The translations under genes and the position numbers were made by a program. A stretch of DNA of 64,000 nucleotides. Source: Halorussus vallis (GTDB lineage: Archaea > Halobacteriota > Halobacteria > Halobacteriales > Haladaptataceae). Numbering within the stretch: the first letter of the stretch is position 1; every line of letters begins with the position of its first letter. The notes beneath the pieces were generated by a model that saw only the letters and a list, made by a program, of their open reading frames with translations, had not been told where the DNA came from and did no database searches. Shown piece after piece: positions 1 to 64,000 of this stretch. The stretch is taken from the NCBI RefSeq assembly GCF_024138165.1, contig NZ_CP100000.1:1364001-1428000 (forward strand). The letters run 5' to 3'.

Positions 1-306
1 ACCGACGACGTGCGCTCGTTCGTCGAGATGCTCCGGACCGTCTACCCCGGCACCGAACTCGCGGCGCGTCGCGACCACGACCGGCCCGTCCGGACCCGCG
101 AGACGTTCGCCGACAGCCTGCGAGCCCAACTCACCGACCGCCAGCGCGAGGTGCTCCGGACCGCCTACTTCAGCGGCTACTTCGCCACGCCCCGCGAGTC
201 CACCGGCGAAGAGGTCGCCGAATCGCTCGACATCACCCAGCCCACCTTCGCCAACCACCTCCGGGCGGCCGAGCGGAAACTGTTCGAACTCCTCTACGAA
301 TCGTAG
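1..306 (+). CDS. Bat-type HTH transcriptional regulator, C-terminal part (5' end outside window)
   Basis: The frame is open from the first base, so the gene starts outside the window; about 101 residues remain. The final ~58 residues start LTDRQREVLRTAYFSGYF and include the helix-turn-helix EEVAESLDITQPTFANHLR, the pattern of the HTH_10 domain that ends bacterio-opsin-activator-like regulators. In this family the N-terminal part usually carries PAS, GAF or receiver sensing modules, none visible here. It probably binds DNA to control transcription in response to a signal; target and ligand cannot be inferred. A GC hairpin follows the stop. The family call is firm because of the diagnostic C-terminal helix pattern; full architecture is unknown. 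Confidence 0.88.
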   Translation, partial: TDDVRSFVEMLRTVYPGTELAARRDHDRPVRTRETFADSLRAQLTDRQREVLRTAYFSGYFATPRESTGEEVAESLDITQPTFANHLRAAERKLFELLYES

Positions 307-341
307 AACGGTGTTCGAACCCCTGCCCCAGACATAGGACG

Positions 342-356
342 CCCGCCGCGGGCGGG
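342..356 (+). terminator. GC-rich hairpin after the Bat-type gene
   Basis: Perfect 6-bp arms (342-347 and 351-356) with a 3-nt loop, 36 nt after the stop codon. It is placed as a transcription end or RNA-stabilising hairpin. Archaeal termination depends mainly on oligo-T tracts, which are weak here, so the role is inferred. Confidence 0.4.
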
Positions 357-362
357 GGCTAT

Positions 363-397
363 CTATCTAGGTGCGGGTCGCCGCGACGGCTAGATAG
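363..397. promoter_or_regulatory. Inverted repeat upstream of the HalOD1 operon
   Basis: Perfect 8-bp arms CTATCTAG (363-370) and CTAGATAG (390-397) are separated by 19 nt. The AT-rich arms stand out from the GC-rich surroundings and lie about 50-85 nt before the HalOD1 start, so they could be an operator or a leader hairpin. No binding protein can be named. Confidence 0.35.
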
Positions 398-446
398 CAC
401 GATAGAAGGGCTATCCCTCGGGGGTCCTTTGCAGAGAGTGTGAACG

Positions 447-725
447 ATGACCGCACGACCTACTGACACCGTCTGCCTGCCGCGCCGCGACTCGTCGGTG
501 AGCGCGCTCGTCGTCGAGGCCCTCGCGGCGTGTGCGGACACGGACCCGACGGAACTCGGCGTGACCCTCTACGACACCGTCGACCCCGACGCACTCGACA
601 AGATATTCTGTGCGAAGGCCGACGGGACGCCCCGAACGGGCGGCCGAGTCGTCTTCCGAATCGGCGAGTGTCGGGTCGAGGTCACCGAAGAGACGGTGAG
701 CGCCACCCCCGAACCCCTCGCCTGA
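447..725 (+). CDS. HalOD1 output domain protein
   Basis: A 92-residue acidic protein consisting almost only of a HalOD1 output domain: SSVSALVVEALAACADTDPT, then LYDTVDPDALDKIF, ending in a beta-rich VVFRIGECRVEV segment. HalOD1 is a haloarchaeal module found alone or at the end of signalling proteins; its biochemical activity is not established. The start is the ATG at 447. It is the first gene of a tight trio: the next starts 2 nt after its stop and the third overlaps the second by 4 nt, indicating one transcript. The neighbouring Bat-type regulator suggests, but does not prove, a signalling context. Confidence 0.85.
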   Translation: MTARPTDTVCLPRRDSSVSALVVEALAACADTDPTELGVTLYDTVDPDALDKIFCAKADGTPRTGGRVVFRIGECRVEVTEETVSATPEPLA

Positions 726-727
726 CG

Positions 728-940
728 ATGGCCGACGACGAGACCGACGCGAAACACGGCGGCGCCGCCACCCGCCGCCACGACGCCCGATGCGCCGAGT
801 GCGACGCCCGCATCGACACCAGCCGCTGGTACCCCATCGTCACCAGAATCGTCGACGACGAAGTGCGACTGCACTCGTTCTGCGACGAGCACTGCCGCGA
901 CGCCTGGGAACGAGCGGTCGAACCTCACGACGCACCATGA
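728..940 (+). CDS. Small zinc-knuckle protein (DUF7576-like)
   Basis: A 70-residue protein whose middle has CAECDARI (CxxC), then ~25 residues later CDEHCRDAW (CxxxC), a four-cysteine arrangement expected to bind one zinc ion. The tryptophan-tyrosine stretch RWYPIVTRI and the HSFC segment match small haloarchaeal zinc proteins of the DUF7576 kind, assigned from memory. The longer frame beginning at 530 was rejected because it would run through the HalOD1 gene; the ATG at 728 gives a 2-nt gap. Its stop overlaps the next start as ATGA, so the two are probably translationally coupled. Role is unknown; zinc binding is inferred from the cysteines. Confidence 0.75.
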   Translation: MADDETDAKHGGAATRRHDARCAECDARIDTSRWYPIVTRIVDDEVRLHSFCDEHCRDAWERAVEPHDAP

Positions 941-1086
941 CACAGAAACGAACCAGACACCAAGCCGACCCGGTTGTCCTCTACACCGAGTACGCCCACC
1001 AGACCGCCACGATAGGACTGCTGTTCGACCCCGACAACGACGCCGCCTGGATCGAATCCGACTGCACCGTGACCGTCGAATCGTAG
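937..1086 (+). CDS. 49-aa haloarchaeal protein (DUF7331-like)
   Basis: A very short reading frame, MTQKRTRHQADPVVLYTEYA..., coding for 49 residues with a polar N-terminus and a compact hydrophobic-acidic second half. It resembles the small haloarchaeal DUF7331 family, from memory. The overlap ATGA with the zinc protein upstream and a clean G/C third-position bias make it a real gene rather than a shadow. It is third in the operon with HalOD1. There are no membrane segments or cysteines. Function is unknown; co-transcription suggests it works with the two preceding proteins. Confidence 0.65.
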   Translation: MTQKRTRHQADPVVLYTEYAHQTATIGLLFDPDNDAAWIESDCTVTVES

Positions 1087-1215
1087 TCCGTATTCGAGCG
1101 ACACCCGCACCGCGAGGCGAACGACTGCCCGTTCTCTAACCGATTCGACGCGCGAGAATCGAGTTCCGAATCCGAACGCGAAAACCGAGTAATCGTCGAG
1201 CGAGGCGTCGCCGGA

Positions 1216-2685
1216 CTATCCGCCAAACATCTCGCGCATCATCGGGTGCATCTCCATCAACTGCTCCTCGGCGATCTCCTCGTACAGTTTGTACGTGATG
1301 GAAACCGTCAGCAGCAGGCCGGTCCCGGAGACGCCACCGATGGTGCCGAGCATGTTGGCCATCACCGCGAGCAGGCCCACCAGCGCGCCGCCGATGACGG
1401 TGACCTGCGGGATGTACCGCTCCATCACCTTCTCGATGACGCCGGTGTTCTGGCGGAAGCCCGGAATCTGCATCCCGGAGTTCTGAATCTGTTCGGCCGT
1501 CGCCTCCGGCCCCATGTCGGTCGTCTCGACCCAGAAGACCGCGAAGATGGCGCCGCCGACGACCATGAACCCGAGGTCGATGAGGATGCGGATGATGATC
1601 TGCCAGGGCTCGTTACCGGTCGTCCCGGCCCACCACATCCACTGCTGGGGCGACTGGATGGGCGCGAGGTAGTAGAACAGCCCGCCGGTGGGCTGGCCCT
1701 GCGAGTACGTCCCCAGCCAGTCGGGCATCCCACTGGCCTGAAGCTGGCTGTAGAGGATGCGCCCGAGGAACTGGAGGTTCGCCTGGAGCGCCCGGACGAG
1801 AATCATCGGCAGGACGCTCGCGTAGATGAGCTTCACGGGGAAGCGACCGCGTGCTCCCTTCACCCGCGAGTGGCTGAGCGGAATCTCGACCCGGACGCTC
1901 TCCGCGTAGACGACGATGCCGAAGATGAGCAGCGTCGTGACGATGGCGATGAGGCCACCCGGCCCGGTCAGCAGGTACTGGATGCCGCCGCCGCCCAGCA
2001 GCGGGGGCATGTTCTGGGCGCTCCCGGTGACGATGGCTACCCACGAGGGGATGATACCGGTCGGCCCCTGGAGGCTCGGCCACGCGAACATGCCGCCGAT
2101 GAGCCGCTGGCTCACGCCCGCGATGATGAACAGCCCGATACCGGAGCCGACGCCCCACTTGCTGACGATCTCGTCCATGAACAGGACGAGGATGCCGCCC
2201 ACCGCGATCTGGGCGAAGATGAGCCACTTGACGCCCATCGTGCCGATGCCCAGACTCTGGGCGACCTGCGGGTCTGCGGGCAGGAAGTCTCCGGCGAACA
2301 CCATCGGCAGGCCGGTCAGGCAGATCATCACCAGCACCAGCACCTTCTGGAGGCCCTGGTAGAGGATCTGGTCGCGCGGGTCGTTGGTGTCGAGTCCGAG
2401 GAGGTCGGCACCGCCGAGCAGTTGCAAGACGATAGACGCGGTGACGATCGGACCGATGCCCAGTTGGAGGACTGTACCCTGCCCGCCTGCGAGTATCGAG
2501 CGGAACTGCCCGAACAGGTCGGCGCCGGTGTTGGCACCGTACAGGTAGACGTTCGTCAGGAAGAAATACAGAACGAGCACTCCAGCGGTCCACCCCAGCT
2601 TTCGCTTGAAGGGCACGTGGCCCTCCGGTCTTCGCACGGAGGGCATCCGCGTGAGTACTGGTTCCGCCGCTTCTTTCCAACCCAT
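1216..2685 (-). CDS. secY: Preprotein translocase subunit SecY
   Basis: The central pore subunit of the Sec translocon in the cytoplasmic membrane, which with SecE and Sec61-beta exports or inserts proteins. The 489 residues give about ten hydrophobic helices, with the N-terminus MGWKEAAEPVLTRMPSVRRP typical of haloarchaeal SecY, the plug-region glycine-rich segment near residue 80, and the cytosolic loop VKGARGRFPVKLIYASVLP. The ATG at 2685 is preferred over a TTG nine bases upstream because the family starts MGWKEA. In most archaea secY directly follows rpl15; here a kinase gene separates them, and a TATA-like CATACAAG about 27 nt upstream suggests an own promoter. Confidence 0.97.
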   Translation of the reverse strand: MGWKEAAEPVLTRMPSVRRPEGHVPFKRKLGWTAGVLVLYFFLTNVYLYGANTGADLFGQFRSILAGGQGTVLQLGIGPIVTASIVLQLLGGADLLGLDTNDPRDQILYQGLQKVLVLVMICLTGLPMVFAGDFLPADPQVAQSLGIGTMGVKWLIFAQIAVGGILVLFMDEIVSKWGVGSGIGLFIIAGVSQRLIGGMFAWPSLQGPTGIIPSWVAIVTGSAQNMPPLLGGGGIQYLLTGPGGLIAIVTTLLIFGIVVYAESVRVEIPLSHSRVKGARGRFPVKLIYASVLPMILVRALQANLQFLGRILYSQLQASGMPDWLGTYSQGQPTGGLFYYLAPIQSPQQWMWWAGTTGNEPWQIIIRILIDLGFMVVGGAIFAVFWVETTDMGPEATAEQIQNSGMQIPGFRQNTGVIEKVMERYIPQVTVIGGALVGLLAVMANMLGTIGGVSGTGLLLTVSITYKLYEEIAEEQLMEMHPMMREMFGG

Positions 2686-2829
2686 ATATCGCAATACATC
2701 GGACGGGGGCTTGTATGTGCTTCGCTTTGTGCCCCGATTGCGAGTCCGACCGTACGGCGATAGGAACGGCCTATACGGCGGTATTGCTCGTTGCGCGACG
2801 GCACCCTACTCCGGCGCTCAGCCGGCCGG

Positions 2830-4227
2830 TCACGACGTGGACTCGTCGACCCGAAACTCGAAGCGCGCGCCGCCCATCTCGCTCTCGGACACCGCACACG
2901 TCCACGCGTAGGCCGCCGCCAGCTGACCGACGAAGGTGAGGCCGAGACCGATACCGTCCGCGCACGTGGTGTGGCCCGCCTCGAAGACGGCCTCGCGGTC
3001 GGCGTCCGGGATGCCGGGACCGTCGTCGGCCACGAAGAACCCGTCTCCGTCCGGGAGGTCGCCGATACGGACGGTCACGTCCGGTCCGGCGTGTTCGACC
3101 GAGTTCGAAAAGAGGTTCTCCAGCAGGTGCCAGAGGTGAATCGCGTCGGCCGAAACCGTGCAGTCGGTGTCGACTATCAGCTCCGCCGAAGCGACGCCCA
3201 TGTCGTCCCAGACGTCGGTGGCCGCGTCCGCCAGCGACACCTCCTCCTGGGCGAGCGGCGCGTCGGTCGTTCGCGTCGTGATGAGCAGGACGTCGATCAT
3301 CTCCTCGATGCGCGAGAGCGCGGTCTCGACCTCGGCGACCGCCGCCGAGTCGCCCTCGGCCGCTCGCCGGAGGTAGATCTGGGCGATCTGGAGCGGGTTG
3401 CGGAGTTCGTGGGCGAGCATGCTCGCGAACGATTCGAGGCGGTTGTTCTGGCGCTGGAGCTGTCGTTCGTTCCGTCGGAGGTCGATGGTGGCCCGGGTCC
3501 GGTCGTGGAGCGTTCGGAGCATCCGGTCGACCTCGTAGGCCGGGCGGTCCGGGCCGAAGTACTCCTCGGGCGGCGTGTAGTAGTAGTTGTGACACACCGT
3601 GCTGTCGTACACCAGGTGCGGGTGGGTCCGGACGATGTCGCGGATGGTCTCCTCCGGCAACTGGTTGCGGTTGTACTGGCAGAGCGCGATGCAGTCCTCG
3701 TCGTCGAACAGCGCGTTCACCCGCGACTCGTACGCCATGAAGTCCTCGAGCGACACGCCGTCGGGCATCAGCCACGCGGTTTCGGCCGCGATGCGGAGGG
3801 CGGTGTAGTCCTCGGCCTTGGCCTCCTCGATGGCGTCGGCGTAGAGGTCGATCATCGCGCCGGGGTCGAACGTCTCGTCCTTCAGGTAGGTGTCGTACTG
3901 GGTGTGGAAGGTGAGCGCGCCCGACGCCATCGCGCCGTCGACGTCCACCCCGGCCTCGCGCATCGCCGCGAGCACCTCGGCCTTCGTGTTGTCGCCGGTG
4001 ACGTACATGCAACGCTCGCCGCGTTCGAGGCCCTGTTCGACGAACGGCACGGCGGTCGCGAGTTGCTGGTCTCGGTCCTCGTAGATGAGCGCGAGGTGGT
4101 CGTTGCACTGGTGGTCGAGCGGTTCGACCGGCCCGCGGAACTCGGAACTCTCGCGCAGCGCTTCCAGGCCGCTCTCCAATCCGAGCGTCGGTCGCGGGTC
4201 CGGCGTCGATGATGTATCCTGACTCAT
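2830..4227 (-). CDS. Soluble MEDS-domain sensor histidine kinase
   Basis: A 465-residue protein with no membrane segment. Residues ~40-210 form a MEDS (DcmR-type) sensory domain (DHLALIYED, MYVTGDN, ...), followed by a coiled linker and a histidine kinase core: H-box MLAHELRNPLQ with His273, N-box NLFSNSVEHA near 371-380, G1 DDGPGIPD near 401 and G2 GIGLGLTFV near 425. It should autophosphorylate on His273 and signal to an unidentified response regulator. Start at 4227 (MSQDTSS) is chosen over an ATG at 4323 because the extra 32 residues are arginine-rich and unlike the family. It lies between rpl15 and secY on the same strand, which is unusual. Confidence 0.88.
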   Translation of the reverse strand: MSQDTSSTPDPRPTLGLESGLEALRESSEFRGPVEPLDHQCNDHLALIYEDRDQQLATAVPFVEQGLERGERCMYVTGDNTKAEVLAAMREAGVDVDGAMASGALTFHTQYDTYLKDETFDPGAMIDLYADAIEEAKAEDYTALRIAAETAWLMPDGVSLEDFMAYESRVNALFDDEDCIALCQYNRNQLPEETIRDIVRTHPHLVYDSTVCHNYYYTPPEEYFGPDRPAYEVDRMLRTLHDRTRATIDLRRNERQLQRQNNRLESFASMLAHELRNPLQIAQIYLRRAAEGDSAAVAEVETALSRIEEMIDVLLITTRTTDAPLAQEEVSLADAATDVWDDMGVASAELIVDTDCTVSADAIHLWHLLENLFSNSVEHAGPDVTVRIGDLPDGDGFFVADDGPGIPDADREAVFEAGHTTCADGIGLGLTFVGQLAAAYAWTCAVSESEMGGARFEFRVDESTS

Positions 4228-4428
4228 TGTCTCCCCGGTGGTTCGAGAGTATCGACGCGAGGGACGTAGTCCAGCGCTCGGCCCGCTCGGGCCGACGGAC
4301 CGAACTTTCCACCTACCACTCATCGTCGCGCGTAACGGCTGATTTCCCGAACTGGAATCCCACTAAGTAGCCGAAGTCCTTAAGAGCTCGGGAGCAAGCC
4401 GGGATTAAAAACGGAGTCGTCGGCCGAG

Positions 4429-4926
4429 TTACTCGGCTTCGGCGGCTTCTTCGTCTGCGTCGGCTTCGTCTTCCTCGGCTTCCTCGGCGCGGTCGCTGAG
4501 GACGGCGTCGCCGCCCGCCTCCTCGATGAGCTCGACCGCGGACGCCGAGAAGGCGTCGGCGGTGATCTCGAGGTGGTTGCGGACCTGGCCGTTGCCGAGC
4601 ACCTTCACGGCGTCGGCGTCCCAGCCGTCCTCGACCACGTCGCGGGCGTCGACGGCGTAGCCGCCGTCGATCTCCTCCGCGACGCCGTCGGCCGCCAGCA
4701 AGGCGGCGTCTTCGTCGAGTTTCTGCACGTCCACTTCGAGGACGGTGTCCTGGACCTTCTCGGGCCGGGTGAACCCGTGCTTGCCGAGCGGTTCGTAGTT
4801 GTGGAACTCGTGTTTGGCGCGTCCCGCGCGACCGCGGCCGCCGCGGTGACCGGCGCCGCGCCGGTTCTTGTGGCTGCCGCCGCCGTGGGTTCGGGACCCG
4901 CGCTGTCGTCGTTTCTTGTCGGTCAT
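4429..4926 (-). CDS. rpl15: Ribosomal protein uL15
   Basis: A large-subunit protein of 165 residues that stabilises 23S rRNA folding in late assembly. The glycine-arginine-rich N-terminus (KKRRQRGSRTHGGGSHKNRR) is the rRNA-penetrating extension; the globular part includes VKVLGNGQVRNHLEITADAF, the conserved C-terminal core. It ends with a haloarchaeal acidic tail, EEAEEDEADADEEAAEAE. It starts 2 nt after rpl30 and is the last ribosomal gene of the run; a ~200-nt spacer separates it from the kinase. The longer frame from 5148 was rejected as it would overlap rpl30. Confidence 0.97.
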   Translation of the reverse strand: MTDKKRRQRGSRTHGGGSHKNRRGAGHRGGRGRAGRAKHEFHNYEPLGKHGFTRPEKVQDTVLEVDVQKLDEDAALLAADGVAEEIDGGYAVDARDVVEDGWDADAVKVLGNGQVRNHLEITADAFSASAVELIEEAGGDAVLSDRAEEAEEDEADADEEAAEAE

Positions 4927-4928
4927 GG

Positions 4929-5393
4929 TTATCGCATCGCCTTGAGCAGCGAGTCTATCTGCTCGGTGTCGTGCTTGCCGAGTTCGCCGCCCTCCGGGAC
5001 GGGATGCTTGAGTCCGTCGTGGCCGCCGCGGGGCGGGTGGAGTCGGAGGACGGGGGTGAGCCCCTGCTCGCGCAGGGTCGTCTCCTCGTCTAAGAGCGCC
5101 GACGCGAGGTCGGCGACGTCGTCGTAGTCGGTGTTGTCGCCGACCCACTCGTCGTCAACCGCCTCCGAACCCTCGATGGGTTCGGCGCGCTTGCGGAGCA
5201 CCGTCTCCAGGACGTCCTGGCTCGGCTCGCCGTACGCGGTGTAGTCGTTGACCTTGGTGATCATCCCGCGGTAGGTGTCCGTGTCGGGCACCAGCGCGCA
5301 GTGGTTCACCTTGTGGATGTTGAGCATCTCCAAGGTATCCTTGGTCTTCTGGGACATGTCGACCTCACCGCGGAGTTGGACGACGGCCTTCAT
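4929..5393 (-). CDS. rpl30: Ribosomal protein uL30
   Basis: A large-subunit protein of 154 residues, the archaeal/eukaryotic L7-type form that is about twice the bacterial length. It shows the N-terminal VVQLRGEVDMSQKTKDTLEM segment and the archaeal signature VNHCALVPDTDTYRGMITK followed by VNDYTAYGEPS. The start is the ATG at 5393, whose A overlaps the TGA of rps5 (TGATG), implying translational coupling; a GTG one codon upstream is possible but less likely. The C-terminal region ends LKHPVPEGGELGKHD, conserved in archaeal L30. Confidence 0.96.
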   Translation of the reverse strand: MKAVVQLRGEVDMSQKTKDTLEMLNIHKVNHCALVPDTDTYRGMITKVNDYTAYGEPSQDVLETVLRKRAEPIEGSEAVDDEWVGDNTDYDDVADLASALLDEETTLREQGLTPVLRLHPPRGGHDGLKHPVPEGGELGKHDTEQIDSLLKAMR

Positions 5394-6037
5394 CACTCGG
5401 CCACCTCCTCGAAGTCGGCGGTCCGGCCTCGCGGGCCGCGGGACTCCGCGGCGTTCTCCAGCGCGTTGTAGGTCGCCTTCGCGAGGTTGAGCGTCGTCCG
5501 GGTGTTGCCGTGGCTCTTCGTCCAGGCGTTCTCGACGCCGCCGAGCGCCAGGATCTTCCGGACGGTGTCGGTGGCGGCGAGTCCCAGCCCGGTCGGGGCG
5601 GGAATCAGTTCGACCTCGACGCTGCCGGCCTTGCCGGTCGTCCGGCGAGCCAGCGAGTGAGGTCGTTCGCTTCGGTCTTCCCAGGAGCCCGCGCCGCGGT
5701 TGACCTGGATCATGTTCAGCTTCGCGATCTCGATCGCCTTCTGGATCGCGCCGCCGACCTGGTCGTCGCGGCCCTCCGCGTAGCCGACGTAGCCGTCGCG
5801 GTTACCGATGGCGACGACACAGCGGAACTTCACGCGGCGGCCGGAGTCGGTCATCCGCTGGACCATGTTGATGTCCAGCACCTCGTCCTCCAGCCCCGGC
5901 AGGAGCTGGTCGACGAGTTCCGGCTCCTTCAGCGGGAGCCCGGAGTTGAGGGCATCCTCCATCGTGTCGATTTCGCCCTCGACGACTTTGCGGCCGAGAC
6001 GGGTCTGGGGTTCCCAGCCGTTGTGGTTAGCACACAT
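5393..6037 (-). CDS. rps5: Ribosomal protein uS5
   Basis: A small-subunit protein of 214 residues that lines the mRNA entry side and contributes to decoding accuracy. The double-stranded-RNA-binding-like N-terminal S5 domain contains [20 protein letters not shown] and [20 protein letters not shown]; the C-terminal domain contains [20 protein letters not shown]. It begins [18 protein letters not shown], as in haloarchaea. It lies 3 nt after rpl18 and overlaps rpl30 by one base within the spc operon. Confidence 0.97.
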
Positions 6038-6040
6038 ACG

Positions 6041-6592
6041 TTATTCCTCCTGAAGCGTTTCGAGCACGTCATCGAAGTGCTCGGGCAGTTCGGTCGCGTC
6101 GAAGTCGCCGCTGTAGAGCGGCTCGTCGAGCTGTTCTGCGTACTCGGCGATGTCCTCGCCGCGGTTGCGCGACCAGTCGGCCAGCACCGACTCGTTGTGC
6201 GGCACGTCGAGGCCGGCGTCGATGGCGCCTTCCTGCACCGCGAAGACTTTGCTGCCGGGGGTCGCCGTGTTGAGGCCGATGTCGAGCACCGCCTCGTCGA
6301 GGCCGGCTTCGACCGCGCGCTTGCCGAGCAGGTAGCCCGTAAGGTACGCGCTCGGAATGTTACCGGTCGGGGCTTCCCAACCGTACTCTTCGAGGTCGCC
6401 GGAGTACGCACTGACCTTCGTCTCGTCGCCGTCCGGGCCCATCGTGACCAGCTGCGCCCTGACGTGCTGGTTGCTCTTGCGAGCGACCAGCCGGGGCTTG
6501 CCCGATTTCAGCAGGCGCAACCTCTGATGGTAGTCGGTCCGGACCTCGCGGCGACGGCGCATCGGCACCGTGTATCGTGGTCCTGTTGCCAT
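6041..6592 (-). CDS. rpl18: Ribosomal protein uL18
   Basis: A 5S-rRNA-binding protein of the large subunit; with uL5 it forms the central protuberance. It has 183 residues, longer than bacterial L18 as expected for archaea. Recognisable segments are the basic N-terminus VPMRRRREVRTDYHQRLRLL, SGKPRLVARKSNQHVRAQLV, and the glycine-rich ILDIGL-type region (VLDIGLNTATPGSKVFAVQE). The ATG at 6592 is 2 nt after the eL19 stop; the upstream extension of the frame is a shadow of eL19. Confidence 0.97.
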   Translation of the reverse strand: MATGPRYTVPMRRRREVRTDYHQRLRLLKSGKPRLVARKSNQHVRAQLVTMGPDGDETKVSAYSGDLEEYGWEAPTGNIPSAYLTGYLLGKRAVEAGLDEAVLDIGLNTATPGSKVFAVQEGAIDAGLDVPHNESVLADWSRNRGEDIAEYAEQLDEPLYSGDFDATELPEHFDDVLETLQEE

Positions 6593-6594
6593 GG

Positions 6595-7035
6595 TTAGTA
6601 GTTGTTCTCGATGTAGTTGAGCAGGTACTGGACGCTCTCGAACTCCCCGCCCTTGGACTTGTCGTATAGGTCGCGGTACTGCGACTGCGTGACCTCGCCC
6701 TCGGCGCGAAGCTCCTTGAGCTTCCGTCGCTGTGCTCGGATGTTCTGCTCCCACTGTTCCTTGCGCTGCTGGCGGCCGCCGGCCTTGCCGCGGCGCTTGC
6801 CGGGGCCGGTTCGGTGGCCGTAGTCGCGCTTGGCCTTGCGCTCGCGCGCACGGCCGCGGGAGTTGCCTTTCTTCTCTTTCGCGGCGATGGAGCCGTCGTC
6901 GACCAGTTCGCGGATGTCCTCGCGGGTGATCGCCTCCGCGATGGCACCCTGTGCGTCGGGGTCGAACCAGACGCGGCTCTCGCCGACGTCCAGCACGTCG
7001 GATGCGAGTCGCTTCTGTGCACTCAGGTCAGTCAT
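6595..7035 (-). CDS. rpl19e: Ribosomal protein eL19
   Basis: An archaeal/eukaryotic large-subunit protein (146 residues) with no bacterial counterpart, placed at subunit bridge eB6. The N-terminal domain reads [20 protein letters not shown] and is followed by the very basic helix [20 protein letters not shown] that crosses rRNA, then the long C-terminal helix ending [10 protein letters not shown]. The start at 7035 overlaps the end of eL32 by 4 nt. Order eL32-eL19-uL18 is standard for archaea. Confidence 0.97.
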
Positions 7036-7739
7036 TCTTCGACCTCCACTTCGACGTAGGTCGGGTTCAGGACGCGGATGCCCTGCTCTTCGGCCTGTTC
7101 TTCGATGCGCTCGCGCTTGCGAGCGCCGACCTTCGAGCCGATTCGGACCGCTTCCACGTCGCCGTCGACGCCCTCTAGGTCGTCGACGTTGTGGACGCGA
7201 ACCTCGTCGAAGCCGCTGGGGTGCTTGCCGCGCACCGCGGTCGGCGAGCGGAAGCCCGCCTCGACCTTCGGGCCCTTGCCCTTGATGCCGCGGCGCTGCT
7301 TGCTGAGTTTGCCGCGGGGGCGCCGCCACGAAGTCGGCGTCCGCTTCTTCTTGTGGTAGTCCTGCCGGTTGAACTGCGGCTTACCGACCCGCTTGCGCTG
7401 GGCGAGCAGTTCCTGCTCGCGCTCGCTGAGGTCGGGGGTCTTGGAAACCAGCCCGCGGGGCTGGAGTTCGGTCTCGACCTCCTCGGCCGGTTCCTCCTCG
7501 GCTTCGGTCTCTTCCTCTTCGATCTCGGCTTCGGTCTCCTCTTCGACTTCGAGACCGCCCACGTCGGCCTTGATGCGGGCCGCGAGCGCGTTCCCGATGC
7601 CCTCGACCTCCGCGAGATCGCTCTGTTCGGCGGCCTTGACGTCCTCGACGGACTCGAAGCCCGCCTCTCGGAGCGCCTCGGCCTTCGAGGAGCCGACGCC
7701 GCTGATGTCTTCGAGATTCTGGAGTTCGTCGTCTGCCAT
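7032..7739 (-). CDS. rpl32e: Ribosomal protein eL32 with N-terminal helix-hairpin-helix extension
   Basis: An archaeal/eukaryotic large-subunit protein. Of its 235 residues only the last ~140 are eL32 proper ([40 protein letters not shown]). Residues ~1-65 carry helix-hairpin-helix signatures ([20 protein letters not shown] and [19 protein letters not shown]), and ~66-95 are a near-pure glutamate linker. The extension is known in haloarchaeal L32e and probably adds an RNA or DNA contact. The ATG at 7739 lies 3 nt downstream of rpl6; the stop overlaps eL19. Confidence 0.96.
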
Positions 7740-7742
7740 GCG

Positions 7743-8279
7743 TTAGGCACCTCCCGTCGAGGGTTTCTCGGTGATGTACACTCCGTCCTGGAAGACGCGA
7801 GTGTCCTTGCCCTGCACGCGGGTCAACTGCTCGATGTCGGCGGCCGTCTGGCCGACGTCTTCGATGTTGGGCCCGCTGAGCGTGAGCGTCTCGTCGTTCA
7901 CTTCGACCGTCGTGTCGCCGTGGATGGTGGCGCGGCGCGCGGCCCGTTCACCGAGGAAGTTCTCGATGACGACCTCGTCGCCTTCCGAGCGGACCTGCAT
8001 CGGGAAGTGGGAGTAGAACACCTCCATGGTGTACTCCCAGCCCTCGGTCACGCCGTGGATCATGTTTCGCACGTGGCTCTCGAAGGTGCCGATGGTCGCC
8101 GTCGTCTTGGCGTCCTCGGCGTCGCTCTCGATGGCCACGGTGTCGTCCTCCACCGATACGGACACGTCCGGGTACCAGAGGCGTCGCGTGACGCTCCCGT
8201 TGGGGCCATCGACGGTGAGGTCGAGGTGGTCCGTTTCGGCGGTCACGTCGTCCGGAATTTCTAGTTCTGTTCGTGCCAT
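7743..8279 (-). CDS. rpl6: Ribosomal protein uL6
   Basis: A large-subunit protein of 178 residues near the factor-binding centre and sarcin-ricin loop. It consists of two similar alpha-beta domains; visible segments are TELEIPDDVTAETDHLDLTV with the LTVDGPNGSVTR signature, MIHGVTEGWEYTMEVFYSHF, and the C-terminal TLSGPNIEDVGQTAADIEQL. The ATG at 8279 (MARTELEIP) is chosen over an upstream extension that overlaps rps8. It lies 4 nt after rps8 and 3 nt before rpl32e. Confidence 0.97.
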   Translation of the reverse strand: MARTELEIPDDVTAETDHLDLTVDGPNGSVTRRLWYPDVSVSVEDDTVAIESDAEDAKTTATIGTFESHVRNMIHGVTEGWEYTMEVFYSHFPMQVRSEGDEVVIENFLGERAARRATIHGDTTVEVNDETLTLSGPNIEDVGQTAADIEQLTRVQGKDTRVFQDGVYITEKPSTGGA

Positions 8280-8283
8280 GGTT

Positions 8284-8676
8284 CTAGTAGACGTACGCGA
8301 TGACCTGGCCACCGACGCCCTGTTCGCGGGCCTCGTAGTGGCTCATGACGCCGCGGCTGGTCGTGACGACGAGCGCCCCGTAGTCGCGGGCGGGGAGGAA
8401 CCGCTTCTCCCACTTCTCGAACTCGTCTGCGCCCGCCGAGTAGCGGGGCTTGACCGCGCCGCATTCGTTGATCGCGCCTTTCAGTTCGACCTCGAACTCT
8501 CCGGCCTTGCCGTCGTCGACGAACTCGAAGCCGTCGATGTACCCGCGGTCGTAGAAGACCTCGAGTACGCTGCCGATCTCGTTCGAGGCGGGTTGTACGG
8601 TGTGGTCCAGGTGTCCGACGCTCTCGGCGTTGTCGATGCCCGAAAGCGCGTTGGACAGCGGATCGTTTCCTGCCAT
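8284..8676 (-). CDS. rps8: Ribosomal protein uS8
   Basis: A primary 16S-rRNA-binding protein of the small subunit (130 residues), needed for central-domain assembly. It starts [18 protein letters not shown], an archaeal S8 signature, and ends with the conserved rRNA-contacting region [20 protein letters not shown]. The start gives a 2-nt gap from rps14. In some archaea and in bacteria S8 is the translational repressor of the spc operon; whether that holds here cannot be told from this sequence. Confidence 0.97.
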
Positions 8677-8678
8677 TG

Positions 8679-8861
8679 TTATCGGTACTTCTTGAATCCC
8701 ATGCTCCGGGCTATCTCCCGGAAGCACTGGCGACACAGATTGATGTCGTACTTGCCGACGAGACCCTGCTTGCGGCCGCAGCGCTGGCACTCGACGTACT
8801 GGCCGGTGCGCTTCTCTGCGTGCTCGCCGGTCGCCTCGGTTTCGTTTTCGCTCTCGCTCAT
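8679..8861 (-). CDS. rps14: Ribosomal protein uS14, zinc-binding form
   Basis: A small-subunit head protein of 60 residues. The archaeal zinc form is evident from CQRCG and CRQC, the two halves of a four-cysteine site, followed by the conserved [15 protein letters not shown]-terminus. An acidic N-terminal extension ([17 protein letters not shown]) precedes it. Its ATG overlaps the stop of rpl5 by 4 nt. The longer frame reaching 9392 is a shadow of rpl5. Confidence 0.96.
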
Positions 8862-9382
8862 TGATCGACCTCCACGTCGAAGTTGGCTTCGAGGAACGCG
8901 ACCGCGTCCTCGACGGTCAGCTGGTGGCTCGAGGGAATCGAGCGCGACACCTTGTCGCGCTTCGCGATTCGGTAGCCGGGACGGACGAGGTTGACCGTCA
9001 CGTCCAGGCCGTAGATGCCGACGTTCGGGTCGTACTCCTGGCTCGGGAACTCGGTGTGTTCCGCGACCCCGAAGCTGAAGTTGCCCGTGTCGTCGAACTG
9101 CCGCTTGCGGATGTTCGCGAGCGGCAGGGCCGTCCGGAGGAACTCCTCTGCCTCCTCGTCGCGGAGGGTAACCTTCGCGCCGATGGGGTCGCCCTGCCGG
9201 ATGCCGAACTCGGGCTTGGTGGACTTCGCCAGCGTCCGAACGCTCTGCTGGCCGGTGACGTCCTCGAGGATCTCCTCGGCGTTCGCGAGTTCGCGGCCGC
9301 CCTCGCCGACGCCCATGTGGACGACGACCTTCTCGATGGACGGTTCGCGCATCTCGTGGAAGTCTGCCTCGGCTTCGCTCAT
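8858..9382 (-). CDS. rpl5: Ribosomal protein uL5
   Basis: A large-subunit central-protuberance protein of 174 residues that binds 5S rRNA and touches the P-site tRNA. Key segments are [40 protein letters not shown]-like ([20 protein letters not shown]) and [20 protein letters not shown] followed by [17 protein letters not shown]. It overlaps rps4e upstream and rps14 downstream by 4 nt each, so translation of all three is likely coupled. Confidence 0.97.
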
Positions 9383-10083
9383 TCGTCGTCACCTCCGGTG
9401 AAGTTCTCGTCGATGACGACGACGTACTCCTCGACCGTCTCGAAGGTGCCGTCGTCGGTTTCGACGACGACGCTGTTCGAACCGCTGCCGGGCGTCACCT
9501 GGATCTCGGCGAGCTCGCCGACTTCGCCGGCGTGCTGGCCGCGAACCGCGGTCACGAGGCTCCCCTCTTCGTAGGGGAAGTGGGCGACGACTTCGCTGTC
9601 GTCGTTGTCGACGACGATGGAGTCGCCCGCGGCGTACTCGTTCGCGTCCTCGACGAGCAGGTTCTGCCCGTCGTGGAGGTTGAGTTGCGTCTGGCCGCCC
9701 GCGACCTGCGTCTTGTTCTCGATCTTCGCCAACTTGCTGTCGGCGGCGTCGGCGTCGATGGGCGTCAGCGCGAGCCGACCGCCCTCGTCGGGGAAGACGC
9801 GGTAGTACTCGTCGCGCTCGACGAACGCCAGGATGTCGAACATCCCGATGGGTCGGTCCTCGGCGGCGTTCTCGTCGCCGTTGACCAGGACGTTGCCCTG
9901 TTCGAGGGCGTAGCGCGCTTCCTTGCGCGACGCGACGTAGCCGAGCACGTCCCGCAGCACGATGAGCAGCGGGACGCCCTCTTCGCCGTGCGGGCCGGCG
10001 TCGGCCTTCACGGTGAAGGTTTCGGTCTTTCGCTCGACCGGCCAGGACTTCGGAACGGAGAGTCGTTTCTGGTGGTTGCTCAT
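9379..10083 (-). CDS. rps4e: Ribosomal protein eS4
   Basis: An archaeal/eukaryotic small-subunit protein (234 residues), unrelated to bacterial S4 apart from an S4-like RNA-binding motif. The N-terminus [20 protein letters not shown] is diagnostic; an S4-like motif follows ([20 protein letters not shown]), a central domain and a C-terminal KOW motif around [16 protein letters not shown]. It sits between rpl24 and rpl5, the invariant archaeal order, overlapping both by 4 nt. Confidence 0.97.
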
Positions 10084-10436
10084 TCTTCGTCACCTCGCAG
10101 ACGCGCTTCGCGTCGGTCGTCTTCGAGGTCGAGGTCCGTCACGCGGAGGTTGCTCGCGTCGAGCGACCGCTGGACTTCCTCGCCGTCGGCCTTCTCGACG
10201 GTCACGCCCTCGACTTCGATGGCGGCGTCGCGCAGGTCGACGTCCGTCACTTCGCCCTCTTCGCCGGCGAAGTCGCCGCGGAGCACCTCAACGGTGTCGC
10301 CCGCGTTGACGCGGACGCTCCGGGTGCCGTACTCCTCGCGGAGGTCGTCGGACAGCGTCGCCTTGACCTGCTTGTGACGCTCGTGCAGCGAAGCGTTCTG
10401 GGTCTTGTTTCGCTGTTTGCGTGGTTGTTTGGTCAT
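10080..10436 (-). CDS. rpl24: Ribosomal protein uL24
   Basis: An assembly-initiating large-subunit protein of 118 residues located near the polypeptide exit. It starts with a basic segment ([20 protein letters not shown]) and contains the KOW motif [20 protein letters not shown]. The acidic-basic tail [16 protein letters not shown] is haloarchaeal. It overlaps the end of rpl14 by 4 nt and the start of rps4e by 4 nt. Confidence 0.97.
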
Positions 10437-10831
10437 ACTATCATCGTAGCCGTGCTCGCAATGCTTCCGAACCGCTCGGCGACTTCTCGCGCGATGGGAC
10501 CCTTGATCTCGGTCCCGCGAGGTTCCTCGACGTCGTCGATGATGACGGCGGCGTTGTCCTCGAACTTCACCCGGGTCCCGTCGGGACGCCGGATGGGCTT
10601 GCGCTGGCGGACGATGACGGCCTCCAGCACCTGCCGGCGCATCTCGGGGGTACCCTTGGTGACCGAGATGGTCACCTTGTCGCCGATACCCGCTTTGGGG
10701 TGTCGGCTCTTGGTGCCCGAGTAGCCGGAGACGCTGATGACCTTGATCTCGCGTGCGCCCGTGTTGTCGGCGCAGTTGAGGAGCGAGCCCTTCTCGAGGC
10801 CCTGAGTCACGTCAGCCTTCAGCGCTTCCAT
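10433..10831 (-). CDS. rpl14: Ribosomal protein uL14
   Basis: A large-subunit interface protein of 132 residues forming intersubunit bridges. It contains the near-universal segments [20 protein letters not shown] and [20 protein letters not shown], then [20 protein letters not shown] and [11 protein letters not shown]. The ATG at 10831 shares one base with the rps17 stop, and its stop overlaps rpl24 by 4 nt. Confidence 0.97.
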
Positions 10832-11235
10832 CAGTCGTCACCTCCGTCGGTGTCGCCGGTCGTCTCCTCCTCGGCGGATTCGGAGTGTCTGGTGCCGCCC
10901 GCCCCGAAGTCCTCCGTCGTGTCGAGCGTCTCGACGACGACGTGGCTCTTGGTCTTCGAGAGCGGTCGGGTCTCTGCTATACGAACCGTGTCGCCGACTT
11001 CCAGGCCGAGGCATTCCGGCGCGTGCGCCGGAACGCGGGACCGACGTTTCATGTATCGGTCGTACTTCGGCACCGGAACGTCGTACTCGCGTTCGACGAT
11101 CACGGTCTTGTCCATATCTGTGGAGGCGACCTCGCCTTCGAGCGTCTGTCCTCGCACGGAGAGCGTTCCGTGGAACGGACAGTTCTCGTCGGAGCAGGTC
11201 TCCTCCGGTTCGTCTACGTTCAGTCCTATCGCCAT
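10831..11235 (-). CDS. rps17: Ribosomal protein uS17
   Basis: A primary 16S-rRNA-binding small-subunit protein of 134 residues. The N-terminus has [20 protein letters not shown], the archaeal S17 signature with two cysteines; the OB-fold core is [20 protein letters not shown] and [20 protein letters not shown]. An acidic low-complexity tail follows ([15 protein letters not shown]). The first ten bases overlap the end of rnp1, a larger overlap than elsewhere in the operon. Confidence 0.96.
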
Positions 11236-11609
11236 TGTGATTCACCTGACTTCTCGGTGCGCAGTGCGGGTCGTGAGAGCAGCCGCGATCCATCCACCGT
11301 AACGTAGGCCGCGCCCTCGCAAGAGCCAGACTGACCGGCGCGGACGCCGGCAGTTTCCGACCCAAGTTCGGACGCGGTCCCCGACCGGTTACCCCGGTCG
11401 GCGGGTTCATCTGTGATCGCGAACTCGAACGTCGAGCCCTGCTTTTGCACCTGCCGCACCCGAGAGCCGGACTCGACGCTCAGGGTCCCCTGCGTCTCGG
11501 CGACCACCCGACCCTCGATTCCCACGAGGGACGGGTTGGCCGCGTCGACGACGCGGACGGGGAGGCCGATGAGCTCGTGTCGAGTCAGGTTCTCGGGTGT
11601 CAGTGGCAT
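11226..11609 (-). CDS. rnp1: Ribonuclease P protein component 1 (Rpp29/Pop4 homologue)
   Basis: A protein subunit of RNase P, which removes 5' leaders from pre-tRNA. The archaeal Rpp29 core is visible: [40 protein letters not shown] and the late [18 protein letters not shown]. Between FAITDEP and AAYVTVDG there is an extra ~30-residue glycine-serine-rich segment, making 127 residues against roughly 95-100 in other archaea. The ATG at 11609 is 2 nt after rpl29. Location between rpl29 and rps17 is conserved in archaea. The stop lies inside rps17. Confidence 0.95.
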
Positions 11610-11611
11610 GG

Positions 11612-11833
11612 TTACGCTTCGGTTTCGTCTTCGAGGTCGCCTTCCTCGCGCTGCACCGTCTTGATGCGCGCGATGGTCCGGCGGAGTTCCTGGAACCGGC
11701 CGGGGTCCTCGGGCGCGCCGCCCGCGGCCTTCACGGCCTTCGCGTTGAGGAGTTCGGTCTCGAGTTCGTCGAGTTCGGACTCGCGCTCGGCCGGCGTCAT
11801 GTCGCGGATCTCCTCGACGTGCAGGATGGCCAT
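11612..11833 (-). CDS. rpl29: Ribosomal protein uL29
   Basis: A two-helix large-subunit protein of 73 residues near the exit tunnel, where SRP docks. It reads [20 protein letters not shown], then a coiled helix [19 protein letters not shown] and [19 protein letters not shown]. Its start shares one base with the rps3 stop; rnp1 follows after 2 nt. Confidence 0.96.
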
Positions 11834-12786
11834 TATTCGTCACCCTCCTCGTCGCCGGACTCCTCGGAGTCGGCTTCCGCCTCGTCCATCTCGTCCATCA
11901 GTTCCTCGGCTTCCTGTTCGACCTCCTCCTCGAGTTCGTCGAGTTCCTCCTCGACGTCCTCTTCGGACTCGGCTTCCGCCGACTCCTCGGATTCGGTTTC
12001 GTCTTCGATGACCTCCTCGACGACTTCCTCGTCGAGTTCCTCTTCGCCGGGTTCGGCGGGCTCCTCGTCGGCGTCGGCCGACTCCTCGGCGCGGAGCTCT
12101 TCGAGTTCCTCGTCGGTGGGCTCTTCGAGGAGTTCCTCGACGCCCTGCTCGTTGGCCTCGACGGCCTCGGGCGTGAGCTCCTCGACGTCGGCGCCTTCCG
12201 ACACCTCGAAGTCGTCGGGCAGGTTGGCTCCCGGCGGGATGATCTTGACGTCCACGCCGATGGTGCCGAGCTTCATCACCGCGACGCCTTGGCCGTGGTC
12301 GACGATGTCCTCGGCGGGTTCGCCGTTGTGCTTGATGTAGCCGCGGTTGAACTTCTCGACGCGCGAGCGCGCGCCGGTGACCTTGCCGCTGAGGACGATT
12401 TCGGCGCCGAGGGCGCCGGCGTCCATGATGCGGTCGATGGTCGTGTGGCCGGCCTTCCGGAAGTACCAGCCGCGTTCGAGCGCGTTCGCCAGGCGGTCGG
12501 CGACGATGCGGGCGTTCAGGTCCGGTTCGTCGACCTCCTGGACGTCGATCTGCGGGTCGTCCAGTTCGAACTGCTGTTCGAGCTGGGAGGTGATCTTCCG
12601 GATGTTCTTCCCGCCCTTACCGATGACCATGCCGGGCTTCTCGGCGCGCAGGATGATCTGGGTCCCCATCGGCGTCTTGGCGACCTCCATGCCGCCGTAG
12701 CCGGCGCGGCCGAGTTCGTCGGCGAAGAACTCGTCGATCTGGGACCGCTGCATGCCGTCTTCGATGAACTGGTGTTCGTCTGCCAT
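11833..12786 (-). CDS. rps3: Ribosomal protein uS3 with long acidic tail
   Basis: A small-subunit protein at the mRNA entry. Of 317 residues, the first ~205 are the normal S3: a KH domain ([20 protein letters not shown]) and the C-terminal S3 domain ([40 protein letters not shown]). Residues ~205-317 are an almost pure Glu/Asp/Ala/Ser tail. Acidic tails are common in haloarchaeal S3, but over 100 residues is long. It overlaps rpl22 and rpl29 by one base each. Confidence 0.97.
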
Positions 12787-13247
12787 TATTCTTCGACCTC
12801 CTCGAGGATGAGTTCGACGTCGACTTCCATCGTGTTCCAGGCGGTCGCGCGACCCATCGCGCGGGGCTTGCGACCCTGGACCTCGCCGACCTTGTGGGCG
12901 GCGACGTGCATGATCTCCATCTCCTCGCCGTCGAATCCCTGCTCGTCGGCGTTGTTGACGACGTTCTCGATGAGGTCGAGGAACGCCTCGCTGGCCTTCT
13001 CGGGGTAGCGACCGGCGTCCCAGCCGTCGATGTCGCTACGGTGGCCCACGCCGCTGTTGTGGGACTTGAACGGGACCGACCGTTCGCCGTCGATGACCTG
13101 CTGGAGGTACGCCTGGGCGTCTCCGGCGGTCATTCCCTTGATCTCGCGGGCGATGGCTTTGCTGTGCTTGTGGCTCATGTGCCGCTCCCGGAGCATCCCC
13201 TTGGCGGTGGTGTCCGGGTCGGCCTCGACGCTGTAACTGATTCCCAT
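12786..13247 (-). CDS. rpl22: Ribosomal protein uL22
   Basis: A large-subunit protein of 153 residues whose beta-hairpin lines the peptide exit tunnel. It begins [20 protein letters not shown], has [20 protein letters not shown] and the tunnel-hairpin region [20 protein letters not shown] followed by [16 protein letters not shown], all as in archaeal L22. It is spaced 4 nt after rps19 and shares one base with rps3. Confidence 0.97.
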
Positions 13248-13251
13248 GGTA

Positions 13252-13677
13252 TCACTTGAGTGGCACGAACTTCGAGGAGCGGGTCGCGCCGATACCGGCC
13301 TGTCCGTGCTCGACCGACGTCCGGGTCAGCTGGAACTCGCCGAGGTAGTGACCGAGCATCTCGGGCTCGACTCGCACGCGCTCGAAGCTCTGGCCGGTGT
13401 ACACCGCGAAGGTCTTGTCGACGAACTCCGGCAGCACCGGCATGTCGCGCAGGTGCGTCCGGATGGGGTCGTTGGCCGACCCTTCCTCGGTGGCCTCGCG
13501 GGCCTCCTCCAGCAGTTTCTCCTGCTGGGCCGACAGACCGCGCTCGATGGTTCGCCGCTGGCGGGCGGGGAGCAGTTCCGCGACTTCTTCGACGCTCATG
13601 TCCTGCAACTCGTCGAGCGTGTGACCGCGGAAGGTGAACTCACCTTCTCGGCCGGTTCGGTATTCGTTTCCGCTCAT
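13252..13677 (-). CDS. rps19: Ribosomal protein uS19
   Basis: A small-subunit head protein of 141 residues. The archaeal N-terminal part ([34 protein letters not shown]) precedes the universal C-terminal core [20 protein letters not shown] and [20 protein letters not shown], ending [12 protein letters not shown]. Gap to rpl2 is 2 nt. Confidence 0.97.
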
Positions 13678-13679
13678 GT

Positions 13680-14399
13680 TCAGTTACCTCCTCGTCCCGT
13701 GCGCCGGGACGAGATGTCGCCGACCTTGCGGCCCGGCGGCGCGTCGCGGGAGACGGACTTCGGACGTCCGGGGTGCTGGCGGCCACCGCCACCGAACGGG
13801 TGGTCGACGGCGTTCATCGCCACGCCGCGGACGTTGGGCCACTTGGTCCCGCGCGCTTTCATCTTGTGGTACTTGTTGCCCGCCTTCACCATCGGCTTCT
13901 CCGTGCGGCCGCCGCCGGCCACGACGCCGATGGTCGCTCGGCAGTCGGGCGAGAGTCGCTTGACCTCGCCGCTGGGCAACTCGACGACCGCGGCGTTGCG
14001 GTCGTGGGTGATCAGGTTCGCGCTCACGCCGGAGGAGCGGGCGAACTTCCCGCCGTCGCCGGGCTGGCGCTCGACGTTACAGACCGGGACCCCTTCCGGA
14101 ATCTCGGCCAGCGGGAGCGTGTTGCCCTCCTTGATCTCGGCGGAGATGCCGATCTGGATCTCCTCGCCGACGCCGACGCCCTCGGGCACCAGGATCATGC
14201 GCTGGTCGCCGTCCTCGAACTCGACCGCCGCGACGGGGGCCGAGCGGGCCGGGTCGTGCTCGATGTCCACGATGGTGCCGGAGACGGTGTCGACGTCTTC
14301 GGGCTTCTTGTGCGTGAGGTCGGCCTTGTACCGGTGCGACGGGGCGCGGAACGTCGGTGCGCCGCGACCTCGTCGCTGTCCTTGGATTCGTCGTCCCAT
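13680..14399 (-). CDS. rpl2: Ribosomal protein uL2
   Basis: A large-subunit protein of 239 residues essential for subunit joining and peptidyl-transferase centre structure. It starts [20 protein letters not shown] and contains [20 protein letters not shown] and [18 protein letters not shown], which carries the conserved histidine near the catalytic centre. Gap to rpl23 is 3 nt. An extension of the frame into rpl23 was rejected. Confidence 0.97.
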
Positions 14400-14402
14400 G
14401 TG

Positions 14403-14657
14403 TCAGAACACCCCAATTCTGGAGGCGACTTCCTGGGCGTCGTCGTCCTCCGAAAGGGTCACGGTGGCTTTCTTGGTGCCCTTCATCGTGACCTGCGTGT
14501 TGATCTTCTCGATGGTGACCTCGTACTGGTCTTCGATCTCGTCCTTGATGGTGGGCTTGTCGGCGTCGAGGTCGACGATGAACTGGAGCTTGTTCTGGAA
14601 GTCCATCTCGTTCATCGCCTTCTCGGTCACCCACGGGTACTCGATGACGCCGCTCAT
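14403..14657 (-). CDS. rpl23: Ribosomal protein uL23
   Basis: A large-subunit exit-tunnel-rim protein of 84 residues that serves as a docking site for SRP. Typical segments are VIEYPWVTEKAMNEMDFQNK, LQFIVDLDADKPTIKDEIE and EKINTQVTMKGTKKATVTL. Start overlaps the end of rpl4 by 4 nt. Length and order (uL4-uL23-uL2) are standard for archaea. Confidence 0.97.
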   Translation of the reverse strand: MSGVIEYPWVTEKAMNEMDFQNKLQFIVDLDADKPTIKDEIEDQYEVTIEKINTQVTMKGTKKATVTLSEDDDAQEVASRIGVF

Positions 14658-15400
14658 CGGTCGGTCACCTCCTCGATGGCGCTCTCGGTCCAGACGGTCA
14701 GCCGTCCGGGGTGGGCGCCGGGCGCGAGGTCCTCCGCGTTGACCTCGCTCGCGGTCGCCACGTCGGCGCCCGCGAGGTTGCGGGCGGCCCGCGACGGCTC
14801 GTCGCCGGTCACGAACAGCACCGACTTCGGCGTCTTGTACTTCCGGCCGCGGAGTTTGCCCTGGCCGGCGCGGACGGACTTGTTGTCCTCCGCGCGCGCG
14901 ATGTCGTCGGCGACGCCGACGGCTTCGAGGAACGAGACGACCTCCTGGGTCTTGACGAGTTCTTCGAAGTCGTCGGAGACGACCAGCGGCAGGTCGAGAT
15001 CCTCGTCGAAGCGGTGGCCGCGCTCGGCCACGAGGTCGGCGTCCGCGGTGGCCGCGACGGCCGAGCGGACCGCCTTCTTGCGCTCCTTCTTGTTGATGTT
15101 CAGCGAGCGGTCCTTCTCTTCTTTCGGCGGGTGGGCCTTGCGACCCCCGACGGTCTGGGGGACGCGCGCCCCCTGGCCGTTCGTCCGGGGGACGTGGGCC
15201 ATGCCGCGGCCGCTGCCGGGCGACTCCGCCGACGTTCGCATGCCGGCGTAATCGTCGGCGCCGTAGTCCTGCTTGCGGTTTGCCTGAGCGGCTTGGACGG
15301 CTCGCTCGATGAGGTCCGGCCGGACGGTCTCTTCGAAGACCGCCGGCAGGTCCACGGAGCCTGCGTCCTCGCCGTCGAGGTCACGGATTGTTGCTTGCAT
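14654..15400 (-). CDS. rpl4: Ribosomal protein uL4 (archaeal/eukaryotic form)
   Basis: A large-subunit protein (248 residues) with a long loop reaching the exit-tunnel constriction. It has VDLPAVFEETVRPDLIERAV, then the loop RTSAESPGSGRGMAHVPRTN and QGARVPQTVGGRKAHPPKEE typical of the archaeal type, and GRKYKTPKSVLFVTGDEPSR in the globular part. It follows rpl3 after 3 nt and overlaps rpl23 by 4 nt. Confidence 0.97.
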   Translation of the reverse strand: MQATIRDLDGEDAGSVDLPAVFEETVRPDLIERAVQAAQANRKQDYGADDYAGMRTSAESPGSGRGMAHVPRTNGQGARVPQTVGGRKAHPPKEEKDRSLNINKKERKKAVRSAVAATADADLVAERGHRFDEDLDLPLVVSDDFEELVKTQEVVSFLEAVGVADDIARAEDNKSVRAGQGKLRGRKYKTPKSVLFVTGDEPSRAARNLAGADVATASEVNAEDLAPGAHPGRLTVWTESAIEEVTDR

Positions 15401-15403
15401 GGT

Positions 15404-16420
15404 TTATCCCTGGTTGGATTCGGTGCTCACGTAGCGCACCTCGGGGTCGAGGCGCGGTTGGTCGTTCGGTCGGACGGCGGGCCGGAAGCGCAGGAGGCGC
15501 TTGTCCGGACCGGGGAGCGACCCCTTGACCAGCGCGTACGGGCCGTCGACCTCGCCGTAGTTGACGAAGCCGCCGTCGACGTTCACGTCGTCGCCCTCGC
15601 CCATCGAGACGAGGCGCTTGTTGAGTTCGGTACGCTGGTGGTAGCCGGTCTGACCCTGCTGGGGCACGGTCGAGCGCACGCGGCTGGGGTTCCACGGACC
15701 GAGGTTGCCGATCCGGCGCCGCCAGCCCTGGCGGGCGTGCTTGCCTTTGCGCTTCTGGACGCCCCACCGCTTGACGGGGCCCTGGGTGCCCTTACCCTTC
15801 GTCACGCCACTCACGTCGAGGTACTCGCCGGCGCGGAACACGTCGTTGATCTCGTGTTCGCCGCCGTCCTCGAGGAGTTCGAGCGCGAAGTCGGCGCGGT
15901 CGTCGAGCGACCCGCCGCCGACGCGCGTCTCCATGACGTCGGGCTTCTTCTTCGGCACGCTGGCGATGTCGCTCGGGACGGTGTGGGTGATGACGCGAAC
16001 GTCCGCGACGTCACCGTTCTCGACGGCTTCGCGGAGTTCGTCCTCCGCGGCGTCGGCGTCGTGGTCCTGGGGCACGTCGAGCGTGCGCGAGAGTTCCTCG
16101 TGGAACTCCGAACCCCACACTTCCGTCAGCGGCTTCTTTCCGTACGGCGTATCTTCGTAGGCTCGCAGAGCGACCGCTCGCATCGGCGGCGTCTCGACGA
16201 TGGTGACGGGCACCGACTCCTCCATCCCCTCTCGCGGGGAGTTGGACTCGTCGTTGACCATCACCACGTGGCTCATGCCGACCTTGTAACCCGCGAAGCC
16301 CTGGAGCGACGGATTGCCGTCGCCGTCGGGCCACGAGTTGAAGCGCGGAACCTCGCTGGCCGCACGCTGGCGGGGGCCGAACCCTAGCGAACCTTTGCGT
16401 GGTCTGCTTGTATCTGACAT
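15404..16420 (-). CDS. rpl3: Ribosomal protein uL3
   Basis: A large-subunit protein of 338 residues reaching toward the peptidyl-transferase centre and needed for early assembly. The archaeal start SRPRKGSLGFGPRQRA is present, as are GYKVGMSHVVMVNDESNSP, the central VTKGKGTQGPVKRWGVQKRK and GNLGPWNPSRVRSTVPQQGQ. It lies 4 nt after the SPOUT methyltransferase gene and starts the ribosomal part of the operon. Confidence 0.97.
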   Translation of the reverse strand: MSDTSRPRKGSLGFGPRQRAASEVPRFNSWPDGDGNPSLQGFAGYKVGMSHVVMVNDESNSPREGMEESVPVTIVETPPMRAVALRAYEDTPYGKKPLTEVWGSEFHEELSRTLDVPQDHDADAAEDELREAVENGDVADVRVITHTVPSDIASVPKKKPDVMETRVGGGSLDDRADFALELLEDGGEHEINDVFRAGEYLDVSGVTKGKGTQGPVKRWGVQKRKGKHARQGWRRRIGNLGPWNPSRVRSTVPQQGQTGYHQRTELNKRLVSMGEGDDVNVDGGFVNYGEVDGPYALVKGSLPGPDKRLLRFRPAVRPNDQPRLDPEVRYVSTESNQG

Positions 16421-16424
16421 CGTA

Positions 16425-17294
16425 TCACTTCTCTTTGAGGTTCAGGCAGGCGAGGGTGGCGAACATCGCTTCTTCGGTTCGCACCACCTCGCTGCCTTGA
16501 TTCGGGATCGCGTTTAGCCAGAGGTCAAACCCGCCTGGTGCGTCGGATTCGACGTTGGACTCCGCGTCCGCCTCGTCTCCCGAGTGGACCGACTCCACCG
16601 GGAGGTCGAGCATCTCCGGCAACCCGCGACCGGGAGAGCCGAACGCGACGGTCACACCGTCGCGTTCGGTGCGGCCGACCAGTTCGGTCAACCGCCCGGT
16701 CGTGAGTTCGACCCCGTGGCGGGACGTCGCGATGCGAACGCCCGCGTCGTCGCGGTCGAGGGCCGCCGGAAGGTCCGTGCGCGTCACTTCGAACCCCGGA
16801 AGGGGCTCGTCTACGAGCTTCGCACGGACCGGACTTCGCGAAGAGATCCTGACGGTTACGCGCTCCCCCTCGGCGACCGTCATTTCTGACGGTACGACGA
16901 GGGAGATCGGGTGTTGCATGCCGCAATTGACCCGTACGCGCCCTTCAGGTCCGACCTCGGTCACGATTCCCTGTCTTAACGACCCCGAACCGTTCGATTC
17001 GGAGCCGGTCAGTGAGGGGGCGCGGAGCGGCGGTAGGACGCCCGCGAACTCCAATTCGTCTCGCCTGCCGAACGCCTCCTTTCGGAGGTACGGCGGCGTG
17101 GCCGCGTACTTCAGTACGGTGCTTACGAATCCGCCACCCCATCGCCGCTCGCCGTCGGGGTCCGGAAAGACCCCGAGGCGGTCGGCCCGGAAGACCGTCG
17201 CCGCACGGGCGACGTAGCCGAGTTTGCGAGTGGCCTCGCGTTTGTCCTCGGCTTCCCGGACGAGGGATGACGGCACGAGCACGCTGACTGTCAT
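16425..17294 (-). CDS. SPOUT-family RNA methyltransferase (C9orf114/COG2106-like)
   Basis: A 289-residue putative RNA methyltransferase that would transfer a methyl group from S-adenosylmethionine to an RNA base. The N-terminus TVSVLVPSSLVREAEDKREA and the segment ADRLGVFPDPDGERRWGGGF match the archaeal COG2106 family; an inserted OB-like region follows (GIVTEVGPEGRVRVNCGMQH), and the C-terminal SPOUT knot shows VAFGSPGRGLPEML and LNAIPNQGSEVVRTEEAMF. In archaea this gene precedes rpl3, as here with a 4-nt gap, which suggests a link to ribosome biogenesis. The exact modified base is not known from the sequence. Confidence 0.88.
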   Translation of the reverse strand: MTVSVLVPSSLVREAEDKREATRKLGYVARAATVFRADRLGVFPDPDGERRWGGGFVSTVLKYAATPPYLRKEAFGRRDELEFAGVLPPLRAPSLTGSESNGSGSLRQGIVTEVGPEGRVRVNCGMQHPISLVVPSEMTVAEGERVTVRISSRSPVRAKLVDEPLPGFEVTRTDLPAALDRDDAGVRIATSRHGVELTTGRLTELVGRTERDGVTVAFGSPGRGLPEMLDLPVESVHSGDEADAESNVESDAPGGFDLWLNAIPNQGSEVVRTEEAMFATLACLNLKEK

Positions 17295-17350
17295 ACCGTG
17301 GCGCTTCGACGCCCCGTCACTAGACTGTAGCGAATCTTTTCTGCTATGTC

Positions 17351-17358
17351 CTTAAAAG
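17351..17358 (-). promoter_or_regulatory. TATA box of the SPOUT-ribosomal protein operon
   Basis: On the minus strand the box reads CTTTTAAG, 57-64 nt before the SPOUT start codon. Archaeal start points lie ~27 nt downstream of the box, so a leader of about 35 nt is predicted. As genes down to rpl15 are separated by at most 4 nt, this is probably the main promoter for the run. Confidence 0.6.
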
Positions 17359-17466
17359 GTCATTGCTTCGCGTTCGGGGGTGCGACCGCCTCACAAGCGC
17401 TTGAAACGTCGAAATCGGTGATTGAATCGTGGTACCGTCCCTCGATTCTAGCTCGTTTCGGAAGGC

Positions 17467-17474
17467 TTTTTACT
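17467..17474 (+). promoter_or_regulatory. TATA-like box of tRNA-Gly
   Basis: TTTTTACT lies 33-40 nt before the mature tRNA 5' end, giving a predicted start about 10 nt upstream of the tRNA and a short 5' leader for RNase P to remove. Confidence 0.5.
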
Positions 17475-17506
17475 ACCAGCGTAATACGATAGAGTGCAGA
17501 CGCAGG

Positions 17507-17577
17507 GCGCTGGTAGTGTAGTGGTATCACGTGACCTTGCCATGGTCGCAACCTGGGTTCAAATCCCAGCCGGCGCA
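17507..17577 (+). tRNA. tRNA-Gly (anticodon GCC)
   Basis: A complete cloverleaf can be folded by hand. The acceptor arm pairs 17507-17513 with 17570-17576, the T stem is CTGGG/CCCAG around the loop TTCAAAT, and the anticodon stem TGACC/GGTCG encloses loop TTGCCAT, so the anticodon is GCC (glycine). The D arm is GTG/CAC. Discriminator base A at 17577; CCA is not encoded. No intron is visible. It reads GGC and GGU glycine codons, the dominant ones in this GC-rich genome. Confidence 0.95.
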
Positions 17578-17835
17578 CTTCTTACGGACACAACGTCACT
17601 AACGGAGTCTCCGTTTTCCGGGCTGCTTTCGGGTTCCGGAGATAACGCTACACGGAGAGTTCGGACAATTTCGTCTGCGCCTGGATTTTCCGACTCAACG
17701 TACACATCCACTTTTTAATTTCAGAGGCTCGTTCACCGTGAATCCGCCCGAACTCCCGATTCGCTACAGCTGAGGCGATACGCGTAGGGTGTACGTTTAT
17801 CATGACAGAGGTTCTGGGTGAAATATCCGGTTCGA

Positions 17836-18018
17836 ATGACGTCCCCATCGCGCGTTCGCCGCGGCTACGCTCTCGGTGGATTAGGTGTGGTAATTGCACT
17901 CCTCGGAATCCTGTTCGAGTCACCGAAGGACGCCGAGAGTTGGCTTTGGATTACGTTCACGTTCTTGGGTGGTCTGTACCTCATCGTCCGAGCGTGGATT
18001 GCTGACGATACTCGATAG
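17836..18018 (+). CDS. Small two-helix membrane protein
   Basis: A 60-residue protein MTSPSRVRRGYALGGLGVVI... with a short basic N-terminus and two hydrophobic helices (ALGGLGVVIALLGILF and LWITFTFLGGLYLIVRAWI), so the N-terminus should face the cytoplasm. The ATG at 17836 is preferred over a GTG six codons upstream because the basic-then-hydrophobic pattern begins there. It resembles many unassigned haloarchaeal mini membrane proteins. Nothing in the neighbourhood suggests a function, and base composition is less biased than the flanking genes, so confidence is moderate. Confidence 0.55.
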   Translation: MTSPSRVRRGYALGGLGVVIALLGILFESPKDAESWLWITFTFLGGLYLIVRAWIADDTR

Positions 18019-18086
18019 ATTTGATTCGTATCGCGAACCTAGTACCCGCTCCTCCGTCACACGAAGTACAACGGTGGATTCGACAG

Positions 18087-18311
18087 TCAAGGAACTCCAG
18101 TATCTCGCAGATTCCGATACGCGACCCGACCAAGGAGGAACATGAGGACGAAACTCAGAATCGGAGGGACCCAGCGAGCGAACACGACCCCAATCGGGTC
18201 TCCGCACTCTCCTGTACACGAACAAGTGGCCACTTTGTAGAAGCCGTAGCCGGTCAGGAGAGCGCCAACGACACCCCAGAGAGCCGCAAAACGCGTGACC
18301 GGTTCGTCCAA
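18087..18311 (-). CDS. Small membrane protein with CxCxxxC motif
   Basis: A 74-residue protein with two hydrophobic segments, FAALWGVVGALLTGYGFYKVA and PPILSFVLMFLLGRVAY-like, joined by an outward or inward loop containing CSCTGECG. The three closely spaced cysteines might bind a metal or form a disulphide. It lies 72 nt downstream of the large subtilase on the same strand. No family is recognised. The hydrophobic pattern and start make a real gene likely, but it could be spurious. Confidence 0.5.
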   Translation of the reverse strand: MDEPVTRFAALWGVVGALLTGYGFYKVATCSCTGECGDPIGVVFARWVPPILSFVLMFLLGRVAYRNLRDTGVP

Positions 18312-18383
18312 TCCAAACTGAAGGAAACCATCGCGCGAGGAGGTCCGGCGGTAACGTCACCCCCGAAACCCCCAGAGCCGACG

Positions 18384-21300
18384 CTACGACGAACGCCGCC
18401 GGACGACCAGCAGTCCCGCGAGGAGCGCGGCCAGCGTCGCAGCGACGCCGAATCCCGGAGTAGCACCGCTCCCGCCGGAGTTCCGAGTCTCGTCGTCCGA
18501 CTCCGTAGTCTCGCTCGTCTCGGCGGCGGCGACGCTCGTCACCGAGACGACGCCCGCGGCGGTGCCGCCGACCGAGATCTCGTACCGCCCGTCCGTCTCG
18601 AACGTCCGCTCGAACGTCACGGTCGTCGATTCGCCCGCCGCCAGCGTCACGTCCTTCGCGGCGACCACGGCGCCGTCGACTTCGAGTTCGACCGGGACGG
18701 TCCCCGTTCCGTCGCCGCGGTTCTCGACGGTCGCCGTCACGGTCGTCGACTCGCCGACCGCGACGGACGACGCGCCGAGCGACGCCTCGCTCACCGCGAC
18801 CGACGGTGCGGCGAGTCCGACCGCGAACGTCCCGGTTCCGGACGCCGAGGCCCGGAAGAGGTACGAACCGCCGCGCTCGTGGCGGAACGTCGTCGGCAGG
18901 CGCTTCCACGTACCGTCGCGGTAGCGGTACAGTCCGACGTTCTTCGGACTCCGGGCCCTCTCGGCGTCGACGGCGAACGCGACCGAAACCGCCTCGAGTT
19001 CGGCGTCGGTGATGTACGTCGGCGTCGCGGTCACGTAGCCGAGGGTCTCGCTCACGCCGTCGAAGGCGGTCGCGCCGGCCGGCGGGGACTCGGTCGCGCG
19101 CACGTCGACCAGGAACCGCGCCTCGGGGCCCGAACTCGCGGGCACGACGGTCAGTCCCCGGACGGTCGCGTCGCCGGCGGAGAGTCCGCCGGCGAACGAA
19201 ACCCGGCCCGGCGAGTCGGCCCGAGCGTTGGTGATCTTCGCCGTGGCGCTGCTGGCGGTCGGGTCGAGCAGTTCGACCTGCACCGACGGCGGCGGGACGT
19301 TCGAACCGCCGCCACCGCCGCCGTTTCCACCGCTCCCACCGCTATCGCCTCCGCCACCGTCTCCATCACCGCCACCGCCATTGCGGCCGGGCGACACCTG
19401 GGAGTTCGCGGCCCCGACTCTGAACGACGTGGTGTAGTTCCTCGCGTTTCCGGCCCGGTCCACGACCCTCACGGTCGCTTGGTGGTCGCCCTCCGCGAGT
19501 CCGGTCGCGTCGTACCGGACGTACTCGCCCGTGACGCTCGTCGCGGAGTCGTCGGTGACCCGCCGACCGTCGAAGTACACGTCGACCGCGCCGGCGTCGA
19601 CGCCGCTGATGTCGTCGCCGTAGTCGAACTCGACGGTCGCCCGCGACGTCCCGGCGTCGTAGGTGACGCCGTCGGGCGACTTCCGGTCGAGCGTCGGCGG
19701 GGTATCGTCGGCGACGACCGCGCCGTACGTCGAGAAGTGCGTGACGTTCGCCACCCAGTAGCGCTTCGCCTCCCCGGTGACGTTCCGCGTCTCGACCGAC
19801 GTGTCGAGCCGTTCCCACTCGCGCGCCGCTTCATCGTAGTAGCGAATCTCGACGTCGCCCTCACGGACGCCCTCCGGCAGATTCTCGACCGGGATGCCGA
19901 TGGTCGCGTCCGTGAGATTGCGGGACAGTTCGCCCCCGAGTTCGCCGTTCAGGAAGTTCACGCCCGCGAGGTTCCGCGAGAGCGGTGCGAGCGCGTTCGA
20001 ACTCCCCGTGACGGTCGCGGTGCTGTCGACGTCTCGCGCCGTCCGGAACTGGACGAACTGCCCGGAGTGCTCCAGGACGACCGTCGCGGTCCCGTTCTCG
20101 GTGTTTACCGACTCGACGTCGGCCGTCGAGTTCGCCCGCCCGACGTTCCCGGTGAGGTCGGTGCCGGTCGCAGTCGCGCGGTACGTGCTTCCGGCGTCGC
20201 CCAGCGCGAACGTGTCGGTCCAGACGTTCCCGGACCGGTTCACGTCGAGGTCGGTCGTCGTGCCGTTCGGCAGTTCGACGGCGACGGCCGGGTCGGACGC
20301 GAGGCGCTCGCTCGCCGAAACCTCGACTCGCCCCGTCGCGTCGTCCACCCGGGTTATCGTCGCGCCGAGGGCGGGCGACTCGCGGTCGAGCACGACCGTC
20401 GCCGCCTCCGTCCGGCCGACGTTCCGGTGGCGGTCGGTTCCCGCGACGCCGACCGTGTAGCTACCGTCGTCGGGGAGGTCGCCAAGGTCCCAGGTGGCCG
20501 TCCAGTTGTGACCGTCGTCGCTGGTCGCCGGCGCGCCGGCGCGGAAGTTGGCGAAGTCGGCCGACAGCGTCATCCCGACCGACCGCGTGTCGCCCGGCGT
20601 GCCGTCGACGGTCGCGTTCACGGTCAGCGTGCCGTTCGTGTAGATTGGGCCGGACGGAACGCCCGTGGGCGTCTCCGTCGCGCCGGCCGCCGTGACGGCG
20701 ATGGTCGGGTCGCGGGCGTCCACCCGGAACGCGTCGAACGTCGTCACCTCGACCGCGTTGCCGCGCTCGTCGGTCGCCCGGAGCGCGAGGTCCACCGTCT
20801 CCCGGCGTTCGCCGATGTGCTCGGCGACGTCGAACGTCGCCCGGTAGACGGTGACCCGGTCGGTCGAGGCCGCTTCGAGGCGCTCGACCGTTCCTTCGCG
20901 CCACTCCCCGGCGCCGTCGAACGGGAACGGGACGTCGGCGGCGTCGGCGGCGACCAGCGCCCGGGCGCCGGCGTCGCCGCCAGCGACGGCGAACCGCACC
21001 CGGAGTTCGCCCCCCGCCGTGTTGTTCGTCGACCCGGCGAGCACCGCGACGTCCCGAATCGCGGGCGGAGTGCTATCTGCCCCGGGGTCGTAGGTCGCGC
21101 GACGGGTGGTCACGGTCCGGGTCGACAGCGGCGGCGCGCCGTTGCGACCGTCGACGGTCACCGCGATTCTGTCGCCGGACGAGACCGCGACGCCGGCGTC
21201 CCGCCACGCGGGCGTCGCCGGGAGCGTCCGGTCGAGGACCCTCGTCCCGTCCCGCTCGATTCGAATTCGGTCGTCGCTCCCGTCGACGAACTGGTGGCCC

Positions 21301-24300
21301 GCGCGGTCGCGTTGACCGACCGCGCGGTACGACAGCGTCCCGTCGGCGACCCGCCAGCGGAGGTCGCCGACGAACGGGTGGCGGTTGAACCCGACCTCTC
21401 GCGTCTCGCCTGGCGCGGGCGAGTGGGAAGTCGGCGACCTCAGGCGCCAGGTGGCCGACGCGTCGGATTCGGCGGTCGCGGCGACGTCGTGGGTCGCGAC
21501 TCCGCGACCGAGGTAGACCGTCTGTCGCCGGCGGTCGCCGATACCGTCGACGACTGCGTGCGAGAACTGGCCGCCCGCAGGCCCCTCGCCCGTGGCGGTC
21601 AGCGCGACGTCGTAGGACTCGCCGGGCGCGGCCCGGTGGTAGGTCGCGTTCGTCGCCGCGAGGGCGGCGGGGTCGACCGACGTCGTCCCGCCCTCGCCGA
21701 CGCCGTCGATGCGGTGAATCAACTGGTAGACGGCCGGCGCGTCGAAGGCGTCGGCGTCCGTCGACGCCACGGCTGCGCCGGACCCGGACTCGCCTCCCGC
21801 CTCCTCGCCCGCCGCCCCGCCCGCGACCAGGACGCGGCCGACGGTCGCGTTCAGGTCGGCGTTCCGGTCGAACATGACCGTCGCGTCGTCGGGAGAGGCG
21901 GTCGCGACCGTCCCGCCGTACCGCGCGCCGCCGGCCGTTCGCTTCGAGTAGCGAACCTTCACGCTCCGGGTCGCGACCGCTCCGGCGTTCGCTTCGAGGG
22001 CGCTCGCGTCGAGCGCGCGGCCGACCGTGTCGCTCTCGTTCAGGACGACGAGTTCGTCGCCGTCGACCGTCAGCGTCCGCTGGAAGACAACCGGCCGGCC
22101 CGTCGCCTCGTCGCGGCCGTGCGAGAGCACGTGGTAGGTGCCGCCCTCGACCATCCGGTAGGTGACCGACGAGTCGTTCGCGCTCGCCGCGCCGGCCGCA
22201 CCATCGAGTCGGGCGTACCCCTCCTCGCCGGTCAGTTTCCACCGGCCCTTGCGGTCGGCGAACAACTGGACGGGGTCGCCGTCGACCGACGTGTTCGCGG
22301 CGCCGACCTTCCGGACGGTCACCTCGTGAAGCCGCAGGAAGCCGAAGACGACCGAGTAGTTTCTGCCGAGCGAGAGCCGTCCCGAGTAGACGCCGGGCGG
22401 GACGCTCTCGTCGAGGCCGAGTTCGAGGTGCGCGGTTTCGCCCGGCGCGAGCGTCACCGTCGAGCGGTTGACCGGCATCGACTCGGTGTTGCCGTCCTCG
22501 ATGTCGGTCGCTTTCGCGCTCGCGTTCAGGCGTCTCGTCTCGTCGCCGACGTTGGTCAGCGTCACCGTCGCCGACTCGGGGCGGTCGCTCCGGACGGTGC
22601 CGAAGTCGACGGTGCCCGGCGAGACGACCAGGTCGGTGCCGACGGCGTCGGCGGCGTCGACCCCGCCCGCACCCTGGGTGTAGACGTCCGGCACCGGCAA
22701 CGGGTCGGCGGTCGTCGTGAGCACGCTCTTGACCCGCTCGGGCGACCAGTCGGGGTGTTTCTCCAGGACGAGCGCGGCGACGCCGCTGACCACCGGCGCC
22801 GACATGCTGGTGCCGCTCTTGCGGGTGAAGCCGTCGGTGCCCGCCTTCGCGCTCACGACGCCCCAGCCTGGCGCGATGAGGTCGGGTTTGAGGAAGTGGC
22901 CGAACTTGGTCGGGCCGCGCGCCGAGAAGTACGTGACGCTACCATCGTCGTAGCTCGCGCCGACCGTGAGCGCGTTCGAGTGGATGCCGGGCGTGGTGAC
23001 GGTGCGGTAGCCGGGGCCGTCGTTGCCCGCGGAGGAGACGACCAGCGTTCCCTGTGCGACGGCGCTGTTGACCGCCTGGGCGTACCGGTCGTTCGACCGC
23101 CGGGAGGTGACGGGGCCGCCGAGACTCATGCTGACGATATCGGCGCCGTTCCGGGTGGCGTACTCGATGCCGTCGACGATCCAGGAGGTGTAGCCCCAGC
23201 CCTCCGAGTTCAGCACGCGGACGTCCATGAGGCTCGCGTTCGGGGCCATGCCGGTGTACTTGTCGTCGTCACTGGCGACGATGCCCGCGACGTGGGTGCC
23301 GTGGCCGTTCGGGTCGTCGGTCCGGCCCTCATACGTGAAGTCGCGCTCGGCGATAACGCGGTCTATCGCGGGGTGGGAGTCGTCGATACCGCTGTCGAGG
23401 ACCGCGACCGTGACCCCCTCGCCGCTGACGCCGTGGACCTCGCGGGCGAGCGACGCCGAGGCCGACTCGTCGGCGTCTTCGAGTTGGAGTCGGTACTTCA
23501 CGTCGAGGGTGACCAGTCCGACGTTCGGGTCGGCCGCGAGCGCCTCGTACGCCCGGCGGGCCCGGTCCTTCGCGACGACCCCGGCCTCGGCGTCAATGCT
23601 CTCCAGCCGCGACCGGCGCTCGACGCCCGCGACGCTCTCCAGCGGACTCTCGACTCGCCCGTCGCTCCCGGCGAGGCGGGAGCGCTCGTTCGTACCGACG
23701 ATGACGGGAATCGAGTCGGTATCGGCGTCGGCGAGGCCCTGGTCGACGAGGAACCCCACGTCGAACAGTTGGCTGTCGAACCGCTCGAAGTCGACGCCGA
23801 CGGGGTAGACGTAGGCGGCGTCGGCGGTCGCGACCACTCGCATCCGGTCGTCGCCCGATACCCGATACAGGGTCCGGTCGCCCTCGCGGACGACCGTGAC
23901 GGTCTGTCCGGTGACGAGCGTCACCCGGGTCGCGTTCGGCGGTGCGGCAGGCGGGTCGGCGACCACCGTCGCCAACCCGGCGGTTTCGTTCACGACGACC
24001 GTCCGGTTGGCATCGAGGGTCACCGCATCCGCGTCCGGGAACGCCGCCGGGTCGTTCGGTTCGCCGGACGACCCGGCGGTCAGTTTCCCGGGCGACTCGC
24101 TGACCGACCCGGCAATCGCCGGGTCGGTCGGCGAATCGTCGAGCGAAGACGCCCGGACGCTCGAAGCCCGGACATCCGACATCTGGACCCCCGGCGCCTC
24201 GCCCGCGTTCGACGCGGGCGAAGCGTCCACCGCGTGCGCCGACACGAACGACGGCGCGACGCCGCCGACCACCAACAATAGTGCGAGCGCCAGCGCCGCC

Positions 24301-24335
24301 GCTCGCCGCCCCACCCCGCGACTCGGTGCCTTCAT
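18384..24335 (-). CDS. Secreted S8 subtilisin-family peptidase with PGF-CTERM anchor (1,983 aa)
   Basis: A giant exported serine protease. Residues ~10-35 form a signal peptide (AAALALALLLVVGGVAPSF). The catalytic domain (~300-575) has the triad Asp314 in VAVLDSGIDD, His345 in NGHGTHVAG and Ser510 in SGTSMSAPV, plus the oxyanion Asn438 in SAGND. About 1,400 residues of beta-sandwich repeats follow, with Ig-like segments (VSPGTVDFGTVRSDRPESAT), a PGF-pre-PGF domain, a CARDB-like domain (SVAVGESTTVTATVENRGDG), and a C-terminal PGF motif, hydrophobic helix and RRR: an archaeosortase-processed surface anchor. Start at 24335 fits the signal peptide and a TATA box 34-41 nt upstream. It should act outside the cell. 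Confidence 0.95.
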   Translation of the reverse strand: MKAPSRGVGRRAAALALALLLVVGGVAPSFVSAHAVDASPASNAGEAPGVQMSDVRASSVRASSLDDSPTDPAIAGSVSESPGKLTAGSSGEPNDPAAFPDADAVTLDANRTVVVNETAGLATVVADPPAAPPNATRVTLVTGQTVTVVREGDRTLYRVSGDDRMRVVATADAAYVYPVGVDFERFDSQLFDVGFLVDQGLADADTDSIPVIVGTNERSRLAGSDGRVESPLESVAGVERRSRLESIDAEAGVVAKDRARRAYEALAADPNVGLVTLDVKYRLQLEDADESASASLAREVHGVSGEGVTVAVLDSGIDDSHPAIDRVIAERDFTYEGRTDDPNGHGTHVAGIVASDDDKYTGMAPNASLMDVRVLNSEGWGYTSWIVDGIEYATRNGADIVSMSLGGPVTSRRSNDRYAQAVNSAVAQGTLVVSSAGNDGPGYRTVTTPGIHSNALTVGASYDDGSVTYFSARGPTKFGHFLKPDLIAPGWGVVSAKAGTDGFTRKSGTSMSAPVVSGVAALVLEKHPDWSPERVKSVLTTTADPLPVPDVYTQGAGGVDAADAVGTDLVVSPGTVDFGTVRSDRPESATVTLTNVGDETRRLNASAKATDIEDGNTESMPVNRSTVTLAPGETAHLELGLDESVPPGVYSGRLSLGRNYSVVFGFLRLHEVTVRKVGAANTSVDGDPVQLFADRKGRWKLTGEEGYARLDGAAGAASANDSSVTYRMVEGGTYHVLSHGRDEATGRPVVFQRTLTVDGDELVVLNESDTVGRALDASALEANAGAVATRSVKVRYSKRTAGGARYGGTVATASPDDATVMFDRNADLNATVGRVLVAGGAAGEEAGGESGSGAAVASTDADAFDAPAVYQLIHRIDGVGEGGTTSVDPAALAATNATYHRAAPGESYDVALTATGEGPAGGQFSHAVVDGIGDRRRQTVYLGRGVATHDVAATAESDASATWRLRSPTSHSPAPGETREVGFNRHPFVGDLRWRVADGTLSYRAVGQRDRAGHQFVDGSDDRIRIERDGTRVLDRTLPATPAWRDAGVAVSSGDRIAVTVDGRNGAPPLSTRTVTTRRATYDPGADSTPPAIRDVAVLAGSTNNTAGGELRVRFAVAGGDAGARALVAADAADVPFPFDGAGEWREGTVERLEAASTDRVTVYRATFDVAEHIGERRETVDLALRATDERGNAVEVTTFDAFRVDARDPTIAVTAAGATETPTGVPSGPIYTNGTLTVNATVDGTPGDTRSVGMTLSADFANFRAGAPATSDDGHNWTATWDLGDLPDDGSYTVGVAGTDRHRNVGRTEAATVVLDRESPALGATITRVDDATGRVEVSASERLASDPAVAVELPNGTTTDLDVNRSGNVWTDTFALGDAGSTYRATATGTDLTGNVGRANSTADVESVNTENGTATVVLEHSGQFVQFRTARDVDSTATVTGSSNALAPLSRNLAGVNFLNGELGGELSRNLTDATIGIPVENLPEGVREGDVEIRYYDEAAREWERLDTSVETRNVTGEAKRYWVANVTHFSTYGAVVADDTPPTLDRKSPDGVTYDAGTSRATVEFDYGDDISGVDAGAVDVYFDGRRVTDDSATSVTGEYVRYDATGLAEGDHQATVRVVDRAGNARNYTTSFRVGAANSQVSPGRNGGGGDGDGGGGDSGGSGGNGGGGGGSNVPPPSVQVELLDPTASSATAKITNARADSPGRVSFAGGLSAGDATVRGLTVVPASSGPEARFLVDVRATESPPAGATAFDGVSETLGYVTATPTYITDAELEAVSVAFAVDAERARSPKNVGLYRYRDGTWKRLPTTFRHERGGSYLFRASASGTGTFAVGLAAPSVAVSEASLGASSVAVGESTTVTATVENRGDGTGTVPVELEVDGAVVAAKDVTLAAGESTTVTFERTFETDGRYEISVGGTAAGVVSVTSVAAAETSETTESDDETRNSGGSGATPGFGVAATLAALLAGLLVVRRRSS

Positions 24336-24368
24336 GCGATTTGTCTGTCGCGAGGTCCCACCACCGGT

Positions 24369-24376
24369 ATTTAAAA
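24369..24376 (-). promoter_or_regulatory. TATA box of the subtilase gene
   Basis: Minus-strand TTTTAAAT centred ~38 nt before the ATG at 24335, predicting a leader of about 10 nt and supporting that start over the upstream ones at 24419. Confidence 0.6.
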
Positions 24377-24408
24377 CCATTCCTTTTCGGTCAAGAAGCA
24401 GACTCAAT

Positions 24409-24426
24409 TTGAGTATCACTATTCAA
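24409..24426. promoter_or_regulatory. Imperfect inverted repeat between subtilase and thiamine-binding-type gene
   Basis: TTGAGTA (24409-24415) and TATTCAA (24420-24426) form 7-nt arms with one mismatch and a 4-nt spacer, in an AT-rich patch upstream of the subtilase promoter. It could be an operator for either divergent gene. Confidence 0.3.
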
Positions 24427-24515
24427 ATACAATATGGCGAATTCGACGGTCCGTCGGCCACTCGAACCGACCCGACCGACAGTTCTTCGGGGACCGCCCG
24501 CGTCGACCTGGACGC

Positions 24516-24827
24516 ATGACCGTCATCGCACTCCTGAGCGTCGCACCCGTCACTGAAGGGAGCATGGCCGGCGAAGTCGCCAAGGCCGTGGCCGCGCTCG
24601 ACGACTTCGACGTCTCCTACGAGACGAACCCGATGGGGACCGTCATCGAGGCCGACTCGGTCGACGAACTGTTCGCGGCCGCCCAGGCCGCCCACGAGGC
24701 CGTCGACGGCGACCGGGTGAGCACGTTCCTGAAAATAGACGACAAACGCACGCGCGAGCAACGCGCGCGAGACAAAGTAGATGCGGTCGAGGAAGCGCTG
24801 GGTCGGGAAGCGAAGCGCGAGCGATAA
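24516..24827 (+). CDS. MTH1187/YkoF-like thiamine-binding-type protein (UPF0045/DUF77)
   Basis: A 103-residue ferredoxin-like-fold protein. It contains LLSVAPVTEGSMAGEVAKAV, SYETNPMGTVIEADSVDEL and the C-terminal helix of the MTH1187 family. Members form tetramers and some bind thiamine or related small molecules; a metabolic or transport role is unproven. The start is the ATG at 24516. It is divergent from the subtilase gene with 180 nt between. No thiamine genes lie in the window, so context does not refine the role. Confidence 0.88.
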   Translation: MTVIALLSVAPVTEGSMAGEVAKAVAALDDFDVSYETNPMGTVIEADSVDELFAAAQAAHEAVDGDRVSTFLKIDDKRTREQRARDKVDAVEEALGREAKRER

Positions 24828-24897
24828 TACGGCAGACATCCCCGACCGTACTTCTCGAACCCCGTCCATCGAACCAATTCTTTCGGATTCGGTAGGA

Positions 24898-24905
24898 CTT
24901 ATAAC
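24898..24905 (+). promoter_or_regulatory. TATA box of the Tat lipoprotein gene
   Basis: CTTATAAC centred 27 nt before the ATG at 24929, the spacing of a leaderless archaeal transcript. Confidence 0.65.
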
Positions 24906-24928
24906 TACGTCCGGAGAGCGTTCGGAAG

Positions 24929-25387
24929 ATGCCCTCCAGACGATACGTTCTCGGTGCGTCGGCCGTGACTCTCGGAAGCCTTCTGGCCGGTTGTAGCGGA
25001 GCACTACGAGCGTCTTCACCGAGTTCGGGCGGCGAAACGACGACTACGACGCTCCCGAAGAAACGTCACCGACTCCCTGACGGGCCGAAATCACCCCCGG
25101 ACCCACCGGAGACGTGGACGGAGGAGTCGGCCCGAGAGTACGCCGCCGAATACGAGAAACGACACATGTACAATTGGATGTACACTCCAGACAGATCAGA
25201 GATAAACGTTGGCTGTAGTGTTAACGAGTCTGAAGCTATTGGCGGTGGGTATCGGGTTGTCCTCCTGTGTGGTGGGACCGCGTACTCTCAGAACACGACC
25301 ACCCACGGAGACTACATCGGCAGACCGGTAATCTATCTGGTCGGAGAAGGGACTGCGATTCGACGGAAGTCCGAACGAACCACGTAA
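24929..25387 (+). CDS. Tat-type lipoprotein, possibly frameshifted near its C-terminus
   Basis: A 152-residue exported protein. The N-terminus PSRRYVLGASAVTLGSLLAG followed by C is a twin-arginine-type signal ending in a lipobox, so the mature protein should be lipid-anchored outside the membrane at Cys22. A Thr/Ser/Pro linker follows, then a domain with two cysteines (NVGCSVNE, VVLLCGG). After RKSERTT the frame stops at 25387, but the +1-register frame continues to 25494 with good codon bias (TNHVIGVRDSTGEKAIRVIS). The gene may therefore be frameshifted, or truncated by a sequencing error. Family unknown; common in haloarchaea as short lipoproteins. Confidence 0.65.
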   Translation: MPSRRYVLGASAVTLGSLLAGCSGALRASSPSSGGETTTTTLPKKRHRLPDGPKSPPDPPETWTEESAREYAAEYEKRHMYNWMYTPDRSEINVGCSVNESEAIGGGYRVVLLCGGTAYSQNTTTHGDYIGRPVIYLVGEGTAIRRKSERTT

Positions 25388-25529
25388 TCGGAGTCCGCGA
25401 CAGCACCGGCGAAAAAGCGATACGGGTTATCTCAGCGGGAGTCACCGGTAGTGCCGGTGTGGTCGACGAAGATGCGATTTGGCGGTGTGACTGATAAACT
25501 GTTTACGGGGAGACGCCCAACCCACGCCC

Positions 25530-26462
25530 ATGGACAGTCTCAATCGGAACGCGCTCGAACTCGCCGACGAGGCGCTCGACTTCGCCGAGGAACTCGACAT
25601 CGGCGCCCGCGAACTCGACAACGGAGCCACGGTGCTGGACTTCGGCCACGAGTTCGACGGCGGGATGGAGGCCGGACTGTTGCTCGCGGAACTCCAGACC
25701 GCCGGACTCGCGACGGTCCAGAGCGCGATGGGCGAGGTCGGGGGCGCGCCCGTCCCGCAGGTCGAACTCACCTCCGACCACCCCGCGCTGGCGCTGCTCT
25801 GTTCGCAGAAGGCAGGCTGGGAGGTCGCCACCGACGACTTCGAGGGACTGGGAAGCGGCCCGGCCCGCGCGCTCGTCGCCGAGGAGGACGAGTTCGCTCG
25901 GGTGGGCTACGTCGACGACTTCGAGTTCGGCGTGCTGGCCGTCGAGAGCGACGACTACCCGACCGCGGCGGTGGCCGACCACGTCGCCGACCTGGCCGGC
26001 CTCGACCCCGGAAGCATCTTCATCGCGGCCGTCCCCACGGCGAGTCTCGCCGGAAGCATCAGCGTCGGCGCTCGGGCGGCCGAGATGGCGGTGTTCCGCC
26101 TGGCCGAACTGGGCTACGACCCGCTGGACGTGGTCAGCGTCTCGGCGAGCGCGCCGGTCGCGCCGGTCGCCGGCAGCGAGGAGGGCGCCATCGCCCGGAC
26201 GAACGACGCGCTGGCGTACGGTGGCCGAGTCCACCTGACGGTCCGCGAGGAGTTCGACCGCTTCGAGGAGGTCGTCTCGACCGCGAACGACGAGTACGGC
26301 ACTCACTTCGCCGAGATATTCGAGCAGGTCGATTGGGATTTCTACGACGTCGACGAGAGCGTCTTCGCGCCCGCGCAGGCGACGGTCAACGTCGTCGGCG
26401 GCGAGACGTACGTCCTGGGCGAGCGCGACGAGGACCTGCTGGCCGAGAGCTTCGGCCTCTGA
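25530..26462 (+). CDS. mch: Methenyltetrahydromethanopterin cyclohydrolase
   Basis: A 310-residue enzyme interconverting 5,10-methenyl- and 10- or 5-formyl-tetrahydropterin in C1 metabolism. Segments typical of Mch are NGATVLDFGHEFDGGMEAGL, GPARALVAEEDEF and SVSASAPVAPVAG followed by RTNDALAYGG. Haloarchaea do not make methane, so it probably serves folate-like C1 transfer. The ATG at 25530 lies 27 nt after a GTTTAC box. The next gene starts 9 nt after its stop, implying co-transcription. Confidence 0.93.
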   Translation: MDSLNRNALELADEALDFAEELDIGARELDNGATVLDFGHEFDGGMEAGLLLAELQTAGLATVQSAMGEVGGAPVPQVELTSDHPALALLCSQKAGWEVATDDFEGLGSGPARALVAEEDEFARVGYVDDFEFGVLAVESDDYPTAAVADHVADLAGLDPGSIFIAAVPTASLAGSISVGARAAEMAVFRLAELGYDPLDVVSVSASAPVAPVAGSEEGAIARTNDALAYGGRVHLTVREEFDRFEEVVSTANDEYGTHFAEIFEQVDWDFYDVDESVFAPAQATVNVVGGETYVLGERDEDLLAESFGL

Positions 26463-26471
26463 GGTGGTCGT

Positions 26472-26960
26472 GTGCAGTTCAAACTCGTCCCCGAACCCCC
26501 CGAGGACTTAGACTTCGTGGCGACCGCCCAGCGGGCCGTCCCGCTCGTGCCGGGCAGCGAGGACGACTGCTGTGCTCGCCTGCTCGACCGGACCGACCTC
26601 ACCAGCCGCGACCAGGCCCGGACGTGGCTGACCTTCCTCCGGGCGCTCGGCCTCGCCGAGGAGGGAGCGTCGGGGTTCACCCGGACGCGCCGCGACCCCG
26701 ACCCCGAGTTCCTGGCCGAGCGGTTCCGCGAACACGTCTTCGGCGCGTCGACGGTGCTGGCGACGCTGGCGTCGGCCGAGAGCGCGCTCTCGGCCGACGC
26801 CGTCTTCGAGGCGTTCCGCGACGAGGTGCCGACGTGGGAGCACTACAAGAATCCGAACACCTGGGAGGAGATCTGGCGCGAGCGCGTGGCGTTCGTGCTG
26901 GAGTGGTGCGTGCTCCTTGGACTGGCCGAAAAGCGAGACGACGGGTACGCGGCGGTCTGA
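26472..26960 (+). CDS. Haloarchaeal hypothetical protein, winged-helix-like
   Basis: A 162-residue protein starting with GTG at 26472, 9 nt after mch. It reads VQFKLVPEPPEDLDFVATAQ, with a helix-rich middle (RDQARTWLTFLRALGLAEE) and a second similar segment at the end (FVLEWCVLLGLAEKRDDGYA). The two LGLAE-type helix-plus-strand units look like tandem winged-helix folds, so DNA or protein binding is possible. There are no membrane segments or enzymatic motifs. Tight linkage with mch suggests co-expression only. I do not recognise a named family. Confidence 0.75.
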   Translation: MQFKLVPEPPEDLDFVATAQRAVPLVPGSEDDCCARLLDRTDLTSRDQARTWLTFLRALGLAEEGASGFTRTRRDPDPEFLAERFREHVFGASTVLATLASAESALSADAVFEAFRDEVPTWEHYKNPNTWEEIWRERVAFVLEWCVLLGLAEKRDDGYAAV

Positions 26961-26994
26961 AACGGGTCGCTCGCCCGAGACGGTCCGCGGCGCG

Positions 26995-27807
26995 CTACGA
27001 CCCGAGCACCGACAGCGGCGCAGCGTCGTCCCACCGGGGCGCGAACTCCTCGCGCACGTCGGCCGCGAACTCGGGATCCTTGAGGTCTATCATGGCGAAC
27101 GCCTCGCCGGGGTTCAGCGGGTTGTCGACCTCGATGCAGACCTCGATGCCGTCGATGAGGTTGAACGTCCCGCGGAGGTTCTCGGTGGTGCGGACCGCGA
27201 ACTTCGGATGGTCGGCCAGCGTCTCGGTGTAGCGCTCGCCCACGCTCGGCGGGAGCGTCTCGACGAGTTCCGGCGTCATCAGCAGCGACACCTCGACCTC
27301 GCGGTCCAGCGCCGCTTCGAGATGTTCGGCCACCACTTCGCCGACGTTGCCGAGGTCGAACTGCGCGGAGGTCCGGCCTGCGACCATGACGATGCGGTCG
27401 TCGGCGGCGTCGAGGCGCTCGACCAGCAGGTCGACGGAGTCCTCGGGGCCGACCGCCGCGGTCCAGAACTGCTCTTCGACCGGTTCGGCCGCGTCGAGTT
27501 CGTCGGTGAGGTCGTCGACGATGCCCTGATACTGTTCGGCCTGCTCGCTCAGTTCGGCGAGTTTGTCGTCGAGCAGGCGGTTCAGCGCTGTCTCCGGTTC
27601 GACGGCGACGTACTTCTTGGGCCGACTCGCGCTCTGAGAGCGCGCAAGGCTGTGAGTCTCCAGGCTCGACAGCACGTCGTAGATACGACCCATCGGGACG
27701 TCGCTCGCGCGCGACAACTCCTTGGCGGTTGTCGGGGCGGTGTTCAACAGCGCCCGGTACGCCCGGGCTTCGTACTCGGAGAGGCCGAGGTCACGCAGAC
27801 TCGCCAT
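26995..27807 (-). CDS. TrmB-family transcriptional regulator
   Basis: A 270-residue regulator with the TrmB N-terminal winged helix-turn-helix: LRDLGLSEYEARAYRALL, APTTAKELSRASDVPMGRIY and DVLSSLETHSLARSQSA. A short coiled coil (LNRLLDDKLAELSEQAEQYQ) leads to a phospholipase-D-like or ligand-binding C-terminal domain. Characterised members regulate sugar or redox genes; the ligand here is unknown. A TATA-like TTTAT on the minus strand about 28 nt before the ATG implies a leaderless transcript. Convergent with the mch pair, 34 nt apart. Confidence 0.9.
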   Translation of the reverse strand: MASLRDLGLSEYEARAYRALLNTAPTTAKELSRASDVPMGRIYDVLSSLETHSLARSQSASRPKKYVAVEPETALNRLLDDKLAELSEQAEQYQGIVDDLTDELDAAEPVEEQFWTAAVGPEDSVDLLVERLDAADDRIVMVAGRTSAQFDLGNVGEVVAEHLEAALDREVEVSLLMTPELVETLPPSVGERYTETLADHPKFAVRTTENLRGTFNLIDGIEVCIEVDNPLNPGEAFAMIDLKDPEFAADVREEFAPRWDDAAPLSVLGS

Positions 27808-27884
27808 ATGCGTGGGAATTACGCTCGCCCCACATAAACTCCCGCCCCGTTTTCACCGATGAGAATTCCACTCGGTTCGTCGCG

Positions 27885-27914
27885 GGGCCTCGGCGACCGC
27901 GGTCGCCGAGGCCC
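27885..27914 (-). terminator. 30-bp perfect palindrome after the DUF255 gene
   Basis: Arms 27885-27898 (GGGCCTCGGCGACC) and 27901-27914 are perfect reverse complements around GC, so the full 30 bp is palindromic. It lies 51 nt after the stop of the DUF255 gene and is the likely transcript-end hairpin, though it carries no oligo-T tract. Confidence 0.5.
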
Positions 27915-27964
27915 AGCGACTCGTCCCGCCGACGCTCCCCGCTCCGCCGCCCCATCGATTCCCG

Positions 27965-29668
27965 CTACTCCGCCGATTCGCCGACGCGCTCGCCGAGTTC
28001 GTCGGGCGTCCGGGCGGGTGCGGACGACTCGCCGTTCCGAATCACGTACGCGCACTCGTCCTCGTAGTCGCCGTCGCCGCCGGGAATCTCGCCCGCCGCC
28101 TCGGGAATCACGACCTTCTCGTGGTCGGCCATCCGGAGCGCAGCCCGGTGGAGGTCGGACCCGGCGTCGTCGGCCACCGCGATGACCAGCGGGTCGTCGC
28201 AGACCCGCGCGGCCGCCGTCGCGTAGCCCGCGACCTGCACGCCGAAGCGGTCGGCCGCACCAGCGAACGCGCCGACGGCGCCCTCGGCCGCCTCGCGGTA
28301 GCGGCCCTCGCCGGTCAGGAGCGCGAGGTCGACCAGCGCGTCGGCCATCTCGGCGTTGTCGTCGAGTGGCCGGAGCGGTTTCGAGAGCAGTCCCGGCCCC
28401 TCGCGCGGGCCGTCGACGAACGCCCCCGTCTCGTCCTGCAGATTCTCGATAGCCTGGTCGGCCACCTCGCGGGCGGCGTCGACGTAGCGGTCGTCGCCCA
28501 GCACCTGCCGGGCGGTCGTCAGCGCCGAGAGCAGGTGGGCGGCGTCGGCGAGCAGGCCCTCCTCGCCGACCGCTTCGTCACCTTCGTCGCTCGCCTCGCG
28601 GAAGTGGGTGGGAACGCCGTCCTCGACCAGTTCCGAGAGGACGTACTCCAGCGACCGCTCGGCGTAGGTCCGGGCGCGCTCGTCGTCGGTGTAGGCGTGG
28701 AGCGTCAACAGCGCGTCGGCGGCCATCGCGTTCCAGTCGGCGAACGCGGTCGAGTCGACCGCGGGCGGGTCGGCCGCCTCGCGGTCGCTCGGGTCGAGGC
28801 CGTAGTAACGGCTCACCGACCGGTCGTCCTCTATCTCCTCGCCCGGCGCCTGGCTCCCGGCGAACGCCTCGCCGTTCCAAAGCGTGGTCGTCAGATACTC
28901 GACCGTGCGCTCGGCGGGGTCGCGGTACTCCTCGTCGCCGGTGACCAGGTAGGCGTTCGCGAACGCCCGGACCAGCGCGGCGTTGGTCGACAGGAGTTTC
29001 TCGTGGTGGACCTCGGTCCAGTCGCGACCCTCGGCGAACCGGAAGAAACCGCCGTCGTACTCGTCGAACAGGTGGCGACCGACCGCGGTGAGACTCGCCA
29101 GCGCCTGCTCGCGCTCGCGCTTGAGCGCGAACTCGGCGGTCCGGGGCAGTGGGAACTTCTGGCTGTCGCCCCAGCCGCCGAAATCGCCGTCGAACTTCTC
29201 GTCCAGTTGCCCCGCCACGAGGCGCTCTATCTCGGGCGTGACCTCGCCCGCTGGCGGTTCCTCCCGGAGGCTCCGGGGGATTCGGGCGGCGTCCCGGCCC
29301 TTGTGGGTCCAGAGGTCGCGCACCCGCTCGACCACCTGGCGCATCCCGTCGACGCCGAGGTAGGTCGCGCCCGTCAGCAGGTCGCCCTCGGGCGTCGCGA
29401 ACACGGTCGAGGGAAACCCGCCGACGTTGTACCGCTCGCGCACCCGGGGCTGGCGGTCGATGTCCACCCGGACGGGAACGAACGAGTCGTTGAGGTTCGC
29501 CGCGACCATCGGGTTGCTGTAGGCCTCGCGGTCCATCTCGTGACACCACGAACACCACGTTGCGGACAGCGAGAGCAGGAGGGGTTCGTCCTCGGCCGCG
29601 GCCTCCTCGAAGGCCGCCGGCCCCCACTCGCGCCACTCGACTTTGGTCCCTTCGGCGCTCTCGTTCAT
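27965..29668 (-). CDS. DUF255 thioredoxin-fold protein (YyaL/spermatogenesis-associated 20 type)
   Basis: A 567-residue cytosolic protein. Residues ~10-130 form a thioredoxin-like domain with redox motif CSWC in SATWCSWCHEMDREAYSNP and the cis-proline region GGFPSTVFATPEG. The rest is an (alpha/alpha)6-barrel-like domain resembling glycoside hydrolases (e.g. FALKREREQALASLTAVG, DWNAMAADALLTLHAY). Many relatives have WCHWC; the haloarchaeal WCSWC keeps both cysteines. Exact substrate is unknown. It is shorter than the ~650-700 residues of many bacterial homologues. Confidence 0.9.
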   Translation of the reverse strand: MNESAEGTKVEWREWGPAAFEEAAAEDEPLLLSLSATWCSWCHEMDREAYSNPMVAANLNDSFVPVRVDIDRQPRVRERYNVGGFPSTVFATPEGDLLTGATYLGVDGMRQVVERVRDLWTHKGRDAARIPRSLREEPPAGEVTPEIERLVAGQLDEKFDGDFGGWGDSQKFPLPRTAEFALKREREQALASLTAVGRHLFDEYDGGFFRFAEGRDWTEVHHEKLLSTNAALVRAFANAYLVTGDEEYRDPAERTVEYLTTTLWNGEAFAGSQAPGEEIEDDRSVSRYYGLDPSDREAADPPAVDSTAFADWNAMAADALLTLHAYTDDERARTYAERSLEYVLSELVEDGVPTHFREASDEGDEAVGEEGLLADAAHLLSALTTARQVLGDDRYVDAAREVADQAIENLQDETGAFVDGPREGPGLLSKPLRPLDDNAEMADALVDLALLTGEGRYREAAEGAVGAFAGAADRFGVQVAGYATAAARVCDDPLVIAVADDAGSDLHRAALRMADHEKVVIPEAAGEIPGGDGDYEDECAYVIRNGESSAPARTPDELGERVGESAE

Positions 29669-29802
29669 CGTTGGTTCGTGGTTGGCCCCCGCCCGGGATG
29701 GGTCTTGCTATGTGGGTCGTGGGAGCGGAACCGGACGCGGTGAGCGCCGCGCCGACCTCCGACAGCGGGACGCTTACAACCCCGCACGCCGATATCCTAG
29801 AC

Positions 29803-30342
29803 GTGAATCAGACGCGGCTCCTGTTCGGCCTGGCGGCGGTGCTCGCCGGCATCGCCACCCTGGAGTTCGTCCTTGCGTTCGTCTACAGCCCCGCGCTGTT
29901 CGCCATCGCGGTGCCGTTCGCCGCCGCGGCGTACCTCGTGTGGTACCAGGCCAGCGGCCGCCTCCGCGACCGCGTCGAGGAGGGCCGCGCCGGGACCTAC
30001 CGCCGTGCCGAACCCGACCGCGGCGGTTTCGGCGCCGGCCCCCGCGACTCGTTCTCCGGACGGCGGGGCGGCTTCGACGCGGGCGGCGCTCGAGGTGCGC
30101 GCGGCGGCCAGACGCGGGCCGGCCCCGGCGGCCAGCGGGTCCGCCCGCCGGGCGAGTCGTCCGGTCCGAGCGTGAGCGAGGCCTACCGCAGACTGGGGCT
30201 GGACCCCGGCGCCGACCAGGCGGCGGTCAAGCGCGCCTACCGCGAGAAGGTCAAGTCGGTCCACCCTGACCGGGAGGGCGGCGACCAGGAGCAGTTCAAG
30301 CGTGTGAAGGAAGCGTACGAGAGATTACAGGAGCGCGCGTAG
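29803..30342 (+). CDS. Membrane-anchored J-domain protein
   Basis: A 179-residue protein with two N-terminal membrane helices (LLFGLAAVLAGIATLEFVLA, ALFAIAVPFAAAAYLVWYQ), a long Gly/Arg-rich linker, and a C-terminal J domain (SEAYRRLGLDPGADQAAVKR) with the HPD motif in VKSVHPDREGG that stimulates DnaK ATPase. It probably recruits Hsp70 to the membrane. Start: GTG at 29803 is chosen because it begins NQTRLLFGL just before the first helix and lies 27 nt after a TTACAA box; ATGs at 29698 and 29710 would add a non-hydrophobic stretch. Confidence 0.85.
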   Translation: MNQTRLLFGLAAVLAGIATLEFVLAFVYSPALFAIAVPFAAAAYLVWYQASGRLRDRVEEGRAGTYRRAEPDRGGFGAGPRDSFSGRRGGFDAGGARGARGGQTRAGPGGQRVRPPGESSGPSVSEAYRRLGLDPGADQAAVKRAYREKVKSVHPDREGGDQEQFKRVKEAYERLQERA

Positions 30343-30474
30343 GCGTTCGAAGTCCGAAACCGCCGCGAGCGAGGGTCTCGACCGCGTGAGTCGCCCCCGG
30401 GCGCGACCCCACCAATTTATTACGGGTGGCTCGTAACACATCGCTTACTTTCCGGCGACCCCGCCGTTTGCCCC

Positions 30475-31899
30475 ATGTTCGACCAACGTCCACAGTCCGG
30501 TGCCGCCCTCGCAGCGGTCGTCGTCCTCCTGGCCGCGACGCTCCCGCCGCTGGCGAGCGCCGGGACCGCGGCGAACGGTTCGTTCTCGCCGTCGGTGGTC
30601 CGCGAGGACCGCGGCGACGTGATGAACATCACCGTCACGACGCCGAAGGCGGGCACGCTGAACCTGGGGTCGCCCGAGCAGCACTTCTGGATACAGGCCA
30701 GTGTCGGGAAAGGCACCACCGAGATTCGGCTGAACACGTACAAAGCCGGCCGCGCGGGACGCTACTCGGTCGGCGAGATGGTGTGGGCCGAGAAGGGGTC
30801 GCTCGGTAACCTCCGGCTTCGAACCGACCCGCTGAGCAAACCGCTCGAAACCGCCGAGTACCCGATGAACGTCACGGCGAACGGCCACGAACAGGCCATC
30901 GGTGCGTTCGTCGTCGAGGAGCGCGAAACCAATACGATGGACGCCCGCATCGCGCCGAAGGCGACGAAGATATCGGACCTGAGCAATCCCGACCAGATCG
31001 CGGACGCGACGGTGCCACCGTGGAACAACGGCTCCGTCGCGGCGGAAGACTGGTTCGTCGTCCACGTCAACGCGTCGGGGCTGGCGGGGATGCTGAGGAA
31101 GGACCACCTGGGTCCCGGCGGAAACGACGGCGTTCGGATGAAGTTCACCCAGTCGGACGGCGGGATGAACGCCGACTCCCACGAGTTCTGGGGCGACGAC
31201 GTCGAGCGGTTCGTACGCGACGGCGGCGGTGACGGTTTCTCCGTGTTCGTCGATACGGGTGCACACGGAATCGAGCCGGGGTCGGCGTACAACGTCACCT
31301 TCACCGTCACCCCCGAGAGCGAACTCACCGACGAAACCGAAACCGTCTCGACGAGGATGCGGGTCGTGCCCCGGCGGATACACGTCAATCGGAACGGCCC
31401 CGGCGACAAGGTCGTAGTCGAAGGAAAGACGAAGATTAGCGGGACGACCACCTACACGCCCGGGACGACCATCAACATCAGCGCGCGCGACGAGGACCTT
31501 CCGCCGATTCTCATGTCGAAGACCGTGACCGTGAAATCCGACCGGACCTTCGCGACCACGTTCGACTTCTCTGACCTCGAACCCGGCAGAGAATTCGAGA
31601 TTCGTCTGCCGGACCAGCGAGCGACGCTTCAGGCGGTCGTCGCTATCAGGAAGACGACGACCCCCGAAACAACGGAAACCGCGACTCCCACCGCGACACC
31701 GACGACGACCACCACGACGCCCGGCACGACCGCCGGGATGACGCAGGTGCCCGTCAGGGACACCGAACGCCCGCTGACCGCACGCCCCGTCGAGGAAGCG
31801 AACGGCGGAAGCAGTCTCGTCCCGGGGTTCGACGCCGGCCTCGCGGTGGTGGCGCTGGCGGTCGCACTGCTCGCGGCCCGGCGGAGGGCAGGGCGATGA
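30475..31899 (+). CDS. BGTF-type surface protein with PGF-CTERM anchor
   Basis: A 474-residue exported protein. A signal peptide (AALAAVVVLLAATLPPLASA) is followed by domains like those of haloarchaeal BGTF surface proteins: FSPSVVREDRGDVMNITVTT, then an acidic beta-rich body with FVVHVNASGLAG and a late Ig-like domain (VVEGKTKISGTTTYTPGTTI). A Thr/Pro-rich stretch likely to be O-glycosylated precedes the C-terminal SLVPGFDAG, hydrophobic helix and ARRRAGR, a PGF-CTERM signal cut by archaeosortase. It should sit in or beside the S-layer. Its own promoter may be the ATTTATTA box at ~30414. Confidence 0.88.
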   Translation: MFDQRPQSGAALAAVVVLLAATLPPLASAGTAANGSFSPSVVREDRGDVMNITVTTPKAGTLNLGSPEQHFWIQASVGKGTTEIRLNTYKAGRAGRYSVGEMVWAEKGSLGNLRLRTDPLSKPLETAEYPMNVTANGHEQAIGAFVVEERETNTMDARIAPKATKISDLSNPDQIADATVPPWNNGSVAAEDWFVVHVNASGLAGMLRKDHLGPGGNDGVRMKFTQSDGGMNADSHEFWGDDVERFVRDGGGDGFSVFVDTGAHGIEPGSAYNVTFTVTPESELTDETETVSTRMRVVPRRIHVNRNGPGDKVVVEGKTKISGTTTYTPGTTINISARDEDLPPILMSKTVTVKSDRTFATTFDFSDLEPGREFEIRLPDQRATLQAVVAIRKTTTPETTETATPTATPTTTTTTPGTTAGMTQVPVRDTERPLTARPVEEANGGSSLVPGFDAGLAVVALAVALLAARRRAGR

Positions 31900-31907
31900 T
31901 TTTTATA
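31900..31907 (+). promoter_or_regulatory. TATA box of the Mrr-like membrane protein gene
   Basis: TTTTTATA immediately follows the BGTF gene stop, predicting a start near 31930 and a leader of ~27 nt to the ATG at 31957. Confidence 0.6.
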
Positions 31908-31956
31908 GGGAGGCCGAGATGATGGAGTCGAACGACGCCGCCCCACGGTGAATACG

Positions 31957-33006
31957 ATGTCGAAGGAGATGGATCGGTCAACGTTCGGTGAGTTCGTCGC
32001 GGCCCTCTGGGAGCAACAGGGCTGGCAGACGCAGGTCAAGCGCGACGGCCAGAAGGTGTTCGTCGCGGTCCAGCGCCCGCAGACGGGCGAGGAGGGTCTG
32101 CTGTGGGCGATTCCGGCGGGCGAGGACGAGATCGGCGGCAAGCAGGTCCAGCAGTTCGCGAAACTCGGCCAACAGTACGAGGTCGAGGAGTCGGCCATCG
32201 TGACCGCCGGCACCGTCTCCGAACACGCCCGCAAGGCGGCCTCCTCCACCGGCGTCGAACTCCTCGACGGGGAGGGCGTCGCGACGCTCGTCCGACAGCG
32301 GGGCCTCGAAGACCTCGTGCGGAAGTTCGAGGGTGACGCGACCGACGGCGACGGAGACTCAGACGCCGGGGCGAGCGGCGACGCGTCGCCGCTCGCCCCG
32401 GCGAAAGCCGTCGTCGGTCGCGTCGCGAGCGCCGTCGGAGGCGCCGACGGTCTGCCGGTTTCGGGGACCGTCGCGGTGGCCGTGGTGGTCGTCGCGGCCG
32501 TCCTCGCGGCGGGCGTGCTCTTCGGTCCGTCGCTGCCGATTCCGTTCCTCGGCGGCGGAGACGACGCCGGCGCGGCCGGTCCTGTCTCGGCCGCGCCGGC
32601 GCCGAACGGGAGCGCCACACTCCACGTCGGATGGGACGCGAAGGTCGTGGACACGATCGACCCGAACGAGAGCGACGAGGTCGCCTACTACCCGCCGGAG
32701 GGCGAGCGGTTCGTCGTCGTCTACCTGAACGTCACCCACGTCGGCGACGAGGAACTGGAACTCCGCCAGCGAGACTTCAAACTCCAAAGCGGGAACGAAA
32801 CCCACGGCTTCCGGCCGCTGGCCGGGACCGACGGCTTCTTCGACCACCCGATGGGACCGGGCCGCAACTACAAGGGCTGGACCGCCTTCACGGTCCCGAA
32901 GGGGACGACGGGGACGCTCGTCTACGACGGCAACGCGAGCGTCGCCGTGGAGTTCGAGCGCGAACCCGACCTGGACGAGAAGATCTCGCTGAAAGTCCGG
33001 GGCTGA
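31957..33006 (+). CDS. Membrane protein with degenerate Mrr-like restriction-endonuclease domain and extracytoplasmic DUF4352-like domain
   Basis: A 349-residue protein in three parts. Residues ~5-125 resemble Mrr_cat (FGEFVAALWEQQGWQTQVKR, ESAIVTAGTVSEHARKAA, GVELLDGEGVATLVRQR), but the usual catalytic QxK position reads LLWAIPAG, so nuclease activity is doubtful. One membrane helix (GTVAVAVVVVAAVLAAGVLF) leads to an outside beta-sandwich (GERFVVVYLNVTHVGDEELE) like DUF4352. The ATG at 31957 is preferred to a GTG three codons upstream. A 40-bp perfect palindrome lies in the linker before the helix. It may sense or tether rather than cut DNA. Confidence 0.8.
   Translation: MSKEMDRSTFGEFVAALWEQQGWQTQVKRDGQKVFVAVQRPQTGEEGLLWAIPAGEDEIGGKQVQQFAKLGQQYEVEESAIVTAGTVSEHARKAASSTGVELLDGEGVATLVRQRGLEDLVRKFEGDATDGDGDSDAGASGDASPLAPAKAVVGRVASAVGGADGLPVSGTVAVAVVVVAAVLAAGVLFGPSLPIPFLGGGDDAGAAGPVSAAPAPNGSATLHVGWDAKVVDTIDPNESDEVAYYPPEGERFVVVYLNVTHVGDEELELRQRDFKLQSGNETHGFRPLAGTDGFFDHPMGPGRNYKGWTAFTVPKGTTGTLVYDGNASVAVEFEREPDLDEKISLKVRG
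32364..32403. repeat. 40-bp perfect palindrome inside coding sequence
   Basis: Arms 32364-32383 and 32384-32403 are exact reverse complements with no spacer. It encodes the linker DAGASGDASPLAPA between the Mrr-like domain and the membrane helix. Confidence 0.9.
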
Positions 33007-33110
33007 GAGGACCGAGCCACACCCGCGTTTTCGGCGACGCTCGGCCCCGAGGGACGCCTCCGGTTCGAATCCGGCGCGTGGGTAACGTAGACGTACGTAT
33101 CCGGGCAAGG

Positions 33111-33118
33111 CTTTTCAT
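33111..33118 (+). promoter_or_regulatory. TATA-like box of the GTPBP1-like gene
   Basis: CTTTTCAT centred ~27 nt before the ATG at 33141, consistent with a leaderless transcript. Confidence 0.5.
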
Positions 33119-33140
33119 GTATCCGCCCTAAACCGCGCGT

Positions 33141-34769
33141 ATGTGCCCTGACCGGGCCGTGTTACAGCGAGCCCTCGACCGCGGCGAGCGGGAGGGCGGC
33201 AGCGTCGAATTCAAGGAGCGCCTCGCGAAGGACGTCCACCTCGTGGAGGGCCGGATGGAGAGCCTGGCCGCGCAACTGCGCCACCGGGTGCTGTCGGGCG
33301 ACGGCGAGGCGACGTACGTCGTCGGCGTCACCGACGACGGCGGCATCGCGGGCATCAGCCACGACGCGTTCTCCGAGTCGATGGACGTGCTGAGCCTGCT
33401 CGCCGAGGAGGCGGGTGCCCACATCGAGGACGTACAGACGTGGGGCATCGACGCCGACGGCAACGCCAGCAGGAGCGGCGACGCCAAGGGACTCGTCGGC
33501 GTCGCCACGATTCGCGAAGGCGCCATGCTCGACACCGACAGCGACCACATCGTCGTCGGGACGGCGGGCCACGTCGACCACGGCAAGTCGACGCTGGTCG
33601 GGTCGCTGGTCACCGGCCAACCCGACGACGGCGAGGGCGGCACCCGCGGCTACCTCGACGTCCAGCCCCACGAGGTCGAACGGGGCCTCTCGGCCGACCT
33701 CTCCTACGCCGTCTACGGCTTCGACGACGACGGTCCGGTCCGGATGGACAACCCCCACCGCAAGACCGACCGCGCTCGCGTGGTCGAGGAGTCCGAGCGC
33801 CTCGTCTCGTTCGTCGACACCGTCGGCCATGAACCGTGGCTCCGGACGACGATTCGCGGCCTGGTCGGCCAGAAACTCGACTACGGCCTGCTCACCGTGG
33901 CGGCCGACGACGGCCCGACGAAGACGACTCGCGAGCACCTCGGCGTGCTGCTGGCGACCGAACTGCCGACCATCGTCGCCATCACGAAGGTCGACGCGGT
34001 GACCGACGAGCGCGCCCTGGAGGTCGAGCGCGAGGTCGAGCGACTCCTGCGGGACGTGGGCAAGACGCCCCTGCGCGTCGAGCGCCACGGCGTCGAGGCC
34101 GCCCTGGAGGAGATCGGCGAGAACGTCGTCCCGGTGCTGACGACCAGCGCGGTCACGATGGACGGCCTCGACGAACTCGACGAACTGTTCGAGCGCCTGC
34201 CGAAGACGACCGCCGACAGCGGCCCGTTCCGGATGTACATCGACCGGACCTACTCGGTGACCGGCGTCGGCGCGGTCGCCTCGGGCACCATCATGTCCGG
34301 CGAGGTCAAGGCCGGCGACGAACTGCTCGTGGGACCGATGGCCGACGGCGCGTTCCGCGAGGTGGAGGTCCGCTCCATCGAGATGCACTACCACCGCGTC
34401 GACCAGGCGAAGGCGGGTCGCATCGTCGGCATCGCGCTGAAGGGCGTCCGGGAGGCCGACATCGAGCGCGGGATGGTGCTGTTACCGGCCGACTCCGACC
34501 CGGAACCGGTCCGGGAGTTCGAGGCCGAGGTCGTCGTGCTCAACCACCCGACCCGCATCGGCGACGGCTACGAACCGGTCGTCCACCTCGAAACCGTGAG
34601 CGAGGCTGCCGAGTTCCACCCGCAGGGCGGCCAACTCCTGCCGGGCGACTCGGGCAAGACCCGCGTGCGATTCAAGTTCCGGTCGTACCTCGTCGAGGAG
34701 GGCCAGAAGTTCGTCTTCCGCGAGGGCCAGAGCAAGGGCGTCGGCACCGTGACCGACGTGAACCCGTGA
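33141..34769 (+). CDS. GTPBP1-like translational GTPase
   Basis: A 542-residue protein of the EF-Tu superfamily. Residues ~1-130 form an N-terminal domain with EGGSVEFKERLAK and ATYVVGVTDDGGIAGI, recalling AlbA/Schlafen-like folds. The GTPase has G1 GHVDHGKS (143-150), G3 DTVGHEPW (Asp226) and G4 TKVD (282-285), followed by beta-barrel domains (YSVTGVGAVASGTIMSGEVK). Archaeal members of COG5258 are close to eukaryotic GTPBP1/2, which act in ribosome rescue and mRNA decay. The ATG at 33141 follows its own TATA-like box. A Vms1-like rescue factor gene lies 1.2 kb downstream. Confidence 0.92.
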   Translation: MCPDRAVLQRALDRGEREGGSVEFKERLAKDVHLVEGRMESLAAQLRHRVLSGDGEATYVVGVTDDGGIAGISHDAFSESMDVLSLLAEEAGAHIEDVQTWGIDADGNASRSGDAKGLVGVATIREGAMLDTDSDHIVVGTAGHVDHGKSTLVGSLVTGQPDDGEGGTRGYLDVQPHEVERGLSADLSYAVYGFDDDGPVRMDNPHRKTDRARVVEESERLVSFVDTVGHEPWLRTTIRGLVGQKLDYGLLTVAADDGPTKTTREHLGVLLATELPTIVAITKVDAVTDERALEVEREVERLLRDVGKTPLRVERHGVEAALEEIGENVVPVLTTSAVTMDGLDELDELFERLPKTTADSGPFRMYIDRTYSVTGVGAVASGTIMSGEVKAGDELLVGPMADGAFREVEVRSIEMHYHRVDQAKAGRIVGIALKGVREADIERGMVLLPADSDPEPVREFEAEVVVLNHPTRIGDGYEPVVHLETVSEAAEFHPQGGQLLPGDSGKTRVRFKFRSYLVEEGQKFVFREGQSKGVGTVTDVNP

Positions 34770-34798
34770 ACTAATCCTCTCGTCGGGCGGATACGTCC

Positions 34799-35125
34799 AT
34801 GAACCGACCGCGCGCGGTCGACCTCGCCGCGAAACTGCTGGCCGCCGTCCTGTTCGCCCTGAGCCTCGCCGCCCTGGCGTTCGCGGTTCGGGGTGGGACG
34901 ACCGACGAACTCGTCACTGCCCTGTTGGGTACCTACCTGACGGGCGCGCTCGCGGTCGGCGTCTTCCGCGACCTGACCGACACCCGCGGCTGGCGAATCG
35001 CGTTCTTCTCCGGCGTGACCGTCTGGGCGGGCTACGACTACGCCACCGGCGGCGACGCGTTCGCGCTCGTACTGCTCGTCGTCGGGGTCGCGATGGTCGC
35101 GGCGGCCGCGTTCGGCGTCGAGTAG
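34799..35125 (+). CDS. Four-helix membrane protein, unknown family
   Basis: A 108-residue protein with about four membrane helices: LLAAVLFALSLAALAFAV, LVTALLGTYLTGALAVGVF, WRIAFFSGVTVWAGYDYA and FALVLLVVGVAMVAAAAFG. It starts 29 nt after the GTPBP1-like gene and could be co-transcribed with it. There are no charged catalytic motifs. No family is recognised. It ends 3 nt before the convergent HAD gene. Confidence 0.7.
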   Translation: MNRPRAVDLAAKLLAAVLFALSLAALAFAVRGGTTDELVTALLGTYLTGALAVGVFRDLTDTRGWRIAFFSGVTVWAGYDYATGGDAFALVLLVVGVAMVAAAAFGVE

Positions 35126-35128
35126 CTG

Positions 35129-35896
35129 CTACTCCGACGCCGCCAGCCACGGTCGGTCGGCGAGCGCCGCCAGCGATTCGAACGCGAAATGGGGTTCGGG
35201 GTCGGGTTCGACGTCCGCTTCGGCGGGGTACCACACCGACCGGAGGCCGGCGGCGTGGGCGCCCGCGACGTCCGCCGACAGCGAGTTTCCGACGAAGACG
35301 GCGCGCTCGGGCCGCGACCCCAGCGCGTCGAGCGCGACCTCGAACGGTTCGGGGTCGGGCTTGGCGGCGGTGTCGTAGCCGGCGAACACGGCCGTCTCGA
35401 AGCGGTCGGCGAGGCCGCTGGCCTCCAGTTTCGCCGTCTGGGCGTCCGGCGGACCGTTGGTAATCACGCCGAGGGCGTGGTCGGCCGCCAGCGACTCGAC
35501 GACATCGGCCGCGCCCGGGAGTGTACGAACGCGCGAGTGGTCGCGCTCCTCGCGGTAGGCCGCCGCGACCGCGCGGGCGTCCTCCGGGTCGCGGCCGCAC
35601 TCCTCGGCGATGGCGGCGAAGCAGTTCGCCCGACCTTCGGTGATGGAGACGCCGGGGCCCATGTGGTCGTCGAAGCGGTCGAGGTACGCCTGGAACTCGA
35701 AGAAGGGGTCGACGCCGGCCGCCTCGAACGACCGGGCGAGCAGTTCCCCGGCGGGTCGCTCGTACTCCACGAGCGTCCCGTCGAGGTCGAAGAGCACGGC
35801 GTCGACGGAGCGGTCGGCGTCCGTGGCGGCGTGTACGTCGATGGAGGAACGGGCGTCCGACGTGGCGTCGGTCGAGGCGTCGGTAGGTGCGGGCAT
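35129..35896 (-). CDS. HAD-family hydrolase
   Basis: A 255-residue phosphatase-type enzyme. After a Thr/Asp/Ala-rich N-terminus the HAD motifs appear: motif I VLFDLDGTLVEYE with nucleophile and acid-base aspartates, motif II LGVITNGPP, motif III lysine in AAKPDPEPFEVALDALG, and motif IV FVGNSLSADVAGAHAAG. The cap between motifs I and II resembles the phosphoglycolate-phosphatase type. Substrate is not predictable. Start at 35896 is the first ATG; the frame upstream to 36376 is a shadow of the Vms1-like gene. Confidence 0.9.
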   Translation of the reverse strand: MPAPTDASTDATSDARSSIDVHAATDADRSVDAVLFDLDGTLVEYERPAGELLARSFEAAGVDPFFEFQAYLDRFDDHMGPGVSITEGRANCFAAIAEECGRDPEDARAVAAAYREERDHSRVRTLPGAADVVESLAADHALGVITNGPPDAQTAKLEASGLADRFETAVFAGYDTAAKPDPEPFEVALDALGSRPERAVFVGNSLSADVAGAHAAGLRSVWYPAEADVEPDPEPHFAFESLAALADRPWLAASE

Positions 35897-35964
35897 GCGG
35901 TCGTTGTTCGAGAGTAGGGTCGTCGGCGTGATAAGTCGTTTGCGGGTGTGCGGGGCCGGGTCAG

Positions 35965-36858
35965 TCAAATCTGGTAGAGCCGCGTCGTCCAGAACTGCCG
36001 GGAGGCATCCGCCAGCGCTTCGCGGGGCTTGCCGGTCGCGTCGACGGGCGCGGTCGCGTCGGCGGCGTCCGAGAACTCCCGGAGGAGCGTCTTCTCGCCG
36101 ACCACGTACACGCGGTCGGCGTCGACCGCCGCGATGGCGTCCTCGCACTTCTCGAGGTGTTCGTCTATCTGGGCGTCCCGACGGCGCTCGAACCGGCCCT
36201 GCGAGAAACCCCCCTTCGAGTGGTCGCCCTTCACGTCGCTCTCGAAGCCCCGGAAGTCGACGCGCTCGTCGCCCTCGTAGACCCCGAGGGCGAACAGGTC
36301 CGAGCGAACGAGCGCCAGCGCGAACTCGCCGACGGGGCGGAACCACGACCGGTCGAGGTCGAACCCCTCGCCCCACTCGGCGAACGGGTCGGGCGCGACC
36401 GGCGGGGTCAGCGCGGCGGCGACGAGGCCGGCGTCGTCGGTCACGGCGAGGCAGGGCGCGGCCCGGGCCACTAGGTGGGCGTGGTCGCCGAACGCCGACT
36501 CGACCGCTTCGGGGAGGTCGGCGCCGTCGTCGACCATCGCGGTCAGCGCCCCCTCGCGGCCGGCTTCGACCGAGTCGAGGCGGTCCAGCACCGAGTCGAG
36601 TCTGTCGCCTCGCACCGTCTCGACGCCCCGGAAGTCGAGGTCGGCTTCGTCGCGTTCCGAGCGCTCGACCCTGTCTTCGAGTTCCGCGATGCGGTCCTCC
36701 AGCCGGTTGACCCGCTCTTCGGCCTCCTGGCGCGCGGTGGCGGCCTCCGCGCGGCGGTCCTCCTCGGCGTCGAGTTGGCGTTCGAGGTGGCGTCTCTCCT
36801 CTTCGAGTTCCGCGATTCGGTCTTTCAGTTCCGAGCGCCCGAGCAACTCGTCCAGCAT
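35965..36858 (-). CDS. Vms1/Ankzf1-family peptidyl-tRNA hydrolase (eRF1-like)
   Basis: A 297-residue protein with an N-terminal coiled coil (residues ~8-75, LKDRIAELEEERRHLERQLD...) and an eRF1-like release domain. The candidate catalytic loop is HSKGGFSQGRFERRRDAQID, placing a glutamine where eRF1 has GGQ and Vms1 has its own Gln; the following KCEDAIAAVDADRVYVVGEK is typical. Such proteins cleave peptidyl-tRNA stuck on split 60S/50S subunits. ATG at 36858. The GTPBP1-like gene nearby fits a translation-rescue theme, though that link is inferred. Confidence 0.88.
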   Translation of the reverse strand: MLDELLGRSELKDRIAELEEERRHLERQLDAEEDRRAEAATARQEAEERVNRLEDRIAELEDRVERSERDEADLDFRGVETVRGDRLDSVLDRLDSVEAGREGALTAMVDDGADLPEAVESAFGDHAHLVARAAPCLAVTDDAGLVAAALTPPVAPDPFAEWGEGFDLDRSWFRPVGEFALALVRSDLFALGVYEGDERVDFRGFESDVKGDHSKGGFSQGRFERRRDAQIDEHLEKCEDAIAAVDADRVYVVGEKTLLREFSDAADATAPVDATGKPREALADASRQFWTTRLYQI

Positions 36859-37014
36859 TCGGCCCGAAGAGCGTGCGCGGGCGCCTTGTAGCTTCCGTCG
36901 GGAACGCGCCGGATTCCGGCGAACCCTCGCACAGAGAATATATAGAATAGGGCGGTAAATATATACTTTCGGCGGTGCCTTTAAGCCCGCGAGTCGGCTA
37001 GCCTCGACCGAGAA

Positions 37015-38004
37015 ATGACCACAGAGGGAAGCGGAGTCTACCACCGCCCCGACGCCGTATCGCAGGGCGACGCGTCCGAAACCGACGCGTTCGCCCGGCC
37101 CGTCATGCTCGCCCGGTTCGCCCGACCGCGGACCGAGACGCCGACGACGCTCGCCGTCTTCTCGGACCCGCACCTCTCCACTGGAAAGGAGGGAACCTGG
37201 AAGGTCTTCCACCGGACCGAGGCCCGCCTCCGGGCCGCCGTCGCCGACGCCAACGACCGCGACGTGGACGGCGTCGTGATCGCGGGGGACCTGACCGAGG
37301 ACGGCCGACCCGCCGACTTCGACGGCGTGGCCGACGTGCTGGCGGACCTCCGCGCGCCGTTCGCGGCGGTGCCGGGCAACCACGACGTCCCGAAGCGGTT
37401 CAAGGACCACGACACGCCGCCGGTCGCCGAGTTCGCCGAGCGGTTCGCGCCCGGAGAGTTCCCCTTCCGCGCGACGTTCGGCGGCGTGGACGTGCTGGGG
37501 TTGAACTCGGCGTCGGCCCCCGACGGGGAACTGGCGGCCACCCACGACGGCGCCGTCTCCGACGACCAACTCGCGTGGCTCGAATCGACCCTCCCGGAAA
37601 CCGACGCCGCGCTCGTGGTTTCCCACCACAACCCGCCGGGGCTCGACGCCTGCGTCGGCGAGGAGGGGTACGCACCCCACCCGCCGGTCGGCGACGCGAC
37701 CGCGTTCGTCGACGCCCTCGCAGACCACGACGCCCTCCACCTCTCGGGACACGTCCACCTGCCCGCCGCCATCACCGGCGACGTACGGGGACTCGTCTGC
37801 CCCGCGCTCTCGTCGTTCCCGCAGGCGTACGTCCTTCTGGAGGTCGGTCCCGAGGGGACGACGGTCCGGATGGTGCCGGTGGCCGACGACGAGGGCGTCG
37901 GCGAGGCCCGCGACCTTGCACAGCGGCACTCCGACCGGAGCGCCGACATCTGCGGGATGGTCGAAGCGCAGCTTTCGGACCTGCCGCTGGTGGACGAGCG
38001 GTAA
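37015..38004 (+). CDS. Calcineurin-like metallophosphoesterase
   Basis: A 329-residue phosphoesterase with all metal-binding motifs: FSDPHLS (DxH), VIAGDLTEDG (GDxx), VPGNHDV (GNHD), VVSHHNPPG and LSGHVHLP (GHxH). These bind two metal ions that hydrolyse a phosphoester; members act on cyclic nucleotides, nucleotides or phospholipids, and the substrate here is not evident. No signal peptide. The promoter region holds two AT-rich boxes, and CTTTAAG centred ~30 nt before the ATG fits a near-leaderless transcript. Divergent from the Vms1-like gene. Confidence 0.92.
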   Translation: MTTEGSGVYHRPDAVSQGDASETDAFARPVMLARFARPRTETPTTLAVFSDPHLSTGKEGTWKVFHRTEARLRAAVADANDRDVDGVVIAGDLTEDGRPADFDGVADVLADLRAPFAAVPGNHDVPKRFKDHDTPPVAEFAERFAPGEFPFRATFGGVDVLGLNSASAPDGELAATHDGAVSDDQLAWLESTLPETDAALVVSHHNPPGLDACVGEEGYAPHPPVGDATAFVDALADHDALHLSGHVHLPAAITGDVRGLVCPALSSFPQAYVLLEVGPEGTTVRMVPVADDEGVGEARDLAQRHSDRSADICGMVEAQLSDLPLVDER

Positions 38005-38180
38005 GCGGTCGCGGCACGGGGCCGGACGAGCGGGGTCGAACGAGCGGCCCCGGTCGTGAGTACCGCCGATTAGAAGTTTCTCCTCGTTCGAAACCCGTGC
38101 TAGCCGCTCGGCTCTCGAATCGTCTCCTTCGAAAATTGTGTCCCGAGAAAAACCGAGGTATCGTGGGCGCGTCTCGGCGC

Positions 38181-39245
38181 TCAGTCGGCGGCGACAGGCG
38201 TTCGACGGCCGGCCATCGCCAGCACGTCGTCGAAGAACTCGAGCGTGTCGTTCGGGCCGGGGTTGGCCTCGGGGTGGTACTGGCGGGTGATGACGTCGAG
38301 GTCGTCGCTCTCCAGACCCTCGGCGGTGTCGTCGTTGACGTTGACCTGGGTCACGTCGAGTTCGGGGCCGGGTTCGGCGACCGTGTAGCCGTGGTTCTGG
38401 GTGGTCATGACGACCTTGTTCGACCGGAGGTCCCGAACCGGCTGGTTGACGCCGCGGTGGCCGAAGGCCATCTTCTCGGTGGTGCCGCCCAGTGCGCGGG
38501 CGACGATCTGCTGGCCGAGGCAGATGCCGGCCAGCGGGACTTCGCCGACGAACTCCGAGACGAGTGTCTCGGCCGCCTCGAAGTTGGCGGGGTCGCCCGG
38601 CCCGTTCGAGACGAACAGCACGTCGGGGTCGAGGGCGGCGACGTCGGCGACGTCGGCGTCGTAAGGCAGGACGTGGACCGCGGCGTCGCGCTCGACCAGC
38701 GAGGCGACGATGCTGTCCTTCGCGCCGCAGTCGATCAGCGCGACGTCGGTTTCGCCCTCAGGGTTGTACGTCTTCGGCTCGGAGACGCTGACCTGCGCGC
38801 CGATGTCGGTGTGGTCGCTCATGCCCGGACAGTCGGCGAGCGCGGCCTTCGCATCCTCGGGGGTCGCGTCGGGGCCGGCGGCGATACCGCACTTCATCGC
38901 GCCGCCCTCTCGAACCTGGCCCACGAGGTCGCGGGTGTCCAGGTGGTCGACCGCGGGGACGCCCTCGGATTCGAGCCACTCGGCCACGTCGTCGGTGAGT
39001 TCGCGCGCGACGACGGCGCGGGGGTGGACGCGCTCGCTCTCGAATCGCTCGGCTCGGACGCCGTAGTTCCCGATGAGCGGGTACGAGAAGGTGAGTATCT
39101 GCTCCTCGTAGGAGGGGTCGGTCAGGCTCTCCTCGTAGCCCGTATAGGCGGTCGTAAATACCAGTTCTCCGCGGGCCGTACCCGGTGCGCGACAGCGAGC
39201 TTCTACGACGCTGCCGCCTTCGAGTGCCACGTATGCGCCCGGCAT
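38181..39245 (-). CDS. carA: Carbamoyl-phosphate synthase small (glutaminase) subunit
   Basis: This subunit hydrolyses glutamine and passes ammonia to CarB for carbamoyl phosphate, precursor of arginine and pyrimidines. The 354 residues contain the N-terminal CarA domain (LVFTTAYTGYEESLTDPSYE, GNYGVR) and a class I glutaminase with nucleophile Cys in GICLGQQIVARALGG and the His-Glu pair in RQYHPEANPGP. The ATG at 39245 fits a TTTATT box centred ~29 nt upstream; an ATG at 39257 is also possible. carB is not in the window. Divergent Lrp gene and a shared palindrome suggest regulation. Confidence 0.95.
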   Translation of the reverse strand: MPGAYVALEGGSVVEARCRAPGTARGELVFTTAYTGYEESLTDPSYEEQILTFSYPLIGNYGVRAERFESERVHPRAVVARELTDDVAEWLESEGVPAVDHLDTRDLVGQVREGGAMKCGIAAGPDATPEDAKAALADCPGMSDHTDIGAQVSVSEPKTYNPEGETDVALIDCGAKDSIVASLVERDAAVHVLPYDADVADVAALDPDVLFVSNGPGDPANFEAAETLVSEFVGEVPLAGICLGQQIVARALGGTTEKMAFGHRGVNQPVRDLRSNKVVMTTQNHGYTVAEPGPELDVTQVNVNDDTAEGLESDDLDVITRQYHPEANPGPNDTLEFFDDVLAMAGRRTPVAAD

Positions 39246-39271
39246 TACGAGATTCATATGGGAACCGGGAC

Positions 39272-39277
39272 AATAAA
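39272..39277 (-). promoter_or_regulatory. TATA-like box of carA
   Basis: Minus-strand TTTATT. A start ~27 nt downstream falls at ~39248, which favours ATG 39245 over ATG 39257. Confidence 0.5.
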
Positions 39278-39296
39278 CCTTGCTTTCGAAGCGAAG

Positions 39297-39311
39297 TTAC
39301 GAATTTCGTAA
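39297..39311. promoter_or_regulatory. Perfect 15-bp palindromic operator candidate, carA/Lrp intergenic
   Basis: TTACGAA (39297-39303), T, TTCGTAA (39305-39311): perfect 7-bp arms around one base, placed ~20 nt behind the carA TATA box and 36 nt before the Lrp start. The size and location suit a dimeric helix-turn-helix regulator, most simply the adjacent Lrp protein controlling itself and carA. Confidence 0.6.
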
Positions 39312-39347
39312 TCATCAAGTGGCCCCCACGTCTACCTTCGCATCTCA

Positions 39348-39761
39348 ATGGACGAACTGGACCGCCGAATACTGTCCATCCTCCGCCGAGACGCCCGAAA
39401 ACCCTACACGGAGATCGCCGAGACGGTCGGCACCTCCGAGGGGACCGTCCGCAACCGCGTCGAGCGCATGACCGGCGACGGCGTCATCGAACGGTTCACG
39501 GTCGCCACCCGGACCGGCAACGTCAAGGCGATGATCGAACTCGACGTGGCCGTCGACGTCAACACCTCCGACCTCGGCGAACAGGTCGCCGAGTGGGAGC
39601 CGGTGGACTTCGTCTGGCAGGTTTCCGGCGAGGAGGACATCGTGCTGGTCGTCGACGCCGCCGACACCCAGAGCGTCAACGAACTCATCACGCGCGCACG
39701 CGAACTCCCGGAGGTCGTCAACACGAAGACCAGGCTGATCCTCGACGAGAAGTTGGGGTGA
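39348..39761 (+). CDS. Lrp/AsnC-family transcriptional regulator
   Basis: A 137-residue regulator with N-terminal HTH (DELDRRILSILRRDARKPYT, VGTSEGTVRNRVERMTGDGV) and a C-terminal RAM ligand-binding domain (FVWQVSGEEDIVLVVDAADT). It likely forms dimers or octamers responding to an amino acid or related metabolite. Divergent orientation with carA across a palindromic site implies control of carbamoyl-phosphate supply. Haloarchaea often keep this pair together, from general knowledge. The hairpin at 39789-39827 follows its stop. Confidence 0.92.
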   Translation: MDELDRRILSILRRDARKPYTEIAETVGTSEGTVRNRVERMTGDGVIERFTVATRTGNVKAMIELDVAVDVNTSDLGEQVAEWEPVDFVWQVSGEEDIVLVVDAADTQSVNELITRARELPEVVNTKTRLILDEKLG

Positions 39762-39788
39762 GGGGACGTTCGCCGAACTGGGGCCATC

Positions 39789-39827
39789 GACGCCGGTCGC
39801 CGACGCGTGGCGTCGGCGACCGGCGTC
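39789..39827. terminator. Bidirectional hairpin between Lrp and PHP genes
   Basis: Perfect 18-bp arms (39789-39806 and 39810-39827) around GTG, located between the stops of two convergent genes, so it can serve both transcripts. Confidence 0.65.
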
Positions 39828-39839
39828 CCCGCGCGTCAC

Positions 39840-40571
39840 TCAGCCGTCGACCTGCCCGGGTTCGGGCGGTTCGCCCGCACCCGGGGAGTCGAGCCACTCG
39901 GGTCGCTGGAGGTAGCCTTTGTCCTCGTGAATCTGCCGGTAGAACCGCCGGAGCAGTCGGTTGAACGCGCCGCGGTGGACCCGCGGTTCGACTCGGCCGT
40001 CCCGGATGGCGGCCGCGACGCTCTCGGGGGTGAGTTCGTCGGCGTCGATGGCGGTGTAGGCCCGGCCGACCTCGACGGGGTAGTGAGCGTCGCTCCCGCC
40101 GACCAGCGGCAGGTCCTGGTCCTCGGCCAGTTCGCGCACCCACTGCTCGGTCCGGGGGTGTTTGCCGTTGACCTCGATGGCGTCGAAGTCGACGTCGACG
40201 TTCTTGACCGTGCTGTTGCGGTACGGGTGGGCCACCACGGCCGCACAGCCGCGGTCGTGGGCCAACTCGACGGTCTCCTCGGGCGAGAGCTCGCCCGGTT
40301 CGGTCCGCCGGGGCGGGTCGGGGCCGATGACGAGGACGTGGCCGTGGGTCGTCGACACCTCGACGCCGGGAATCGTCCCCGCGAACGGGCCGGTCGGCCC
40401 GCCGAGGTCGAAGGACCGGTAGTAGTCGTGATTCGTCAGCGCGACCGCATCCAGATTCCGCAACCGGGCGACCCCCGCGAGCAGTCGCACGCCGACCAGG
40501 TCGAAGTACTCCGCCGCCCGCTCGTGGCCGTGGAAGAACCGCGTGTGCGAATGTAGGTCGACGGCGTACAC
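39840..40571 (-). CDS. PHP-domain metal-dependent hydrolase
   Basis: A 243-residue PHP-fold protein with metal-binding motifs VDLHSHTRFFHG (DxHxH), ALTNHDYY, EVSTTHGHVL, AAVVAHPYRN and the final GGSDAHYPVEVG. PHP enzymes cleave phosphoesters with two or three metal ions; known relatives include histidinol phosphatase and nuclease-like RNase P subunit partners, but the substrate here is not evident. It starts with GTG at 40571, the only codon that preserves the DxHxH strand. Convergent with the Lrp gene. Confidence 0.87.
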   Translation of the reverse strand: MYAVDLHSHTRFFHGHERAAEYFDLVGVRLLAGVARLRNLDAVALTNHDYYRSFDLGGPTGPFAGTIPGVEVSTTHGHVLVIGPDPPRRTEPGELSPEETVELAHDRGCAAVVAHPYRNSTVKNVDVDFDAIEVNGKHPRTEQWVRELAEDQDLPLVGGSDAHYPVEVGRAYTAIDADELTPESVAAAIRDGRVEPRVHRGAFNRLLRRFYRQIHEDKGYLQRPEWLDSPGAGEPPEPGQVDG

Positions 40572-40627
40572 GCGAGGGAAAACGAGCCGGTAGACCTTTG
40601 TCTTTCTGCCCCAAAACGTTCAACATA

Positions 40628-41581
40628 ATGACCGTCGACGGGGTCGGCTCGACGGGTGATTTGGCATCGACCGACGACGTCCACTACGACCGTGTCGTCG
40701 TCCTCAACCCCGTCAGCGGTAACGGCGGTCACCGCGACCGGGTCCGGAACCTCGCCGACGAGTTCGGCTACACGGTCCTGGAGACGCGCTCGCCCGGCGA
40801 GGCGGTCGAGTTCGGCCGCCTCCTCGGGCAGGCCGGAATCGACCTCGTGGCGGCCGCTGGCGGCGACGGAACCCTCAACGAGGTCGCCCGCGGTCTCGAC
40901 GCCGCCGACGCGCTCGGGGAGGCGACGTTCGGCGTCGTGCCGACCGGGACGGGCAACAACCTCGCCGGCAACGTCGGCGTCCGGGACATCGAACACGCCT
41001 TCGAGGTGCTGGAGAGCGGCGAACGCCGCCGCATCGACGTGGGGACCGGCGACAGTCGACTCTTCCTGAACTCCTGCGTCGCGGGACTGACCGCCGACGC
41101 CAGCGCCTCGACCACACCGGAGATGAAAGAGCGACTGGGCGTGCTGGCCTACGTCGTCTGCGGCCTGCGGGCGGTGACGGAGTTCGACGCGCTCCCGCTC
41201 TGCGTGGAGGCCTCCGGCCCGGACGGCGACCGGATGTGGTCCGGCGAGGCCGTCACCGTCCTCGTGGGCAACGTGCGTCGGTTCCCCGCGATGGGGCGCT
41301 CGCAGGCCAACTGCGAGGACGGCCTGCTCGACGTGACCATCGTCGAGCAGATGCCCTCCGGGAGCCTGCTGGAGGAGGCCGCCGTCCAGCGGCTGTTCGG
41401 CGACGAAACCGAGCACGTCACCCACCTCACCGCCTCGGAACTCGGCGTGACTGTCCAGCGCGACGACCCGGTGGGATTCAGCTTCGACGGCGAGATAAAC
41501 GATTACAACGCGCTGTCGATGCGGACGCGCGAGAAGGCGATGACGCTGTGCGTCGGCGAGGACTACGAGCCGACGCCCTGA
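40628..41581 (+). CDS. Diacylglycerol/lipid kinase-family protein
   Basis: A 317-residue lipid kinase-like enzyme with the DAGK catalytic pattern: VLNPVSGNGGHRDRV, DLVAAAGGDGTLNEVARGLD (GGDGT nucleotide-binding motif) and VPTGTGNNLAGNVG. The C-terminal half matches DgkB/YegS proteins (SQANCEDGLLDVTIVEQMP, FSFDGEINDY). It would phosphorylate a lipid such as an archaeal diether glycerol or a sphingoid-like substrate; which one is unknown. The ATG at 40628 fits VDGVGSTGD..., ten codons inside the longer open frame. Confidence 0.92.
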   Translation: MTVDGVGSTGDLASTDDVHYDRVVVLNPVSGNGGHRDRVRNLADEFGYTVLETRSPGEAVEFGRLLGQAGIDLVAAAGGDGTLNEVARGLDAADALGEATFGVVPTGTGNNLAGNVGVRDIEHAFEVLESGERRRIDVGTGDSRLFLNSCVAGLTADASASTTPEMKERLGVLAYVVCGLRAVTEFDALPLCVEASGPDGDRMWSGEAVTVLVGNVRRFPAMGRSQANCEDGLLDVTIVEQMPSGSLLEEAAVQRLFGDETEHVTHLTASELGVTVQRDDPVGFSFDGEINDYNALSMRTREKAMTLCVGEDYEPTP

Positions 41582-41597
41582 CCCCGACCGGCGCGCG

Positions 41598-41816
41598 TCA
41601 CGCTTCGAGTCGATAGCGGTACGGCGAGGACCGGATGACCGTCACGTCGTCCTCGGCGTACCGACCGAGTACCGTGGCGACTCGGTGGGCACTGTCGAAC
41701 TGCTCGCCGTTAGCTTCGAGCAACTGAAGAATCTCGCGCGCCGTCAACGGCTCGTCGGGGTCCGCCTCGGCGAGTACGGTGCGGATACGGTCGTACTCCC
41801 GCGCGCGGTGGCGCAT
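41598..41816 (-). CDS. Small haloarchaeal protein, winged-helix-like
   Basis: A 72-residue basic-acidic protein MRHRAREYDRIRTVLAEADP, with LTAREILQLLEANGEQFDSA, HRVATVLGRYAEDDVTVIR and a beta ending SSPYRYRLEA. The helix-helix-strand pattern resembles a minimal winged helix that could bind DNA. GGTTAAGT on the minus strand ~28 nt before the ATG suggests a leaderless transcript. No named family is recognised. Confidence 0.65.
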   Translation of the reverse strand: MRHRAREYDRIRTVLAEADPDEPLTAREILQLLEANGEQFDSAHRVATVLGRYAEDDVTVIRSSPYRYRLEA

Positions 41817-41890
41817 ACTACTCTGTCGGATGTCGTTACACTTAACCGTCAGTCAGACGCGCGTCAGACACACATACGAAGATGCACATT

Positions 41891-42424
41891 TCAGGCCGCG
41901 GTGTCGTGCGGCCCGGTGAAATCGCGCTCGCGGCGGTACTGTTCGACGAACTCGCTCACGTCGAAGTTCAGCATGTCGTCTTCGAACTGCGCCATCGCGT
42001 CGTCGTTCTCGGCGTGGCTGACGGCGTGTTCCATCAACTCCACGAGGAGTTCGACCACGATCTCGTGGAGGCGCCGCGAGTCAAAGTCGGTGACCCACAC
42101 CAGCGCGTAGCCGACGTCCTGGTCGTCCTCGACGTTCTCGCTCGTCACATCGCCGGGGAACTCCTCCATCACCACGCCCATGATGTGGGCGGTGCCGAAC
42201 TCCCCGAGGTCGTCGTCGGTATCGATGGTCTCCTGCAGCACGGCGACGAGGAACTCCGGGACGAAGCGCGACGGCGGATGGATGTCCATCACGACCGCGT
42301 GGGACTCCCCGCACGCGCAGTCGTACTCACGCATCCCCATGTCGAGTTCGTGGACGTGCACCGACTCGCCGCAAGGGAGGTCAAGCTCCGCGCCGCGGCC
42401 GCCCGGAACGCCCGGTTCTGCCAT
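41891..42424 (-). CDS. DUF5815-family protein
   Basis: A 177-residue acidic haloarchaeal protein matching DUF5815 from memory. The N-terminal 50 residues hold a four-ligand metal site candidate (LPCGESVHVHELDMGMREYD, CACGESHAVVMDIHPPSRFV) with CxCG and histidines. The helical remainder (FLVAVLQETIDTDDDLGEF, LHEIVVELLVELMEHAVSHA) has no membrane segments. CTTTAAAC ~27 nt before the ATG gives a leaderless start. Function is unknown; the cysteine and histidine cluster suggests zinc. Confidence 0.85.
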   Translation of the reverse strand: MAEPGVPGGRGAELDLPCGESVHVHELDMGMREYDCACGESHAVVMDIHPPSRFVPEFLVAVLQETIDTDDDLGEFGTAHIMGVVMEEFPGDVTSENVEDDQDVGYALVWVTDFDSRRLHEIVVELLVELMEHAVSHAENDDAMAQFEDDMLNFDVSEFVEQYRRERDFTGPHDTAA

Positions 42425-42592
42425 GTCCGGGGCTTGGAGTCTCGCGCGTTTAAAGGCCGCGGATAGGAGGCGTTTCGCCTTCGGAGGTCTGCTTTCCTGC
42501 TACGCGAGATAGCAACAGCAGTGACCGTGACCACCTCGAAAGCTCATACGTACGCTGAGAATTGCAATCATCGCAATGACTGCAACCGCCTC
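42425..42592. other. Gene-free upstream part of the 42.4-42.9 kb gap
   Basis: Promoter region of the DUF5815 gene plus sequence lacking a credible gene. It contains a short repeat of ACCTCGAAAGC at ~42532 and ~42590 (ACCGCCTCGAAAGC), with AATTGCAATCATCGCAATGAC between them. Confidence 0.4.
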
Positions 42593-42725
42593 GAAAGCCC
42601 CCGGCCGGTCGCGGTCGTTCTGTGGGATATTCACGCCTCACTTCGTTCGGCGAGAATAGTTGCCCACAGAAGCGACCAAGGGCCTGCGGCCCGCGACCGG
42701 CCGGCCCTTTCAGTCCCACCCACGA
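42593..42725. repeat. Structured GC-rich repeat element, family 1 copy A
   Basis: A 133-nt element that folds as nested stems. Outer 14-bp arms 42601-42614 and 42691-42704 are perfect; the next, 42613-42626 with 42663-42677, has one bulge; the inner stem is TATTCACGCC/GGCGAGAATA with one mismatch. A small hairpin GGGCC-TGC-GGCCC (42680-42692) interrupts the right side. The ends GAAAGCCCCCG and GCGGCCCGCGA...TTTCAGTCCCACCCA recur at 48984-49214. No protein is encoded. It may be a non-coding RNA, a miniature mobile element or a terminator unit. Confidence 0.6.
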
Positions 42726-42860
42726 GGAAGGTGACACCGAGCGTCTATGGTAGAATGTGTGACCGAGCGTTTGCGGTAGAGGGTGTCGTCGCGCGCTTCC
42801 GCGGCGTCGGCCCGTGGCTACAGCAACCTCAGAAGCCAGTACGAGAGTTCGAAAGGACAG

Positions 42861-43274
42861 TCAGGGCCAGTCGTCGCGCTGGTCCTCTTCGGGCGTCTCG
42901 TCGTCCTCGTCGGTGTCGCTCGCGAGGTCCCATTCCGCCGCCTCCGCGGCGTCCTCGACGTGGAGGAACTCCCACTCGTGCTCCTCGGCGACCTCGCGGT
43001 CCTCGTCGGACGTGCCGACGAAGACGTGACGGTCGGTGTCGAACTGCTCGCGGACGCTCTCTAAGCTCTCGCCCTTGCCCTTCGGTCCGGAGAAGAAGTC
43101 CTGGCGGATGCGGTTCTTCCGGGTGAAGTTCGTCACGACGTAGGTCGGTTCGTCCGAGACGACGCCGACGTAGCGACTCCAGCGGCGGGCGTCGTCGAAC
43201 ACCTCGCCGGGTTTGGCGAGCGCTTTCAGCGCCGTGAGTTCGAAGGCGAGGGTCATCTCGCCGCTTCCGTTCAT
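42861..43274 (-). CDS. DUF7124-like haloarchaeal protein
   Basis: A 137-residue cytosolic acidic protein: MNGSGEMTLAFELTALKALA, FDDARRWSRYVGVVSDEPTY, VVTNFTRKNRIRQDFFSGPK and FDTDRHVFVGTSDEDREVAE, ending in a very acidic tail. The basic NFTRKNRIRQDFF stretch could touch nucleic acid or phosphate. Start at 43274 is chosen over 43301 because the family begins just before MTLAFEL. Assignment to DUF7124 is from memory. Function unknown. Confidence 0.8.
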   Translation of the reverse strand: MNGSGEMTLAFELTALKALAKPGEVFDDARRWSRYVGVVSDEPTYVVTNFTRKNRIRQDFFSGPKGKGESLESVREQFDTDRHVFVGTSDEDREVAEEHEWEFLHVEDAAEAAEWDLASDTDEDDETPEEDQRDDWP

Positions 43275-43367
43275 ACCCTCGAATCGGCGCGTCGAAGCCA
43301 AAATGGCTTCGGTCCGGAGTCGACTCGGCCGCCTCCCACGACCGACTTCGACTCCGACCGCCCGAAC

Positions 43368-43610
43368 TCACGCGAGTTCGACCCGGAGATACTCGGAGAA
43401 CACGACGACCGGTTCGTTCGCGAACGCCGCGGCGACGCTCGGCGGGACGACGACGCTCGCCCGTCGCCCGCACTCGGCCAGCAGTCGCTGTGCCGACTCG
43501 GGCAGTTCGTCGTAGTGGCACACCGGGACGCCCGGCGGAACGGTCTCTATCGGTCGGACGCTCAGCGTCCGGCACTCCCCATCTGCTCCAGAGGTCGTGT
43601 TCGAAGCCAT
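43368..43610 (-). CDS. Small haloarchaeal hypothetical protein
   Basis: An 80-residue protein with MASNTTSGADGECRTLSVRP, VPPGVPVCHYDELPESAQRL and VVVPPSVAAAFANEPVVVFS. It has two isolated cysteines and alternating strand-helix pattern but no known family. The start at 43610 follows the palindrome GGTATCAAATACC (43621-43633) and an AT-rich CTTAATATAT box. Function cannot be inferred. Confidence 0.6.
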   Translation of the reverse strand: MASNTTSGADGECRTLSVRPIETVPPGVPVCHYDELPESAQRLLAECGRRASVVVPPSVAAAFANEPVVVFSEYLRVELA

Positions 43611-43620
43611 CGTGCTACAC

Positions 43621-43633
43621 GGTATCAAATACC
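43621..43633. promoter_or_regulatory. Short palindrome between TATA box and start of the 80-aa gene
   Basis: GGTAT-CAA-ATACC, 5-bp perfect arms, 11 nt before the ATG at 43610 and just downstream of AT-rich CTTAATATAT (minus strand). Its position over the predicted start site would suit a repressor. Confidence 0.35.
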
Positions 43634-43767
43634 TTGGCATATATTAAGCGTTCCGGCGTCGAGCAACTAAGCCGACAGGTCGACGGACGAACCATCCGCT
43701 CGAACGTCGAAGGGAAGAACCGGGAAAATCGACCGACTGCGGCGGGGAGTCACCGCATTCGGGGGAC

Positions 43768-44004
43768 TCAGAAGCGGTACTCGTCGTCCTCGCCGCCGAA
43801 CGACCGCTCGCTCGTCTCCATCATCTCGTCGGCGAACCCCATCTCGTCTTCGGGTTCGCTCTGCATTGTCGTCTGGTGCTCTTTGATGCCGAGCGAGAGC
43901 ATCTCCTCGACCGCCTCTTGGCGGTCGACGAACTCCTCCTGGGAAACCAACTGATCGATCTGCATGTCCACGTCGTCCGACAGCGAGATTTCGACCTGAG
44001 GCAT
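43768..44004 (-). CDS. DUF7120-like ribbon-helix-helix-type protein
   Basis: A 78-residue protein starting MPQVEISLSDDVDMQIDQLV, followed by SQEEFVDRQEAVEEMLSLGI; this beta-helix-helix start is like CopG/Arc ribbon-helix-helix DNA-binding domains. The C-terminus is acidic (MGFADEMMETSERSFGGEDD). It matches haloarchaeal DUF7120 from memory. It may be a small regulator acting as a dimer. Divergent from the 94-aa gene with a near-symmetrical TATA box between. Confidence 0.75.
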   Translation of the reverse strand: MPQVEISLSDDVDMQIDQLVSQEEFVDRQEAVEEMLSLGIKEHQTTMQSEPEDEMGFADEMMETSERSFGGEDDEYRF

Positions 44005-44057
44005 GATGCGTCGATAGGAACTCCAACTACAACAACGTTTGCTTGTCACGTAACCAG

Positions 44058-44065
44058 GGTTTAAG
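44058..44065. promoter_or_regulatory. Shared near-symmetrical TATA box of two divergent genes
   Basis: GTTTAAGT reads ACTTAAAC on the other strand. It is ~57 nt before the minus-strand ATG at 44004 and ~55 nt before the plus-strand ATG at 44117, so one box could serve both directions with leaders of ~28 nt. Confidence 0.45.
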
Positions 44066-44116
44066 TGCCGTCCGTCGGCGGCCAGACCTATCCGTCCGCG
44101 GGTCGTGGACCGCCAC

Positions 44117-44401
44117 ATGGCGAGCGTCGACGCCCACCTGCGAGAGATAACGGAACTCGTCGACGAGCGACTGAGCGACCGCACGGCCCCCGCGCCCGAG
44201 GACCACGACTACCGAGTCGCCCTCGAATCGATGCGGGACCTCGGCGGCGAGGCCGCCGCCGACCGACTGGCCGAGGAACTGAAACGGTCGATTCGGAAGT
44301 CCGAAACCTTGCCCCAAGAACAAAGCGTCCGCTCGCTGGGACGCGACGTCCTCGACGAACGCGGCGAGGAGATACCGGACGACTCGTGGTTCGCGCGATA
44401 G
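44117..44401 (+). CDS. Small helical haloarchaeal protein
   Basis: A 94-residue all-helical protein MASVDAHLREITELVDERLS, with VALESMRDLGGEAAADRLAE and ELKRSIRKSETLPQEQSVRS. A GTG four codons upstream is an alternative start, but the ATG is favoured. No catalytic or membrane motif is seen. It ends just before a 14-bp tandem repeat. Family unknown. Confidence 0.65.
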   Translation: MASVDAHLREITELVDERLSDRTAPAPEDHDYRVALESMRDLGGEAAADRLAEELKRSIRKSETLPQEQSVRSLGRDVLDERGEEIPDDSWFAR

Positions 44402-44412
44402 CCGGACCGGAA

Positions 44413-44454
44413 GAGCGAGACGAAACGAGCGAGACGAAACGAGCGAGACGAAAA
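44413..44454. repeat. 14-bp tandem repeat, three units
   Basis: GAGCGAGACGAAAC at 44413-44426 and 44427-44440 is identical; the third (44441-44454) ends AAAA. It lies between the stops of two convergent genes. Confidence 0.9.
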
Positions 44455-44493
44455 GGGGAGACGAAGAGGGAAGACGTCGACGGGAGCGGCCGA

Positions 44494-45735
44494 CTACTGC
44501 TCCTGGGGCGTCGCGAGTTCTTCGGGGTCGAAGTCCTTCTCCAGCAGGACCTCCTTCTGGTCGGCGCACTCGACCTCGTTACGGATGAGGTCCTTGTACC
44601 GACCCTGCGGGGCGATGTCGCCGATGAGGACGCCGCCGACGAGTTTGCCGTCCTTGAACGCGAGGCGGCGCCACTCGGTGTCGCTGTACTTGCGCTCGCA
44701 CTCGTCGTCGCCCAGCGTCGGGAAGCCGAAGCTGAGGAACGGGAAGTCGAAGTGGGTGATAGAGTAGGAGGACACCCAGCGGAACTCCTCGACCCCGTCG
44801 TCGGCAACCATGTTCCTCGCGGCGATCTGGCCCTGCTCCTTGGCCGAACCCCACGAACCGTTCTGGGCGTACTCGTCGAGGATGACGTCGTAATATCGGG
44901 TGATGTCGCCCGCGGCGTAGATATCCTCGGCGCTGGTCTGCATGTACTCGTCGACGACGATGCCGCTGTCCTCCTCGACGCCCGCGCCCTGGAGGAACTC
45001 GGTGTTGAAGTTCAGGCCGATGGCGACGCCGACGAAGTCGCTGTCGTACTCGTTGCCGTCGGCGTCGACCGTCGAGACGACCGTCCCATCGTCGTCGGTC
45101 TGGAAGCCGTCGACGCCGGACTCGAAGACGCACTCGACGCCCTTCTCTTCGAGGGCGTCGTGGATGATCTCCGCGCCGTCGAGGCTCAGGCCGTAGCGCC
45201 ACCAGCGGTTGCCCCGCATGATGTACTTGGCGTCGACTTCCTGGGCGGCGCAGACCGCCGCGAGGTCGATGCCGAGCAGGCCCGCGCCGACGACGACGCC
45301 GGTGTCGGCCTCGCTGGCGTGTTCCTCGATGCGGCGGGCGTCCTGGAACGTCCAGAAGTGGTGGACGCCCTCGGCGTCGCTGTTGTCCACGGGGAGTTGC
45401 GTGGGGGTACCGCCGGTCGCCACGAGCAACTTGTCGTACTCGAAGGTGCCGCTGTCGTGGGTGTGGACCTCGTGGGCGTCGGGGTCGACGCTCTCGACGA
45501 ACGTGTTCAGCGAGAGGTCGATGTCGCGCTCTTCGTACCAGTCTTCCTCGTGGATGGAGATGGGCGCTTCGGGCAGTTTTCCTTTGGCGAACTCCTTGAT
45601 GAGGATGCGGTTGTAGAGGGCCTCGCCCTCGTCGGTGATGACGGTTACGTCGGCGTCGGGAGCCTCCTCGCGGAGTGTCTCTGCCGCGGAGCTCCCGGCG
45701 ATACCGTCACCGATTATCACGTACGACTCGCTCAT
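44494..45735 (-). CDS. NAD(P)/FAD-dependent oxidoreductase (nitrite-reductase/rubredoxin-reductase-like fold)
   Basis: A 413-residue flavoprotein. FAD-binding is shown by VIIGDGIAGSSAAETLREEA near the N-terminus and YAAGDITRYYD late; the NAD(P) Rossmann motif is VVVGAGLLGIDLAAVCAAQE. It resembles pyridine-nucleotide-disulphide oxidoreductases without the redox CxxxxC, as in rubredoxin or ferredoxin reductases. The electron acceptor is unknown. A CTTTAACC box ~27 nt before the ATG implies a leaderless transcript. Confidence 0.88.
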   Translation of the reverse strand: MSESYVIIGDGIAGSSAAETLREEAPDADVTVITDEGEALYNRILIKEFAKGKLPEAPISIHEEDWYEERDIDLSLNTFVESVDPDAHEVHTHDSGTFEYDKLLVATGGTPTQLPVDNSDAEGVHHFWTFQDARRIEEHASEADTGVVVGAGLLGIDLAAVCAAQEVDAKYIMRGNRWWRYGLSLDGAEIIHDALEEKGVECVFESGVDGFQTDDDGTVVSTVDADGNEYDSDFVGVAIGLNFNTEFLQGAGVEEDSGIVVDEYMQTSAEDIYAAGDITRYYDVILDEYAQNGSWGSAKEQGQIAARNMVADDGVEEFRWVSSYSITHFDFPFLSFGFPTLGDDECERKYSDTEWRRLAFKDGKLVGGVLIGDIAPQGRYKDLIRNEVECADQKEVLLEKDFDPEELATPQEQ

Positions 45736-45883
45736 AGCCGAAAGTTCATCGTCCGGGTTAAAGTGGGTTGCTATCTGGCTATCGTGCTAGAGGACGACGA
45801 ACAGAGGCGAGTATTGCACGACGCGGACGCCGGACGATTTTTCAACAGACGGGCTTTTGGGGTTCGCGCGCCAATCCCCGACC

Positions 45884-46471
45884 ATGAAGATTCGTCAGAA
45901 CGTCCGCCACTTCGCGTCCCGGAAGGCGCTGGAACTGCCGGTGGTTTCGGACTTCGTGAAAGACAAACTGGTGTCGATGCACACCGACATCTTCCTCCGG
46001 CGGGCCGACAAAGACCACCGCGAGGAACGTCGCGAACACCTGAACGCCTTCTTCGACGCGACGATGGACACCTACCTCACCGCGCTCCAGGAGGGCGCGC
46101 CCGAGGCCGAAGCCCGCGAGATAACCCACGTCCAGGCCAACTTCGACTTCTACAACCACGGCTGGACCGAGATGATGGAGATTCCGGTCGACGAACTCGG
46201 CGACCACTACGACCGCTACCGGACCTTCTTCGAGCGCTACGACATCACCATCGACGACCCGCTGGGCGAGTTCGGCCCGGTGGCGGGCCTCCCAAGAGCG
46301 CCCTCGACGCCCGAGAAACTCGAAGAGCCCGAACACCCCTACGCCGAACGCGGCTTCGCCGACGACGTGTACGTCCAGGACGAGGATGGCAACGTCCACG
46401 TCGGCGGACAAGACGAACCCGAGGACGTCGACGTCTCGCAGGCGCCCGGCGCGGGCGACGACGAGGCGTAA
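45884..46471 (+). CDS. DUF6149-family protein
   Basis: A 195-residue protein MKIRQNVRHFASRKALELPV, with KDKLVSMHTDIFLRRADKDH, HVQANFDFYNHGWTEMMEIP and YRTFFERYDITIDDPLGEFG; matches haloarchaeal DUF6149 from memory. It is mostly helical, then a disordered acidic tail. The ATG at 45884 is taken rather than an upstream ATG. There are no membrane helices. Function unknown. The palindrome at 46486 probably ends its transcript. Confidence 0.82.
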   Translation: MKIRQNVRHFASRKALELPVVSDFVKDKLVSMHTDIFLRRADKDHREERREHLNAFFDATMDTYLTALQEGAPEAEAREITHVQANFDFYNHGWTEMMEIPVDELGDHYDRYRTFFERYDITIDDPLGEFGPVAGLPRAPSTPEKLEEPEHPYAERGFADDVYVQDEDGNVHVGGQDEPEDVDVSQAPGAGDDEA

Positions 46472-46485
46472 CGGTAATCGCCGAA

Positions 46486-46503
46486 CGACGCGCTAGCGCG
46501 TCG
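46486..46503 (+). terminator. 18-bp perfect palindrome after DUF6149 gene
   Basis: CGACGCGCT/AGCGCGTCG without spacer, 15 nt after the stop codon; a likely transcript-end hairpin. Confidence 0.5.
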
Positions 46504-46603
46504 CCCGGCGACAAAGCCGAAAGACGAAACGCCGAGTCCGCGCGTCCGAACGCTCGAGTCCGTCGACGACCGCGGACTGCGGCGCGCCGGTCGGCTCCTC
46601 GGT

Positions 46604-47296
46604 CTACTGGCCGCCTTCGCTGCCTTCGTCGGAGTTCGAACCTCCGCTGACAGACTCCTCGGCCTTCTCCTCGGCGTTCTCTACGGTCTCGCCCGCGCCC
46701 TCTATCTGGTCGGCCGCGCGCTCGCCGCCTTCTTCCACTCGGTCGGCGGCCTTCTCGCTTCCCTCCTGGACAGTCTCGGCCGCCATCTCGCCGCGTTCCC
46801 GGATCGTGTCGGCGGCCTCGTCGGTGACCGTTTCGGCCCGTCCGGCGGCCTCGCCCGAGCGCCTGGCGGTCTCGTCGGCGACCGACCGCGCGCGGTCGGT
46901 CGCCTTGCTGGCGAGTTCGTCGACCGACCCCGACCGCTTCCGCAGCACGTACGCGAGGCCGACGACCGCGCCGACGAGGAACAGCCGCGAGAGGATGCTT
47001 CGGCCGCCTCCGCCGCTCCGGCCGCTGCGTCCGCGGTCGCTACTCTCCATCCGGGTCTCCAGCGTCTCCTCGACGCTGTTCGCGACCGTCTCGGTCGTCC
47101 CTCCTCGTTTCCCGCGGAGGTAACCGAGTGCCGCGCCCAGGTCCACCAGCAGGAACGGCCGGACGATGCGACCGTCCTGGGACCTGGAGCGTCCGGACTC
47201 GGCTTCCTCCAGCACGACCTCGAACGCTCGCATCAGCGGGTCGCTCGTTCGTTCTGCTCGACGCTTCTCCGCGTCTCGTGACAGAATGCTACTCAT
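46604..47296 (-). CDS. Single-pass membrane protein with amphipathic Ala/Glu repeats
   Basis: A 230-residue haloarchaeal protein. Residues ~1-80 are soluble (MSSILSRDAEKRRAERTSDP, IVRPFLLVDLGAALGYLRGK), then a glycine-rich linker and one membrane helix (SRLFLVGAVVGLAYVLRKRS). The last 110 residues are degenerate 11-residue-like repeats (ADETARRSGEAAGRAETVTD...) resembling LEA or apolipoprotein-type amphipathic helices. It may tether to, or stabilise, the membrane. No enzymatic motif. The start at 47296 is the ATG beginning MSSILSRD. Confidence 0.7.
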   Translation of the reverse strand: MSSILSRDAEKRRAERTSDPLMRAFEVVLEEAESGRSRSQDGRIVRPFLLVDLGAALGYLRGKRGGTTETVANSVEETLETRMESSDRGRSGRSGGGGRSILSRLFLVGAVVGLAYVLRKRSGSVDELASKATDRARSVADETARRSGEAAGRAETVTDEAADTIRERGEMAAETVQEGSEKAADRVEEGGERAADQIEGAGETVENAEEKAEESVSGGSNSDEGSEGGQ

Positions 47297-47424
47297 TGTT
47301 CTCCCCCGAACGGTATACGCGAAAATCGCGGAAAAGAATTTTGGGCGTTTTCGGACGCCTGCTGCGTCTGCTCCGCGGTTCGGTCTTCGAAACGGCGCTG
47401 ATTCGACGGTCGTCGCCGACACCG

Positions 47425-48807
47425 CTACTCCGGCCGAATCACTTCCTTCCGGCCCGCGATCCGGTCGGCGCACTCGTAGCCCGCGACGATGCCGCCGTTG
47501 AGGCTCCGCTCGGGGTACTGGGCCCGACTCGCCATCCCGGCGTAGTAGATGCCCTCCGCGATGTCGTCGCCGAGGTCGTAGGGCACCACCATGTCGAGGT
47601 AGCCCCGCTCGTAGATGGGCGCCGCGCGCGGATTCCGGGCGAGGCGGAACTCCTTCACCTTCGAGCGGTCCCACTCGGGGAACATCTCCTCGATGTGGCC
47701 GAGCCACAGATCCTCTATCTCGTCGTCGTCCATCTGCCAGAGCTCCTCCTCGTAGTCCTGGATGTAGCTGGCGACGTACAGCAGGTGCTCGCCGCCGTAG
47801 TGGTCCGGCGAGATGTAGTTGGTGTGCTCGATGAGCGCGCCGAACGGCGCGTCGTGGCCGATGTTGAGCCAGTAGGTATCCGTGAGCTGGTCCTCCATCG
47901 TCACGAGCGCACAGACCGCGCCCTGGAAGTCGATGTCGCACTCATAGCCCGTGAGGTCTTGGAGGACGTTGGGCATCGCCGCGACCACGACGCCGTCGAC
48001 GTCGTGGGTTTCGGCGGTGACGCCGCCGTCGGCCTCGGCCTGGCCGGCCTCCTGGGCGGCCTCCGCCGGCTCTCGGACCGCGACGGTCACGTCCCGGACC
48101 TCGCCGTCCTCGATGCCGACCTCCTCGACCATCGCGTTGGTCGTGATGTTCTCCCGGCCCACCGCGTCGACCAGCGCGTCGAGGAGTTTGCCGAAGCCGC
48201 CTTCGAGGTAGCCCAGCGGTTCGCCCCGGAGCAGGTCGCGCTCGCCGCGGAACTTGATGCGACCCAGCAGCCAGGCCGCGCTCACGTCGTCCTTCCGGGA
48301 GCCGAACTTCGCGTCGAGTAGCGGTTCGAAGAAGCCCTCGTAGACGCCGTCGGAGGTGTGCTCGCGGAGGAACTGCTCGATGGGCACGTCCTCGAAGTCT
48401 TCGAGGTTCTCGTACGTGTCGAGCTTCGGAATTCCACCGCGGACGTCTATCTCCTGGGTGAGCATCGTGAGCCGGAACTTGTCGTAGACGCTCATGTGGG
48501 GGTAGGCGGCGATCTCCCACGGCTTGTCCATCGGGTGGACGGTTCCGTCCCAGTAGTAGGCGTTCTTCCCGATGGGCCAGACGAGGTCGTCGCCCAGGCC
48601 GAGTTCCTCGATGAGGTCGACGATCGTCTCCTCGGACGCCGAGAGGTGGTGGTAGAACTTCTCGATGGGGTCGCCCGCGGTCTCGTACACCGCGGCGAGC
48701 CCGCCGACCTGGTCGCTGGCTTCGAACACCTGCACGTCGTGACCGTGCTTCTGGAGGCGGTAGGCGGCCGCGAGACCCGCGATACCCCCACCAACGACAC
48801 CTATCAT
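47425..48807 (-). CDS. FAD-dependent oxidoreductase (UDP-galactopyranose mutase/protoporphyrinogen oxidase-like)
   Basis: A 460-residue flavoprotein starting directly with the FAD-binding strand MIGVVGGGIAGLAAAYRLQK (GxGxxG). Further segments are FEASDQVGGLAAVYE, the substrate region FGSRKDDVSAAWLLGRIKFR and the C-terminal FAD motif YYAGMASRAQYPERSLNGGI. This architecture is shared by sugar mutases and phytoene/protoporphyrinogen-type enzymes involved in surface glycan or isoprenoid chemistry; the substrate is not decidable. The ATG at 48807 is preferred to one 13 codons upstream because the FAD strand normally starts the protein. Confidence 0.85.
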   Translation of the reverse strand: MIGVVGGGIAGLAAAYRLQKHGHDVQVFEASDQVGGLAAVYETAGDPIEKFYHHLSASEETIVDLIEELGLGDDLVWPIGKNAYYWDGTVHPMDKPWEIAAYPHMSVYDKFRLTMLTQEIDVRGGIPKLDTYENLEDFEDVPIEQFLREHTSDGVYEGFFEPLLDAKFGSRKDDVSAAWLLGRIKFRGERDLLRGEPLGYLEGGFGKLLDALVDAVGRENITTNAMVEEVGIEDGEVRDVTVAVREPAEAAQEAGQAEADGGVTAETHDVDGVVVAAMPNVLQDLTGYECDIDFQGAVCALVTMEDQLTDTYWLNIGHDAPFGALIEHTNYISPDHYGGEHLLYVASYIQDYEEELWQMDDDEIEDLWLGHIEEMFPEWDRSKVKEFRLARNPRAAPIYERGYLDMVVPYDLGDDIAEGIYYAGMASRAQYPERSLNGGIVAGYECADRIAGRKEVIRPE

Positions 48808-48983
48808 ACGTCCGAGTTCGTCGTCGGCGGGCAAATGCCTTGTCACCGACGGCGAGAGGCATGATATCTAATGACAGGGATATTTCCTGAGCCAGTTCAA
48901 GGAGCAGGAGATGGTGAGAGACGTGACTCTCGTGGGAATCGTTGCGTACCAGTAACAACTGGAACGGGGATGATGAACAGCCA
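48808..48983. other. Gene-free start of the 48.8-49.5 kb gap
   Basis: Promoter region of the flavoprotein gene and about 120 nt of lower-GC sequence with no credible gene and no strong repeat. Confidence 0.35.
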
Positions 48984-49214
48984 GAAAGCCCCCGCCCGGT
49001 CACGCGAGCGTAGCGAGCGTGACGTTGTCGTCGTGAACGCAGTGAACGACGGCTCGACGGACGTGTCCGTCGGTGTCGGAACTTGCTTCCGACAGAACTC
49101 GCGGTCGCTGCGAGACATATCCGGTTTGCGCCTGACGGCGCTCACCGGATAGGGGTCCCGCAAGCAACCAGGGGCCTGCGGCCCGCGAGCGGGCGGCCCC
49201 TTTCGTCCACCCAG
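48984..49214. repeat. Structured GC-rich repeat element, family 1 copy B
   Basis: A 231-nt element sharing both ends with copy A at 42593: left GAAAGCCCCCG, right GGGCCTGCGGCCCGCGA, then GGCCC, TTTC and GTCC/ACCCA. Between them is a chain of hairpins, such as TATCCGGT/ACCGGATA and GTCGGAA/TTCCGAC, unrelated to the interior of copy A. Conserved ends with a variable core suggest a mobile or modular element. It encodes no protein. Confidence 0.6.
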
Positions 49215-49310
49215 ACCGCCACCGCACCACGCCCTCCTCAGCCGACTCCCTCACTCGCTTCGCTCGTTCGGTCGTCCACCGGAAGACTTCGCTTCGCTCG
49301 ACTTCCGAGC
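49214..49310. repeat. GC-rich repeat, family 2 copy 1
   Basis: Begins GACCGCCACCGCACC (49214-49228), identical to 57518-57532, then ACGCCCTCCTCAGCCGACTCC, a close match to the other copy. Both copies later contain CCGGAAGAC followed by the complementary CTTCCG, i.e. a hairpin. It directly abuts family 1 copy B. Confidence 0.55.
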
Positions 49311-49347
49311 CTTCAGTCGTTTCACTCTTGAAGACCTCGCATGATTT

Positions 49348-49368
49348 GTCGCCGCATAAAGCGGCGAC
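49348..49368. repeat. Short perfect hairpin
   Basis: GTCGCCGC-ATAAA-GCGGCGAC: 8-bp arms and a 5-nt loop, within the gap before thrB. The remaining sequence to 49530 holds only the thrB promoter (AAGTTTTT centred ~28 nt before the ATG). Confidence 0.6.
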
Positions 49369-49530
49369 TGCACGCGTCGAGTCGGCTCTGGAAGTGCGCG
49401 AAACCTCCCACTTATCTCGTGCGGGACGATTACCAACCTCACGAACTACCCGGCCCAGAACGTAAATTCAACCGACTCTTCACCGCCCTGCGTCGGCAAG
49501 TTTTTGACTCGGCTGTGATAACGCACGGGC

Positions 49531-50415
49531 ATGCTTACGGTGCGGGCACCAGCGACGAGTGCGAACCTCGGGAGCGGCTTCGACGTCTTCGGTGCGGCCC
49601 TCGCCCGCCCGGCCGACATCGTCCGCGTCGAGCGCGCCGACGAAACCACCATCGAGATATCGGGAGCGGGCGCCCAGTTCATCCCGACCGACCCCGCAGA
49701 GAACACTGCCGGGGTCGTCGCGCAAGAACTCGACGCGCCGGCGCGAATCCGTATCGACAAGGGCGTCCGGCCCTCCTCCGGCCTCGGCTCCTCGGCGGCG
49801 AGCGCGGCCGCCGCGGCGGTCGCTCTGAACGAACTCTACGACCGGGGGCGCTCCCGGGAGGAACTGGTCCGGGTCGCCGCCGAGGGCGAGGCGGCGGTTT
49901 CGGGGACGGCCCACGCCGACAACGTCGCGCCCGCCATCCTCGGCGGCTTCACCATCGTCACCGACGACGGCGTCACGCAGTTCGACGCCGACCTGCCGGT
50001 CGTGGCCTGCCTGCCCGAGGCGGTCGTCTCGACCCGCGAGGCCCGGACGGTCGTCCCCGAGTCGGTCGACACCGACCAGATGGTCGAGACGGTCGGCAAC
50101 GCCGCGACGCTGGTCGCGGGGATGGCCCGCGACGACCCCGAACTCGTCGGTCGGGGCCTCGACGACCCGGTGGTGTCCCCCGCCCGCGCCGCGCTCATCG
50201 ACGGCTACGACGCGGTCGCCGAGGCCGCGGTCGAGGCCGGCGCGACCGGCGTCACCGTCTCGGGCGCCGGCCCCGCGATGCTGGCGGTGTGCCGGAACGA
50301 CCGGCGCAAGCGCGCCGTCGCGGCCGCGATGGTCGGGGCGTTCGCCGACGCAGACGTCGACGCCCGGGCCTACCCGACCAGCATCGGCCGCGGCGCCGAA
50401 ATCTATCGCTCGTAG
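49531..50415 (+). CDS. thrB: Homoserine kinase
   Basis: A 294-residue GHMP-family kinase that phosphorylates homoserine with ATP in threonine synthesis. Motifs are TVRAPATSANLGSGFDVFG (motif 1), the phosphate-binding RPSSGLGSSAASAAAAAVAL (motif 2) and GVTVSGAGPAMLAVC (motif 3). ATG at 49531 follows an AAGTTTTT box by ~28 nt (leaderless). No other threonine gene lies in the window. A hairpin at 50430 separates it from the convergent deacetylase. Confidence 0.95.
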   Translation: MLTVRAPATSANLGSGFDVFGAALARPADIVRVERADETTIEISGAGAQFIPTDPAENTAGVVAQELDAPARIRIDKGVRPSSGLGSSAASAAAAAVALNELYDRGRSREELVRVAAEGEAAVSGTAHADNVAPAILGGFTIVTDDGVTQFDADLPVVACLPEAVVSTREARTVVPESVDTDQMVETVGNAATLVAGMARDDPELVGRGLDDPVVSPARAALIDGYDAVAEAAVEAGATGVTVSGAGPAMLAVCRNDRRKRAVAAAMVGAFADADVDARAYPTSIGRGAEIYRS

Positions 50416-50429
50416 GTCGTTCCCGTGGG

Positions 50430-50455
50430 CTGACCGCCGCGTTCGCGGCGGTCAG
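50430..50455. terminator. Bidirectional hairpin between thrB and the deacetylase
   Basis: Perfect 12-bp arms CTGACCGCCGCG (50430-50441) and 50444-50455 around TT; it overlaps the stop of the minus-strand deacetylase gene and follows thrB by 15 nt. Confidence 0.6.
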
Positions 50456-51108
50456 TCCACGAGGTCCAACGGGTCGGCGAACGCGACGCCGTTCTCCAGG
50501 AACTGGTCGACGAACGCCTCGAACTGCTCGATGGTGTTCCCCGAATCGTGGAACAGGACGATATCGTTCGACGCGTCCTTGAGGCGGTCCGCGGCCGCCT
50601 CGACGCGATCGCGGAGTTCGGACGCCGAATCGGCCGTCCAGTCCTCGACGTCGACGGTCCAGTACCAGTCGCGGTCGTCGCCGCGGCGCTCCCGATACCG
50701 GTCGTCCCCGATTCGGGTCAGGTCCGGCGGGACGAACCCGCCGTCGGCCAGCATCCGCTGGAATCGCTCGCCCCGGTCGCCACCCGTATCGCCGTACGGG
50801 AACCGGAACACCCGGGCCGGACGGGTCGCCGAGGCGCGGTCGTAGACGTCGTCCAGAAGCGACTCGGTACGGTCGAGTTCGTCCCGGAACTCCTCAACGG
50901 AGAGGTCGGACGCGCGTCGATGGGCGTAGGTGTGGTTGCCGAGGTGGAATCCCGCCTCGACCGCTCGCCGGGCGTGGTCGGGGTGTTCGGCGAGTCGACG
51001 CCCCTCGCAGAAGAACAGCGCGGGAACGTCGCGGGCTTCGAGGACTGCTAGTTTCCGCGGGAGTTCGGCCGACGGCGCGTCGTCGACGGTGAGGTAGGCG
51101 GTCGGCAT
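50452..51108 (-). CDS. Polysaccharide deacetylase-family protein
   Basis: A 218-residue NodB-fold enzyme. Motif 1 is TAYLTVDDAPS with the metal and catalytic aspartates, motif 2 HLGNHTYAHRR (HxxxH), motif 3 VFRFPYGDTGG, and the late IVLFHDSGNT. Such enzymes remove acetyl groups from N-acetylated sugars using zinc. No signal peptide is seen, so it is probably cytosolic. ATG at 51108 is preferred over 51138 because the TATA-like GAATTTTGTA predicts transcription starting at ~51117. Confidence 0.87.
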   Translation of the reverse strand: MPTAYLTVDDAPSAELPRKLAVLEARDVPALFFCEGRRLAEHPDHARRAVEAGFHLGNHTYAHRRASDLSVEEFRDELDRTESLLDDVYDRASATRPARVFRFPYGDTGGDRGERFQRMLADGGFVPPDLTRIGDDRYRERRGDDRDWYWTVDVEDWTADSASELRDRVEAAADRLKDASNDIVLFHDSGNTIEQFEAFVDQFLENGVAFADPLDLVD

Positions 51109-51246
51109 CGGAAACGGTGTTGGTGTTCGGTCCTGCATTACAAAATTCTTCGCGGGTCCCGCAAAGCCAGACAGAACTGAACGTCCGACGTAACGGAACC
51201 CCGAGTTCGCGGATAAAATTAACGCGTTGGAGCGAAGCGGCCGGGT

Positions 51247-52155
51247 TCAGTTCCCACGGCCCTGAAGCTTCTCTTCCTCGGGCAGGTCGACGTTGGCCTC
51301 GCCTTTCATGCCCGAACCGATGTCCTTGCTGATCGCGGCGAGTCGCTCGGGGTCGTCCCAGTTGTTCGTCGCCTCCACGATGGCGTCGGCCATCCGCTCG
51401 GGGTCTTCGGCACCGAAGATGCCCGACCCGACGAAGATGCCGTCGCAGTCGTGGTGCATCATCAGCGCCGCATCGGCGGGCGTGGCGATGCCGCCGGCCG
51501 CGAAGTTCACGACCGGTAGGCGGCCGGCCTCGGCCGTCTCGTGGACGAGGTCTGCGGGGGCTTCGATTTCGCGGGCGAGCATCTCGCGTTCCTCCTTGTT
51601 CATCCCCTCGAGCTCGCGAATCTGGCTCTTGATGGTGCGCTGGTGGTGGACCGCCTGATTGACGTCGCCCGTACCGGCCTCGCCCTTGGTGCGGATCATC
51701 GCCGCGCCCTCCTCGATGCGCCGGAGCGCCTCGCCGAGGTTGCGCGCGCCGCAGACGAACGGCGAGGTGAACTCGCGCTTGTCGATGTGGTACTTGTCGT
51801 CGGCGGGCGTCAGCACCTCCGACTCGTCGATCATGTCGACGCCGATGGCCTCCAGAATCTGGGCCTCCTTGGTGTGGCCGATGCGGGACTTGCCCATCAC
51901 CGGAATCGACACCTCGTCGATTATCTCCTCGACGTCGGCGGGGTCGGCCATCCGGGCGACCCCGCCGCGCTTGCGGATGTCCGCGGGGACGGCTTCGAGC
52001 GCCATCACCGCGACGGCGCCGGCGTCCTCGGCGATGCGGGCCTGCTGGGGGTTCACCACGTCCATGATGACCCCACCCTTCTGCATCTGGGCGAACCCGC
52101 GCTTGACGAGTTCGCTCCCACGCTTTAGCTCCTCGATATCGGTAGGCTCTGCCAT
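51247..52155 (-). CDS. pdxS: Pyridoxal 5'-phosphate synthase lyase subunit PdxS
   Basis: A 302-residue (beta/alpha)8 enzyme that makes PLP from ribose 5-phosphate, glyceraldehyde 3-phosphate and ammonia supplied by PdxT. Family segments are [59 protein letters not shown] and the phosphate-binding [27 protein letters not shown] box ~27 nt before the ATG implies a leaderless start. pdxT is absent from the window. Confidence 0.97.
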
Positions 52156-52278
52156 ACCACTCGGTTTCGACGCGAACGGTTAATGCGTACCGATTGCTCG
52201 CGGAAACGGCGGGTTGCCCCGCTCTGGGCCGCTCCGCTCCGACCGCCCCGCGCCGGGTCGTTCGGAGTCCGAGAGCGG

Positions 52279-52686
52279 TCAGTTCCCGCCGGGGCCGACC
52301 GGTTCCTGCAGGACGGTCTCGTTCCCGTCGGGGTCTATCGCGACCGCCTGGATTCCCCACGGCATCTCCTGTGGTTCGTCGCGGAACTCGACGCCGCGGC
52401 CCCGCAGTTCTTCGTAGGTCGCCCGGCAGTCGTCGACCTCGTAGATGAGGCCCCAGTCGTTTCCGGTCGTCGCCCGGAGGCTCTCTACGCCCTCGTCGTC
52501 GAAGCCGTCCGGAGCGACGAGCACGAGTTCGACGTTCTCGTCGGTCTCCGGCGCGACGGTGACGAACCGTCCGTGCGGTCCGGGGTGGTCCCGCCTGATT
52601 TCGAATCCGAGGCTCTCCGTATAGAACGAAATCGCCTCGTTTTGGTCTTCGACGACTCTCGTTACCATCGACAGTTTCTCTATCAT
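52279..52686 (-). CDS. VOC-family (glyoxalase-like) protein
   Basis: A 135-residue protein with two paired beta-alpha-beta-beta-beta units: EKLSMVTRVVEDQNEAISFY, TESLGFEIRRD, then LIYEVDDCRATYEELRGRGV and EMPWGIQAVAIDPDGNETVL. It could be a dioxygenase, glyoxalase or fosfomycin-type resistance protein; metal ligands are partly present (H, E). It is divergent from a TetR regulator, with a palindrome over its promoter, so it is a likely target. Substrate unknown. Confidence 0.88.
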   Translation of the reverse strand: MIEKLSMVTRVVEDQNEAISFYTESLGFEIRRDHPGPHGRFVTVAPETDENVELVLVAPDGFDDEGVESLRATTGNDWGLIYEVDDCRATYEELRGRGVEFRDEPQEMPWGIQAVAIDPDGNETVLQEPVGPGGN

Positions 52687-52709
52687 GGGAATTTCGCGTT
52701 TCCGCCAAT

Positions 52710-52727
52710 TTTAGCCGATTGGCTAAA
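52710..52727. promoter_or_regulatory. Palindromic operator candidate between VOC and TetR genes
   Basis: TTTAGCC (52710-52716), GATT, GGCTAAA (52721-52727): perfect 7-bp arms. It overlaps the predicted core promoter of the VOC gene and lies 93 nt before the TetR start; the size suits a TetR dimer. Confidence 0.6.
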
Positions 52728-52819
52728 CCTAGGGTGGCACGGTCGACTGATAACCGTTTCGGTGCCGAGTCGACGCGCAGTCCGCACGTTTGAACTACCG
52801 GCGGACCCGTAGACCGAGT

Positions 52820-53461
52820 ATGCCCGAACAGGGGGACGAGGAGCGCGCGCCGGACGCCGACGACGAGGCGTTCTGGGAGCAGTTCGACACGCACGAGATG
52901 CTCATGGAGGCGACCGTCTGGGTCCTGGCCGAGGAAGGGTTCCGGGGCCTGACGCTCCGGAAGGTCGCCGAACGGGCGGGCAAGAACCGCGGACTGGTCC
53001 ACTACTACTTCGACTCCAAGGACGACCTGCTCCGGTCGCTCCTCGACCACGTCTTCGACGGGACGAAGCGTCTGCTGGGAATCGAGGAGGCCGACGACCC
53101 GGAGGAGAAACTCTGGACCGCATTGCGCTTCTTTGCATACGGGCCGGGAGGAGTCGACGAACACGGGCGCCACTACCAGATGGCCATCTTCCAGCTTCAG
53201 GCGCTCGCGGCCCACGACCCGGAACTCCGCGAGCGGTTCGCGCGGAACTACCGCTACACAGTCGACCTGGTGGCCGACATCATCGAGGAGGGGATCGAGG
53301 CGGGGACGTTCCGGACCGTCGATCCGGAAGCGACCGCCGTCTTTCTCGTCGCGACCGTCGACGGCGCGCGCAACGCGGAGCTTTCCCTCGACGTCGAGGC
53401 CACGCGCGAGACGGCGCTAGATGGCGTCGAGCGGTTCGTCTCCGAGATGCTCCTCGTCTGA
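52820..53461 (+). CDS. TetR/AcrR-family transcriptional regulator
   Basis: A 213-residue regulator with the N-terminal HTH: ATVWVLAEEGFRGLTLRKVA, ERAGKNRGLVHYYFDSKDDL, typical of TetR. The C-terminal helices form a ligand-binding domain (FARNYRYTVDLVADIIEEGI, VDPEATAVFLVATVDGARN). It probably represses the divergent VOC gene and itself. The ATG at 52820 (MPEQGDEE) is preferred to one ten codons upstream with an arginine-rich extension. Confidence 0.92.
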   Translation: MPEQGDEERAPDADDEAFWEQFDTHEMLMEATVWVLAEEGFRGLTLRKVAERAGKNRGLVHYYFDSKDDLLRSLLDHVFDGTKRLLGIEEADDPEEKLWTALRFFAYGPGGVDEHGRHYQMAIFQLQALAAHDPELRERFARNYRYTVDLVADIIEEGIEAGTFRTVDPEATAVFLVATVDGARNAELSLDVEATRETALDGVERFVSEMLLV

Positions 53462-53542
53462 CGCGAGTCGAGCCGAAACCGATTCGGCCCGCAACCGCCC
53501 CCACCGCCAAACCTATCACGTCGCCCCGTCATCTCGAAGCCA

Positions 53543-54217
53543 ATGGCGACCGCGCTTCCGGACCGCGAACACCTCCCTTTCCCCCTCGCACCCCTGCCCG
53601 ACCGCGTCGAAGATTTCGGCCTGCGCTTCGCGTGGGTCATCGTCGCTATCAACCTCGTCGGGACGGCCTTCGGCTTCTGGTACTACCGCTTTCAGTTCGC
53701 CATCGAACCGCAGGTGATGTGGCCGCTTATCCCCGACAGCCCGGTCGCGACCCTGTTCATCGCGGGGAGCCTCGCGCTCTGGAAACTCGGCCGTAGTCGG
53801 GAGTGGCTGAACGCGCTGGCGTTCTTCGGCTGTCTCAAACTCGGCCTCTGGACGCCGTTCGTCCTGCTGGCGTTCGCCGACGCCTTCTCGTACAACTCGG
53901 TCTGGATGTACAACTTCCTGTTCTGGAGCCACCTCGGGATGGTCGCCGAGGCGTTCCTCATCCACCGCTACAGCGACTTCCCGGTGTGGGCCGTCGCCGT
54001 CGCCGTCGTCTGGTACGGCTTCAACGACCTCGTGGACTACTTCGTCCCGCTGGTCGGCGACCCCCACCACACGACCATCCCCGCCGAGTGGACCGGCGAG
54101 GCGTACAACCACGCCGTCCACGCCCACGACGTGGCGGCCGCGGGTGCGGTCGTCATCACGCTGCTGGCGACGTTCCTGGCGATGGCGACGCGGGTGAAGA
54201 AGTTGGAAGCCGAATAG
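53543..54217 (+). CDS. DUF1405 membrane protein
   Basis: A 224-residue integral membrane protein matching DUF1405. About six helices are visible, including FAWVIVAINLVGTAFGFWYY, VATLFIAGSLALWKLG, LAFFGCLKLGLWTPFVLLAF and WAVAVAVVWYGFNDLVDYF. The conserved loops QFAIEPQVMWPLIPDSP and HAHDVAAAGAVVITL carry histidines that may bind metal. Role unknown in this family. A 19-nt gap separates it from the convergent small gene. Confidence 0.88.
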   Translation: MATALPDREHLPFPLAPLPDRVEDFGLRFAWVIVAINLVGTAFGFWYYRFQFAIEPQVMWPLIPDSPVATLFIAGSLALWKLGRSREWLNALAFFGCLKLGLWTPFVLLAFADAFSYNSVWMYNFLFWSHLGMVAEAFLIHRYSDFPVWAVAVAVVWYGFNDLVDYFVPLVGDPHHTTIPAEWTGEAYNHAVHAHDVAAAGAVVITLLATFLAMATRVKKLEAE

Positions 54218-54235
54218 GGACGCGTTCTCGCGCGG

Positions 54236-54469
54236 TCACTCCTGGTGGGTGAACAGCACCGCGTCGTCGTCGACGGTCGTCACGCAGAGGTCCAAAATTC
54301 GGCTCAGTTCGAGGCTGTCGTACTCGCCCTCGCAGACGACCAGGTCGTCGAACGGATCCCCGCAGGCCGGGCAGGCGATGCTGACCGTGTTCCGGTACGT
54401 GTTGACGGTGTCGGCCGACTCGTGGGGCGTCAACGACGAGACGAGTTCCTTGAATTCGCTCCGGTCCAT
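54236..54469 (-). CDS. DUF7385-like small zinc protein
   Basis: A 77-residue protein MDRSEFKELVSSLTPHESAD, with CPACGDPFDDLVVCEGEYDS and ILDLCVTTVDDDAVLFTHQE. The CPAC pair and two later cysteines could form a zinc site. It matches haloarchaeal DUF7385 from memory. No enzymatic motif. Function unknown; convergent with the DUF1405 gene. Confidence 0.75.
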   Translation of the reverse strand: MDRSEFKELVSSLTPHESADTVNTYRNTVSIACPACGDPFDDLVVCEGEYDSLELSRILDLCVTTVDDDAVLFTHQE

Positions 54470-54788
54470 GGCTCGGCCTTCCGGAAGTGCGGAATCGTGA
54501 TAATCCTATCGTTCGGCGCAACCTGCGACGCGTTCGGACGGGCGACGCCGCCTGAACGCGGATGCGAACCGGATGGCCGGACGACCGGAAACACCGGAGT
54601 GTGGATGACCGGAAACGCCGGGGCGACTACGAACCGCGCGGCGGCGGGTCGCCGCGCGGTTCGTGACGGCATTCGGTTCGCGATTTGGCGGTGGCCGAGG
54701 AGCGTCTCGCCGTTTCGTAGCGACGCAGGAACGTCTCGCTATCCGGCGACATCCTCCGGTCGGATTCCCTCGTTACGGTCGGACTCGC
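54470..54788. other. 319-nt gap with hairpin and short direct repeats
   Basis: No credible gene. It contains GACCGGAAACACCGG and GACCGGAAACGCCGG (a near-perfect direct repeat at ~54575 and ~54607) and the strong hairpin at 54629-54664. Confidence 0.45.
54629..54664 (-). terminator. Long hairpin downstream of the DUF6293 gene
   Basis: 15-bp perfect arms (54629-54643 and 54650-54664) with a 6-nt loop GCGGGT, 125 nt after the minus-strand stop at 54789. It is a possible transcript end. Confidence 0.45.
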
Positions 54789-55724
54789 TCACTCCGTGTT
54801 GATTTCGCCGTTCGCGTGCGCCCGGACCCACAGTTCCCCGATACGCGACAGCCGCGTCCGATAGGACTTCCCGTGCTCTTCTTGCTCGATGTACCCCTTG
54901 CCGCCCGGTCCGAGTCGGTCGACGTTGTAGATGACCTTCGACCGGAAACTGTCGGTGTACTCCTCGTTTAGCTCCCGGGACAGCGCCTCGGCGAGTTCGC
55001 TCACGCTGGCGAACTGGCCGTCCTCGCCCAGTTTGAACAGGATGACCTCCTCGAAGGGCTTGACGTTCGAGAAGGAGGCGACCGGCAGTTCGACGATGTG
55101 GCCCTCGCCGACCTCCTTCGCGCCGATGGTGGTGCCCCGCTCGTCGAACTCCGAGAGCAGTTCCCGGGCGCTCTCCAGGCGGTCGCCGATGCGGTCGTCG
55201 AGGCCCACGGCGTCGTCCGAATCGGCGGTTCCGCCAGCGTCGCTCTCCAGCAAATCCGAGAGGAGGTCGACCTGCTCGTGGAGTTCCTCGGCGAGTTCGG
55301 TTTCGAGGTACTTCTCGGGGGCGGTGTAGTAGGTGTGAATCTTCTCGCGGTCCTCCTCGCGTTCGACCATCACCGAGTGAGCGGCCGTGGCGTACGCGAA
55401 GGAGACGGTGCGTGGCATCGAACTGATGTTGACCCACACCTCGCCGCCGCCGTCGAGTTCGGCGTTGATGAGGTCGTAGGCCTGCTCGAAGGCGGTGTCG
55501 TAGTCGTAGACGTCCTCGACCACGACGCGCTCGGTGGTCGCGCCGAGCAGGTTCCGGAAGTCCTGGTCGAGTTTGCGGGAGAGCCGCCGGGAGTACTCGA
55601 CGTTGGCCTCGCTGCCGACCGCGCCCTCCAGCAGAACGACCCGGTCGACGTCCAGTTGGTCGCGCACCAGCGGCGCGATGAGCCGGTCGTAGTCGAAGCC
55701 GACCGGAACGATGTGGGTCTGCAT
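54789..55724 (-). CDS. HFX_2341/DUF6293-family regulator with CARF-like domain
   Basis: A 311-residue protein. Residues ~1-150 have a Rossmann-like CARF-type pattern: QTHIVPVGFDYDRLIAPLVR, then DRVVLLEGAVGSEANV and VWVNISSMPRTVSFAYATAA in place of the CARF ligand loop. The C-terminal half has a winged-helix-like region (FASVSELAEALSRELNEEYT, YIEQEEHGKSYRTRLSRIGE). CARF domains bind cyclic oligonucleotides in CRISPR-Cas systems; DUF6293 proteins occur outside them. ATG 55724 with CTTAACC ~29 nt upstream fits a leaderless transcript. Confidence 0.87.
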   Translation of the reverse strand: MQTHIVPVGFDYDRLIAPLVRDQLDVDRVVLLEGAVGSEANVEYSRRLSRKLDQDFRNLLGATTERVVVEDVYDYDTAFEQAYDLINAELDGGGEVWVNISSMPRTVSFAYATAAHSVMVEREEDREKIHTYYTAPEKYLETELAEELHEQVDLLSDLLESDAGGTADSDDAVGLDDRIGDRLESARELLSEFDERGTTIGAKEVGEGHIVELPVASFSNVKPFEEVILFKLGEDGQFASVSELAEALSRELNEEYTDSFRSKVIYNVDRLGPGGKGYIEQEEHGKSYRTRLSRIGELWVRAHANGEINTE

Positions 55725-55868
55725 ACCCGCCCGTAGCGGTGAAGGACGGTTAAGCGTTACCAGCCCGTTCTGAAGAAGAATAGTCTTCGAACAGCCGTAC
55801 CGACCCAATTATTTCCCTAATCTTAAGTATCTACGATTCGCAGTGACCGCTACGGAGAATCGAAAGCT

Positions 55869-57308
55869 ATGGTAGGACAAACAGCGACGGAGGAACGCGT
55901 CACCGTCTCGCAGGTGATGGACCGAATCCCGGTCGGCCGATTCCACAGACGACTGCTGGCGATCTGCGGGAGCGCGTGGGCGTTCGACGGCATGGAGGTC
56001 ATCATCATCAGCTTCACCCTCCCGGTGCTCATCGGCGCGTGGGGGCTGTCGGGGCTCACGGCCGGACTGCTCGGCAGCGCCAGCCTGATGGGGATGATAC
56101 TCGGCAACTGGGCGTGGGGCCGGTACGCCGACGAGCGCGGGCGCATCGACGCCTTCCAGTGGACCGTCCTCACTTACTCGCTGTTCGCCGGGCTGACCGC
56201 CTTCGCCACCGGCTTCTACTCGGGGTTCGCGCTCCGGTTCCTGACCGGCGTCGGCCTCGGCGGCGCGCTCGCGGTCGACACCTCCTACCTCTCCGAACAC
56301 CTGCCGACCGACCGCCGCGGGCGCTACCTGGTCTACCTCGACGCCTTCTGGCCGCTCGGTAACGTCCTCGCCGTGGTGCTGGCCTGGCTGTTCCTCTCGG
56401 CGCTCGCCACGCCCGCCGGCACCGTCGCGGTGCCGGTCCTCGGCGCGGTGGCCGGCTGGCGTCTGCTGTTCGCCAGCGCGGCCTTCCCGGCCCTGCTCGT
56501 GTTCGTCATCCGGAGCCAACTCCGCGAGACGCCCTACTACCTCGCGCGGCGCGGCGACGTCGACGCGGCCAACGACCGCATCCGCGAGATCGCCGAGGAG
56601 AACGGCGAGGAGTACACCCCCATCTCGGCCGACGCGGTCGAAACCAGCGACTCCTCGCCCGGCTACTCGCGGCTGTTCGAGGCCGACCTCCGGAAGCGCA
56701 CCGCGATGATCGCGGCGGCGTGGTTCGCCATCAACTTCGGCTACTACGGCGTGTTCATCTGGCTCCCCCAGACCGTGGGCGCGGCGGGCGTCGTCTCCGA
56801 CCTCCAGGTCGGCGGGCTGACGGTCGGCGGCCTCTACCTCTACTTCCTGCTCATCGGTCTGGTCCAGTTCCCGGGCTACTTCAGCGCCGCCTACCTCGTC
56901 GAGAAGGTCGGCCGGAAGGCGACCCTCGGCGGGTATCTTGCACTGTCGGGGCTGTTCACGTTCGTCTTCGCCGCTTCGATGCCCGGCGTGTCGCTGTTCG
57001 GTGCGGGGCTGTCGGGCTTCTGGCCCTTCTTCGTCGGCCTGCTGGCGGCGAGTTTCTTCACGCTCGGCGCGTGGGGCGCCATCTACGCCTACACCCCCGA
57101 ACTGTTCCCCACCGAGGTTCGCGGGACGGGCAACGGTTTCGCGGGCGGCGTCGGCAAGATCGGCGCGGTCATCGGCCCGATTCTGGCTGGCGCGCTGGTC
57201 GAAGTGGGCTATCTGGCCGCGCTCGCACCCCTTGCCGTCGCGTTCGTCCTCGGCGGCCTGGTGGTGTTCGCGTTCGGCGAGGAGACGATGGGCGAACCGT
57301 TATTCTAG
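55869..57308 (+). CDS. MFS transporter (sugar/aromatic-acid porter-like)
   Basis: A 479-residue membrane transporter with twelve helices. The family signatures are GNWAWGRYADERGRIDAFQW (loop 2-3 with DERGR), GVGLGGALAVDTSYLSEHLP and, after the middle loop, VEKVGRKATLGGYLAL. YTPELFPTEVRGTGNGFAGG near the end is typical of the sugar porter/niacin and aromatic-acid transporter branch. Substrate unknown. CTTAAGTA ~42 nt before the ATG is the likely TATA box. An oligo-T run follows its stop. Confidence 0.92.
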   Translation: MVGQTATEERVTVSQVMDRIPVGRFHRRLLAICGSAWAFDGMEVIIISFTLPVLIGAWGLSGLTAGLLGSASLMGMILGNWAWGRYADERGRIDAFQWTVLTYSLFAGLTAFATGFYSGFALRFLTGVGLGGALAVDTSYLSEHLPTDRRGRYLVYLDAFWPLGNVLAVVLAWLFLSALATPAGTVAVPVLGAVAGWRLLFASAAFPALLVFVIRSQLRETPYYLARRGDVDAANDRIREIAEENGEEYTPISADAVETSDSSPGYSRLFEADLRKRTAMIAAAWFAINFGYYGVFIWLPQTVGAAGVVSDLQVGGLTVGGLYLYFLLIGLVQFPGYFSAAYLVEKVGRKATLGGYLALSGLFTFVFAASMPGVSLFGAGLSGFWPFFVGLLAASFFTLGAWGAIYAYTPELFPTEVRGTGNGFAGGVGKIGAVIGPILAGALVEVGYLAALAPLAVAFVLGGLVVFAFGEETMGEPLF

Positions 57309-57330
57309 AGCCCCACCTTCCGTTCCCACC

Positions 57331-57336
57331 TTTTTT
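57331..57336 (+). terminator. Oligo-T terminator of the MFS gene
   Basis: TTTTTT 23 nt after the stop codon, in GC-rich DNA, matches the U-run type of archaeal termination. Confidence 0.55.
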
Positions 57337-57412
57337 CTTCGTCGGATGGCCGTGAGTGCCTCCGGCACTCCGGCCACCGCTCCTCGAAAAAATCTGGACC
57401 AAAAAAGGACAC

Positions 57413-57451
57413 GCGACTGCGCCGAGACGCACTGCGTCTCGGCGCAGTCGC
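57413..57451. repeat. 39-nt perfect inverted repeat
   Basis: Arms 57413-57431 and 57433-57451 are exact 19-bp reverse complements around a single C. It could be a secondary terminator or a cruciform. Confidence 0.8.
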
Positions 57452-57517
57452 ATCTTCTATTACCAGTGCGATTTCCGCTCTTCCACTCGTGCGGGCGCTT
57501 CGCGCCCTGTCGACCGC

Positions 57518-57690
57518 GACCGCCACCGCACCGCCACGGCCACACGCCTCCCCAGCCGATTCCGGCGCGCCCCGAAGGGGCGCTCGGTCATCCCTCGCGC
57601 GCATGGGCGCGGCCCCAAACCGCCGGAAGACACCCCGCGTCTTCCGAGGTCACCCTCGCGTCGCTCGCGTGACCGCGGGGCCGCGCCAGC
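57518..57690. repeat. GC-rich multi-hairpin repeat, family 2 copy 2
   Basis: Starts with GACCGCCACCGCACC identical to 49214-49228, then ACGCC...CAGCCGATTCC. It is followed by GCGCCCC-GAA-GGGGCGC (57567-57583), and a three-way fold: outer GCGCGGCCCC (57607-57616) with GGGGCCGCGC, inner CGGAAGAC/GTCTTCCG and GGTCAC/GTGACC. No protein is encoded. It lies between the MFS and AI-2E-family genes. Confidence 0.55.
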
Positions 57691-57781
57691 GCGCGCCGGG
57701 GGATAAATCGGTCCCGCGTCGAATCCCGGCGAACTCCCCCCGACCCCGGCCGACTTACGTATCCGGGTCTAACGTCCGTGC

Positions 57782-59089
57782 ATGGGGTGGGTACGAGAGC
57801 TCTCGTTCGACCGCGAGCGAATCGCGTGGTGGCTCGTGGCTATCGCGCTGGCGGTCGCGGTCGGCTACGTCGTCGCGTCGTTCCTCGGAACGTTCCTCCT
57901 CGGTCTGTTCGTCTACTACGCGACCAGACCGATGTACCGGCGGTTGCTCCGGCGGGTCCACCAGCCGACGCTGACCGCCGTCGCCGCGCTGTTCGGCATC
58001 GCGCTCCCGGGCCTGATACTGCTCGGCTACACCGTCGTCGTCAGCGTCCGGGAACTCGGCTCGCTGGCGGGCGTCGGCCTCGACCAGTTCCAGGGCGTGC
58101 TCGGACCGTACGTCGACACCTCCGTCCTGCTCGACCCCGAGCAACTGGCGGACGTCGCGCGGGCGAACCAGCAGGCACTGCTCGACGACCGGAGTGCCGA
58201 CGCGCTCCGGGAACTCCTCGGATCCGTGCTGGCGGTTCTCGGCGTGCTCGCCAGCACGGCGTTCGGCCTGGTCGTCATGCTCATCGTCGCGTTCTACCTG
58301 CTCCGGGACGACCACCGCCTCGCGAAGTGGTTCCGAACCGAGGTCGTCGGCGACGACAGCCCGACCGTCGCGTTCGCCCGGGCGGTCGACGGCGACCTGG
58401 AAACCGTCTACTTCGGGAACATCCTTACCGCCTTCGTCATCGCCATCGTCGCGGCGGTCATCTACAACGCGCTGGACGCGTTCGCGCCGGCCGCGGTTTC
58501 GGTTCCCTCACCGACGCTGCTCGGACTGCTCACCGGGCTGGCCAGTCTCGTGCCGGTCGTCGGGATGAAACTGGTGTACATCCCAATCGGACTCCTGATC
58601 GGCGTCACGGCGTTCCTGGCCGACCCCACGCTGGTGTGGTTCCCGGTCGTGTTCCTGATCGTCACCTTCGTGGTCGTCGACTCGGTCCCCGAACTTCTGC
58701 TCCGTCCCTACGTCTCGGGGCGGGACCTCCACACCGGCCTGGTGATGTTGGCGTACATCGTCGGCCCGGTGCTGTTCGGCTGGTACGGCCTGTTCCTCGG
58801 ACCGCTGTTGCTCGTGCTGGTCGTCCACTTCGCGCGAACCATCCTGCCGGAACTGGTCGAGTCCGACCGGTTCGCGACCCCGGACGCCGACGCGCGCCCG
58901 ATGACCGACGGGTGGTCGGCCGAGACGGACGACCGAATCCCGAAAGTGCGCCCGCCCGTCGGACCGCTGGCGAGTCGGCGGCGCCGCCGCGCCGCCGACT
59001 CGCGGGAGTCGTCCGACCCAGAGTCGGACGAACCGTCGCCTGACGACCCCCAAAGACGCGACGACGGGAGCCACGGCGGGGAGAACTGA
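57782..59089 (+). CDS. AI-2E family (UPF0118/PerM-like) membrane transporter
   Basis: A 435-residue membrane protein with ~8 helices. The hallmark is WWLVAIALAVAVGYVVASFL at the start, GLFVYYATRPMYRRLLRR, and the C-terminal cluster FVVVDSVPELLLRPYVSGRD, GLVMLAYIVGPVLFGWYGLF. Members export AI-2, sodium or other solutes; the substrate here is unknown. The C-terminal ~90 residues are a charged disordered tail (SRRRRRAADSRESSDPESDE). The hairpin at 59130 follows the stop. Confidence 0.9.
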   Translation: MGWVRELSFDRERIAWWLVAIALAVAVGYVVASFLGTFLLGLFVYYATRPMYRRLLRRVHQPTLTAVAALFGIALPGLILLGYTVVVSVRELGSLAGVGLDQFQGVLGPYVDTSVLLDPEQLADVARANQQALLDDRSADALRELLGSVLAVLGVLASTAFGLVVMLIVAFYLLRDDHRLAKWFRTEVVGDDSPTVAFARAVDGDLETVYFGNILTAFVIAIVAAVIYNALDAFAPAAVSVPSPTLLGLLTGLASLVPVVGMKLVYIPIGLLIGVTAFLADPTLVWFPVVFLIVTFVVVDSVPELLLRPYVSGRDLHTGLVMLAYIVGPVLFGWYGLFLGPLLLVLVVHFARTILPELVESDRFATPDADARPMTDGWSAETDDRIPKVRPPVGPLASRRRRRAADSRESSDPESDEPSPDDPQRRDDGSHGGEN

Positions 59090-59129
59090 ACGCGGTTCGA
59101 AAGAGAACGTCGAGAGGGGCGGCTTCCGG

Positions 59130-59172
59130 CGTCACGGGCGGCCGGCGCGATTCGCGCCAGCCGCCCGTGACG
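59130..59172 (+). terminator. Strong hairpin after the AI-2E-family gene
   Basis: Outer 13-bp arms (59130-59142 and 59160-59172) with an inner stem GGCGCG-ATT-CGCGCC, 41 nt after the stop. Confidence 0.55.
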
Positions 59173-59223
59173 CAGTCGGTCGCACCGTCCGGTCGCCGCC
59201 ACCGACCGGTTGCGTTCGTCGGC

Positions 59224-59298
59224 GAGTCACTTCCGCCGGGCAGTCACTTCCACTCTCCGGTTACTTTCGCTCTCCGGTTACTTCCGCCGCGCGGTTAC
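59224..59298. repeat. Degenerate 17-18 bp tandem repeat
   Basis: About four units of the type (A)GTCACTTCCGCCGGGC / GTTACTTTCGCTCTCCG / GTTACTTCCGCCGCGCG. It runs into the final codons of the glycosyltransferase gene, so the repeat may have reshaped that protein end. Confidence 0.55.
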
Positions 59299-60719
59299 CC
59301 TCGATACTCGAACACGGGCGTCCCCGGCCGGCCGGTGTCCCGGTACCCGCGTCTCCGGAGCGCGAAGACGACCTCGCTGAGCGCGCACGGCCCGTCGAGT
59401 ATCGGGTCGCCGTGCTCGGTGAACTCCGCGGTCCGCTCGTTCAGGTCGTCGAGCGCGAACGAGTCGCCCACGACCTCGACCGTCTGACCGACCACCGCGT
59501 CGTGCTCGTCGGGGGTGTAGGCCTCGACCTTCGACTCGACCCGGCGGGCCATGTCGTCGTAGGTGTTGCGCCCCGACCGCACCGGGTCGCGAATCTCCTT
59601 GGCGTACTCCAGCATCCGCTTGCTCTCCTCGACGGCCTCGTCCCAGTGCTCGACCGCCCACACCGCGAGGTCCGGTAGCTCTTCGAGGTCGCCGGCGAGT
59701 TCGTAGTCGTCGGGGATGCAGTCGAATATCCACGGCTGGGCGCGGGCGATCAGCACCTGCCCGCTGCCGGCCTGCTCGAACCACGTCCGGGCCAGCGTCT
59801 CGTACTCGGTCGCCGAGATGCAGATGTCGCCCTTCCGGAGCGCGCCCTCGAACTCCTCGCGGGAGGCCTGCGGGTAGGCCTCGACCCACGGCAGGTCGGC
59901 GTACTCGGCCGGAATCTTGCTCATGCTCGTCATCAGGGTCCGGATGCCGAACCGCTCGTGGAGCAGTTCGGCGATCTCCATCACGACCCCGACCTGCTTC
60001 TTGTCCCAGATGGAGCCCGCGACGTGGAGGTACTTCGGCTCGGCGGCGTACTCGGCGTCGAACTGCGAGAAGTCGATCGGACTACCGGTCTGGACCGCCT
60101 CGTCGAGCGCGACGTCGACCACCGACTCCTGCATGAACTGGTGGCCGTACTCGCGCAGGCCCGCGGCGTCGATGCCCGCCTTGAACCACATCCCGTCGGT
60201 GAGCACCGACTCGCTGATCTCGGTCTCGCGCTGGAAGTCGTTGCGGTAGCCCGTCCGGGCGTACTTGAACGGCAACTGGAGGTCGTGGACGTTGGTGATG
60301 ATGTCGGTCTGCTCGACCTTGCCGGCGTGGTGGTCGTCGAGCGCCAGCAGCCACTTGTAGAGGTCGGCCCGGCCGCGCCTGAGCTGGTCGACCACGATGT
60401 CGACGTAGCCCAGTTGGTCGTAGGTCGCCTCGCGCAGCGCCTCGAACTGTCCTTCGGTGTAGCCCGACTCGGTGAAGACGTACTCGTACTCGTGGCCGGA
60501 CATGAACGGTTCGGCCTCGACGAGCGTCACGCGCTCGCGGTCGGCGTGGACGTATTCGGGGTCGTAGTCCGCGACTTCGGGCGGCGCGAGCAACCAGTAG
60601 ACGTGGACGTCGGGGTCTATCTCCAACCACTCGTCGACCCACACGATCGCGTCGTTGAGCGTGCCGTTCGCCGTCGCGTCGTCGGGCCGGTAGAGTTCCG
60701 GGACGATGAGTACGCGCAT
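59295..60719 (-). CDS. GT4-like glycosyltransferase
   Basis: A 474-residue cytosolic enzyme MRVLIVPELYRPDDATANGT. The C-terminal GT-B domain shows YLHVAGSIWDKKQVGVVMEI, SATEYETLARTWFEQAGSGQ (an Ex7E-like donor-binding element) and LIARAQPWIFDCIPDDYEL. The donor and acceptor are unknown; a surface glycan or glycolipid role is an inference. The N-terminal half diverges from usual GT4 members. A paralogue, cut by the window edge, lies at 63389-64000. The gene reaches tandem repeats at its 3' end. Confidence 0.85.
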   Translation of the reverse strand: MRVLIVPELYRPDDATANGTLNDAIVWVDEWLEIDPDVHVYWLLAPPEVADYDPEYVHADRERVTLVEAEPFMSGHEYEYVFTESGYTEGQFEALREATYDQLGYVDIVVDQLRRGRADLYKWLLALDDHHAGKVEQTDIITNVHDLQLPFKYARTGYRNDFQRETEISESVLTDGMWFKAGIDAAGLREYGHQFMQESVVDVALDEAVQTGSPIDFSQFDAEYAAEPKYLHVAGSIWDKKQVGVVMEIAELLHERFGIRTLMTSMSKIPAEYADLPWVEAYPQASREEFEGALRKGDICISATEYETLARTWFEQAGSGQVLIARAQPWIFDCIPDDYELAGDLEELPDLAVWAVEHWDEAVEESKRMLEYAKEIRDPVRSGRNTYDDMARRVESKVEAYTPDEHDAVVGQTVEVVGDSFALDDLNERTAEFTEHGDPILDGPCALSEVVFALRRRGYRDTGRPGTPVFEYRG

Positions 60720-60772
60720 GGCAGTCTAAGTACTCCGAATACGACGGACGTGCCCTTGAATCTAGGTCGGAT

Positions 60773-61729
60773 TCATATCACGCGATTTTCGAGTTCGCCG
60801 CGGTCGCCCGCGACGAACCGCTCGTAGTTCTCGGCGAACAGGTCGGCGCAGCGGGTCCAGTAGTGAGGCGTCGACCCGGCCATGTGTGGCGTGACGACGA
60901 CGTTCGAGAGGTCCCAGAGCGGCGACTCCGGCGGGAGCGGTTCCTCCTCGAACACGTCGAGGGCCGCGCCCCGGATGTGGCCCTCCTGGAGCGCCTCCGT
61001 CAGCGCCACCTCGTCGACGATCTCCCCGCGGGCGACGTTGATGAGCACCGCCGACGAGCGCATCGTCCGGAACTCCTCCTCGCCGAGCAGTCCGCGAGTT
61101 TCGTCGGTCAGCGGGCACGAAACCACGACGTAGTCGGCCCGCGACAGCACCTCGTAGAGGCCGTCGGGACCGAACGCCTCGTCCACGGCGTCGGGAGCGG
61201 TTTCGGGCGTGCGCTTGGTGCCGATGACCTCGGTGCCGAACGCCCCGGCGAGTTCGGCCACGCGACCGCCGATTTCGCCGAGGCCGAGTATTCCGACCGT
61301 CTCGTCCCGGAACTCCTTGCCGCCGTAGTTCTCCCAGACGCCGCGGTGTTGCTGGTTCATCCCCTTCTGGACGTTGCGCTCGAACATCAGTGCGTACGCG
61401 AGCACCTGCTCACCGATGGGTTGGGAGTGGACGCCCGAGGCGCTGGTGAGCGCCACGCCCGCGTTCGACAGCGCGTCGAGGTCGTAGCCGTCGACGCCCG
61501 CGCTGAGCGCCTGCACCCACCGAAGTTCGGGGGCGTCGTCGATGCGCTCGGCGGGGAACTTCGTGGTCAGGAGCACCTCGGTACTCGGCAGGTGGTCGTC
61601 GGTCTCGGACGGCGTGGCGGCCACCGCGAGGTCCACGTCCGAGAGGAGGTCGAACACCTCGTCGCGGAGCGCGCTCCGCGCCCTGTCCGACACATAGTGG
61701 GGAACGAGAACGGTCGGGCGTTCGCTCAT
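60773..61729 (-). CDS. D-2-hydroxyacid dehydrogenase
   Basis: A 318-residue NAD(P)-dependent enzyme reducing 2-keto acids to D-2-hydroxyacids. The Rossmann motif is VGILGLGEIGGRVAELAGAF; catalytic residues sit in INVARGEIVDEVALTEALQE (Arg), ALDVFEEEPLPPESPLWDL (Glu) and VVVTPHMAGSTPHYW (His). A GCTATTAGC box ~27 nt before the ATG fits a leaderless transcript. Haloarchaeal D-2-hydroxyacid dehydrogenases are known; the substrate is not determined here. Confidence 0.93.
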   Translation of the reverse strand: MSERPTVLVPHYVSDRARSALRDEVFDLLSDVDLAVAATPSETDDHLPSTEVLLTTKFPAERIDDAPELRWVQALSAGVDGYDLDALSNAGVALTSASGVHSQPIGEQVLAYALMFERNVQKGMNQQHRGVWENYGGKEFRDETVGILGLGEIGGRVAELAGAFGTEVIGTKRTPETAPDAVDEAFGPDGLYEVLSRADYVVVSCPLTDETRGLLGEEEFRTMRSSAVLINVARGEIVDEVALTEALQEGHIRGAALDVFEEEPLPPESPLWDLSNVVVTPHMAGSTPHYWTRCADLFAENYERFVAGDRGELENRVI

Positions 61730-61857
61730 GGGTCGGTAGTCGGGCGACTCGTGCTAATAGCTGCCGACCGGCCCGAACTCCTCGGCGCGTCCCGTCGGCG
61801 CGCGCCTCGCCGCACGCGGCGAGACGTGCCCCGGACGTTCCGCCGCGTCACAACAAT

Positions 61858-61865
61858 CGATTTAC
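61858..61865 (+). promoter_or_regulatory. TATA-like box of the isomerase gene
   Basis: GATTTACG centred ~28 nt before the ATG at 61890, giving a leaderless start. Confidence 0.5.
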
Positions 61866-61889
61866 GCGCCCTCGTCGTACCCGACCGAT

Positions 61890-62612
61890 ATGCGACCAGC
61901 GATCCAGTTGTACACGCTCCGCGCGCTGGACGACTCGCTCCCCGACCTCCTCCGCCGCGTCGGCGAAACCGCCTTCGAGGGCGTCGAATTCGCCGGACTC
62001 GGCGACAGCGACCCCGCCGACGTCGCCGACGCGCTCGACGACGCCGGCCTCGAAGCGGCCGCCGCCCACGTCGGCATCGACGACCTGGAGGACGACCCCG
62101 GCGGCGTCGCCGAAACCTACCGGCAACTCGGCTGCGAGACGCTGGTCGTCCCGTACCTCCCCGAAGCTGACTTCGCGAACGCGAAGGCGGTCGCCGACAC
62201 CGGCCGCCGACTGACCGAACTGGCGGCCCGACTCGACGAGGCGGGGGCGAACTTCGCGTACCACAACCACGACCACGAGTTCACGGAACTCGGAGAGTCG
62301 TCGGGGTTCGAACTCCTCGCGGGAGAAACCGACATCGACCTCGAACTCGACGTCGGTTGGGCCGACGCGGCGAGCCACGACCCCGTCGACCTGCTGGGCC
62401 GCCTCCGCGACCGCGTGCCGCTGGTCCACCTCAAGGACGTGGGCGACGGCGAACCGGTCGAACTCGGCGAGGGCCAGGTCGACGCCGAGGCGTGCGTCGA
62501 GGCGGCCCGCGACGCAGGTGCGGAGTGGCTGGTGTACGAACACGACGAACCCACCGACCCCGAGGCCTCGCTCCACCACGGCGCAGAGACGCTGGACTCG
62601 CTTTTGGAGTGA
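61890..62612 (+). CDS. Sugar phosphate isomerase/epimerase (xylose-isomerase-like TIM barrel)
   Basis: A 240-residue TIM-barrel enzyme. Family segments are RPAIQLYTLRALDDSLPDLL, FEGVEFAGLGD, FAYHNHDHEF (metal-ligand His/Glu region), DIDLELDVGWADAASHDPVD and VPLVHLKDVGDGE, the usual divalent-metal ligands of the AP_endonuc_2 fold. It probably isomerises or epimerises a sugar or related hydroxy-ketone. Divergent from the dehydrogenase; shared function is possible but unproven. Confidence 0.9.
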   Translation: MRPAIQLYTLRALDDSLPDLLRRVGETAFEGVEFAGLGDSDPADVADALDDAGLEAAAAHVGIDDLEDDPGGVAETYRQLGCETLVVPYLPEADFANAKAVADTGRRLTELAARLDEAGANFAYHNHDHEFTELGESSGFELLAGETDIDLELDVGWADAASHDPVDLLGRLRDRVPLVHLKDVGDGEPVELGEGQVDAEACVEAARDAGAEWLVYEHDEPTDPEASLHHGAETLDSLLE

Positions 62613-62662
62613 CCGCGCCGGTCCCGCCGGGTCGACCGCGCGGGCCTCGTCCTCGACCCGCT

Positions 62663-63049
62663 CTACGACGGAGTGGCGTCGTTCGACTCGACTTCGGCTT
62701 CGTCGCCGGACTCGCGTTCGAACGCGAGTCCGGCGACGAAGCCGAACCACGCGAGGCCGACCCCGAGCGCCGCCGCCGCGAAGTTCGGCCCCGTCTCGAC
62801 GCCGTTCAGCAACGCCACCGCGCCGAACGTCGCGACGCCAACGAACGCGGCGCTCGTCCAGTTCGCCCCGTCGGTCCGCCAGAGCGCCGACGGATATCGG
62901 AGCGCGATAGTCGCGCCTGCGACCGACACCTGCGCGATTCCGACGAGCAGGATGGGCGTTCGCTCGGCCGCGGGCGTGACGGCGGCGACGCCGCCGGTCG
63001 CGGCCGCACCGACGAGGAGGGCGACGGCGTATCGGAGGACTCTGTGCAT
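62663..63049 (-). CDS. Four-helix membrane protein with palindrome-encoded C-terminus
   Basis: A 128-residue protein with helices VLRYAVALLVGAAATGGVAA, TPILLVGIAQVSVAGATIA, SAAFVGVATFGAVALL and FAAAALGVGLAWFGFVAGLA. The tail FERESGDEAEVESNDATPS is acidic. The ATG at 63049 is chosen because a TAATAAAT box at 63101 predicts a ~29-nt leader; an upstream start would cross the promoter. The last helix end and tail are encoded by a 54-bp perfect palindrome. Family unknown. Confidence 0.72.
   Translation of the reverse strand: MHRVLRYAVALLVGAAATGGVAAVTPAAERTPILLVGIAQVSVAGATIALRYPSALWRTDGANWTSAAFVGVATFGAVALLNGVETGPNFAAAALGVGLAWFGFVAGLAFERESGDEAEVESNDATPS
62693..62746. repeat. 54-bp perfect palindrome inside coding sequence
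   Basis: Arms 62693-62719 and 62720-62746 are exact 27-bp reverse complements with no spacer. Both strands read FGFVAGLAFERESGDEAE in one frame. Confidence 0.95.
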
Positions 63050-63100
63050 GCGCGGGGCTCTCGGTCGACCAAGGTAGTCGTTACGCTCCAGTCGGGAATC

Positions 63101-63108
63101 TAATAAAT
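63101..63108 (-). promoter_or_regulatory. TATA box of the four-helix membrane protein gene
   Basis: Minus-strand ATTTATTA, 52-59 nt before the ATG at 63049. Confidence 0.6.
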
Positions 63109-63143
63109 CGGCGATGGCGCTGAACGCCGTTGGCGCAGGGGAC

Positions 63144-63335
63144 TCACTCACCCTGCAGCGCGACGGCGAGTTGCAGGACTAGATAGACCGGAACCACGTA
63201 CATGACGACGAGAGCGACGAGCGCGAACGCACCGACGACCGGGTGCCCGTCGCCCGAACCGGTCTGGAGGAATATCATCGCGGCGAACCACAGCGTCAGC
63301 ACCTGGTACAACTCCGTTCTGTCCATGGAGATCAT
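63144..63335 (-). CDS. Small two-helix membrane protein
   Basis: A 63-residue protein MISMDRTELYQVLTLWFAAM, with helices VLTLWFAAMIFLQTG and VVGAFALVALVVMYVVPVYL and end LQLAVALQGE. An internal ATG at 63326 is an alternative start; the longer is favoured because GCTACTTCC lies ~27 nt upstream of 63335. No family recognised. It lies between the truncated glycosyltransferase and the four-helix membrane gene on the same strand. Confidence 0.6.
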   Translation of the reverse strand: MISMDRTELYQVLTLWFAAMIFLQTGSGDGHPVVGAFALVALVVMYVVPVYLVLQLAVALQGE

Positions 63336-63388
63336 GTTAGCTACCGGACAGGAACGGGAAGTAGCTTTCGACGTCGCCGCGACTCGCC

Positions 63389-64000
63389 TCACGCGTCCGC
63401 CGGACGGAACACCGCCTCTCCCGGACTCCCGTCGTCGGCGTACCCGAGCGACCGCAGGCCGTAGACGAGGTCGGCGACCGGGGCGTCGACCGCCGCCGAA
63501 AGGTCGCCGAGGGCGACCGGCCCGGGCCGGTCGCCCTCGGCGGTCGGTTCCGCCACCGCGGCGTCGACCCGCCGCAGCGTCTCGTCGTCCTCGAACGCGT
63601 CGACCCGCTCCCCGACGCCCGCACGGAGGCGCTCGTAGGTGCGACGGCCGCACCGCTCGGGGTCCCGGACGCGGGTGACGTATGCCACGAGGCGGTGGTT
63701 CGCTTCGACGGCCGCCTCCCAGTCCTGGACTACCTGGACCGCCAGCGATTCGAGGTCGTCGAGGTCGGCGGTGAGTCGGTAGTCGTCGGGCGCGCAGTCG
63801 TATATCCATGGCCGGTCGCGGAGGAGTAGCACCTGGCCGCTGGCGGCCTGTTCGAACGGCGTGCGGGCCATCGTCTCGTGGTCGCTGGCGCAGATGGCGA
63901 GGTCGCCCGCGTCGAGCGCCCGCCGGTAGCGCTCCTTCGAGCACTCGGGGTAGGCGTCGACGAACTCCCGCTCGGCGAAGCCGTCGGGGATGGGGTCCAT
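63389..64000 (-). CDS. GT4-like glycosyltransferase, C-terminal part (5' end outside window)
   Basis: The frame is open to the window edge, leaving ~203 C-terminal residues. It aligns along its length with the enzyme at 59295: ICASDHETMARTPFEQAASG, LLLRDRPWIYDCAPDDYRLT and GLRSLGYADDGSPGEAVF correspond to its counterpart segments. The E-x7-E-like donor-binding element is present. The ATG at the last bases is internal to a longer gene. Acceptor and donor unknown; it is a paralogue flanking the dehydrogenase/isomerase cluster. Confidence 0.82.
   Translation of the reverse strand: MDPIPDGFAEREFVDAYPECSKERYRRALDAGDLAICASDHETMARTPFEQAASGQVLLLRDRPWIYDCAPDDYRLTADLDDLESLAVQVVQDWEAAVEANHRLVAYVTRVRDPERCGRRTYERLRAGVGERVDAFEDDETLRRVDAAVAEPTAEGDRPGPVALGDLSAAVDAPVADLVYGLRSLGYADDGSPGEAVFRPADA

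Follow-up and report, generated by a model that had tools for sequence, protein, structure and literature searches.

Does a 133-nt structured unit between two genes of Halorussus vallis specify an RNA, or is it a piece of mobile DNA? The unit, copy A, lies in a 64,000-nt stretch of the genome (the window), and the original prediction, made from the sequence alone, left both answers standing, a non-coding RNA or a miniature mobile element. That the unit is structured was confirmed: none of 200 shuffles equalled its RNA fold (-74 kcal/mol, z -6.4), and it folds as single-stranded DNA with z -7.6 for the + strand and -6.9 for the - strand. A covariance model (R1) matches it with 116 bits at C1:1406590-1406720 of the genome (window 42590-42720). 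Its core comprises 119 nt with GAAAG...CTTTC ends, and AGTCCCACCC adjoins, reaching 42721. The layout is GAAAG-CCC-P1-(P2/P3/P4)-P5-P1'-CC(C)-CTTTC, with a predicted three-way junction (Table 1).

Table 1. Parts of copy A, copy B and their flanking modules, in window positions
Feature	Position	Strand	Evidence or remark
Copy A, structured core	42593-42711	+	Match to covariance model R1; RNA and DNA fold z
Outer terminal stem, 5' arm GAAAG	42593-42597	+	Pairs with CTTTC at 42707-42711; near-invariant pairs in 28 copies
Unpaired CCC/CC(C) internal loop	Directly inside the GAAAG/CTTTC stem	+	Copy A structure
P1, 5' arm CCGGCCGGTCGC	42601-42612	+	Pairs with 42693-42704
P2/P3/P4 branch	42613-42677	+	Alignment A1; structure counts
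Conserved GGTCG...CGACC	In the P2/P3/P4 branch of copy A	+	Alignment A1
Variable P3	42620-42626 with 42663-42669	+	Alignment A1; structure counts
Variable hairpin P4	42630-42656	+	Alignment A1; structure counts
Conserved inner loop ATAT/AATAGNGG	In the P2/P3/P4 branch	+	Loop kept in other genera
P5 hairpin GGGCC-TGC-GGCCC	42680-42692	+	Seen in RNA and DNA folds
5' module of copy A	42529-42592	+	Degenerate ~60-nt unit ending ...GCAACCGCCTC
3' module of copy A (approximate extent)	42712-42790	+	Alternative 3' modules on near-identical cores; unit counts
Copy B	48984-49204	+	Fold; covariance-model match; site empty in 16 congeners
Second-type 3' module, start (GTCCACCC...CTCCTCAGCCGACTC)	49205-49260	+	Pattern match; after copy B
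Stand-alone second-type 3' module, coreless	57510-57699	+	Sequence and pattern matches

Comparison of copies altered the picture of conserved ends around a variable core with which we began. Among the best conserved parts are the inner loops and the P2/P3 junction, whereas the stems change sequence in a concerted manner; in P1, both sides are altered in 5 of 12 pairs across copies. P5 differs among other copies, the shortest form being CG-TAAA-CG. The ends of copy A do recur in copy B, as had been noticed, with GGGCCTGCGGCCCGCGA found again exactly at 49172. The interior of copy B, which had been called different, proved to hold the same core (67.5-bit match at window 49075-49213), into whose P1 5' arm ~100 nt forming four hairpins have been inserted. 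These hairpins are consecutive, perfect stem-loops (48998-49098) that leave the overall fold undisturbed, and another copy in the collection (L028) carries a shorter, two-hairpin version of the insert.

The element is modular: degenerate ~60-nt units make up its 5' module, which is followed by a core of ~119-135 nt and one of several 3' modules. Over 58 copies the upstream flank shows position-specific conservation; extra 5'-arm units are present in 15 of these copies, and a conserved but degenerate CTC or CCA precedes GAAAG. The 5' module of copy A holds a partial 5'-arm repeat, CCTCGAAAGC, at 42532-42541, and its 3' module begins with AGTCCCACCC, followed by ~26-nt tandem units (GTGACACCGAGCGTCTATGGTAG / GTGTGACCGAGCGTTTGCGGTAG). 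Cores that are 92-97% identical carry unrelated flanks, which start at GAAAG on one side and at TTTCA on the other. Different flanking modules thus swap cores, through either insertion or conversion, both of which fit the data. In one copy (L015, G000:C1:644066-644223), the 5' arm faces one way, and the branched interior and the outer 3' end face the other.

The window contains other palindromes. The stand-alone second-type 3' module has a nested hairpin of its own (GTCACCCTCGCGTCGCTCGCGTGAC). At 62693-62746 lies a perfect 27-nt inverted repeat that is loopless (I8), and at 57403-57461 a 29-nt inverted repeat, 86% complementary, with a 1-nt loop and AT-rich ends on either side, which is either terminator-like or another palindromic repeat. 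We also observed, at 16849-16948 on the - strand, a strong (76-bit) match in this haloarchaeon to the Rfam L4-Archaeoglobi ribosomal protein leader.

Searching the genome for further copies, we obtained 60 BLAST matches to the copy A unit and ~67 strong copies with a covariance model trained on 28 copies, with E-values, which are rough, down to 1e-31. Sixty-five copies lie on the 3.96-Mb contig (the main chromosome) and 2 on the 0.56-Mb contig. Matches occurred in 28 of 40 relatives and, across the class Halobacteria, covariance-model hits in 84 of 292 genomes and 38 of 77 genera (E 1e-6); since scoring in this class sample was limited to the 11 best candidates of each genome, copy numbers from it are lower bounds. 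Named genomes that show the pattern are, among others, Halorussus, Haladaptatus, Haloarcula, Halomicroarcula, Halobacterium and Salinibaculum, and none lies beyond the haloarchaea. No element was found in the phages and viral contigs searched, and Rfam 15 gave no match over the element at its gathering cut-off (best sub-threshold E at relaxed thresholds, 1.6). Pairwise core identity between copies has a median of 79%, and copies in other genera have the invariant loops in common. Several Haloarcula plasmid records (L177/L178 around 5001-5124; L169-L171, L173, L175) hold the element with conserved flanks, ~500 nt upstream of a gene with a SOSS-B/OB-fold family protein annotation, and related contigs are alike. 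GC-rich palindromes of this kind seem familiar from haloarchaeal intergenic regions. We found no prior description of this repeat from haloarchaea in the open-access literature, where this large and widespread family is apparently undescribed.

The sites of copies A and B are empty in congeners that have the adjacent gene. Copy A adjoins a DUF5815 gene (41891-42424) with orthologues in 16 congeners, and in all 16 the site lacks the element; in several of them the gene that comes next is as long as the DUF7124 gene found next in the window. The copy B site is likewise empty (16 of 16). Two sister species that are ~95% identical (G004 and G014) have several copies in common by descent and differ by blocks of roughly 300-400 nt that bear the element: at one site an intergenic region of ~480 nt with element and modules stands against 66 nt without, and at another ~370 nt against ~100 nt. 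Together, the empty sites and these element-bearing differences indicate that the element is mobile. We detected neither a dedicated transposase nor a target duplication; the longest flanking direct repeat was 3.69 versus 3.78 in shuffled pairings. Among copies recognisable in both genomes of a sister pair, to which this comparison is confined, the core was ~96% identical and the adjacent intergenic DNA ~90%.

Not every difference between sisters is an insertion. One locus (L135) was rejected as a filled/empty pair because the sister site has identical modules from which the hairpin was deleted, with a GCT microhomology. In two other comparisons of ~95% identical genomes (L142 versus L144, L145 versus L146), the flanking genes align but the intergenic DNA on the element's 5' side has been exchanged in its entirety, which recalls the deletion-coupled insertions reported for Haloquadratum.

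Copies are confined to intergenic DNA and oriented with respect to genes. No predicted gene was overlapped by any of 67 copies in the H. vallis genome or 81 elsewhere, the predictions coming from a home-made codon-usage gene finder. In tandem gene pairs, 32 of 41 elements in the H. vallis genome ran antisense to transcription (9 sense; p 4e-4), as did 26 of 31 in other Halorussus (5 sense; p 2e-4); these p-values are optimistic because copies are related and often clustered. In the other Halorussus, a gene start lies on the element's 5' side at a median of 135 nt (minimum 83 nt). Genera other than Halorussus showed no antisense bias (6:7), and in the H. vallis genome sense genes were not enriched downstream of the element. 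Close pairs of copies were tail to tail in 5 of 5 cases.

The explanation that best accommodates these results, and which we consider probable as a whole, is that copy A represents a mobile DNA repeat that is non-coding and non-autonomous. Of the two original alternatives, the miniature mobile element is the one upheld: copies are dispersed and all intergenic, orthologous sites are empty, and cores have sharp boundaries and interchangeable flanking modules. Among known systems, the closest description is that of SMR-A and SMR-B, small mobile repeats found in Haloquadratum walsbyi. These are ~80-110 bp long with prominent terminal inverted repeats, occur in dozens of copies commonly >95% identical to one another, sit among other repeat modules and are inserted into near-terminal palindromes of PATE/IS605 elements; they make no target duplication, encode no transposase, and their mobilisation is unexplained (PMC3119063). 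Our element is likewise haloarchaeal and short, with terminal inverted repeats (GAAAG/CTTTC plus P1), no transposase gene and no target duplication; it is present in dozens of copies, and its cores sit within repeat modules. It differs in its 119-135-nt core, branched three-way junction, presence in many genera, and copies with a median identity of 79% rather than >95%. Because its copies are less alike, and insertion into PATE/IS605 palindromes would be no more than a possible shared feature, we do not file the element as a Haloquadratum SMR, although by description, the basis on which the two were compared, it works alike.

With these repeats, BOX elements of Streptococcus pneumoniae are the closest known kinds. 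They are intergenic and modular, contain internal modules in tandem, form extensive secondary structure and are arranged as boxA-boxB(n)-boxC with target duplication (PMC3049150). Modular intergenic design and secondary structure are shared, but our element has an unrelated sequence, an archaeal host and no target duplication, and its core is flanked by tandem modules rather than built of them, so it is not a BOX member. Haloarchaeal MITEs (for example, of the ISH2 type) are also non-coding, with inverted termini and high copy number, but they have a target site duplication, which our element lacks, and share their ends with a transposon. At the Y1 loci, where shared ends were looked for, no parental transposon ends matched the element.

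A more specific form of the mobile-repeat explanation, overlapping with it, is that the element resembles REP/BIME sequences and is mobilised by an IS200/IS605-type Y1 (HUH) transposase, in the way that RAYTs move REPs. The likeness extends to intergenic hairpins, paired inverted copies (here tail to tail) and a probable single-strand substrate, and the lack of target duplication and the CTC or CCA conserved ahead of GAAAG also fit. Nevertheless, REPs are 20-40-nt hairpins with a conserved 5' tetranucleotide, whereas the core here is far larger and branched and its flank degenerate. RAYT genes are flanked by the repeat, and we found no dedicated RAYT-like gene in the genome. The single intact Y1 transposase, which is followed by a TnpB-like reading frame, has ends unlike the element and no covariance-model match nearby. 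The search for a Y1/RAYT source led only to this IS605-like locus, which we rejected for its unrelated ends, and we regard the specific Y1 reading as unlikely.

The other original alternative would be a structured non-coding or cis-regulatory RNA family that multiplied by duplication and is maintained by selection for the RNA fold. Covariation is strong: both sides of a stem had changed in 100 cells, compared to 26 in shuffles, far exceeding every slid structure. The compensatory changes that had been proposed as support for a structured RNA are therefore abundant. However, selection on an RNA fold should tolerate G-U wobbles and purge A-C mismatches, and this was not observed. G-U and A-C cells numbered 69:79 over 77 copies and 52:78 in an independent replicate of 81 copies, unlike the 40:0 in tRNAs of the same genome, a control that leans to zero A-C because ARAGORN picks well-paired tRNAs. 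When only the well-aligned stems P1-P3 were counted, the ratios were 38:29 (main set) and 36:41 (replicate); the slight excess of G-U in P2/P3 of the main set (23 versus 16) came mostly from one junction pair. As reading the opposite strand merely swaps G-U and A-C, neither strand has a wobble signature.

Copies shared by sister species point in the same direction. Their visible stem substitutions look one-sided, and none of five vertical pairs inspected contained a compensated stem pair. Concerted arm changes therefore appear to arise mainly between copies, as expected where palindromes are copied or converted whole. The most plausible reading of the fold is thus a hairpin or cruciform of DNA rather than an RNA kept by RNA selection. 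The strong covariation, conserved inner loops across genera, the orientation bias and the slightly better conservation of the core than of neighbouring intergenic DNA would favour an RNA family; orthologous sites without copies, the lack of an Rfam match and the lack of enrichment of sense genes downstream speak against it. In all, we judge an RNA family quite unlikely, and this half of the original prediction is not supported.

Could copies instead be fixed chromosomal protein-binding sites (insulators, terminators or nucleoid sites) conserved for host function? The near-restriction to the main chromosome and the placement upstream of gene starts are what such sites might show, but positions differ between species, and strand order along the chromosome, checked as a sign of replication-linked function, was absent (runs test p 0.69). 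Copy A also contained no terminator-like site in a scan that uses bacterial consensus patterns. We consider a fixed site highly improbable. Lastly, chance similarity between two GC-rich inverted repeats, for which high genome GC and many weak repeats in the window might have argued, is refuted by the BLAST and covariance-model copies with their low E-values, the class-wide distribution and the loops invariant in other genera, and its probability is negligible.

We return to the mobile DNA repeat and to how it might move. When single-stranded, one DNA strand would fold into the three-way-junction hairpin; alternatively, the duplex could extrude as a cruciform. That some unpaired bases are conserved implies that one strand is recognised in its folded state, by what we infer to be the mobilising enzyme. 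A putative trans-acting recombinase or transposase may recognise CCC/CCC, ATA/TAGNGG, the bulged purine and GACCA. Stem arms would change together if a palindrome is transferred entire, whether it founds a new copy or overwrites an old one, and inserted copies would then decay by one-sided mutation and hairpin deletion. In Halorussus, insertion or survival would be polar, just upstream of the promoter and antisense to the gene. Against the mobile reading stands the somewhat better conservation of the core than of adjacent DNA in the sister pair, which could reflect retained function, and conserved unpaired bases and strand bias relative to genes would fit an RNA also. A tentative and bolder proposal, possible though short of likely, is that the family represents an undescribed, Halobacteria-specific lineage of single-stranded-DNA-hairpin mobile elements, in which the branched three-way-junction hairpin, with its conserved extra-helical bases, is the substrate of a putative recombinase and insertion is polar, just upstream of promoters.

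These findings carry a warning for RNA discovery: compensatory changes, which would usually count as proof of a structured RNA, find a better explanation here in mobile DNA palindromes, and the ratio of wobbles to A-C mismatches separates the two. The putative mobilising enzyme may also matter for Haloquadratum, whose small mobile repeats are enigmatic. Because the element lies upstream of gene starts in a polar arrangement, effects on gene expression can be tested directly.
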